IMG/VR virus record: IMGVR_UViG_3300012271_000034
Span: 1 to 34,573 of that record
Direction: 5' to 3' (one strand)
Length of the DNA: 34,573 nt
From: a virus
The translations under genes and the position numbers were made by a program. The notes below the pieces were generated by a model, which did not search any database, was not told the DNA's origin, and was given only the letters and a program-made list of their open reading frames with translations. Positions 1 through 34,573 of this stretch are shown here, one piece after another (position 1 is the stretch's first letter; each line of letters begins with the position of its first letter).

Positions 1-702
1 AGCTTTGTAAGCAGGCTCATTGTTAATAACAAATAAAACCACATCTCTTTGTAGATCTTTATCTTTCGATTCACCTACCATGTGATATCCTTTTCCGTCA
101 CAATGGTCACAGCCTTCGCCTTCGCATTTAGGACACTCTTTTTTCTCTTTTTCTTCAGTTACAGTTTTTGCAACCTTTTCGTCAGCGTCTGCAGCTTTTT
201 TGTCTTTTTTAATATCATCTGTTTCTGGATTTTTGCCAGTTTTCTTGATAACATCTTTTGCTACTTTCGTATCAACATCTTCAGCTTCATTTGCTTTCTT
301 CACATAAAGTGACTGATCGCCATCGAATGTATAGTTATCTGGATTAAATCCTTTAAGCTTTTTAGCTTTTTGATACTCTTCTGAAGAAAGTTTATCTTGT
401 TTCAAGAGTTTATTTTCTTCAATGATTGTTGACTCATTTATTACAGTTCCTGTAAATTCAGTATCATAAGCAAGCTCATATGCTTCTCTTATTTGTTGGT
501 TTTCACCAAGCATAGAATCTAATTTCTCAAAGAAATCTTTTCTTTTTTCAGAAGGTAATTCATGTACAGCTTCAACTTCGAATTCTTTTAATAATTCAGA
601 AATTGCTGATGTATACTTTTGCTTCGCTTCTTTTTTCTTTTCAAGAGCTTTATTTTCATCTCTTGATAGTTTCCACTCAGTAAACGTTTTAATTAGGGCC
701 AT
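1..702 (-). CDS. Partial gene: protein with CxxC-x4-CxxC zinc knuckle, targeting-like N-terminus
   Basis: The reading frame starts at ATG 702 and is open through base 1, so the C-terminus lies outside the window; 234 codons are visible. The start MALIKTFTEWKLS resembles, weakly, the F-x-E-F peptides on other genes here, but no (I/L)xE site follows it closely. Most of the visible protein is charged and Lys/Glu-rich, probably helical. Residues 190-206 read CPKCEGEGCDHCDGKGY: four cysteines (190, 193, 198, 201) spaced CxxC-x4-CxxC with DnaJ-like glycines, so a structural zinc site is likely. The 719-1087 gene lies 16 nt upstream. I do not recognise the family. A virion or head-associated protein is a guess from the N-terminus and neighbour. 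Confidence 0.8.
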   Translation of the reverse strand, partial: MALIKTFTEWKLSRDENKALEKKKEAKQKYTSAISELLKEFEVEAVHELPSEKRKDFFEKLDSMLGENQQIREAYELAYDTEFTGTVINESTIIEENKLLKQDKLSSEEYQKAKKLKGFNPDNYTFDGDQSLYVKKANEAEDVDTKVAKDVIKKTGKNPETDDIKKDKKAADADEKVAKTVTEEKEKKECPKCEGEGCDHCDGKGYHMVGESKDKDLQRDVVLFVINNEPAYKA

Positions 703-718
703 TTGTTTCTTTTTAATT

Positions 719-1087
719 TTAAATTATGACTGTCTTCGTGCCTTTTTTAGGTTTAAAGTCTTTTTTAATCATTACGGTTATAATTACAAGTTTCATATTA
801 GTGCCTTCGCCTTCTAACTTTGTAACTAAATTTAAATTGTTCTTTGGATTATAAATGTGAATGAATGCTCCAATATCTAATTTGTCAAATATTAGTTCAT
901 CAGTTATTTTAGGTAATGCTTTGTCAGCAGTACTAACAATATCTGAATCTGTAATTACAGTTCCTTCATGTCTCCTTTTTCTTTCATCAGAATGAACGGT
1001 TGCATCTATCACAACTTTAATCTTGATATTCTTCTGTATCTTTGCAAGATTTCGTTCTACTATAAATTCATCAAAGTTCTTAAACAT
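719..1087 (-). CDS. Small putative packaged protein with possible BECR-type nuclease domain
   Basis: 122 residues. The N-terminus MFKNFDEFIVE closely resembles the T4 internal-protein targeting peptide MKTYQEFIAE, with a possible prohead-protease site after I9-V10-E11. The rest contains H32-x3-R36-x3-H40, then an Ile/Asp segment (TVITDSDI), ALPKI (about 57-61), and a C-terminal strand pattern KLVIITVMIKKDFKPKKGT. In my recollection that order resembles phage-borne RelE/Barnase-EndoU-type (BECR) nuclease domains, but I cannot confirm it by search. An ATAAATA element lies 25 nt upstream of the ATG, inside the end of the UvsW-like gene, so it may be transcribed late and separately. Seen: the N-terminal peptide and the His/Arg spacing. 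Inferred: packaging in the head and nuclease activity. Confidence 0.85.
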   Translation of the reverse strand: MFKNFDEFIVERNLAKIQKNIKIKVVIDATVHSDERKRRHEGTVITDSDIVSTADKALPKITDELIFDKLDIGAFIHIYNPKNNLNLVTKLEGEGTNMKLVIITVMIKKDFKPKKGTKTVII

Positions 1088-1112
1088 AAAGTAGTATTGT
1101 TGATTATTTTTA

Positions 1113-1119
1113 TATTTAT
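1113..1119 (-). promoter_or_regulatory. Putative T4-type late promoter core ATAAATA
   Basis: The minus strand reads GATAAATA here, seven of eight matches to the T4 late promoter TATAAATA. It lies 25 nt from ATG 1087, the spacing also seen at 17143, 22075, 25538 and 28331. It overlaps the stop codon of the upstream UvsW-like gene. Confidence 0.5.
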
Positions 1120-3038
1120 CAAAGATTCACAGATTTAATTTGGTAAGGTAGTTCTACATCTTTATAAATTTTTAACCTTTCGTACATGTGTCTAATCATG
1201 AAATTATTGAAGTAGACCTTTCCGTCTCTCTTTAAAGAAAAATCATCTGTAAAATCTATGATTAATAATTTTGATTTCTCATGATGTTTTCTTAATCCTC
1301 TACCGATACTTTGTCTTACAATTACTTCTGATTTATATGATTCTGTAAAGAAGATTGAGAAGATCTTTTTCACATTAACTCCTGTGGAAAAAGTACCATA
1401 TGATGCTACAAGAATAACATTATCTCCTTGTTCCATTTTTCTCTTATATACTTCTCTAGTTTCTGTTGGAGTTGAACCATCGACATAATAAATTTCTCTC
1501 CCTCTATTTAAATCTCTTAATTTATTATAGAGTGCTTTACCATATGCAACTCTATGAAATAATACTAGAGAATTCTTTTTAGATGTGGATATAGTTTTAC
1601 AAACAAAGTCAAGACGTTGCTTGTTTTCTATAATATAATCTCTTTCAATATTATATAACCTTTTTGAATCAGCTGATTGAGATGCTTTAAAAAATGCTTC
1701 TCTAATTTTTTCAGGTGCATAATTTAATTTGATTACTTTAATTTCTACTGGAGTAATATGTCCTTTATCAATTAAGAATCGAGTACCAACTTCAGAAACT
1801 ACAGGTCCTGTTTGACTCATTAATGTTAAACGGTCAAGTGTCCCAGGCTTAGGGATTGTTCCTGATACTCCAAAGGTATAGTGGGTATGTTTACATTTCT
1901 GTAAAATTGTTTTGATTGAGTTCGCTTTCATTTTGTGGCAATTGGCAACGTTTAGTCCATTTGCTATATAATTATGATTTAAGCCATCTTCTGATTTTAT
2001 TCGAAGATTAAAAACTTCATCTTTATAATCTATTTTTTTAATTGATTTAATTTTCATAAAATAATCTTCTAAACTTAAAATTTCATCATCTTCAGTCAAT
2101 TGATCTGCTCTTTTATATTCACCTGAAATTAATTTTACTTTATGATTTCCGGTAATTTTTATTGTAGATCCGTTTTCCATTTCTATTTCATACATTTGAT
2201 TACCTTTTGATAAATTAGTATATACGAAATCAACTTCTTTAATTTCTTGTTTGAGTGTTCTATCATTAGTAGTATATACTAAATCTCCTGAATTAATTTC
2301 AGATATTTTCTTTTCCGAACCATCTGACATTGTAATTAAAGTATCTGGATGTAAACACTCATCAATATTAACAGCATCAAATTGTGCGAAAAATTCTTTA
2401 GGTTTTTTAACTAATGATTGATAAGTACCAACAACTATATTTGAACTCTTTTTAATTTTCTTACCTGAGTAAATTAATTGAATTTCATAATCAATTATCT
2501 TTGGGTCATTGTATTCATAAAAATCTCCATCTGCTTGTTCCACAAGAGTGACATTGGGAACTATCATTAAGATCTTTTCAAATTTTAATACTTTGATGAG
2601 ATATGAAAAAACCATAAATGTAATTAAGGTCTTTCCTGCAGAAGTAGCTAATTCACCTAGGCAAGATTTGTATTTTATTATTTTCCAAGCAGTTTCAACT
2701 TGATAATCTCTAGGTTGTAATGCATTTCCTTCGAATTGCTCAGTTACCCATGACTGGAAATCTTCTAATGAGATTCCTGAAAAATAAGAGGATAGGTTTT
2801 CAATTTCAAGTTCGAATTTGAATCTTTGACAAATATCGTAAACTTCTTTCCATAAACCAAAGGGTATAAGGTTCCCTTTGATAAATTTCACTTTACCATC
2901 CCATCCTGAATAGAATTTCTTCTTAAATGCCCAACCTTCAATTTGTTTCTCTAATGAGATATTGAGTTGGTCTATTTCAATTTGTGTAGCATCAACTATT
3001 TGTAGTAGTTTGTGCTCGTGTAAAACCTTTATTTTCAC
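1119..3038 (-). CDS. uvsW: UvsW-like DNA/RNA helicase containing a mini-intein
   Basis: 639 residues, of which 139 are an intein, leaving a 500-residue extein product close to T4 UvsW (about 500). UvsW is a superfamily 2 helicase that unwinds R-loops and branched DNA, helping switch T4 from origin- to recombination-dependent replication. Visible motifs: Walker A ELATSAGKT (129-137), motif II DECH split by the intein (D226 E227, then C367 H368), motif III SGT (392-394), and motif VI VRQSIGRGLR (574-583). Residues 1-100 fit the small N-terminal domain of UvsW. The gene is 30 nt downstream of the UvsY-like gene, the partner expected from T4. Without splicing the DECH box is interrupted and the helicase should be inactive. 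The family call rests on motifs, length and context. Confidence 0.93.
   Translation of the reverse strand: MKIKVLHEHKLLQIVDATQIEIDQLNISLEKQIEGWAFKKKFYSGWDGKVKFIKGNLIPFGLWKEVYDICQRFKFELEIENLSSYFSGISLEDFQSWVTEQFEGNALQPRDYQVETAWKIIKYKSCLGELATSAGKTLITFMVFSYLIKVLKFEKILMIVPNVTLVEQADGDFYEYNDPKIIDYEIQLIYSGKKIKKSSNIVVGTYQSLVKKPKEFFAQFDAVNIDECLHPDTLITMSDGSEKKISEINSGDLVYTTNDRTLKQEIKEVDFVYTNLSKGNQMYEIEMENGSTIKITGNHKVKLISGEYKRADQLTEDDEILSLEDYFMKIKSIKKIDYKDEVFNLRIKSEDGLNHNYIANGLNVANCHKMKANSIKTILQKCKHTHYTFGVSGTIPKPGTLDRLTLMSQTGPVVSEVGTRFLIDKGHITPVEIKVIKLNYAPEKIREAFFKASQSADSKRLYNIERDYIIENKQRLDFVCKTISTSKKNSLVLFHRVAYGKALYNKLRDLNRGREIYYVDGSTPTETREVYKRKMEQGDNVILVASYGTFSTGVNVKKIFSIFFTESYKSEVIVRQSIGRGLRKHHEKSKLLIIDFTDDFSLKRDGKVYFNNFMIRHMYERLKIYKDVELPYQIKSVNL
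1941..2357 (-). other. Mini-intein inserted in the DECH box of the UvsW-like helicase
   Basis: Residues C228-N366 of the helicase frame, 139 residues, interrupt the Walker B motif as DE|intein|CH. Hallmarks: nucleophile Cys1 in CLHPDTLITMSDG (block A), TGNHKV with the TxxH pattern (block B), VFNLRI...HNYIANGLNVAN (blocks F and G), terminal Asn, and Cys as the +1 extein residue. There is no room for a homing endonuclease, so this is a HINT splicing domain alone. The residue before the terminal Asn is Ala, not the usual His. The flanking residues rejoin as VNIDECHKMKA, a perfect helicase motif II, which supports precise in-frame insertion. Confidence 0.93.
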
Positions 3039-3068
3039 TCATAAGGTTTGTTTTTTATATTAGGCTAT

Positions 3069-3527
3069 TTACATCCTGTTAGAATCGACAATATGCTTAA
3101 TGGAGAATCCCATTTTATCACATGTCATAATCTGCTCTTTTAAGAAATATACATAATTATCGAATATTTCTATCTGTCTTATATGTTCATTTAAATCTCC
3201 TGAGATATAAATGTCTTTGTCATAATAAGTTGCAAGTTTTAAATCAAAATTAGTAGCGTAATTATGATACTTGGTTTTCTTTTCCCTTTTTAAAGATGAA
3301 TTAAGATAAGATACTTTGTTCTTATAAGAAGCAATTTCAAATACTAAATCCTCTCTTAATATCAACATGTCCATATGGATTTGAGTATGCTTAGTTGCAT
3401 CTAAGTCAATTTGCTGTAATTGTTTAACTACGGCAATGACTTTATCTTTCCATTCTCTTCTGCTTTCTAAGAATTTCTTCTCTAGTGCTTTGTTTAACTC
3501 CGAATAATCTACTTTTTTCTTATCCAT
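3069..3527 (-). CDS. uvsY: UvsY-like recombination mediator
   Basis: 152 residues, slightly longer than T4 UvsY (137). In T4, UvsY loads the UvsX recombinase onto gp32-coated single-stranded DNA. The C-terminal segment GFSIKHIVD matches T4 UvsY GFAIKHIQD, and the upstream region is helical and charged, with aromatic/Tyr-rich positions around 90-135 as in UvsY. Immediate neighbours strengthen the call: UvsW downstream, and primase and gp32 further upstream. The ATG (3527) directly follows the stop codon of the 80-residue gene (3528), so the two are probably translationally coupled. No UvsX is in the window. Most of the sequence is too diverged for me to align by eye, so the call depends on the terminal motif and gene order. 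Confidence 0.75.
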   Translation of the reverse strand: MDKKKVDYSELNKALEKKFLESRREWKDKVIAVVKQLQQIDLDATKHTQIHMDMLILREDLVFEIASYKNKVSYLNSSLKREKKTKYHNYATNFDLKLATYYDKDIYISGDLNEHIRQIEIFDNYVYFLKEQIMTCDKMGFSIKHIVDSNRM

Positions 3528-3770
3528 TTAAAAAAGATCTTTTGTTTGCTTTCTTGACGTTTGTGGACCTATCTCTCTCATCCTAACAGATCGATTTTGA
3601 GTGGCTTTAGGTTTTTTATTTAGATCGATGTCAATGCTACCTAAAGAATCAAGATCAGGTAGATCTGAGTCCCATTCGTTAATCAATTTGTATCTCTTCT
3701 GAGATAATTCAAGATCCCTCTCGAAATTTTCATTTTCTTCCAAAAATATGTCTATATTATTTTTATACAT
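3528..3770 (-). CDS. Small protein with possible C-terminal clamp-binding motif
   Basis: 80 residues of unknown family. The N-terminal half is acidic (many Glu/Asp, e.g. FLEENENFERDLE) and the C-terminal half is basic. The last six residues, QTKDLF, resemble the sliding-clamp-binding hexapeptide QLxDLF. C-terminal clamp-binding peptides are known on T4 gp33, gp55 and gp43, so this could be a replication or late-transcription accessory factor. The gene overlaps the end of the primase gene by 8 nt and abuts the UvsY-like gene, so it belongs to the replication/recombination operon. It does not resemble gp59 in length. Function is unassigned; the clamp link is an inference from six residues. Confidence 0.8.
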   Translation of the reverse strand: MYKNNIDIFLEENENFERDLELSQKRYKLINEWDSDLPDLDSLGSIDIDLNKKPKATQNRSVRMREIGPQTSRKQTKDLF

Positions 3771-4818
3771 ATATCAAGTCTAAAGCTTCGCTTGTAAAAT
3801 ATTTTTCAGCCTCTCTAAATAGAGGTTTCTTAATTTGACTGCTTAGAACTATAATATCAGCCCAATCTTTTAAGTCATAATCCCATAGTTCAAAATCAGA
3901 GATGAACTTTCTCCACATGAAAACCTTTTTTCCTAATTTGATTTTTTCAGCCATTTTTGTATAACCTGCTTTATCATTATCAAAAAAGTATCTCACGTTC
4001 GGATGCTCATCTAAGAATTCATCATTTAATCCAACTGAACTTTTTCCAATTGAATTTGGGTATAACCATGAATCTGATGCTCCTTCAAAAACTGTAACTC
4101 TCCTCTCAAATTGTACTGTAAGAAGATTATATAGTAAACTGATTTTATCTATACTATCAAACTCATATCCTTTGGGTTTATCCTCAGGAAAAAATTTGTC
4201 ATATATTTTTCCTAGCGGGTATTTTATATATTTCATTGTAGATTCGTACTTCGGATTGAAAGTTCTTGTTTGAAATCCAAGTACGTTTTTATCATCTAAC
4301 ATATTGAAGAAATATAAATTGCCTCTTTTAAATGCTAAATGATTTAATCTATGATGAAGTTTTTTCTTTGCAACATAAGGATGAGTAGGATATACTGGAG
4401 ATAATCCTAATTTATCAATGATTTTTTGTTTAGGGATTGCATACTTTTTTAATTCATCTATTTTCTTTTGAGAAATAGTATCAATATTTTTTGTAAGTCC
4501 CTGCTCAATATAATCATTAACAGTTTTCCTGATATTAATTCTTATATTAACATCGTCAATTTCTCTGTTATAGAAATCAAAAAAGTTAAGAATTGTAGTG
4601 TGCCAATCACAATTGTAACAATGAAAGTAGCCTGAACTAAAAAAGAAGTTTCCTCTTTTCTTAGAAAGCTTTTTGTCAGAATCTCCACATCTAGGACATG
4701 CAAATCTTAAAAAGTCTCTTCCTTGTTTTATACTTTGTTTCTCATAAGAGTCATGGTGTTCAACCAAAATCTCATGAAGTGTATTTTTTATTTCAGGTGT
4801 GTTATCTTTCTCAATCAT
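3763..4818 (-). CDS. 61: gp61-type DNA primase
   Basis: 351 residues (T4 gp61: 342). It would synthesise RNA primers on the lagging strand together with the replicative helicase. The N-terminal zinc ribbon is visible: CPRCGDS (C41, C44) and HCYNCDWH (C67, C70), matching CPVCGDS and HCYNCNYH in T4 gp61. A TOPRIM-like core follows, with the acidic VFEGASDSW near residue 243 and FFDNDKAG near 280, then GKKVFMW aligning with the T4 segment ERVMFW. The gene follows gp32 and is separated from it by a hairpin with a T-run, so some transcripts may stop there. The start was chosen at the ATG just after the terminator; no Shine-Dalgarno is present. Confidence 0.9.
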   Translation of the reverse strand: MIEKDNTPEIKNTLHEILVEHHDSYEKQSIKQGRDFLRFACPRCGDSDKKLSKKRGNFFFSSGYFHCYNCDWHTTILNFFDFYNREIDDVNIRINIRKTVNDYIEQGLTKNIDTISQKKIDELKKYAIPKQKIIDKLGLSPVYPTHPYVAKKKLHHRLNHLAFKRGNLYFFNMLDDKNVLGFQTRTFNPKYESTMKYIKYPLGKIYDKFFPEDKPKGYEFDSIDKISLLYNLLTVQFERRVTVFEGASDSWLYPNSIGKSSVGLNDEFLDEHPNVRYFFDNDKAGYTKMAEKIKLGKKVFMWRKFISDFELWDYDLKDWADIIVLSSQIKKPLFREAEKYFTSEALDLIYV

Positions 4819-4835
4819 TAGGCTTTGTTTTTATC

Positions 4836-4866
4836 AAAAAAAAGGCCTAACTAAGTAGGCCCTTTT
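4836..4866 (-). terminator. Intrinsic terminator between the gp32 gene and the primase gene
   Basis: On the minus strand a stem GGCCTA/TAGGCC (6 bp, bases 4844-4861) with a 6-nt loop is followed by eight T residues (complement of 4836-4843), with A residues before the stem. It lies 24 nt past the gp32 stop and 18 nt before the primase ATG, so it would attenuate read-through from the highly expressed gp32 gene. Confidence 0.8.
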
Positions 4867-4890
4867 ATTAAGTTCAGAAATTAAATGATA

Positions 4891-5889
4891 TTAAATATCA
4901 TTCAAGAAAGATTCAAGATCATCATCAGACGATGCATCAGAAGTTTCTTTTTTGCTCTCAGGAGTGGTAACAGATTCTGTTAAATCAAAGTCGTCATCTT
5001 CTTCAGAAGCGTCAGATTTGCTTTCAATATCAGAAACAGTATCTTCAACAGAAGGTTTTGATTTTTTAGCTGGAGTAGAAGTTGTTGCTTCTCCACCCAT
5101 GATAGATCCTAAATGTGAAGTATCTTCAGTTATTGAAGAAATAAATGTAAATACTTGACTTTCTTGCTCTTGAGTTAAAGGTTTGTAATCGTATTCAGCT
5201 AAGTCTGGAGCTTCTGCTAAAACTTTTTGTTTAATTAACTCCATTCCTTCCTTAGTTCTTTCAACTTGCTCGCCATCAACAGTGATTGCTGAAACTTTTG
5301 GAGAGAATTTACAACCTGAATAATCAGGAAATTCACCTTTTTTAGAGATTTGAATGTAGAAGTCTTTACCTTTGAATAAATCAAAAACATTAACTGGATC
5401 TTCATCAGTCATCTCGTCAGGTTTAGCTTGCTCATCAATAAGAGCTTTGATAGTCTTATTATATCTGAAAATCAAGGTTTGTCCTTCAAGATCTGGGTTA
5501 TTAGGATCTTTGATAATATGAACTAAAGAGTGAAATTGCTCTTTTCTGTTCAATTTTTTTGCATTTTGCTGATCTACTGCAGATTCAGATTTTGCAAGTT
5601 TCCAATAAGTACTTGCTAAAGGACATTTTTCTCCAATTGTTTGTGGAGAATCAAAGTAACCTCTTACATTTACTGATTGCTCATTTAACCAATACACGTA
5701 TTTATGTAGCATTGATTTATTTTTCGGATCGGTAGGATTTGGAATAAATCTTACGATTGCTTTGTAGATATTATCTTTCCCGTCAGCGTACTTTGGAGAA
5801 TATAATATTTTTTTCTTTTCTTCTTTTTCTTGAAAGTTCATGTCTTGAACATCAAGATCAAAAATGTCAAAATTGTCTGATTGACTCAT
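4891..5889 (-). CDS. 32: gp32-like single-stranded DNA-binding protein
   Basis: 332 residues (T4 gp32: 301). It would coat single-stranded DNA in replication and recombination and recruit partners such as primase, UvsY and UvsW. Matches to gp32: a core with IVRFIPNP (45-52), HSLVHIIKDPNNPDLEG (120-136) aligning with the T4 ...NILVVKDPAAPENEG segment, FRYNKTI (141-147), and a strongly acidic C-terminal tail ending DDDLESFLNDI that fits the gp32 protein-interaction tail. Unlike T4 gp32, which binds zinc through one His and three Cys, this protein has only two cysteines, C89 and C193, far apart, so the zinc site appears lost. A hairpin terminator follows the gene, and a 256-nt AT-rich region precedes it. 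Confidence 0.9.
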   Translation of the reverse strand: MSQSDNFDIFDLDVQDMNFQEKEEKKKILYSPKYADGKDNIYKAIVRFIPNPTDPKNKSMLHKYVYWLNEQSVNVRGYFDSPQTIGEKCPLASTYWKLAKSESAVDQQNAKKLNRKEQFHSLVHIIKDPNNPDLEGQTLIFRYNKTIKALIDEQAKPDEMTDEDPVNVFDLFKGKDFYIQISKKGEFPDYSGCKFSPKVSAITVDGEQVERTKEGMELIKQKVLAEAPDLAEYDYKPLTQEQESQVFTFISSITEDTSHLGSIMGGEATTSTPAKKSKPSVEDTVSDIESKSDASEEDDDFDLTESVTTPESKKETSDASSDDDLESFLNDI

Positions 5890-6039
5890 AGGCTTAATTA
5901 TTATTTTTATTTAGGTTATTTAATTGAACAATTATATTGAGAATAAAGCATAAGTTTAAACATATTAGTAAAAAGTTTCATTTTTTTCTACTTTTTTTCT
6001 AAAAATTTTTATTTGCTTAGACTATTGTATCAATGTTTT

Positions 6040-6047
6040 TATTTATA
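6040..6047 (-). promoter_or_regulatory. TATAAATA element in the leader region of the gp32 gene
   Basis: A perfect TATAAATA lies on the minus strand about 150 nt before the gp32 ATG. The 256-nt space between gp32 and the resolvase gene (5890-6145) is the largest gene-free stretch of the window; it is A/T-rich and holds no convincing ORF. The element could be a late promoter, but the distance differs from the other sites and chance occurrence in AT-rich DNA is possible. Confidence 0.3.
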
Positions 6048-6145
6048 TTCAGAAATAGTTAGAAAGTTTTTTATTAGATTATTAAACTTTTTTGGCTAGA
6101 GGCCATAAAATAATTGTCTTCAATTTTCCAGAGATGAGATCTATT

Positions 6146-6823
6146 CTAGCTAGATAGGTATTCTATTAAATGTTTAACTACAAAATAAGAATCTATAATA
6201 TCGTCAAAAGGTTTAGGCACGTCTATAGAATTTTTCTTTTTAACTAATTCTATTTGATTTCTACAAAACTCTTGAAACTCAGAACCAGAAGTTATTTTTT
6301 CTTTCAAGAAGAACTCAAACATAATATCTTTCTTAGATCTACCACTACCTGTAGCAGATGATTTAATTGCTGTTGGTGCAAAGACATAAACTTCTTTCTT
6401 AGTTCTCATTTCAAAGAAATGTTTCAATATAGAAGTCATAGTAACTAAATCAATAAGTACATTCCCTTTTGCTCCATAAGCATATCCTTCAAATGCAACA
6501 ACGGTTTCTTCCCACTCTTCATCAGACATAAATGGTTCTAAAGCTTCAAATACGATATTCTTAATAGATCTACCATTCTTTAACTTATTCCATTCATTGA
6601 CATAATAAGGCTGTTTCTTATCATTAGTAACTAAAAGAGAATAATCAAATACAGAACAGTCAGAAATTTCTTCCGAAAGTATATTATGATATTGGAAAGC
6701 TTTTTTGTGGGAATTACCTTCATAATCTCGTGCTATTGAAAAAAAGTGTATTTTGTCAGGTTTAATTAAAGTAATACCTGTGGAGTTCTTTGAAAAATCG
6801 ACTCCTATAAAATTTTTAATCAT
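6146..6823 (-). CDS. RuvC-like Holliday junction resolvase (RNase H fold)
   Basis: 225 residues. The RuvC-type catalytic layout is visible: first strand MIKNFIGVDFSKNSTGITL with D9, second acidic residue E112 in VVAFEGYAYGAKG, a basic region KSSATGSGRSKKD (154-166) following PTAIK, and C-terminal acidic FDDIIDSYFVVKH with D207/D208/D211. Such enzymes cut four-way junctions formed in recombination-dependent replication so that DNA can be packaged. T4 uses the unrelated endonuclease VII (gp49) for that job. The gene lies upstream of gp32 in the replication block. Related folds also include nucleases with other substrates, so the exact activity is inferred from the motif order and length. The start has an A/T-only leader. 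Confidence 0.85.
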   Translation of the reverse strand: MIKNFIGVDFSKNSTGITLIKPDKIHFFSIARDYEGNSHKKAFQYHNILSEEISDCSVFDYSLLVTNDKKQPYYVNEWNKLKNGRSIKNIVFEALEPFMSDEEWEETVVAFEGYAYGAKGNVLIDLVTMTSILKHFFEMRTKKEVYVFAPTAIKSSATGSGRSKKDIMFEFFLKEKITSGSEFQEFCRNQIELVKKKNSIDVPKPFDDIIDSYFVVKHLIEYLSS

Positions 6824-6858
6824 ATTTTATTTTCTTATAAATGTTGTAAATTGGTTTC

Positions 6859-8040
6859 TTAAACTCGATATTGTTTAGCCTTATTTGAAGTAGCAGTTAT
6901 TCCGGTAGCATTAGTGTCCCATTCAGCTGCACCACTAACGTGTACATATTTTCTGAATATTTTAAATAAATCATTAAATGAAGTATTTTTGAAATCAATT
7001 ACTAAGAATGAATTTTTAGTATCAATTTGATTCTTAGAAATTTTAGGGTACATTGCTAATAAAAGATATTTAAATCCATCATCTAAACAGTAACCATTGA
7101 AATCAACTAATGCTTTGAAATCTATAAATGCTGAATAATCTTGCTTCTCAATTATAGTTGTGATAATCTTTTCTTCATCAGATGATATTTGAGGATTCAT
7201 TGGAATTCCTTCAGATCGATGTCCTCTTAAAATATATGCTAATTTTTTAAGATAATCCTTTTTTGCATTAGAATCTAATGTAGCAATTAACTCATTTGAG
7301 TAATCAACTACATCTTTAACAAACTTTCCAGTGAATCCACCTTTAGATTTTCTGTAAAAATTAGTATATTTTGTTTGATCTACCGTTACATATTGGTTAG
7401 ATAATTCAACTATATTTTTAGTGATAGTTTCAATAAAGAGATATTTTGCAACTGGTAATACTCTACCATTTTTAGATTTAACTTCTATGCTTTCATTTGC
7501 TACACTTTGTAAATCTCCATGATTTGCAAATTTTAAGTCTGTAAAAATTGAAAGTAATCCTTCTCCAGGTCCAGTGATAGGTCTAACCCCTAATTGTTTC
7601 TTAAATAACTTTTCAAAAAAATCAGCGTTGAAAAACTTTTTATAGTGTTTTGCAATATCATCTATTGAATTATTAATACCATTTGATAAATTAAATTTAT
7701 AAATATTATCACCATTAATTAAAATTCTTTCTAATTCCTTTAATGTCTCAGCATCTGCAACCTTTATACTTGAAGAAAATAAACTGATAATTTGTTCAGC
7801 CATTAATTCAGGTCTGTCACTGTTTGCTGTCTCTAATGCGGTTTTAAGAAGTAGAAAAATTTCTTTCTTTAATAAAGCTGATCTTACTTGATTTAATTTC
7901 TTAGAATCTTCTGCATCTGAAGTATCGAATTGTGCAATAGTATTATCTGTCTTTTTATCAGATAGATTTAAATATTGTAATTTTTCAGTAACAAATTCTT
8001 CAAATGATATATTTAAGTATTTCTTCATGTATTTCTTCAT
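6859..8040 (-). CDS. Putative packaged protein with PD-(D/E)XK nuclease-like motif
   Basis: 393 residues from ATG 8040, chosen because the longer frame (to 8085) would overlap the preceding gene and the peptide FEEFVTE then lies near the N-terminus (residues 13-19); ATG 8028 is an alternative. That peptide matches the T4 capsid targeting sequence pattern (F/Y-x-E-F-x-x-E). The middle carries GPGEGLLSIF (157-166, E160), HGDLQS (174-179, D176) and ESIEVKSKNGR (183-193, E186, K188). The order E ... D ... ExK is that of PD-(D/E)XK nucleases, where the acidic residues bind metal and Lys is catalytic. I infer a head-packaged nuclease or DNA-binding protein. The C-terminal 180 residues are not recognised. 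It is 8 nt downstream of the 116-residue gene. Confidence 0.9.
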   Translation of the reverse strand: MKKYMKKYLNISFEEFVTEKLQYLNLSDKKTDNTIAQFDTSDAEDSKKLNQVRSALLKKEIFLLLKTALETANSDRPELMAEQIISLFSSSIKVADAETLKELERILINGDNIYKFNLSNGINNSIDDIAKHYKKFFNADFFEKLFKKQLGVRPITGPGEGLLSIFTDLKFANHGDLQSVANESIEVKSKNGRVLPVAKYLFIETITKNIVELSNQYVTVDQTKYTNFYRKSKGGFTGKFVKDVVDYSNELIATLDSNAKKDYLKKLAYILRGHRSEGIPMNPQISSDEEKIITTIIEKQDYSAFIDFKALVDFNGYCLDDGFKYLLLAMYPKISKNQIDTKNSFLVIDFKNTSFNDLFKIFRKYVHVSGAAEWDTNATGITATSNKAKQYRV

Positions 8041-8047
8041 AATTTTA

Positions 8048-8398
8048 TTAAAATTGTTTCCCAATTGTCGACCCCATGGCAGCACCGAAGATTCTTGATG
8101 TTAAAAGGTCATATAAAATACCCTTTTCAATCCCCATTACTTTGGCAATTATTTTTCCTATCTTTTTTCCTAATGCAAATCCAGTTAATCCGCCAAAAAT
8201 AGATCCTAAAATACCTTCATTTTTTGGATTCTCTAACCAATCTTTAACATCCTGATCTGAGATCTCATTAGACTCATATAATGCTTCGAATTTTTCAAAC
8301 ATTAAATTATCTTCTTCTGTAAGTTCATAATTAAGAGCTTCATTTAATGAATCCATTTCAGTATTATTAACTATATCTTCAAATTTTGTAAAAGTCAT
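8048..8398 (-). CDS. Small protein with glycine-zipper hydrophobic C-terminus, possible internal virion protein
   Basis: 116 residues. The N-terminal half is acidic; it begins MTFTKFEDIVNN, similar to neighbouring targeting-like peptides, and a possible (L/I)xE|A protease site is L18-N19-E20|A21. The C-terminal half is hydrophobic and glycine-rich: GILGSIFGGLTGFALGKKIG (about residues 64-83), and later GAAMGSTIGKQF at the end, with GxxxG spacing like membrane-active glycine zippers. It lies between two genes with targeting-like N-termini and 8 nt before the nuclease-like gene. A packaged membrane-interacting protein that helps DNA or cargo enter the cell would fit, but this is inference. A holin is less likely because no clean charged-loop transmembrane pair is seen. 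Confidence 0.85.
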   Translation of the reverse strand: MTFTKFEDIVNNTEMDSLNEALNYELTEEDNLMFEKFEALYESNEISDQDVKDWLENPKNEGILGSIFGGLTGFALGKKIGKIIAKVMGIEKGILYDLLTSRIFGAAMGSTIGKQF

Positions 8399-8408
8399 TT
8401 CTTATAAT

Positions 8409-8702
8409 TTATTTAAATAAAGGTCCGGCAGAGTTTAAATATGGTTTACCATCTATTCCGATTAATGCCCAACCTTTTTCTCCAATTACTTCAATACTTC
8501 CGTCAGATTGTATTTTAAATCCAACATATCTTCCAGTTTCACCTTTAGACTGTTTTCTTATTTTTGCCCAGTTTTTAGCACTTGATATTTCACTAACTTT
8601 ATTTACTCCGAAATAATCTAGAGTTGCTTTAATAGCAGGATTAGCTGCTGTATATGTGTAATCTCTTTGCTCATTTAAAAAATCTTTAAAAGTACTGTAC
8701 AT
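8409..8702 (-). CDS. Small protein with T4-type capsid targeting-like N-terminus
   Basis: 97 residues. The start MYSTFKDFLNE aligns position by position with T4 MKTYQEFIAE, and L9-N10-E11 would be a prohead-protease site leaving an 86-residue mature form. The rest has a predicted helical part (NPAIKATLDYFGVNKVSEI) followed by a basic segment (KNWAKIRKQSKGETGRY) and short strands (GFKIQSDGSIEVIGEKGW). I recognise no family. It sits 10 nt before the glycine-zipper gene, and downstream of a 128-nt gap with a putative late promoter and a tiny ORF. The likely role, a minor internal head protein delivered with DNA, is inferred only from the N-terminal peptide and neighbours. Confidence 0.85.
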   Translation of the reverse strand: MYSTFKDFLNEQRDYTYTAANPAIKATLDYFGVNKVSEISSAKNWAKIRKQSKGETGRYVGFKIQSDGSIEVIGEKGWALIGIDGKPYLNSAGPLFK

Positions 8703-8739
8703 AATTAGTTATTTTAATTTATCTGCAACTCCTATAACG

Positions 8740-8796
8740 TTATAAGTTGTGATAATTTTTTGTAATATTTTTGGTATCTTCGAAATTAGTAAACAT
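8740..8796 (-). pseudogene. Tiny ORF with targeting-like start, possibly frameshifted remnant
   Basis: An 18-codon frame, MFTNFEDTKNITKNYHNL, starts 22 nt downstream of an ATAAATA element. Its first residues resemble MFKNFDEF of the 1087 gene and TFTKFEDI of the 8398 gene. Another frame continues openly past its stop and ends YNVIGVADKLK before TAA; removing one A from the A6 run near 8756-8761 would join the two into a 28-residue peptide. It may be a decayed packaged-protein gene, a leader peptide, or chance. Confidence 0.3.
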
Positions 8797-8818
8797 AACT
8801 TTGTTTTAATTTATAATG

Positions 8819-8825
8819 TATTTAT
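8819..8825 (-). promoter_or_regulatory. Putative T4-type late promoter core ATAAATA
   Basis: The minus strand reads GATAAATA just after the stop of the 8831-9385 gene. It is 22 nt before the tiny ORF at 8796 and 116 nt before ATG 8702. It could start transcription of the packaged-protein cluster (8702 to 6859). Confidence 0.45.
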
Positions 8826-8830
8826 CAACC

Positions 8831-9385
8831 TTAATCAAATGGGAATTTAATCTCATATGAGTTAAAAACGAAAGTAGCATCAAAAGAATTGAATTGCTGT
8901 ACATTATCCGAATAGTTCAATTGAAGTTCTTGCATATTTGTAAATAAGACATCTTTCATTACAAATTGCATTAATCTATTTCCATCACCATCAACGGTAA
9001 ATAAAGTCATTGTAGGACAGTAGTTCTCTGTATTGTAAAAATCATACCAATAGTCGAATAATTCCATTAACAAGAAATAATTAGCATATCCATCAATTAA
9101 CTGAAAAGTAACTGATAATTCTTTTGAAGATGTTTGTCCTATTGGAGCAGATGATCTCCATTTTCTTTCCTGTCTTTTTCTTTGTGTATGGGATTGTTCT
9201 GCTGGATCATATGAAAGAGATGATGTATTAACTCCTTGAATCGTAAAATTTAAAAACTCAGGAACCTCTTGAATAGGTGAAGGTGCTCTTCTTACATATT
9301 TAACCCATTTATCTCTAATTTCTTGAGGGAAAAAAGTTTTTGGGAATTGAAATTCGAATAAATCATTTCTTGCATCTAATAGCAT
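8831..9385 (-). CDS. Virion structural protein, possible tail-tube-fold protein
   Basis: 184 residues, rich in aromatic and beta-forming residues. The N-terminal part (FFPQEIRDKWVKYVRRAPSP) precedes a basic Gln/Arg-rich stretch (THTQRKRQERKWRSS-like, about 67-80) and a beta-rich C-terminal half ending VFNSYEIKFPFD. The pattern MTLFTVDGDGNRL...MKDVLFTNMQELQLNYSDNVQQFNSFDATFVF is reminiscent of tail-tube or tube-initiator proteins (T4 gp19/gp54 type), but I cannot confirm homology. The ATG overlaps the stop of the upstream gene in TAATG, so translation is probably coupled to the 678-residue virion protein. It is followed by a 128-nt gap with a putative promoter. Confidence 0.85.
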   Translation of the reverse strand: MLLDARNDLFEFQFPKTFFPQEIRDKWVKYVRRAPSPIQEVPEFLNFTIQGVNTSSLSYDPAEQSHTQRKRQERKWRSSAPIGQTSSKELSVTFQLIDGYANYFLLMELFDYWYDFYNTENYCPTMTLFTVDGDGNRLMQFVMKDVLFTNMQELQLNYSDNVQQFNSFDATFVFNSYEIKFPFD

Positions 9386-11421
9386 TATTTGTTAGGATTA
9401 AGTTTAACGTTCTTTAATAAATTACCTTTCTTTCTAATATCGACTTTTCTTTTCTCATTTGTTTGTGATGTTACAACTCTAACATCAGATTGAGAATTTT
9501 CAATTTTTTGAAGATTAGCATTTGCAGGGCTAGTTCTTTGAATAGTAGAATTAGGATTTTTCAAGAATTGAATCTGTTCTTCTTTTGTTGAAACCAAAGC
9601 TGTTAGTCTTTCAATTTCTCTATCCTTTCGAGATATAGTTTCTTGTAAGTTTTCGATATTTTCATTCTTATTAAGAACTGTATTTTGTAAATTTTGAATG
9701 TAATTAACAGAGTTTTCTTTGGTTCTTTCTGATTCTGTTACAAATGTTCCAGAATATACTAAATTATCTCCACCATTATCAGTTCTTATTATGATATAGA
9801 ATTCTCTATTTACATAACTTTGAATTTCAGCAGCTGCAGCTTTTGGTACATAAAATAATACTTCACCTGAATCAGGATTAACAGATTCAGTTACTAAATT
9901 TTTATAACTAACTTGAGAATTATTATTATCTGTAAATGCAATTCTTAATTCTCCAACCTGTGTTAAATTGAAAAAATTAATTTGGTTATCTTTTGAAGTT
10001 AATAATACAAATTTTAAGTAGTTATCAAAAGGCGAAATAGCAATTTTTAATTCACCTTGTTTATATCTTTTCTCTGGTACATTTTGTAAAGATGTTTGAG
10101 TTTGTCCATTTTGAGTATTTACTTCATTGATATCTTGTATTAAAATATTAGCACTATCAAAGAAATTAGGTACATATTGAACTGAACCTTCAGATTTTCC
10201 TAAAAATCCTTGCATCTTAATTTCGTTACCTTGTACTAAGTTATAAATTTCATCGATAACTGGAGTTGCTCCTAAATCAATTCTCTTTAATGACTTACCA
10301 TATTTTGTAACATCATCAAAAGTTTCTACTGCTCTTTTAATTATTTGCTCATTTGTAGATCTATTAAATAATCTAACAGTATAATCAATTGTATAGCTTA
10401 AAGCTCTTTCATTTCTAATAACAGGTCTCCAAAATCTTGCTTCTTCAAAATCAGAGTTTTGAATCCAAGTCTCATTGTTTGTTTCAATCAATGTCTGACC
10501 GATCTGTTCAACTTGATATAAGTTATTGATTATCACCCAATTAGAATTTGGTTGTGTGTTGAGTAGCGTTATATAGTCTTGAATTGAACCTCCATTAAAT
10601 TTTGCTGATAATAAAAAATAATCACCTTCTTCTGCTTGTTCAATATTTGCTGTAATACCTTCAAACTCATCTCCAACTGGAATGCTGAATTCTACTTTAT
10701 CTAAAATATTAAAATATCTTTGAGCATTTATTGTTTCAGAAGATCTAATTGTACTTACTTTGAATTTTAAATCCTCTGATGTATCAATACCATAGCCGTT
10801 AGTTAACCTTGAATTAAGTTTATCAGTGTCCTCAGCATCATCTTGTGCCTCTGCAATTAAACCGTAAATAGCAGGTAATGAAACTTCTACATAAGAAGAG
10901 TATTCCGCACCACCTATTAAAAATGGTCTTGGATTAATAATTGCATATGAATCTGAAGCAAGATATGTAATAGAAGATAAATTATGTCTTCTTCCTAATC
11001 TGTTTATAACTTGTGCCTCAACTATAAATCCATCATTTCCTTCAAAATCATATCCTGAAGCAAAGTGAATTCTAAATTTATCATAAGGGATATCATAATC
11101 AGTAGCAAAGTCAACAGCCAAACTATCTGAATCAGTTAATCTGTCTAACTCATCATTTAAAGCAGTAGGTTTATCAATATTTAAATATCCATATCTACTT
11201 TGTGTTTCATCTAATAAAACAGATGAAAGATCTCTAACATTTTTGAAAGTTTGTTCTTCAGCATCGTCAAAAAAGAAATAATTTCTTCCTAGACCTGTAT
11301 CTTTCATTATATAAACCCCAGTATCTCCAGTGTTAAATTGTGCTGGATCTAATCTGTCAGTATAAATGTACTCAATTAATATGTTAGGATTTACCTGAAA
11401 GTACCTTGAAGTTCCGTTCAT
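9385..11421 (-). CDS. Virion structural protein with C-terminal coiled coil
   Basis: 678 residues. The first 570 are Asn/Thr/Tyr-rich and beta-type, starting MNGTSRYFQVNPNILIEYIY, a style common in baseplate and neck-area proteins of T4-type phages. Residues about 574-620 form a heptad coiled coil (ENIENLQETISRKDREIERL), followed by a Ser/Asn/Lys-rich tail. I recognise no named family. The stop overlaps the ATG of the 184-residue gene (TAATG), and the 268-residue membrane-anchored gene ends 7 nt upstream, so they are likely one transcript. A role in baseplate, tail or fibre attachment is inferred from position and composition. The coiled coil suggests a trimer or dimer. Confidence 0.85.
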   Translation of the reverse strand: MNGTSRYFQVNPNILIEYIYTDRLDPAQFNTGDTGVYIMKDTGLGRNYFFFDDAEEQTFKNVRDLSSVLLDETQSRYGYLNIDKPTALNDELDRLTDSDSLAVDFATDYDIPYDKFRIHFASGYDFEGNDGFIVEAQVINRLGRRHNLSSITYLASDSYAIINPRPFLIGGAEYSSYVEVSLPAIYGLIAEAQDDAEDTDKLNSRLTNGYGIDTSEDLKFKVSTIRSSETINAQRYFNILDKVEFSIPVGDEFEGITANIEQAEEGDYFLLSAKFNGGSIQDYITLLNTQPNSNWVIINNLYQVEQIGQTLIETNNETWIQNSDFEEARFWRPVIRNERALSYTIDYTVRLFNRSTNEQIIKRAVETFDDVTKYGKSLKRIDLGATPVIDEIYNLVQGNEIKMQGFLGKSEGSVQYVPNFFDSANILIQDINEVNTQNGQTQTSLQNVPEKRYKQGELKIAISPFDNYLKFVLLTSKDNQINFFNLTQVGELRIAFTDNNNSQVSYKNLVTESVNPDSGEVLFYVPKAAAAEIQSYVNREFYIIIRTDNGGDNLVYSGTFVTESERTKENSVNYIQNLQNTVLNKNENIENLQETISRKDREIERLTALVSTKEEQIQFLKNPNSTIQRTSPANANLQKIENSQSDVRVVTSQTNEKRKVDIRKKGNLLKNVKLNPNK

Positions 11422-11428
11422 AAGTTAT

Positions 11429-12235
11429 TTATTTAAATCTTTTTATTGTCCAAACATTCCAGTTTAATCCAACTCCTATATAAGGATTAACTTTGCCGTT
11501 TGAATATGCAATGCCTAAAGTAGGACCAACTCCTAATCTTGACTTAGTTTCTGTAGGTGTATTTAAATTCTTATCAATATAAACAGAATTTAAAGCATTA
11601 AATTGCACAAACTCAGAAGGTGAACGTGCAACTACTTTAGATCTACCATCATCAGTTTGAATTGTTTCGAAGCTTAATTTTATATTAAATGTATTATCTA
11701 ATATAGTTGTTTCTCCTTTATCTAAAAAAATTCCAGTTTCTAAATACTTTAAAGATATTGGAGTTTCCCATTTCATGTTATGTACTAAACCTGAATCAGA
11801 ATAAAAATATGAATCTTTAAGAGTAAATGCAGAATCTGAATCTTGTTCTATTGAACCTTTGGTTTCTCCAACTTTAGTTAAAACAGTTTCAATCTCAGAA
11901 TTTATAAATGCTTTTAAGTCTTTATCTGATGCAACTAATTCTTCATATAACTGCTTATCAAATTGCTTAAGTTCTTCGATGTTTTCAACTGCATATCCTA
12001 GTTTTTCAGAATACATATTGCCGTTCTTATCTATTTGTACTTTTACAGAATCTTTTAGAGCAGAAATATTTCCCATCATCGATTGCTCGAATTTTTCTCT
12101 TGAAGCGATTTCCTCTTTTAATCTGTTTTTGGCCGGCATTACAAATGCAAACCAAATTATAACAAATATTATAACATATTCAATAATACGTGGGTTCTTT
12201 TTAAAAAACTGTAATATGGAATTTAATATTTTCAT
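11429..12235 (-). CDS. Membrane-anchored protein with coiled coil and outer-membrane-like end, possible spanin
   Basis: 268 residues. Lys-rich residues 1-17 precede one transmembrane helix (about 18-33, IIEYVIIFVIIWFAFVM) with no cleavage site, an N-in signal anchor. A charged, probably coiled-coil stretch follows (about 36-120). The last 35 residues, beginning RLGVGPTLGIAYSNGKVNPY and ending in GVGLNWNVWTIKRF, look like two amphipathic beta strands of an outer-membrane protein with an aromatic near the C-terminus. An inner-membrane anchor, periplasmic rod and outer-membrane end is the architecture expected of a one-piece spanin, which fuses the two membranes during lysis. It lies between small genes and virion genes, and overlaps the preceding gene by 4 nt (ATGA type). 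Function is inferred; an envelope-remodelling protein is an alternative. Confidence 0.85.
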   Translation of the reverse strand: MKILNSILQFFKKNPRIIEYVIIFVIIWFAFVMPAKNRLKEEIASREKFEQSMMGNISALKDSVKVQIDKNGNMYSEKLGYAVENIEELKQFDKQLYEELVASDKDLKAFINSEIETVLTKVGETKGSIEQDSDSAFTLKDSYFYSDSGLVHNMKWETPISLKYLETGIFLDKGETTILDNTFNIKLSFETIQTDDGRSKVVARSPSEFVQFNALNSVYIDKNLNTPTETKSRLGVGPTLGIAYSNGKVNPYIGVGLNWNVWTIKRFK

Positions 12236-12537
12236 TTTAAATCATTTTTTTCTTCCCATGACTTTAAGTTTAAATCTGGAAATTCTTTTCTAAGATCTCT
12301 ATAATCAATCTCTTTATTTAGGTGCTTTTCTACTATCCATTTTATAGATGCACCATGGTCTACTATCATTGCTTCCCAAACAGTTCCATCATATGAATCC
12401 CAATCTGCAACTTCTTCTGCTTGTACATAACCCATCTTAGTTAACCAAAATATATGAGTAGGATGCATCTCATTTACAAATTTAGTAATAAAATTTTTAG
12501 AGTCAAAAAACAGCAGTTCCATCCTCTTTTTTCGCAT
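12232..12537 (-). CDS. Hypothetical small protein
   Basis: 101 residues from ATG 12537; ATG 12522 (MELLFFDSKNF) is an alternative start that reduces the overlap with the preceding small ORF. The sequence is aromatic-rich and acidic (MHPTHIFWLTKMGYVQAEEV, ADWDSYDGTVWEAM), soluble-looking, with no signal or membrane segment. I do not recognise it. It overlaps the 268-residue membrane-anchored gene by 4 nt, so the two are likely translated together; if that gene is a lysis factor this one might be too, but nothing in the sequence shows it. Confidence 0.8.
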   Translation of the reverse strand: MRKKRMELLFFDSKNFITKFVNEMHPTHIFWLTKMGYVQAEEVADWDSYDGTVWEAMIVDHGASIKWIVEKHLNKEIDYRDLRKEFPDLNLKSWEEKNDLK

Positions 12538-12637
12538 GTTTTGCTAATGATTCACCTACACCACAAAGACTGTCATCTTTCATTGATTGCACAAAGTCTT
12601 CAAATGCATTTTCTCCTTCAAATATTTTCTTTTCCAT
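12503..12637 (-). CDS. Hypothetical 44-residue protein
   Basis: A short frame, MEKKIFEGENAFEDFVQSMK and on to GTAVF, fills the space between the tail-fibre gene and the 101-residue gene. It overlaps the latter by 35 nt in another frame. It is acidic then basic, with one Cys and no membrane segment. The leader is A/T-only (AATTAAAAAACTTAGAT before ATG), like other starts here. Without it a 130-nt gap would remain. It is plausible but unsupported by any homology I recognise. Confidence 0.55.
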   Translation of the reverse strand: MEKKIFEGENAFEDFVQSMKDDSLCGVGESLAKHAKKEDGTAVF

Positions 12638-12667
12638 ATCTAAGTTTTTTAATTAATTAATTTTTTA

Positions 12668-15600
12668 TTATGAAATGAATTCCCAAGAATTCCAATTACT
12701 TCCTTCGTCAGAACTATATCTCAACCAAGTTCCTTTTGTAGTACCGATTGGAGTATATCCTATTATTTGTTGAATAATATCATCTCCTGATCTTGTAACT
12801 GTCATTAATCCAATACAGTTTGAAGGTGATGCAAGATTTTTAGGTAAATTACTATATTTACCTCCAGTATGCATATAAATTGCAGAAGTAATAGCATTAT
12901 TTGCATTTGATGGCGCCAGTCTTCTAGCCATAACAGTATCATCTATTCTTTGATAATCTACAGAACCCATTGCTATTTTAGATGTAGTAACAGCACCTGT
13001 TGCTAATTCAGATGTGTTAACTTCACCTGCAGCAATATCATCAGAAGTAACAGAGTTGGTTGAATGTTTCGTAGATTCGCCGGAAGAATTAATTCCTGAA
13101 GTATTTAAATTTCCAGAGTGATAAATTGTTCTCAAAGGACCCCATTCAACCGCGTCATAATCCTGTCTTTGAAATCCTATAAAGTCAGCAGTTTTACCCA
13201 TAACTAATGCATTGGATCCTTTTACACCACCACCTGTATGTGAACTTATCCATAATACATCATTCCATGTGGGTGCATCTGATCCGATATTATTATCTTG
13301 TAACATTTGGTATCTAAGTTTACCAGCACCAAATATTGAATTATTAGGTTTTTCTTGTCCACTACTAATATAATTGTTACCTTTTAAATATGGAATCCTT
13401 TCAGCTGTAAGTTCACCCTCGAAATAAGCACCTCTATTAAAGTGAAATCTGGATCTATCTGTATGGATGTGACCCCAACTTGTATTTTTAGGACCTATTT
13501 CAATATATCCATTTGGTGTTTGATGTCTTAGTGCTCCATCTGATATAGGATTAAGGTAACTATTTGCACCTGAATTAGTAGTACCAAAGAATAACCTACT
13601 TCCAATTGCAGCATCTCCACCTCCATAAAGTCTAATCTTTGCATCTGGAGAAGTTCCGGAATTTGATGTCTGTACTGTACCTGCATCAACTTTACCTCTA
13701 ATTTCTAATCCAATATCGTCAACTTCTCCATCTGTTGCAATCATTAATGCAGCATGAGAACCACCAACATTAAGTGGTTTTATAATTTTCACTACATGGT
13801 CTTGTGCTGTAGTTTGAAATGTTGATGTACCACTTAAAGCATTTACATAATCTACAGTAATATTATCAACATTAAGTCTCGTACCATTAATAGTACCATC
13901 TGATCCATCAAGAAATATTCTAGCATCTCCATCTGCGGCAACATATAATCCCCATCCAGAAGTAAATCCTTGATTATTTAAAAATGATGCATCAGCTCCA
14001 TTAGAAAATCCTATTCCAAACATGTTACCTAACGAACTTGAAGCAGGGTTATAAGCACTACCTTTTGTATAAATAGGATTTGATCTTGTATTATTTTTTC
14101 CAATATTATTATAACTTCCTTCTAAATGTCCAACATTATGATCACCTCTTTGTAAGTTACCATCAAACATCATTAAATTTAATGTATCAGATGAACTACC
14201 ATATAAAATAACAGATCTTTCAGTACCTCCACCTCCGTCTGAAAATGAAATTGTAAATGGATCTGTAACTCCTGCAATATTCGAACCGGATTTACCAATT
14301 CTTAATCCTCTAAAACTTGAATTTCCAGTAGTACTAATGCTTGAAGCAGAAATTGCATTTGCATTAATAGTTCCGTTAGCATTGAAAGTAGATTTTAAAG
14401 TTAAAACACCTGAAGTAGTTAACTTCATAGCATCAACATGACCAGATCCTTTCCAAGTAAAAGTATCATTAGATGCTTCATCATCTGATACTACAAATGT
14501 TAGATCAGAAGTATTACTGCTTTCATAATGTCTGATATAGCCTGCATCATTTCCACCTGTTTGAGCTGCAAAGAATAAAAATGATTCAGTTCCTCCTCCA
14601 GGAGTACTATTATTTGACTTATTTAAATAAATCGAATTACCTTCTAATATAAGTTTACCTCTTGGATCTATTATTGTTTTAAATGTTTTCCCAGCAGCAA
14701 AACTTGGAGTAGTTGAAAATACTAATTGAGTTCCATTAGGTGCCGTTGTACCTCCTGATGTTTGAGTACTATAAAGATCACTAGGTGGATTAAATCCTCC
14801 ACCTCCTGTAGATTGTGCAAAAACTCCAGCATATGCATTACTCGCAGTTCCAAATGAAATTCCCTTAACGAAATTACCACCAGAATTTGATATATGAATT
14901 CCTCCAAAATCAGTTCCGGTTAATTGGTCCGTTCCATTTTCAGCATCAAGAATAATTCTATTAGCAGTTAATCTCATATCTTTCCAAAGACCAGCATTCC
15001 AATCTCTAGATCTTAATAAACCTGTGCTTATGCTTGTATCATATGCCATGTTCATTGTAGGTCCTCCAGAAGGATTACGTAATCCATATACATCGATTGA
15101 TTGACTTGCTCTAATTCTACCACCTACATGTAATTTTTCTATAGGAGCTGTAATATTTACACCAATATTTCTAGTAACTCTGTCAACTCTAAAAGCAGAA
15201 AGCCAATCTGTACCGTTATCATTAGATTCTAAAAGGAATTGATCATTTCCTGATCCATTATATCTAAATCTAAATCCTCTTGGATTACTATAACTTTCTG
15301 TTAAGTTTAAACTTCTATCTGTTAAGTTTACATCAGAATTAGTAATATTTAAACTACCATCCATGAAAGTATAACCTACATGAGAATTTTTAGCATAAGT
15401 AGATTTTAATGCATCAGAATCAGTGCCTCCTCTTTTGAAAATAAACTTTGCTGTACTTGAATTTCGAGTATTAAAGAATAAAGTATAATCAGTTTCAGTT
15501 CTTAATTCTGTATATTTTTTAGTAGAATCAGAAGTTGCACTTCCCCATCCAAGTACAATTCCTCTATCATTATTATTATCTCTAATATCTAGATATGGTA

Positions 15601-17143
15601 ATCTTGATGCAGATGTTCCAAATATTGCTGAATCCGCAGATCTTCTTCTTATTGTGAAAGAATCTGAGTTAAATTCAAAATATGAAGATCTTTCTACTGA
15701 TTCAGTTACATCAACTCCAGATTTAATTGCAGAATTACCTGTAGTAAAATTATGCTGCATCCAATAATCAGATAAATCTTCAGCATCATCTGCACCAAAT
15801 AATTTTGATCCTCTATTATATGAAGATTTTAAAGCATAATATTTGTTCCCTCCTCCATCATTGAAAATCATTTGTTTCATATTCGAACCTTGTTTCTCCA
15901 TTTTATGAACTAAAAAGTCATAAACAGTATCAACTGATTTGTGGTGAATATAGTCACTATTAACATTAATAGAATTTGGTTTAGTATCGATATTCTGAGA
16001 TGCAGAATTAGATCTAAGAGTTTCAAGAGTAATTTTTCTATTCTCTAGTTTTACAAATGATGTTGCAATATTACCAGAACTTATTTTATTATCAACTTGT
16101 TCAAGTAATACATATCCTCTATCTGAAGAATTACCATCAACTTCATTTCTTAAAATATTTCTTCTTCTTGATCTTAATCTAATCTCACCATCATAAGAAT
16201 CTGCATCTCCAATTACATCAGATCTCATATCTAATTGAAAGTTCTTTCCATACTCAGCAAAAATATCTCCATTAATAGAAGATCTAATTTGAATATCACC
16301 TTTAATAGGTGAACTTCCTCCTACTCCTTCAGATTCATATAAGTTAGCAATATCTAAAATATATCTGTCTGGCGGATCTTTATAATATCTAATTTGTGCT
16401 CTTCTTGATTCTATTAACTGAAAAGGCGATAACCCTGTTAGATCTTCAAATTCCGGATCTTCAATAAAAAAATTAATTCCTAATTCTCCAGCAGATGCAG
16501 TAGTTGTATCATAAGATTTTAATAAAATAATATCTGAAGAACCACCGGCAATAAATGAATTAATTGCCGTAGTGTCGCCAATATCAACATTTCTTGTAGA
16601 TAAAGCAGAATCGGCAGGTAAAAATGGTTTATTAAAAGATTTATTATTAATAACTATTTCCTGTTCTGATTGGTTATTCCTTTTAACTGAATTCGCTGCG
16701 GAAATATATGATGGTGTAGTACTTCCTTCAGACGCAGATTCTCCAGACGGACCTCTTAAATTAATTTTAAATATTAATTCAAAATCATTAACCCCTGTTA
16801 TTAATCCACTTGCTTCTGATACTTCAAATAAGTCACCTTTATAATATCCTGCTCCAATGTTATCTTCACCTGAATATAAATAATAGTCACCTATCTGTAC
16901 ATTTAAAATATTATCTTTAATGATATTTAAAGCAGATGCATTATTTAAAGGTGGATAGCTTCCAACTTGAATTTCAGCACCTGATCTACCAGTATTTCCT
17001 CTTCTTCCTTCTGATCCTTGGTTACCTATGAATCCTCTAAGACCTCCACCGTTAATTACGACTTGGTCAAAATTATAATTAAGTTTTTCAATTACTTCGT
17101 TTAAAGTATCTGAACCAAATATCTGTTTTACTTTTATAGCCAT
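12668..17143 (-). CDS. Long tail fibre with collagen-like start and knob-like C-terminus
   Basis: 1491 residues. Residues 1-33 hold a module shared with the 226-residue protein (MAIKVKQIFGSDT...LNYNFDQV). Residues 34-57 are eight Gly-X-Y triplets (GLR GFI GNQ GSE GRR GNT GRS GAE), a short collagen-like trimer stem. The long middle is Ser/Asn/Gly-rich and repetitive in style, with the fibre-type phrase TAPIEKLHVGG, as expected for a trimeric beta-structured shaft. The last roughly 95 residues (AITSAIYMHTGGKYSNLP, then RYSSDEGSNWNSWEFIS) resemble a pyocin-knob receptor-binding tip. It should adsorb to host surface glycans or proteins. A TATAAATA element lies 28 nt upstream of the ATG. It is the most downstream large structural gene. 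Confidence 0.9.
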   Translation of the reverse strand: MAIKVKQIFGSDTLNEVIEKLNYNFDQVVINGGGLRGFIGNQGSEGRRGNTGRSGAEIQVGSYPPLNNASALNIIKDNILNVQIGDYYLYSGEDNIGAGYYKGDLFEVSEASGLITGVNDFELIFKINLRGPSGESASEGSTTPSYISAANSVKRNNQSEQEIVINNKSFNKPFLPADSALSTRNVDIGDTTAINSFIAGGSSDIILLKSYDTTTASAGELGINFFIEDPEFEDLTGLSPFQLIESRRAQIRYYKDPPDRYILDIANLYESEGVGGSSPIKGDIQIRSSINGDIFAEYGKNFQLDMRSDVIGDADSYDGEIRLRSRRRNILRNEVDGNSSDRGYVLLEQVDNKISSGNIATSFVKLENRKITLETLRSNSASQNIDTKPNSINVNSDYIHHKSVDTVYDFLVHKMEKQGSNMKQMIFNDGGGNKYYALKSSYNRGSKLFGADDAEDLSDYWMQHNFTTGNSAIKSGVDVTESVERSSYFEFNSDSFTIRRRSADSAIFGTSASRLPYLDIRDNNNDRGIVLGWGSATSDSTKKYTELRTETDYTLFFNTRNSSTAKFIFKRGGTDSDALKSTYAKNSHVGYTFMDGSLNITNSDVNLTDRSLNLTESYSNPRGFRFRYNGSGNDQFLLESNDNGTDWLSAFRVDRVTRNIGVNITAPIEKLHVGGRIRASQSIDVYGLRNPSGGPTMNMAYDTSISTGLLRSRDWNAGLWKDMRLTANRIILDAENGTDQLTGTDFGGIHISNSGGNFVKGISFGTASNAYAGVFAQSTGGGGFNPPSDLYSTQTSGGTTAPNGTQLVFSTTPSFAAGKTFKTIIDPRGKLILEGNSIYLNKSNNSTPGGGTESFLFFAAQTGGNDAGYIRHYESSNTSDLTFVVSDDEASNDTFTWKGSGHVDAMKLTTSGVLTLKSTFNANGTINANAISASSISTTGNSSFRGLRIGKSGSNIAGVTDPFTISFSDGGGGTERSVILYGSSSDTLNLMMFDGNLQRGDHNVGHLEGSYNNIGKNNTRSNPIYTKGSAYNPASSSLGNMFGIGFSNGADASFLNNQGFTSGWGLYVAADGDARIFLDGSDGTINGTRLNVDNITVDYVNALSGTSTFQTTAQDHVVKIIKPLNVGGSHAALMIATDGEVDDIGLEIRGKVDAGTVQTSNSGTSPDAKIRLYGGGDAAIGSRLFFGTTNSGANSYLNPISDGALRHQTPNGYIEIGPKNTSWGHIHTDRSRFHFNRGAYFEGELTAERIPYLKGNNYISSGQEKPNNSIFGAGKLRYQMLQDNNIGSDAPTWNDVLWISSHTGGGVKGSNALVMGKTADFIGFQRQDYDAVEWGPLRTIYHSGNLNTSGINSSGESTKHSTNSVTSDDIAAGEVNTSELATGAVTTSKIAMGSVDYQRIDDTVMARRLAPSNANNAITSAIYMHTGGKYSNLPKNLASPSNCIGLMTVTRSGDDIIQQIIGYTPIGTTKGTWLRYSSDEGSNWNSWEFIS

Positions 17144-17171
17144 TCTTTTAAAGCTTTATTGTTTTGTTATT

Positions 17172-17179
17172 TATTTATA
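17172..17179 (-). promoter_or_regulatory. Putative T4-type late promoter TATAAATA
   Basis: The minus strand reads TATAAATA, a perfect match to the T4 late promoter, 28 nt before the tail-fibre ATG and 4 nt after the stop of the preceding gene. It is the best match among the spaced copies. Confidence 0.6.
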
Positions 17180-17182
17180 TAG

Positions 17183-20100
17183 TTATCTTTTTACCAATCT
17201 CACAGTGATTGCTGAAGAAAAGGATTGGAATTTACTTGTATTTAAATTTCCATTTAAAACAAAATTGAAATTAGAATTTCTTCTTACTTGGAAATTGAAC
17301 CCTGTCTCCTGTTTAAAATTCTGTTGTATTTTTTCAACATCTTCTAATTCATTAAATACAAGAGGTAATGATAATCCACCTACTGAACTCAATACCCAAA
17401 ATATAACTTCATCTATTCTATATCTTGGCAATACATTAAATCTAATATAATCTGATATAAAATCCTCTCTATCATTCTGTAATGTATACTCATAGTTCAC
17501 AAATTCATCAAATACTTCAGCAATTCCTAATTCAAATAATTTAGATATAATTCTATTTTCTAAGTTAACCTGCATTTCTACTGTATCTTGAGTAGGTCGA
17601 GTATACTCAATATCAAATTCTGAAATAGTAGCATCTCCTTCTTCTCTTGCTAGAAATTCTTCAATTCGAATTACATCAGGAATTTTCATTATCTTAGAAC
17701 TTAAAAAGTTCTTCTGTTCAATTGAATTCCATGTACCGAATTTAGGTTGTGTAAAATTCTTGTTTATGCTCTTTTGATAATATCCTAAGTCCCAGTTAGA
17801 TTTGAAAATATATAAGTCCTTTTTATCTATTCCTATTTCTCCAATTAAAGGATATCTAGATGAAAATCCAGTCTCAGGGTTTACTGTTAGAATTCTGTTA
17901 AATGCTTCTGGAGAAACCTTTGAATAATAAAAATTAGGTATTACTCCAAACTCAGAGTTTTCAATATCAAATTCTCTATTTAAATTCTTAAGTGCTTCTC
18001 TGTTTGAGTTTTTATCAGTGAATAATAATACATCTCTAAATTTAGGAAAATATTCCCCACCATATCTGTTCATTGGTAGTAATTCTACTCTATTTTCTCT
18101 TTTTAAAGTTGAACCAATTTCAGTTTCAGTTGTTAACCCTGGTGGTATATCTGTATCTTGTGTAACTGTTAAGTATTTAGATTTTTGAATACTAAAAGGT
18201 TTCTCAAACTCGATAACAAAATTATTTCTTTCTAAATCCTCAAAAGGAACAGTTCCATCATAATCTTCAGGAATAGTTACATACTCAACTTCAGGGGACC
18301 CTTGGTTTACTAAATCAAAAATGTTAGCAAACGATGCATCTTCAATCTGTCTTCTAAAGAAATTAAAACCTCCATCTTCATAATATGGATAGAAATTTAA
18401 AGCATTAAAATTAGAAAAATTAATTCCTAGCCCTTGTTCTACATATTGATTTTCTCTTGCTCCTATTGAATCAGCAAAAACAATTCTATCACTTACTACT
18501 TTTAAAATATCTTGTACTTCCCATAAATGAGGTTGAGTACCCTTTCTATATAATTTAATTTTATTTTTAACTCCATTAGGATTTGTAGTTAATTCTTTTA
18601 AAGCTTGAGTAAATGTATTTTCGATAGATCTTATGCCGTCAACTTTTCTTGAGCTTTGATATAGTTTTCTATTATATCTGTTTGTATCTAAATCTCCTCT
18701 AATATCATAAATTCCAGTTAAAGGAGTATCAGGATAAACAAATTCAAAATCACCATTTTCAATTGCTGTTAAAAAATCAGCTTGAGTATTAAAAATATAA
18801 TTATCTCCAGTAGCTGAATTAACAGGATTAAATCTAATCAACTTAATACTTTTAAATGTATATAAGAAAATAGTATCTAAGTAAAATTTGAATAAATTTG
18901 TATTTGGTAATTTAAATTCAATTAAGAAAGTAATATTTTTAAACTTCTTATTTTCAATTACTGTAAATTTAAGTTTAGGAATACTTTCTCCAGGGTTATC
19001 AATAGGAACACCTGCTCCGTTTGTTTCTGCTTCACCTGATCCTTGTTCATAATCTAAAGTATAAAAGTGACTTGTTGGTTGAAGTACTGCTGAGAATTTA
19101 TATCCATTATATTCAGAGCTTTGTAAGAAATCTAAATTCTCAACATTAAAATCAAGTCTAGTTTCATTTTCTCTTCTTTTCTTAACATAAAATTTAGCTC
19201 CTCTAAAAAATGTGTTTGCAAATCTTCTTGTACTTCCTCTTTCAATCTCTGAGTATTTAATTTCAGGGTTGATAAAGAAGTCACCTTTTTTCTCTATTGT
19301 AAAATATTCTTCAAAATAATTTCTGTTTGGATCTAAGTATGCATCCATATCAAAATTCTCATCAAAGAACTGATAATAATCAGTAACACTTTCATCAGAT
19401 TTTTTAACATAATTAGGATATGCTCCTAAATAATACCATTCATGTGTAAAATATTGAGGATTTGGAGTTTTAATTTCAAATGAAGGTGAGAAATTATCTA
19501 ATCCAAATGCATAGCTTGTATTTAATCTATATGGCAATTCTTTAACGTTAACTCCATCTTTAACCCATTTTGTAACAAAAGGAGATAATCTAGAGTAAGT
19601 TGATAGCTCTTTTAAGAAATTCTCATTTAATCTATCATACTCTGAATCAACTTTTACTAATTCACCATTTGAATTTTCTAATCCAAGTAATTCAGTAAAG
19701 TAACCAAAAGGTTTAAATGTGTTTTCATAATCATATTTTAAAAGGTTACTATAATTTGAACCTGAAGTATCAGATAAATCAACTGATCCTGAAATAAATT
19801 GTTTATACTTTAATTTATCATAATAAGCTAACATGTTTTTATTATCAACTGAGCTATTTTCTGTAGAATGAAAATCAAAGTCAAAATCCTTAATAGGAAA
19901 TATAGAAAAGAATCCATAATCATTTTTATTAAATGTATAGAAACTTAAGTTCCCAAAGTTATTTAAAAGAATTCTTGATCCTGATTCTACTTCAACTATA
20001 ATAAATTCATCATCTCTAACAAAGTCAGTAATAATACCATCAGTATCTCTTGTTGGAAATCCCAAGAACCTTAGTGTTCTTATTTCTTTAAAACCATTTG

Positions 20101-22075
20101 AAGTATTAACAAAAAATACATCTCCTTCTAATAATTCTAAAAATGAAATATCAATAGCTAATCTATTTTCAGTTGCATCAGATCCACCAAAGAACAGTCC
20201 ATTGTTTGTGTTCAACTTGATTACATTATTCAAGATGTGCCTATTTCTAGTAACTTCTAATGTATTATATCTTGAACCTGCGAATGTTGAATATACCAAT
20301 ACTTTTGTACCTCTCGTAGTTGCTCTTATAAATTGGTTACCGTTTAATTTACTTTCAGTTGCTTTAAAAATAAACCATCCTGAGATATCTAATATAAAAA
20401 TATCACCTGAATTAGAAATTCCTTTTGTTACAGATACAGTATCACCTTCCACTAATCTAAAAGCGGTATTTCTTTGTAATGTCAATAATCCTCCATTATT
20501 TGCAGTGACAGTATAGATCCCATTTCTAGAATCAATAGTTTCATTTTTAATAAGAACTAAAGAATTTAAGTTAGGTATTACTCCATCTATATTTTCCGGA
20601 ACCCCTGTGAATGTTTTATTTGTATATGTGCCGCCAATAGGAGCAGTTGTTGTATGTTCAACTTCAAATTTAGAATCAAACTCTAAATCAACAGTATTAC
20701 CATAATTATAATTAATAGCTTTTTTAATTGCAAGTGCAATCTGTTCTTTTGATCCTTGAATTGAAAATCTATTTTCATGATTTATCCCTGCTTTTGCAAT
20801 CGTATGATCTGCAAAGATTCCATATTCAGGTAATTCTCTTCCTATATAATAATAATCACCAGATCTTGGCATGCCTGTAACATCAAATTCCATATAAGAG
20901 AATCCTTTGAAATCAGTTGAAGTACCGCCTGCAGAAAAAACAGGATTACTAAAACCTAAAAGACCTTGGTCATCATCGCCTAATCTTTCATTAATAATAA
21001 TTTCATTTTGATCCCATTTAGAATCAGCGTCAATTTTATAAAATTTATCAGTTTTATCTTTTATATAATAAATTGCAGCAATATCTTTTATTTGATTATT
21101 TGAATATGGTGTCTCATCTAAAGTAATTTTAACTCTATTCTCATCAATTTCTTCTAAAGATCTTGCAGTTGTAACTCCTTCAGGAACTGTATTAACATAA
21201 AACCCAAAGTATCTGTTGATTGAGAATTCTTCTGCTTCTGGATCATCAAATAAAAACTCTAAGTTTATAATATTTGCTATGGCAAGGTTATTTCTTTCAA
21301 AACCCTTTGTAACAAAGTTATCAAATTCAATTATACTTTGATCTCTTGCTACTAATGATGTATGTATTTTTTCACTTTCATCTGAGAAGTCACCTTTCTT
21401 TAAAGAAATTCCTCTAAATTGAGTAAAAGAATCCTTTTCATACCTTATATTAATAGGGAAGGCCGGAAAATCGCTTTGTCTTTTATACTTTCTAATATAC
21501 TTTCCTATTTCAGACTCAGGTCCTAAATCAATTGTTTTGATAATAGTAGCATTATCTAACATGTATTGTTTAAACTTGGAAGGATCTTCAGATTGTAATC
21601 TTTTTAAATCATTATCCTCATCTATGTTTGTATATTTAAATTGAGAAGGGTTATCTACTCTGAATATTACAAATTTCTCAGGTAAGACTCTATCTAACCA
21701 TATTGGAGCAAAATAAGAGAATTCTTCATCGTAAAATCTTGAGTCTTCATATTTTGCACCTGCTGCATATGTTAAGTCATATTGATTAGAATAGTTTTGC
21801 TGAACTTGTGTTGGATCATTTACATCACCTAAACCATGTGTAATATTATTTGGTGTGATCCCTTTCTTCCAGAATCTCCATAAATCCCAGTGGTAATCAG
21901 AATCTGAAGACGTTTTATAATTTTTAAAATCTGTCTTATTCAATTCAAATGAAGCATCTATAGAATTTATAAATAATTCAGAATTTGAAGTGTAAGTTAA
22001 TTTCGCATTTGTCGTAAGCTTCGGATTGGTTCTTATTAAACCAAATGAAGCATCACCTAATAGTTTTTCAGCCAT
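17183..22075 (-). CDS. Very large virion structural protein (1630 residues)
   Basis: 1630 residues and not recognisable as a named T4 protein. It is acidic, aromatic- and Asn-rich, beta-type throughout, with no membrane segment. Around residues 505-560 there is a domain typical of phage fibre and tail proteins: SLVLIKNETIDSRNGIYTV followed by LTLQRNTAFR and EGDTVSVTKG. The N-terminus (MAEKLLGDASFGLIRTNPKL) and the phrase FAPIWLDRVLPEKFVIFRVD (about 118-137) may be recognisable in homologues. A strong terminator and then an ATAAATA element precede the gene, so it likely starts its own transcript with the fibre gene. I infer a baseplate, tail-spike or fibre-network component. Confidence 0.88.
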   Translation of the reverse strand: MAEKLLGDASFGLIRTNPKLTTNAKLTYTSNSELFINSIDASFELNKTDFKNYKTSSDSDYHWDLWRFWKKGITPNNITHGLGDVNDPTQVQQNYSNQYDLTYAAGAKYEDSRFYDEEFSYFAPIWLDRVLPEKFVIFRVDNPSQFKYTNIDEDNDLKRLQSEDPSKFKQYMLDNATIIKTIDLGPESEIGKYIRKYKRQSDFPAFPINIRYEKDSFTQFRGISLKKGDFSDESEKIHTSLVARDQSIIEFDNFVTKGFERNNLAIANIINLEFLFDDPEAEEFSINRYFGFYVNTVPEGVTTARSLEEIDENRVKITLDETPYSNNQIKDIAAIYYIKDKTDKFYKIDADSKWDQNEIIINERLGDDDQGLLGFSNPVFSAGGTSTDFKGFSYMEFDVTGMPRSGDYYYIGRELPEYGIFADHTIAKAGINHENRFSIQGSKEQIALAIKKAINYNYGNTVDLEFDSKFEVEHTTTAPIGGTYTNKTFTGVPENIDGVIPNLNSLVLIKNETIDSRNGIYTVTANNGGLLTLQRNTAFRLVEGDTVSVTKGISNSGDIFILDISGWFIFKATESKLNGNQFIRATTRGTKVLVYSTFAGSRYNTLEVTRNRHILNNVIKLNTNNGLFFGGSDATENRLAIDISFLELLEGDVFFVNTSNGFKEIRTLRFLGFPTRDTDGIITDFVRDDEFIIVEVESGSRILLNNFGNLSFYTFNKNDYGFFSIFPIKDFDFDFHSTENSSVDNKNMLAYYDKLKYKQFISGSVDLSDTSGSNYSNLLKYDYENTFKPFGYFTELLGLENSNGELVKVDSEYDRLNENFLKELSTYSRLSPFVTKWVKDGVNVKELPYRLNTSYAFGLDNFSPSFEIKTPNPQYFTHEWYYLGAYPNYVKKSDESVTDYYQFFDENFDMDAYLDPNRNYFEEYFTIEKKGDFFINPEIKYSEIERGSTRRFANTFFRGAKFYVKKRRENETRLDFNVENLDFLQSSEYNGYKFSAVLQPTSHFYTLDYEQGSGEAETNGAGVPIDNPGESIPKLKFTVIENKKFKNITFLIEFKLPNTNLFKFYLDTIFLYTFKSIKLIRFNPVNSATGDNYIFNTQADFLTAIENGDFEFVYPDTPLTGIYDIRGDLDTNRYNRKLYQSSRKVDGIRSIENTFTQALKELTTNPNGVKNKIKLYRKGTQPHLWEVQDILKVVSDRIVFADSIGARENQYVEQGLGINFSNFNALNFYPYYEDGGFNFFRRQIEDASFANIFDLVNQGSPEVEYVTIPEDYDGTVPFEDLERNNFVIEFEKPFSIQKSKYLTVTQDTDIPPGLTTETEIGSTLKRENRVELLPMNRYGGEYFPKFRDVLLFTDKNSNREALKNLNREFDIENSEFGVIPNFYYSKVSPEAFNRILTVNPETGFSSRYPLIGEIGIDKKDLYIFKSNWDLGYYQKSINKNFTQPKFGTWNSIEQKNFLSSKIMKIPDVIRIEEFLAREEGDATISEFDIEYTRPTQDTVEMQVNLENRIISKLFELGIAEVFDEFVNYEYTLQNDREDFISDYIRFNVLPRYRIDEVIFWVLSSVGGLSLPLVFNELEDVEKIQQNFKQETGFNFQVRRNSNFNFVLNGNLNTSKFQSFSSAITVRLVKR

Positions 22076-22100
22076 TGATTGAGCTTTATTTTGCTTTCAA

Positions 22101-22107
22101 TATTTAT
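22101..22107 (-). promoter_or_regulatory. Putative T4-type late promoter core ATAAATA
   Basis: The minus strand reads GATAAATA, 25 nt before ATG 22075 and just downstream of an intrinsic terminator, a terminator-then-promoter order that marks a transcription unit boundary. Confidence 0.6.
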
Positions 22108-22113
22108 CAATGG

Positions 22114-22151
22114 AAAAAACTCAGACATAAAGTTGGACAATATGTCTGAGT
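22114..22151 (-). terminator. Strong intrinsic terminator after the 1124-residue gene
   Basis: A perfect 11-bp stem (minus strand ACTCAGACATA ... TATGTCTGAGT) with an 11-nt loop is followed by a T-run (complement of 22114-22119). It lies 13 nt after the stop of the 22164-25538 gene. The plus strand has no T-run after the stem, so it acts on the minus strand. Confidence 0.88.
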
Positions 22152-22163
22152 AAAAATAAAATA

Positions 22164-25100
22164 TTAAAGTATTATATCTTGTGAATTAGATGTAGCATCA
22201 AATGAGGTTCCTCCTACGTTTCTAAGAGTTGCTCCTTCTGCTTTATAAATAGATTGGAATTCAATATCATAAGAATATTTTCTATTATCTTCTGTATATA
22301 AATCAAATCCTAATGCTTTTACATATGATAGATTTTCTGTTGCTTGCGTATAATCACCTCCGATATTTCCTAGACCAGTTGCACCTTCTCCAAAGTAATC
22401 AGTCATTCTAAATTGGAATACGATTGGTATTTGTATACTTGCTCCTGGTTCAATTGATCTTTTAGCATTAATCGTATCACCTTCAACTCTAATTCCATCA
22501 ATTTCTCTAATTAATGGGAATAAGTAAGAACCACATGACCCTGGCCCGATTAAGAATTGGTCATCTGATCTAAATGATTGTTTGATATCTGATAGATTAT
22601 TATTATATTCCCATTGTAATCTGAAATCAGAACTTTGGATATCGTTATCATAAATACCGAAAGTATTAGATTCAATTACATTTGATAATTTAGAATTACC
22701 AAAATCAGCAATTGCTCCTAAACTTGAAACAGGAGCATCTTGAACATATTTAGGATGGTCAATGTGTACATAAATTGGATTATCTAATTCACCACCAACT
22801 GAAGTATCACTTAAATCAATTAATCCTGCAGATAAATCCCCAGCAGAACTAACTGCTACAAATCCATTTGGTACTGGAGATTTAGATAAAAATGTTGCTC
22901 CATAATGATATTCTGATGAAGTACCAGATGTATTAGGTTTATAAAATAATTTTCTGTTAATACCTCCTTTTCTAAAGTAAATATATTGTCCATATACTTG
23001 ACTTGAAGAATTTACAGTATCTTCTGTATTGTTAATAATAGGAACCTCATCGTATAGTTCAAATGGCTGACCTGAATTGAATTGCTGGAATGGCATATCA
23101 TCAGAAGGCCCCGGCTCATTTGATTTAAAGCTTAATGTTGTTTGTGAATTATTTCTAAGTTCTAAAAAGAAAGTCCTATTAACAATAACACCTTTCTTAA
23201 CGGATAAGTTTGAAACAATATCTTTATAATACCCAGCAAATATTGTATTAATTTGATTTGCATTTAAGTTAACAGTATTTCCTTGCTCATCAATTAATAC
23301 AGCAGTTAACTCTGGAGTTGCCTGAGCAAGTGTTGCTTGAATTGATTCAATTTGAGAATTAAAATCAAGTAACTTATCTGCAAGAGTAATAGGTCTTTGT
23401 TCTGGGGATAAGAATCCAGAGTCAATTGAAGTTGCAGTATGTGCAAAGAATTTCTCATTTGCTGTAAACTGATCACTTAAATGGACATTTAATCCTAAAG
23501 TAGCAAGGTCATTATCAAGCTCAACTCTGATTTGTTCAGCTCTTGCTTCTTGTATAATATCTTGAACAGGATCACCACCAGATAAATCATCTGGGAATAC
23601 TACCTCAATTACATTTGAATATTCAGATTTAATTGGGTTTGTTGGATATCCTGCTTCAGAAAGAGATTTCATTCTGATTTGAACTTTCTCATCTCTATTG
23701 ATTGGAATATCTAATTGATTAACATTCACAGTATCAGCATCTTGTACATCTTCTTCAGACCATTTATATTGCCCCGTTTCTTCATCTATTTCTCTTTCTC
23801 TAACTCCAGTTACTAATTTAACCCAAGTACTTTGAGCTCCTGCTTGTCTTTCACCTGTATTATCTGTAAATTCGATTTGCTTAGGTTGGTTAGCATCACC
23901 GTCTTTCGAAAGATATCTATATTCAATAACAAACTGTATTACCTCTTGTCCACTACCGTCAGGGCCTTCTTTTGGATCTGGGAAAGGCCAAAATCCTTGA
24001 ATCCTATATTTAGGAGAAACGCCGATAGATGATTCTGCAGATAGATTATTAATCTTAGAAATAATTGAACTTAAAAGTTTCAATTTATTCTGCTTTTCTC
24101 TTTCAAAGTTTTGAAGTTCAGTTACAATATTAGATCTTTCAATATTAGATGCAAATTTTGTAGTTGCTAATTCTTCTCTTTTCTCAGTAACAGCAACATC
24201 TATTTCTTCAATATCTGAATTTAATTTATTCTTTTCATTTTGAAGTTTTCTAATTTCATCAAATACTTTTCTTTGTGTTAAATGAGAATTGATTTCAACT
24301 ACTTTAAAATCTTCAGGATCCAATTGCGGTGGATCAGGTTGAACTCCATTGACTGATGACGGTGTAGCATCTTTTGCAATTCCTAGCATATAACTACCAA
24401 AATCTACAACTTGTTTATTGTAGAATTCTGTTAAAGTAACAGATGAATCATTTGTTACTGCTAAACTTAAATCATTCGTAAAGAATGCAACTCCTGGAGA
24501 CCAGAAATCTGCAGGTATATTTGAATTAGGTTCTATCGGTCTAATGAATGTAACTAATCTTTCATTAAATCCGATAGGAATTTCTAAATTTATAAATGAG
24601 TTTCTTGTATTATAAAAACTCAATGAGGCTGCTCCAATTTGTACAGAATCATATCCTTCAACTATATCAAGTTCTATAATATTAGTTGCTGTTTCAATTG
24701 CAATAACTCTAAATCTAGTATTTCTTCTTCCTGTATTAACAATTAAACTATCTCCAACTTTAAGAGTTTCAGTTTCAAAAAGAGTTGAATTCTTAGAAGA
24801 GTAAGTTAATTTATTTAATTTATATTTCTTTTTTCTTTTAGTCTCAGATGTAATATCAGCAATTTCATCTATAGTATCGTCAAATATTTTGATTACATCA
24901 AAAGATCCAAAGAAAATATTTTCTTGGTAAGGGATTGTTCTTACTTCTTCATCAGTAAAATATTGTAATCCTTGTTGAGTTAAATCTTCTTCTAATAAAT
25001 CTATATCAATGTCATTTCTTCCATCGTAGTTTACATTAAAATAATCTAATTCATCATCTGTTGCAATATTTAAGATATATCGCCTAACGATTGCTTTGTC

Positions 25101-25538
25101 CGTTCTAGTATCAATCTGCCCAGTTAATTCGAAGTTAACATAAATTAAAGGATTTAAGAAGTTTTCAAAGAACCAGTTATTTTTGAAATCAAATGAAGTT
25201 GGAGATGCAAGTGTTGTCAATGAAGGTGCTTCTCTATCTAAAGTATTTAGAATTATTTGCGAGAACGTTCCATCAGGATTTCTATTAACAGCATTCGAAT
25301 TATTCAGACCTGAAAGGTTTTGAACATTATTATCCAATCTTTCAACTTGGGCTTTTAACCATCCAAAAGAAGGAATTTGAATTCTATCAATATTACCAGA
25401 GTCGTCTTCAATATTTACAACTACTGACTCTTTGGTAGAATTTAAAGCATCTGTAAATTTTTTCCATATTTCTACTGAGTTTTTATGTTCAATCATTAAT
25501 TGTTGAACAAATGAACTCAAACTATTTTGTACATCCAT
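22164..25538 (-). CDS. Large virion structural protein with coiled coil and Ig/FN3-like domain
   Basis: 1124 residues. The N-terminal 420 residues are mixed and beta-rich; residues about 422-500 form a long coiled coil (RKLQNEKNKLNSDIEEIDVA, then EREKQNKLKLLSSIISKINN). Residues about 510-650 (YRIQGFWPFP, VIQFVIEYRYLSKDG, KVQIRMKSLSEAGYP, YSNVIEVVFP) have the strand pattern of a fibronectin-type domain, as found in phage baseplate and tail-tip proteins. The C-terminal half is beta-type. I cannot assign a T4 name; position after gp6 suggests baseplate or fibre attachment. The gene ends at a strong terminator and has an ATAAATA element 23 nt before its ATG. Confidence 0.88.
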   Translation of the reverse strand: MDVQNSLSSFVQQLMIEHKNSVEIWKKFTDALNSTKESVVVNIEDDSGNIDRIQIPSFGWLKAQVERLDNNVQNLSGLNNSNAVNRNPDGTFSQIILNTLDREAPSLTTLASPTSFDFKNNWFFENFLNPLIYVNFELTGQIDTRTDKAIVRRYILNIATDDELDYFNVNYDGRNDIDIDLLEEDLTQQGLQYFTDEEVRTIPYQENIFFGSFDVIKIFDDTIDEIADITSETKRKKKYKLNKLTYSSKNSTLFETETLKVGDSLIVNTGRRNTRFRVIAIETATNIIELDIVEGYDSVQIGAASLSFYNTRNSFINLEIPIGFNERLVTFIRPIEPNSNIPADFWSPGVAFFTNDLSLAVTNDSSVTLTEFYNKQVVDFGSYMLGIAKDATPSSVNGVQPDPPQLDPEDFKVVEINSHLTQRKVFDEIRKLQNEKNKLNSDIEEIDVAVTEKREELATTKFASNIERSNIVTELQNFEREKQNKLKLLSSIISKINNLSAESSIGVSPKYRIQGFWPFPDPKEGPDGSGQEVIQFVIEYRYLSKDGDANQPKQIEFTDNTGERQAGAQSTWVKLVTGVREREIDEETGQYKWSEEDVQDADTVNVNQLDIPINRDEKVQIRMKSLSEAGYPTNPIKSEYSNVIEVVFPDDLSGGDPVQDIIQEARAEQIRVELDNDLATLGLNVHLSDQFTANEKFFAHTATSIDSGFLSPEQRPITLADKLLDFNSQIESIQATLAQATPELTAVLIDEQGNTVNLNANQINTIFAGYYKDIVSNLSVKKGVIVNRTFFLELRNNSQTTLSFKSNEPGPSDDMPFQQFNSGQPFELYDEVPIINNTEDTVNSSSQVYGQYIYFRKGGINRKLFYKPNTSGTSSEYHYGATFLSKSPVPNGFVAVSSAGDLSAGLIDLSDTSVGGELDNPIYVHIDHPKYVQDAPVSSLGAIADFGNSKLSNVIESNTFGIYDNDIQSSDFRLQWEYNNNLSDIKQSFRSDDQFLIGPGSCGSYLFPLIREIDGIRVEGDTINAKRSIEPGASIQIPIVFQFRMTDYFGEGATGLGNIGGDYTQATENLSYVKALGFDLYTEDNRKYSYDIEFQSIYKAEGATLRNVGGTSFDATSNSQDIIL

Positions 25539-25561
25539 TTAGAAGTAAGTTAAAATTTTAT

Positions 25562-25568
25562 TATTTAT
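25562..25568 (-). promoter_or_regulatory. Putative T4-type late promoter core ATAAATA
   Basis: The minus strand reads AATAAATAATAAAAT, 23 nt before ATG 25538. The same 15 bases occur before the 28331 gene, so the two promoters look like copies of one element. Confidence 0.55.
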
Positions 25569-27629
25569 TTAGTAAATTAAAACATCGAAAATTAAGTCAA
25601 TCTGATCTAAACAAATAATCTCAATAATAGGTGTGTCTGACTTAAGTCTTTCTTCACTTATCAAAGCAATATTCTTTCCATAAACACCGTCACCTAGTCT
25701 ATTTGTTGAATCTGTTCTGATTTGAATAAAGAAATTACCTAAATCAATAGGGTTTTTAAAGTTCATTCTTAACGATTGACCTTTTTTCCATTTTTCTACT
25801 GAATCATCTACATTTATTGTTAATACATCATCCAGAGTTGTAGGGATTGTAAATCCTAACTGATCTTGATTTCTATTTGTTACCGAATAATATGTACTAA
25901 ATTTTCCTACAGATATTGTATTATCATTTGAAATAGTAGTATCAAAATCAATGCTTCCGATCTTATTTTCAGTTTGATTCTGATTAGATATTAAAATATT
26001 TGAATCAGTAGTCTGAATTTTAATTCCAGGCCCTTGTCTGAAAAGATCTATATTAAATGCTAATTCATTTGGAACCTCTCCTGCAAATATTTGATTTAAT
26101 CTATCTGATAGATTTCCAATCATATCAAGAAGAGTTTGCATGTTTGAAACAGTCAAATTAGCATTATTGAAATTTTGCTGTAGTTGTGCAATACTATTCT
26201 GAACTTCTTTTAGTTCTTCTTCATTATAAATGAAGTTTTCTAAATTACCAAGTCTACCATTTATTTCATTATAATCTTTAACTAAATCATTGAAAATATT
26301 AGTAGTCTGTTGCATTTGTATTAATGCATCAGAATAAAGCTCCATTGAATACGCATTGTAATCATTAATTACAGTTTCAATTGCAGCATTATCTACAGAG
26401 GTATCAAATTTAAGATTTAATTTTAAACCATATGAGTTACCATTAATTCTAGTAACAGGATTAAATTTAGATTTTCTAAACCTTTGAATAAACCCACCAT
26501 CAGTTGTTGGAGTAACATTATCTAAGAATAATATACCATAAAGGTTTGTTGCTCTATTAGTTGGAGTTGATGGATCAAATAAATCATAATAAATTAAGAT
26601 AGCATTGAAATCAAAAGAAGTACTTTCTGCAACTCCATTATATTCTTGTATTGTTGAAATATTTGGATTTGTAATAATTTGAGAATAAGCTTCTGAATTA
26701 AAATTAATTCCTACACCATCAAGTCTTGATCTTTCATACTCTACATTTGTAAATGTTTTACCTGTATAATCAGCATCATCTTTAACTATCGTAATATTAG
26801 TAGGGTTATTAAACGAAGTAGGTTCAAGATAGTAAGAATTGGCTGTTCCGGAACCATGCCAATCCGCATTTGTAGAAGCCGTGTATAATATCGGGTCGTC
26901 ATAGTCATAAAATGCATCTAATGATAAACCTGCTGGATGAGTGTCTCCTGAGTCTCTTCCTGTTATAAATTCTGTACCTCCTGTAACAACCTGTCCGATT
27001 CGGTAGTTGTCTGTTTCTTCAGCGCTGAATAATACTGTTGGAGTATTTCCATCACCATCTGAGATATATATGTAAATTTCTGTATATCCTTGTCCTTGGA
27101 AAGCAAGATTATTTACAACCTTTAAGTCTCCAACATATTCTACTACTCTTTGATATCTTCTATCTCCAGATGTAGATGTGTCTTCTTCAACAAATAAACG
27201 TTGGTTTAACTCAGAGTTTTTTTCTAATGAATTAGATTCTCTAAATCTAATTGCTCCAATTTCTTTCATCCATTTCCAAAAAACGGACTCTGAAACTGAT
27301 TTTTTAAGAGAAGTTGAATAATTTGAATCAGATAATAAACCTGACTCTAAGTTTAATGCATAGTTTTGAAAGCTTTCTGCTAATGAAACATTTACATCTG
27401 TGAAATTGTCATTAAAAACGGCACCATCAATTGCATTGAACTGAATAAAATTCTCACTTCTAACTGGTCTTTCAATATCAGGAATATTTAATGCTGCAAA
27501 CTTTGAAAAAGTAAACTTCAAATTTTCATTATTGAACGTTCTAGTTATATCCCTTCCAGCAGAAGTGAATGAATAAAAAGTACCACCTTCTAACTGTAAA
27601 GTCTTAATTAATGGAGTTATATTAGACAT
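25569..27629 (-). CDS. Virion structural protein with central coiled coil
   Basis: 686 residues. The N-terminal 400 are beta-type and Asn/Thr/Tyr-rich (MSNITPLIKTLQLEGGTFYS; WKWMKEIGAIRFRES near 120-135). Residues about 420-513 are a probable coiled coil (LVKDYNEINGRLGNLENFIY; NSIAQLQQNFNNANLTVSNM), and the last 170 residues return to beta structure, ending IIEICLDQIDLIFDVLIY. The coiled coil between two beta regions suggests a trimeric baseplate or fibre-base protein. I recognise the general style from structural proteins of T4-type marine phages, not a named family. It lies 21 nt after the 226-residue gene and lacks a close ATAAATA, so it is probably co-transcribed from 28331. Confidence 0.87.
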   Translation of the reverse strand: MSNITPLIKTLQLEGGTFYSFTSAGRDITRTFNNENLKFTFSKFAALNIPDIERPVRSENFIQFNAIDGAVFNDNFTDVNVSLAESFQNYALNLESGLLSDSNYSTSLKKSVSESVFWKWMKEIGAIRFRESNSLEKNSELNQRLFVEEDTSTSGDRRYQRVVEYVGDLKVVNNLAFQGQGYTEIYIYISDGDGNTPTVLFSAEETDNYRIGQVVTGGTEFITGRDSGDTHPAGLSLDAFYDYDDPILYTASTNADWHGSGTANSYYLEPTSFNNPTNITIVKDDADYTGKTFTNVEYERSRLDGVGINFNSEAYSQIITNPNISTIQEYNGVAESTSFDFNAILIYYDLFDPSTPTNRATNLYGILFLDNVTPTTDGGFIQRFRKSKFNPVTRINGNSYGLKLNLKFDTSVDNAAIETVINDYNAYSMELYSDALIQMQQTTNIFNDLVKDYNEINGRLGNLENFIYNEEELKEVQNSIAQLQQNFNNANLTVSNMQTLLDMIGNLSDRLNQIFAGEVPNELAFNIDLFRQGPGIKIQTTDSNILISNQNQTENKIGSIDFDTTISNDNTISVGKFSTYYSVTNRNQDQLGFTIPTTLDDVLTINVDDSVEKWKKGQSLRMNFKNPIDLGNFFIQIRTDSTNRLGDGVYGKNIALISEERLKSDTPIIEIICLDQIDLIFDVLIY

Positions 27630-27650
27630 TAATATTTTTTAATTTTAAAA

Positions 27651-28331
27651 TTACGCTATATTTGCAGTTGAACCGAATCCACCAAAGTACCACCATTTAC
27701 CGGAAGTTGAATCATCTGGAACAATGAATTTCATTATTGCAGTTCCTTGTGGGCTAATTGCAATAGTATCACCATCAGCACCGTTTCCAAATAAACCAGA
27801 ATCAAATTGTAAGGTTACATCAGTAGTACCGATAATATCATTTACAATGAATACTTCAGTAGTTTCATCTAAAACTTGTAATGTGATAACCTGGAATGCT
27901 GTATTTTCACCAACATAACATGTTCTTTGTACAGTTCCAGTTGAAATAGAATCTGCTACAAAATCAGTTATACCTGATTCTTCGATTACTGCTGAATTTG
28001 TAATAGTTATTCCATTTGTTGAAATACCACCGCCAAATGTTGCTAAACCTGTAGTTAATTCTAAATTACCACCATTTAATGTAACGCTTGAAGATGCTCC
28101 AATTGAAACAGATCCACCTTGTACATTTATACCCGCTGTAGTTACTACTAATCTCTTTGCAATAAGCTGTCCGTTAGGTAAATCAGAAATATTAATTACA
28201 CCGTTATCTGTATCATAAGTATCTAATACTGGGTCAACTTTATCTCTTATCTCTGTAAAATTATTATTAATAGTGATCCTTGATGAAGCAATAGAATCAG
28301 TTCCTAATATTTCTATAATGTTAATTGCCAT
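27651..28331 (-). CDS. Small fibre-like virion protein sharing the tail-fibre N-terminal module
   Basis: 226 residues. The N-terminus MAINIIEILGTDSIASSRIT followed by INNNFTEIRDKV parallels residues 1-30 of the 1491-residue fibre (MAIxxxxIxGxD, then the L/I-N-x-N-F motif), so both probably plug into the same kind of site on the virion. The middle (about 60-125) is Gly/Ser/Thr-rich with short repeated beta strands (GGSVSIGASSSVTLNGGNLE; FGGGISTNGITITNS), like a beta-helix or trimeric shaft. The last 90 residues are a beta domain ending GKWWYFGGFGSTANIA, possibly a tip. It may be a short fibre or whisker subunit. An ATAAATA element lies 24 nt before the ATG. Confidence 0.87.
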   Translation of the reverse strand: MAINIIEILGTDSIASSRITINNNFTEIRDKVDPVLDTYDTDNGVINISDLPNGQLIAKRLVVTTAGINVQGGSVSIGASSSVTLNGGNLELTTGLATFGGGISTNGITITNSAVIEESGITDFVADSISTGTVQRTCYVGENTAFQVITLQVLDETTEVFIVNDIIGTTDVTLQFDSGLFGNGADGDTIAISPQGTAIMKFIVPDDSTSGKWWYFGGFGSTANIA

Positions 28332-28355
28332 TTTATAATTCTTTTATTATTTTAT

Positions 28356-28362
28356 TATTTAT
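28356..28362 (-). promoter_or_regulatory. Putative T4-type late promoter core ATAAATA
   Basis: The minus strand reads GAATAAATAATAAAAT, 24 nt before ATG 28331, overlapping the stop of the preceding gene. It is nearly identical to the copy before 25538. Confidence 0.55.
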
Positions 28363-31300
28363 TCAATTACTACGAATCCTTGTTTTATCGTTTCTTTGAA
28401 GTTTCCGTTTGAATCACTAAGATCCAATTTTAATATATATTCACCTCTTCTATTGAAGAAATGTGAAAAGATATTTTCAGTTAAAGTATAGGTACTTCCT
28501 GACTCAACTTCAGTTAATTCCCAATTGCCGGTTAATTGTTTCCCTGGCATTGTTGAATTATCATATGAGAATATTACTTGACAGAATTGAGGCAACTCTT
28601 TTCTTGTTTCAAATATTCTTAACTCACTCCAATTATAGTTTAATGTAATTGCAGGGGCATATTCATCACCTAAGATGTTTTCATATTTTATATATGACTC
28701 TTGAGATTCACTGAAAATATTTGAAGTTGCTTGAATCCTATTTACAGTGATTTCGTCTTCTTCATATAGAATATTCCAATTGAATCTTTTGAAATTAGGC
28801 AAATCAGAAGATAATAATTCCTGATATGCAATTTCTAAGTCTACTGCAGAATTACTAAACTCAATAGTATCACCTTTAACATCAAAAACATTTCTTAAAG
28901 TTTCAGATGAATATAAATCAGCATTGTATTCAGATAAAGCTTGAATAATAGTTCTCAATGCAGACTCTTTTAAAGGAGGATATGTTGCTACATTATATAC
29001 AAAATCAAAATTAAGTGGATTTTGTAACTCATTGATTGTAGATCTATTTGCTCCTGAATAAGCAATAGTATTATTTAAACTATTAATTGTTTCTATTTGT
29101 CTGGAAATAGTGACAGTATTACTACCTGAAGGAATTTTTAAATTAATAGTACCCTTTTCAATTAGATTATTAAAAAATGGGGAATCATTTATTTCTAATG
29201 TATTATTCCCTAGATTTATAAAATTAGTTGTATTGTCTAATTCTAATACTTTTTCTTCTAAAGAATAATAACTTACTTCTACTGAATCTCCGTTTACTAT
29301 GGAAGTAATCCAATTTATAGTTTGTGGATCTCCTGCAATAATAGTATAATCAGTATTTTCAATTAATTCAGTTCCATTTAAGATAATTTTAATCTCATCA
29401 TTAATAGTAGGTTCTCCAATTAAAATATTAGATCCATCATACTCTTTTGTAAATTCAATAAAGAATCCTCTTTTAGTTGTGAAATCAATTCCATTAAGAG
29501 CTGTAATATATCTGTTTGCATCTCTAGAAATAGTTAATAAAGTATTCCCGGGAGTATCTTTTATAGCAAGTAAATTACCTTCAGGATGATCCAATGGATT
29601 TGTTCTTATAAATTTATATTTATAATCAAATATCTCAGTAACAGGACCAACTCCTGGAACTTGAGTTGTTACTTCATAAGTTCTAGGAATTCTTTTCCCT
29701 ATTGTCATTTTTGCTCCAATATCTTCAACTGAATAGATTTCAAAAAATGCAGGAGAATCAGATGATAGTTTTACTCCATCCCATGTTTCATTTTGATAAA
29801 ACTGATTCCATGTTCTTAACCCTATATCTTTCCAGTTATAAGGATTATAGAAAATTGCATCATTTGTACCTTCCCACCATAAGTGATCTAACTCGTTCCA
29901 AAGAGCATTCTCAATGTCATTTAAAGTATAATTATATAAATCATTGTAGAATCTTGCATTTGAGTAATTCGCTTTATCAATTGAATTCCAAGTTGTGTCA
30001 GCATCTTCCCAGTTTAAATCACCCGTTAAGTTAACTGCCCATGTAAACCATGTATTTTCCCAGTCTCTATCAAAATCTTCCCAAGTATAATCAGTTCTAA
30101 ATGCTTTATGATTTGCAACAATTTCAGGATTCTTTTGTTCAACTTCTAAAACGTAATTCTCTGAAGTACTTGAATTAAAAGTATTATAAAGTCTCATATC
30201 AATATCATAAGTACCTTTATACGGTAATATAAGATTAATACTTTCATATTGTTGAACGTTACCTCTTAAATTATATGTCCACTCTTGCGGTGAGTCGTTA
30301 TCTACTCTCTTTGCAATAGTCCATTCTATTTCGTAGAAGTTTTCATATTTGATTTTATCCCAAGTAGTAAGTGTTCCATTAACTCCTTCATTTGCTTCAT
30401 TCCACTGAATTGCCATTTCATCCCACTCTATTTTAAAAGTAGTATTTGTTAAAGTTAAAGGACATCCAACTGGAGTATCTTCATCATCTGTAAGTAAATA
30501 TGAATCATCTACTTTATTAATAATAGATTCTAAAAATGTTTGTGTATATTTCGAATCTAAAATTATAGACTGATCTATAATATCTTCTTTAAGTTTATTA
30601 TATGGAGTTGTTGGATTTGGATTCCATGTTTCTAAAGGAATATCAAGTGCAGAATATGTATATGTAATTACAATAGCATCTGATTGCTGTAAAGTAAACG
30701 TATTAGAAGTCCAAATAATAGAATCTTTAGCTCCACTTAAAATATAATCAACTCCTTTAACAAAGAAATCATTTCCATTGACAGTTACATTTTCAACTTC
30801 AACTGCAATATTTTGTAATGGTATCTCATTGTTTAAAGCTGTATTATAAGTATTTTCTTGAACAGTAGGAACAACTAAATCTGCATCCTGTCTAACTATT
30901 GAATCGATTTCTATTAATAATTTATTTAAACTAATAATAAAACCTTGAGGCTCAGGATTCACATCTAGAGTTGCTCTTTTTCCAACATCAACTACATCTC
31001 TTTCATTTGTATCTGACCAAGTATTAATATCATATTTAGAAAAATAATTACCTTCTCCAGTAACCGAAATTATTCTTGCAGAAAGAGGTAGGAATTTAGA
31101 TTTTAATTTTTCTTTTAATCCTTGTAACTTTATTAGAATTTCTTCGTTAGAGAAATCAAAGGCATCTTCAACTAATGGTAATCCATACTCATCGAATTCT
31201 CCTTTTACAACTTTATTTAAATCATATGCTAAACCAAAGTTTGCTGTCTTTTTCCAGAATTTATTAGGAAGTACTTCTTCCTCTTTATTGAAAAATGGAT

Positions 31301-32171
31301 CTAATACTCCATCAAATTGATCCGCAACTGATTTGAATCTTAGCTTCCCGAAATTCTCAGAAGATGCATCAACATTCTCAAAGTATTCGTTTATTCTTAA
31401 TGCATCATATCCAAAGTATCTTATTGCTGTAATTAAACCTCTATAAGATCCTTGATAGTTTTTTAAATTTGCCCCATTTAAAAGCATCTCTTTTAACTTG
31501 GAATTAATAATTGTCCAATCAGGATATCCTTCTTTAATATCAACATCTCTGAAAATAAAGAAATCTTGTTGGTCAACTTCTACATCTTTATAAAAGTTAT
31601 TAATAAGGGTTCCTAATCTTTCATCTTCTTCTTCTACTTCAATGTATAATTCAATTTCGGCAATTAATTCTGAAGTATCAGTATCTTGATTATCTGCATA
31701 TATGTAAATAGTATTTCTGAAAGAACCTTCATCTCCTGTAGCAAATGATGCTTTTATTTTTATACCTTCACCATCAACAGCATTTGTAGTTGCAATTCCC
31801 GTAGTAGTTACTCCAGTAGTTCGTACATCATTATCCGTAGAATTAAATTGAGAAGGGCTTTCTGTAAATACTTTCAGTTCTCCTCTTTCTTCGAATGAAT
31901 AAAAATTCCATCTTTTATCTTCTTTGTCAGAAAATGTAGATCGAATAATTGTTTCTTCAGCAACTCCAGCAATATCTTGAGGTTGGCCGTACTTTGTCTC
32001 ACCATTTACTTCAAATATTTCATAAATGAAAAAGTTCAGTGAACTTATTAGAAATGTTGAAACTGTTGGTAAATAAAATGATCCTTTGTAAACACCGTCT
32101 TCTAATGTGAAGTTAGCATCATAACCATTTTTATCAAAAAATATTAACTTTTTATTGTCTAGAAAAGGCAT
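28359..32171 (-). CDS. Large baseplate-type protein, possible gp7 equivalent, with Trp octapeptide repeat
   Basis: 1270 residues, following gp25 and gp6 in the order where T4 has gp7 (1032 residues); that equivalence is positional only. N-terminal 200 residues are beta-type. Around 215-290 is a helical segment (DWTIINSKLKEMLLNGANLK; GLITAIRYFGYDALRINEYF). Residues about 580-800 are very tryptophan-rich, with four copies of W-(D/E/N)-(D/E)-x-(A/D)-x-x-W. PKD/Ig-like strand patterns occur before this (LILPYKGTYDIDMRLYNTFN) and at the C-terminus (FSHFFNRRGEYILKLDLSDS, ending GFVVIE). It would join wedge subunits or anchor fibres. The ATG overlaps the stop of the 81-residue gene by one base (TAATG). 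Confidence 0.88.
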   Translation of the reverse strand: MPFLDNKKLIFFDKNGYDANFTLEDGVYKGSFYLPTVSTFLISSLNFFIYEIFEVNGETKYGQPQDIAGVAEETIIRSTFSDKEDKRWNFYSFEERGELKVFTESPSQFNSTDNDVRTTGVTTTGIATTNAVDGEGIKIKASFATGDEGSFRNTIYIYADNQDTDTSELIAEIELYIEVEEEDERLGTLINNFYKDVEVDQQDFFIFRDVDIKEGYPDWTIINSKLKEMLLNGANLKNYQGSYRGLITAIRYFGYDALRINEYFENVDASSENFGKLRFKSVADQFDGVLDPFFNKEEEVLPNKFWKKTANFGLAYDLNKVVKGEFDEYGLPLVEDAFDFSNEEILIKLQGLKEKLKSKFLPLSARIISVTGEGNYFSKYDINTWSDTNERDVVDVGKRATLDVNPEPQGFIISLNKLLIEIDSIVRQDADLVVPTVQENTYNTALNNEIPLQNIAVEVENVTVNGNDFFVKGVDYILSGAKDSIIWTSNTFTLQQSDAIVITYTYSALDIPLETWNPNPTTPYNKLKEDIIDQSIILDSKYTQTFLESIINKVDDSYLLTDDEDTPVGCPLTLTNTTFKIEWDEMAIQWNEANEGVNGTLTTWDKIKYENFYEIEWTIAKRVDNDSPQEWTYNLRGNVQQYESINLILPYKGTYDIDMRLYNTFNSSTSENYVLEVEQKNPEIVANHKAFRTDYTWEDFDRDWENTWFTWAVNLTGDLNWEDADTTWNSIDKANYSNARFYNDLYNYTLNDIENALWNELDHLWWEGTNDAIFYNPYNWKDIGLRTWNQFYQNETWDGVKLSSDSPAFFEIYSVEDIGAKMTIGKRIPRTYEVTTQVPGVGPVTEIFDYKYKFIRTNPLDHPEGNLLAIKDTPGNTLLTISRDANRYITALNGIDFTTKRGFFIEFTKEYDGSNILIGEPTINDEIKIILNGTELIENTDYTIIAGDPQTINWITSIVNGDSVEVSYYSLEEKVLELDNTTNFINLGNNTLEINDSPFFNNLIEKGTINLKIPSGSNTVTISRQIETINSLNNTIAYSGANRSTINELQNPLNFDFVYNVATYPPLKESALRTIIQALSEYNADLYSSETLRNVFDVKGDTIEFSNSAVDLEIAYQELLSSDLPNFKRFNWNILYEEDEITVNRIQATSNIFSESQESYIKYENILGDEYAPAITLNYNWSELRIFETRKELPQFCQVIFSYDNSTMPGKQLTGNWELTEVESGSTYTLTENIFSHFFNRRGEYILKLDLSDSNGNFKETIKQGFVVIE
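29877..30425 (-). repeat. Four dispersed tryptophan octapeptide repeats in a baseplate-type protein
   Basis: Four exact 24-nt units encode W-(D/E/N)-(D/E)-x-(A/D)-x-x-W: WDEMAIQW (30402-30425), WEDFDRDW (30060-30083), WEDADTTW (29988-30011) and WNELDHLW (29877-29900). Related phrases WKDIGLRTW and TWDGV lie just after. It is a protein-level repeat; the DNA copies are diverged. Confidence 0.65.
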
Positions 32172-32416
32172 TAATTAAAATCTCTATAATTTTTAGGTAT
32201 TGTAAAGTTCCAAAATGCCTTTAATTTTTTAGGGAGAGCTATAATTTCAGTAATCATAGGTTCTAACATCTCAATAAATCCAGCAATATTTTTGTTCTTT
32301 AATAAATATCCAGAAATTGAGTTCTTGATTACTTTTCCTTCGTAAGCATACCCAATATTCTTTATATTGTTATTTATTTTACCTGATATTCCGTAAAGTT
32401 TTTCTTCTGTTCTCAT
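32171..32416 (-). CDS. Hypothetical 81-residue protein between gp6 and the 1270-residue protein
   Basis: 81 residues, basic overall, with N-terminal MRTEEKLYGISGKINNNIKN and a hydrophobic C-terminal part (GFIEMLEPMITEIIALPKKL) that could be an amphipathic helix. No family recognised. It is locked into the baseplate operon: its ATG overlaps the gp6 stop by 4 nt, and its stop overlaps the next ATG. A small structural or assembly factor for the baseplate is plausible from position, nothing more. Confidence 0.8.
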   Translation of the reverse strand: MRTEEKLYGISGKINNNIKNIGYAYEGKVIKNSISGYLLKNKNIAGFIEMLEPMITEIIALPKKLKAFWNFTIPKNYRDFN

Positions 32417-34167
32417 ATGTCCTTGCCTTCTTTTGATTGTCTTGAAATTCTTGACTGTAGACTTTCCTCAATTTCTTGAGCAATTACTACATTAATTGAA
32501 CTTGTTTTATTTAATTCAGGGAATTCTTCATAAAACTGTCCAAATCTATCATTCCATCCACCTCTTATAATTGGCAATTCATTTTGACCGATTATAATAT
32601 CTCCGAAATCATCTAATCCTAATCTAGGATCTTCATTGTTTTCAAGAGAAATTCTTTCTTTAACTAAAGTGTTACCTTGAACTCTTTCGTTAAAATAAAA
32701 TCCATTTCTTAAAGCAGCTTCATTTCTTTCTGAAACAAACTCAACATTTACAGAATCAATTTTATCAATATCTTCTAGTAAATTAATGATATCTGATTTA
32801 GGCATAATATCTCTTCTTCTTGTTTCTAAGAAATAATCTGATAATTGTGCAACTATTTCAGATCTTAAATCGTTATAGTTATATCCTTTGAATACTTTTA
32901 AAATAATATTTAATCCATATCTTCTAATAATAGGATTTACAAAAACTAATTCTGATTGCATTACCTGCTGGCCACTTTCTCTAATCGATGCTTTTAAGTA
33001 ATCAATTTCTTGTTGCTCCAAAACAAAATTAGATTCAGATGTTGTGAAGTAATTTGTATCAGTAGTTAATTTTTTTCTAATATCAGGAATCAGAAATAAG
33101 TAGATTACATTGTCGTCATCCAAGTACTCGTCTTGATAAGTAGAATAAGCGTCTACGAAAGAGAACCAGTTTAGTTTCGACAGATAATACACGTATTTCT
33201 CTGGGTTCGCCAGAACGTTTGTAGTACTACCTCTATTCGCTATAAGTTTTGTGAACTCAGGATTCTCTGCATTTGTACCAAATAATATTTTCTCTCTTAA
33301 TGAAACTCTAAAAACTTCATTTGGATTAACATCATTCCCTAAAGAATCAGTCATATCTTCTTCCCATTCGAATTGAATTTCTTTTGGGTTTCTATCAATG
33401 TTTCCATTAAATCCGATATTTTCTAAATATTCAATTTCAATATCAGATCCTCGAGGAGGAATATTTCCGAAATTACCATTACCGAAATAAACATCTATTC
33501 CACCTGCAATCCCAGTTTTAACTAAACAACCAAATCCATTTCTTGGAATGTCATAAAGGAAGTCATATATTTTATAAGTATTTCCATTTACTCTCACTTG
33601 AACGTACTGGTTATCAATTTGCTGTCCTGATGAAGCTTGTAAGTTAAAAGATTGCAATTGTCTTCCATCTCCTGTAAAATTTTGTGATTGAAATCTACCT
33701 TGAAGTAATGGGTAGTTTAATGGGTTAGTTGAATCTGTATAAATTCTTTTTGGTCTATTGTTTAAAATAGTATAAAATATTTCATTGTTTAGACATTTTA
33801 AGACAGGATTCTTACCGAAGTTAACAAATGACCCTGCTACTTCATTTTGACCACCTGGGACAAATTGAAACTGTACTGATCCTTTCGCTGCATCAACTCT
33901 TTTAGGATTATGTCCTGCTAATCTTGAAATACCATAAATAGATGAATCTCTTTGAGCAGTATAGATATTAAATTCAGTAACAGCATCCTCAAAATATAAA
34001 AAGTTCAAGTTAATAATTTCTTGGATAGTTTCTAATATTTGTAAATAAGGTGATGCCTTAGTAAAAACTACTTTTGATTGATTGTAAGTTTTTGTTAGAT
34101 ACTGGAATGTATCAACTATCATTGATTCAAAAGTAATTCTTGCAGTATTTAAAATTTTAAATTTCAT
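32413..34167 (-). CDS. 6: gp6-like baseplate wedge protein
   Basis: 584 residues (T4 gp6: 660). gp6 forms the ring of heterodimeric wedges around the central hub of the contractile-tail baseplate and belongs to the baseplate J-like superfamily. Visible: N-terminal helical region (SMIVDTFQYLTKTYNQSKVV; SPYLQILETIQEIINLNFLY), the phrase RDSSIYGISRLAGHNPKRV typical of gp6-type proteins, a central beta domain (VRVNGNTYKIYDFLYDIPRN; DVYFGNGNFGNIPPRGSDIE, the latter characteristic of J-like proteins) and C-terminal YNYNDLRSEIVAQLSDYFLE with RRRDIMPKSDIINLLEDID. The preceding gene is gp25, its normal partner. Recognition is by pattern and context. Confidence 0.87.
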   Translation of the reverse strand: MKFKILNTARITFESMIVDTFQYLTKTYNQSKVVFTKASPYLQILETIQEIINLNFLYFEDAVTEFNIYTAQRDSSIYGISRLAGHNPKRVDAAKGSVQFQFVPGGQNEVAGSFVNFGKNPVLKCLNNEIFYTILNNRPKRIYTDSTNPLNYPLLQGRFQSQNFTGDGRQLQSFNLQASSGQQIDNQYVQVRVNGNTYKIYDFLYDIPRNGFGCLVKTGIAGGIDVYFGNGNFGNIPPRGSDIEIEYLENIGFNGNIDRNPKEIQFEWEEDMTDSLGNDVNPNEVFRVSLREKILFGTNAENPEFTKLIANRGSTTNVLANPEKYVYYLSKLNWFSFVDAYSTYQDEYLDDDNVIYLFLIPDIRKKLTTDTNYFTTSESNFVLEQQEIDYLKASIRESGQQVMQSELVFVNPIIRRYGLNIILKVFKGYNYNDLRSEIVAQLSDYFLETRRRDIMPKSDIINLLEDIDKIDSVNVEFVSERNEAALRNGFYFNERVQGNTLVKERISLENNEDPRLGLDDFGDIIIGQNELPIIRGGWNDRFGQFYEEFPELNKTSSINVVIAQEIEESLQSRISRQSKEGKDI

Positions 34168-34181
34168 TTCTAAACTATTTT

Positions 34182-34532
34182 TTATAATACTATTCCAAGT
34201 ATTGTTTCGTTTTCCATTGTTACGTTTATAAGTACAGCGTCTCTACTGTCAGATGCTTTCGCAAAATAGATCCCTATATCATAACTAAACTGTAATGCTA
34301 AAGGACAGTATTGCTTTATTTGAATATTTATTTTCTGTTTCAAGTCATATTCATTTAAAAACAATTCATGTACATACCTTTCTAAGTCAATTCCCATTCT
34401 AGGTGATCCTAAAACATCTCCTGGTTGTGTAAAGAAAAGAACTTCAAGTTGTTGAACAAATATTTCTATTGGTTCATATGATTCTAAAATATCTGTATTT
34501 TCTTCTTCTGGTCTTAAATATAAATCTACCAT
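34182..34532 (-). CDS. 25: gp25-like baseplate wedge protein (GPW/gp25 family)
   Basis: 116 residues (T4 gp25: 132). This family nucleates sheath assembly on the baseplate and contains the conserved EPR-type core. Visible: FFTQPGDVLGSPRMGIDLER (residues about 34-53), matching the family signature T.PGE....P.fG.dL, followed by the helical stretch VHELFLNEYDLKQKINIQI and a C-terminal strand pair (AVLINVTMENETILGIVL). It is immediately followed by gp6, 14 nt away, as in contractile systems generally. The ATG is preceded by an A/T-only leader. Confidence 0.9.
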   Translation of the reverse strand: MVDLYLRPEEENTDILESYEPIEIFVQQLEVLFFTQPGDVLGSPRMGIDLERYVHELFLNEYDLKQKINIQIKQYCPLALQFSYDIGIYFAKASDSRDAVLINVTMENETILGIVL

Positions 34533-34544
34533 ATAAAATTATTT

Positions 34545-34573
34545 TTATTGAGGACTCATAAAGAAATAATCAA
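34545..34573 (-). CDS. C-terminal end of a gene cut by the window edge
   Basis: The frame reading D-Y-F-F-M-S-P-Q then TAA is open to the window end and stops 12 nt before the gp25 ATG, the normal spacing here. Only eight full codons are visible, so the product cannot be named. Gene density makes a coding end likely, but the frame choice is a guess. Confidence 0.35.

Follow-up and report, generated by a model that had tools for sequence, protein, structure and literature searches.

The window, a stretch of 34,573 nucleotides from a virus (IMG/VR record IMGVR_UViG_3300012271_000034), carries towards its 3' end, on the minus strand, a gene for a 1270-residue protein with 27 Trp and, upstream of it, a gene for a gp6-like baseplate wedge subunit (table 1). 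The original prediction, made from the sequence alone, described four units of the form W-(D/E/N)-(D/E)-x-(A/D)-x-x-W in this protein, and exactly four are found, at residues 583, 697, 721, and 758. A fifth W-x6-W, which had been missed, starts at residue 704 (WENTWFTW, 30039-30062); its first Trp is the last of the 697 unit, so that the period is seven and W697-W704-W711 form a heptad. That no family name is known remains correct for the motif, and a literature search yielded no description of the Trp signature among the listings retrieved. The protein itself matches phrog_28177, a family of unknown function (hmmscan E 2.7e-20, residues 109-398 on profile positions 68-338 of 1016), and the homologues inspected in annotated phage isolates are labelled hypothetical or only numbered.

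Table 1. Features of the wedge and module genes in the window, in order of translation.
Feature	Position	Strand	Basis
Neighbour gene, baseplate wedge subunit, gp6-like	32413..34167	-	phrog_219 E 7e-19
Baseplate-operon protein with Trp module, 1270 aa, phrog_28177 relative	28359..32171	-	ORF
Conserved helical domain, ~residues 184-390, candidate gp7/gpI-like wedge domain	31002..31622	-	tblastn, alignment A3
Predicted sandwich strand before first Trp string, residues 568-576	30444..30470	-	E381-389, model 2
Trp unit W583-DEMAIQ-W590, opens first Trp string, between two predicted sandwich strands	30402..30425	-	sequence
Trp unit at W590 (WNEAN)	30390..30404	-	helix 590-594, model 2 only
Trp unit at W604 (WDKI), closes first Trp string	30351..30362	-	helix 604-607, both models
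Rest of predicted PKD/FN3-like sandwich strands, residues 612-679	30135..30338	-	pLDDT 86-91 per ten-residue block
Trp triple W697-W704-W711, second Trp string, after sandwich	30039..30083	-	conservation
Motif unit at residue 697	30060-30083	-	sequence
Trp unit WEDADTTW (721-728), few relatives	29988..30011	-	W721 8/52, W728 11/52
Trp unit WNELDHLW (758-765), unconserved at its alignment position	29877..29900	-	W758 1/52
W780-W788-W797 stretch	29781..29834	-	aligned with family's PYxWxNLxxxxxWDDxxHLxWD; W 19, 20, 24 of 52
C-terminal PKD-like domain, residues 1209-1261	28389..28547	-	Pfam PKD E 4.6e-4, 20.6 bits

Within the single protein the five W-x6-W pairs compare with a shuffled mean of 0.57, and none of 5000 shuffles reached five. 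In the Trp-dense part of the protein, residues 560-830, shuffling gave a mean of 0.98, and eight of 5000 shuffles reached five; with any spacing from 1 to 30 allowed, at least five pairs occurred in 23 of 5000 whole-protein and 167 of 5000 region shuffles. The full motif had a shuffled mean of 0.0066 and none of 20000 shuffles reached four, a figure to be read with the motif having been derived from the same four units. Among the 19 other window ORFs examined, one (3763-4818) has a single W-x6-W. Taken alone, the protein is thus moderate evidence for a repeat.

The homologues provide much more. A tblastn search of 50,697 phage records matched 29. The matches are confined to residues 137-430 in all but two, LR756500 and Flavobacterium phage MaF61, where they run into the Trp region; with that region alone as query, these two were the only matches at E up to 10. 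Scanning viral contigs with the single protein recovered one near-identical contig only, and four alignment-based scans, in which contigs overlap, gave 24, the best 80 of 88, 65, and 76 loci. All 231 of the loci numbered L014 to L244 contain an ORF matching the module, and 52 are non-redundant at 92% identity. The window was substituted for its near-copy L014 in the 52-row column counts; in the family pair shuffles L014 stands for the window. W617 (four scans) and W583 (one) were included in the scan patterns, and these two columns are therefore partly ascertained, whereas W590, W604, W697, W704, and W711 lay outside them. Two loci cut at the 5' end of the gene (L058 and L181) were omitted from alignment A9.

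Sequence identity to the window protein over residues 188-735 is just 28-37% in 49 homologues; Trp is nevertheless found in 46 of 52 rows at W583, 47 at W590, 50 at W604, 48 at W697, 47 at W704, and 50 at W711, and in 52/52 at W617, a column in the scan patterns. The 52 proteins total 180 W-x6-W pairs, whereas 200 shuffles gave 36.3 on average and never more than 51. Across the family the excess over chance is overwhelming, and the homologues settle that the repeat is genuine and conserved. Spacing is likewise maintained: it is seven between W583 and W590 in 43 of the 44 rows with both Trps, seven between W704 and W711 in 47/47, and between W697 and W704 seven in 33, eight in nine, and longer in three of 45 rows. 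The distance from W590 to W604, on the other hand, ranges from 10 to 175 residues with both Trps mostly kept, and we conclude that these Trps flank an insertion site. In three relatives (L060, L201, and L181) the insertion at this place has repeats of a G-Y...P-T/S type; residues 677-740 of L060 match a neck-protein (Hc2) PHROG, and cyanophage neck proteins match in the insertion.

Conservation does not extend to the units at 721 and 758 (W721 8/52, W728 11/52, W758 1/52). The latter, WNELDHLW, resembles in the alignment a PYxW..WDDxxHLxW stretch of the family. Stretches 758-766 and 780-797, within residues 739-806 (29754-29957), may be a duplicated unit that is single in relatives; the similarity of 739-772 and 773-806 is weak, its score being reached by 29 of 1000 shuffles. 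A VNG/LNG...DY pattern is present both in residues 457-508 (30648-30803) and in 929-972 (29256-29387), which look alike by eye.

The predicted motif itself needs revision. D/E/N after Trp is common to the conserved units from W583 to W704 (W617 left aside); the A/D proposed at +4 is unconserved, and position +3, absent from that motif, is conserved as hydrophobic (42/46 rows at W583, 46/47 at W590, 49/50 at W604, 32/48 at W697, and 44/47 at W704). S, T, D, N, or G precedes the Trp in 32/46, 35/47, 48/50, 39/48, and 21/47 rows at the same five positions; before W704 the commonest residue is K (18/47), which is non-capping. Judged from these columns, the repeat would be better defined as [S/T/D/N]-W-[D/E/N]-[D/E/N/S]-hydrophobic. 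Three residues past W711, P is found in 48/50 rows.

Two AlphaFold models were built, the first of residues 560-830 (32 alignment rows, mean pLDDT 56.8, pTM 0.44) and the second of residues 188-735 (50 rows, mean pLDDT 62.3, pTM 0.36). In both, a helical turn starts at W583, W604, W697, W704, and W721; further turns start at W590 in model 2 only and at W728 in model 1 only, and at W711 in neither. Block pLDDT for these turns is low to middling, at ~40-70, and we regard the turns as low-confidence predictions. The original prediction had looked to unrelated conformations of the four segments as evidence against a repeat; instead, a helical turn is predicted to start at 583, 697, and 721 alike, while that near 758 departs from the rule, beginning three residues late in model 1 (model 2 ends at 735). 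A coiled coil was considered, given the heptad-like hydrophobic positions 1, 4, and 8, but was rejected: the modelled string helices have at most six residues, and P, G, and S are common after +3.

Between the two Trp strings, the models confidently predict a β-sandwich of PKD/FN3-like type, with strands at ~568-576 and 612-679 in both. Compared by VIA-align, the sandwich of model 2 matches 4jrw_A with Z 10.1 and rmsd 2.1 over 85 aligned residues, starting at about window residue 395; several PKD domains score at Z ~10, and FN3 and other sandwiches fall within about one Z unit. In the predicted arrangement, the W583/W590/W604 string lies between two sandwich strands and the W697/W704/W711 string follows the last. 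The fold is thus shared with PKD domains such as that of collagenase ColG (4jrw), to which the window sandwich would add Trp strings between strands and after the last one. A placement of the first string in the A-B loop was dropped, since the VIA ranges start near residue 395 and an earlier strand may join the sandwich. By sequence, six of 32 family members have a Pfam PKD match within the Trp region, the best at E 0.025, and the C-terminal PKD-like domain of the window protein, at 20.6 bits, stays below the curated Pfam cut-off of 23.5.

For the conserved helical domain, model 2 covers residues 188-397 with 21 ten-residue blocks, of which 18 have pLDDT of 62-87. A viral structure library returned a PTm5 protein, further uncharacterised phage proteins, and a 951-residue entry that may, judging from its length, be PAU gp21. 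The sandwich dominates what Foldseek and VIA list for the models; no baseplate protein is among the listed PDB rows, which makes them uninformative for a wedge fold. The whole protein had no match in a PDB sequence search at E up to 1, and PDB profile searches with alignments A4 and A3 gave chance-level matches only.

In the six conserved Trp columns pooled (312 cells) there are 288 W, eight I, eight F, three L, two M, one Y, and two gaps; all 22 non-gap replacements are hydrophobic. Thirteen of the 22 are I, L, or M, ten of them in just two rows, L197 and L181. The former has exchanged all six Trps for I, F, or L, its I..F and I..I..L keeping the spacing of seven; the latter has lost all six, replaced by I, L, or F, in a less sure alignment (spacings 8, 11, and 7). 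These two rows account for 12 of the 22 replacements, and among the other ten, aromatic residues prevail (six F and one Y, beside two M and one L). Because every replacement is hydrophobic, and because a relative without these Trps retains the spacing with I, F, and L, hydrophobic anchoring appears likelier than sugar binding.

A wedge gene directly precedes the module gene, mostly by ~250 bases, in 49 of the 52 non-redundant loci, a gene order that supports the earlier designation of the product as baseplate-type. Of the three other loci, two (L058 and L181) break off at the module gene; the third, L197, has no wedge match in the 1.5 kb covered upstream. The stretches examined of LR756500, pT24, MA9V-1, PAU, and PTm1 also match the wedge profile, which was made from five aligned proteins and which four of these phages helped to build; in pT24 the wedge gene is downstream of the homologue. 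No wedge-profile match was found in the stretches of MaF61 (17 kb), Lak-B6, and four huge phages. The module gene thus sits in the gp7/gpI position.

Membership of the gp7/gpI family is, by contrast, unproven at the level of sequence. In a profile comparison of 29 family rows (L046, L052, and L060 left out) with 11 gpI rows, the score was 19.4 (E 0.064, not significant), set against a maximum of 18.35 in 40 column shuffles, 21.0 for a control, T4 gp10 (E 0.074), and an E of 0.16 for T4 gp7. None of eight members matched Tail_P2_I. In the comparison, KR..L...GS..A..FGY..EY of the family is aligned with KR..I...GT..A..LGY..EW of gpI. With T4 gp7, P2 gpI, and the gp7-like part of Afp12, Pvc12, and Alg12, the module protein shares its place after a gp6/gpJ-like wedge gene; unlike gpI, it is much longer and has predicted sandwich domains and Trp strings. 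Passages of the account of AlgoCIS describe the gp7-like part of Alg12 as lateral, flexible, and fibre-binding, and term the gp7-like part a hot spot of evolutionary re-engineering in that related contractile system (PMC8894135).

The helical domain is more widespread than the Trp module. Approximately residues 110-430 are shared with PAU gp21 (Sphingomonas phage), with pT24 and PTm1 (Tenacibaculum), with MA9V-1 (Chryseobacterium), and likewise with Prevotella Lak-B6 and huge uncultured phages. Nine of the 11 helical-domain relatives from the phage collection have no W-x6-W, so that the module is dispensable for the core role of the protein; the exceptions are LR756500 and MaF61, whose homologue has four W-x6-W pairs. 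In a tree of the helical domain (38 rows), separating rows with and without the module needs two changes, with a single change also compatible with the tree; the Trp group was picked by module and includes L197, which lost its Trps. Most carriers are uncultivated contractile-tailed phages, MaF61 being a cultured myovirus of Flavobacterium sp. B330 with a contractile tail of ~170 nm (PMC13269007). Its homologue, ORF133, has Trps at W439/W446 and W551/W558/W565; the annotation of nearby genes includes a neck, a sliding-clamp, and a 'peptidase/plate' protein, and no wedge is adjacent by profile. The Lak-B6 homologue (L012) has 124 aa in table 11 and 1827 aa if TAG is translated, which points to recoding of that stop codon.

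How might these segments work? We give about an even chance to the reading that they are hydrophobic anchors, and not a carbohydrate site, that pin a domain and its inserts to the baseplate. Each unit would be a short, N-capped helical turn presenting the Trp and the +3 residue on one face, with units succeeding one another mostly at a spacing of seven. The strings would be packed against the sandwich, against one another, or against an adjacent subunit of the baseplate, and this packing would hold the sandwich domain and the inserts that it carries. A peripheral location and a fibre-holding role are inferred from a related contractile system, in which the outer gp7-part carries tail fibres. 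The reading builds on the modelled turns and on what is directly observed, namely conservation, the replacement pattern, the place around the sandwich, and gene order; the variable W590-W604 distance with its Trps kept is as expected for anchors flanking an insertion site.

A rather unlikely alternative, though the best of those considered, is that the strings act as inter-subunit clasps lying along a partner, be it a wedge neighbour or a fibre adaptor, in the manner of short linear motifs. Strings that fold poorly alone next to a well-predicted sandwich are as expected if the partner orders them, and a similar tandem at spacing eight occurs far downstream in longer relatives (L026 1375-1383, L060 1470-1478); low pLDDT, however, also follows from alignments as shallow as those used. 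We consider improbable the proposal, raised in the original prediction, of an aromatic ladder or platform of Trps, which would here bind host-surface carbohydrate. Trp is dense, the replacements outside the two divergent rows are mostly aromatic, and the best Foldseek partners include several glycoside-hydrolase entries, a number of them from Bacteroides, in short alignments that presumably cover the sandwich only. Trp-rich carbohydrate-binding platforms, too, have many Trps near a β-sandwich; yet here one relative keeps the pattern with I, F, and L in place of all six Trps (a second similarly, if its alignment is right), the conserved hydrophobic +3 beside the Trps fits burial, and the gene adjoins a wedge gene, a tail-fibre-type gene lying elsewhere in the window. 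The ladder is thus disfavoured by the replacements at the six linker Trps. A merely Trp-rich linker with chance spacing is very improbable, since the frequency of five-pair region shuffles with spacing left free is outweighed by six columns in which 46-50 of 52 rows keep Trp, for the most part with constant spacing, and by the excess of family pairs; chance composition is refuted for these columns and may still account for the 721 and 758 units.

If hydrophobic anchoring is the correct reading, a conserved and recognisable anchoring module at a variable insertion site would aid the annotation of such proteins in metagenomes and would mark the sites at which the arm accepts further domains. MaF61, as a cultured carrier reported in its description to be contractile-tailed, makes the idea testable (PMC13269007). 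We regard as doubtful, and offer as speculation, a wider view in which the S/T-W-D-E-hydrophobic turn would be an undescribed, portable 'Trp-turn' clasp. Repeated in tandem every seven or eight residues, it would let large contractile phages clip peripheral domains and fibres to gp7-type wedge arms, with an insertion hot spot between two anchors.

Elsewhere in the window, a DNA helicase gene (phrog_16) lies at 1119-3038 on the minus strand; residues 222-321 of its product match Pfam Intein_splicing and Hint, pointing to an intein within the helicase.
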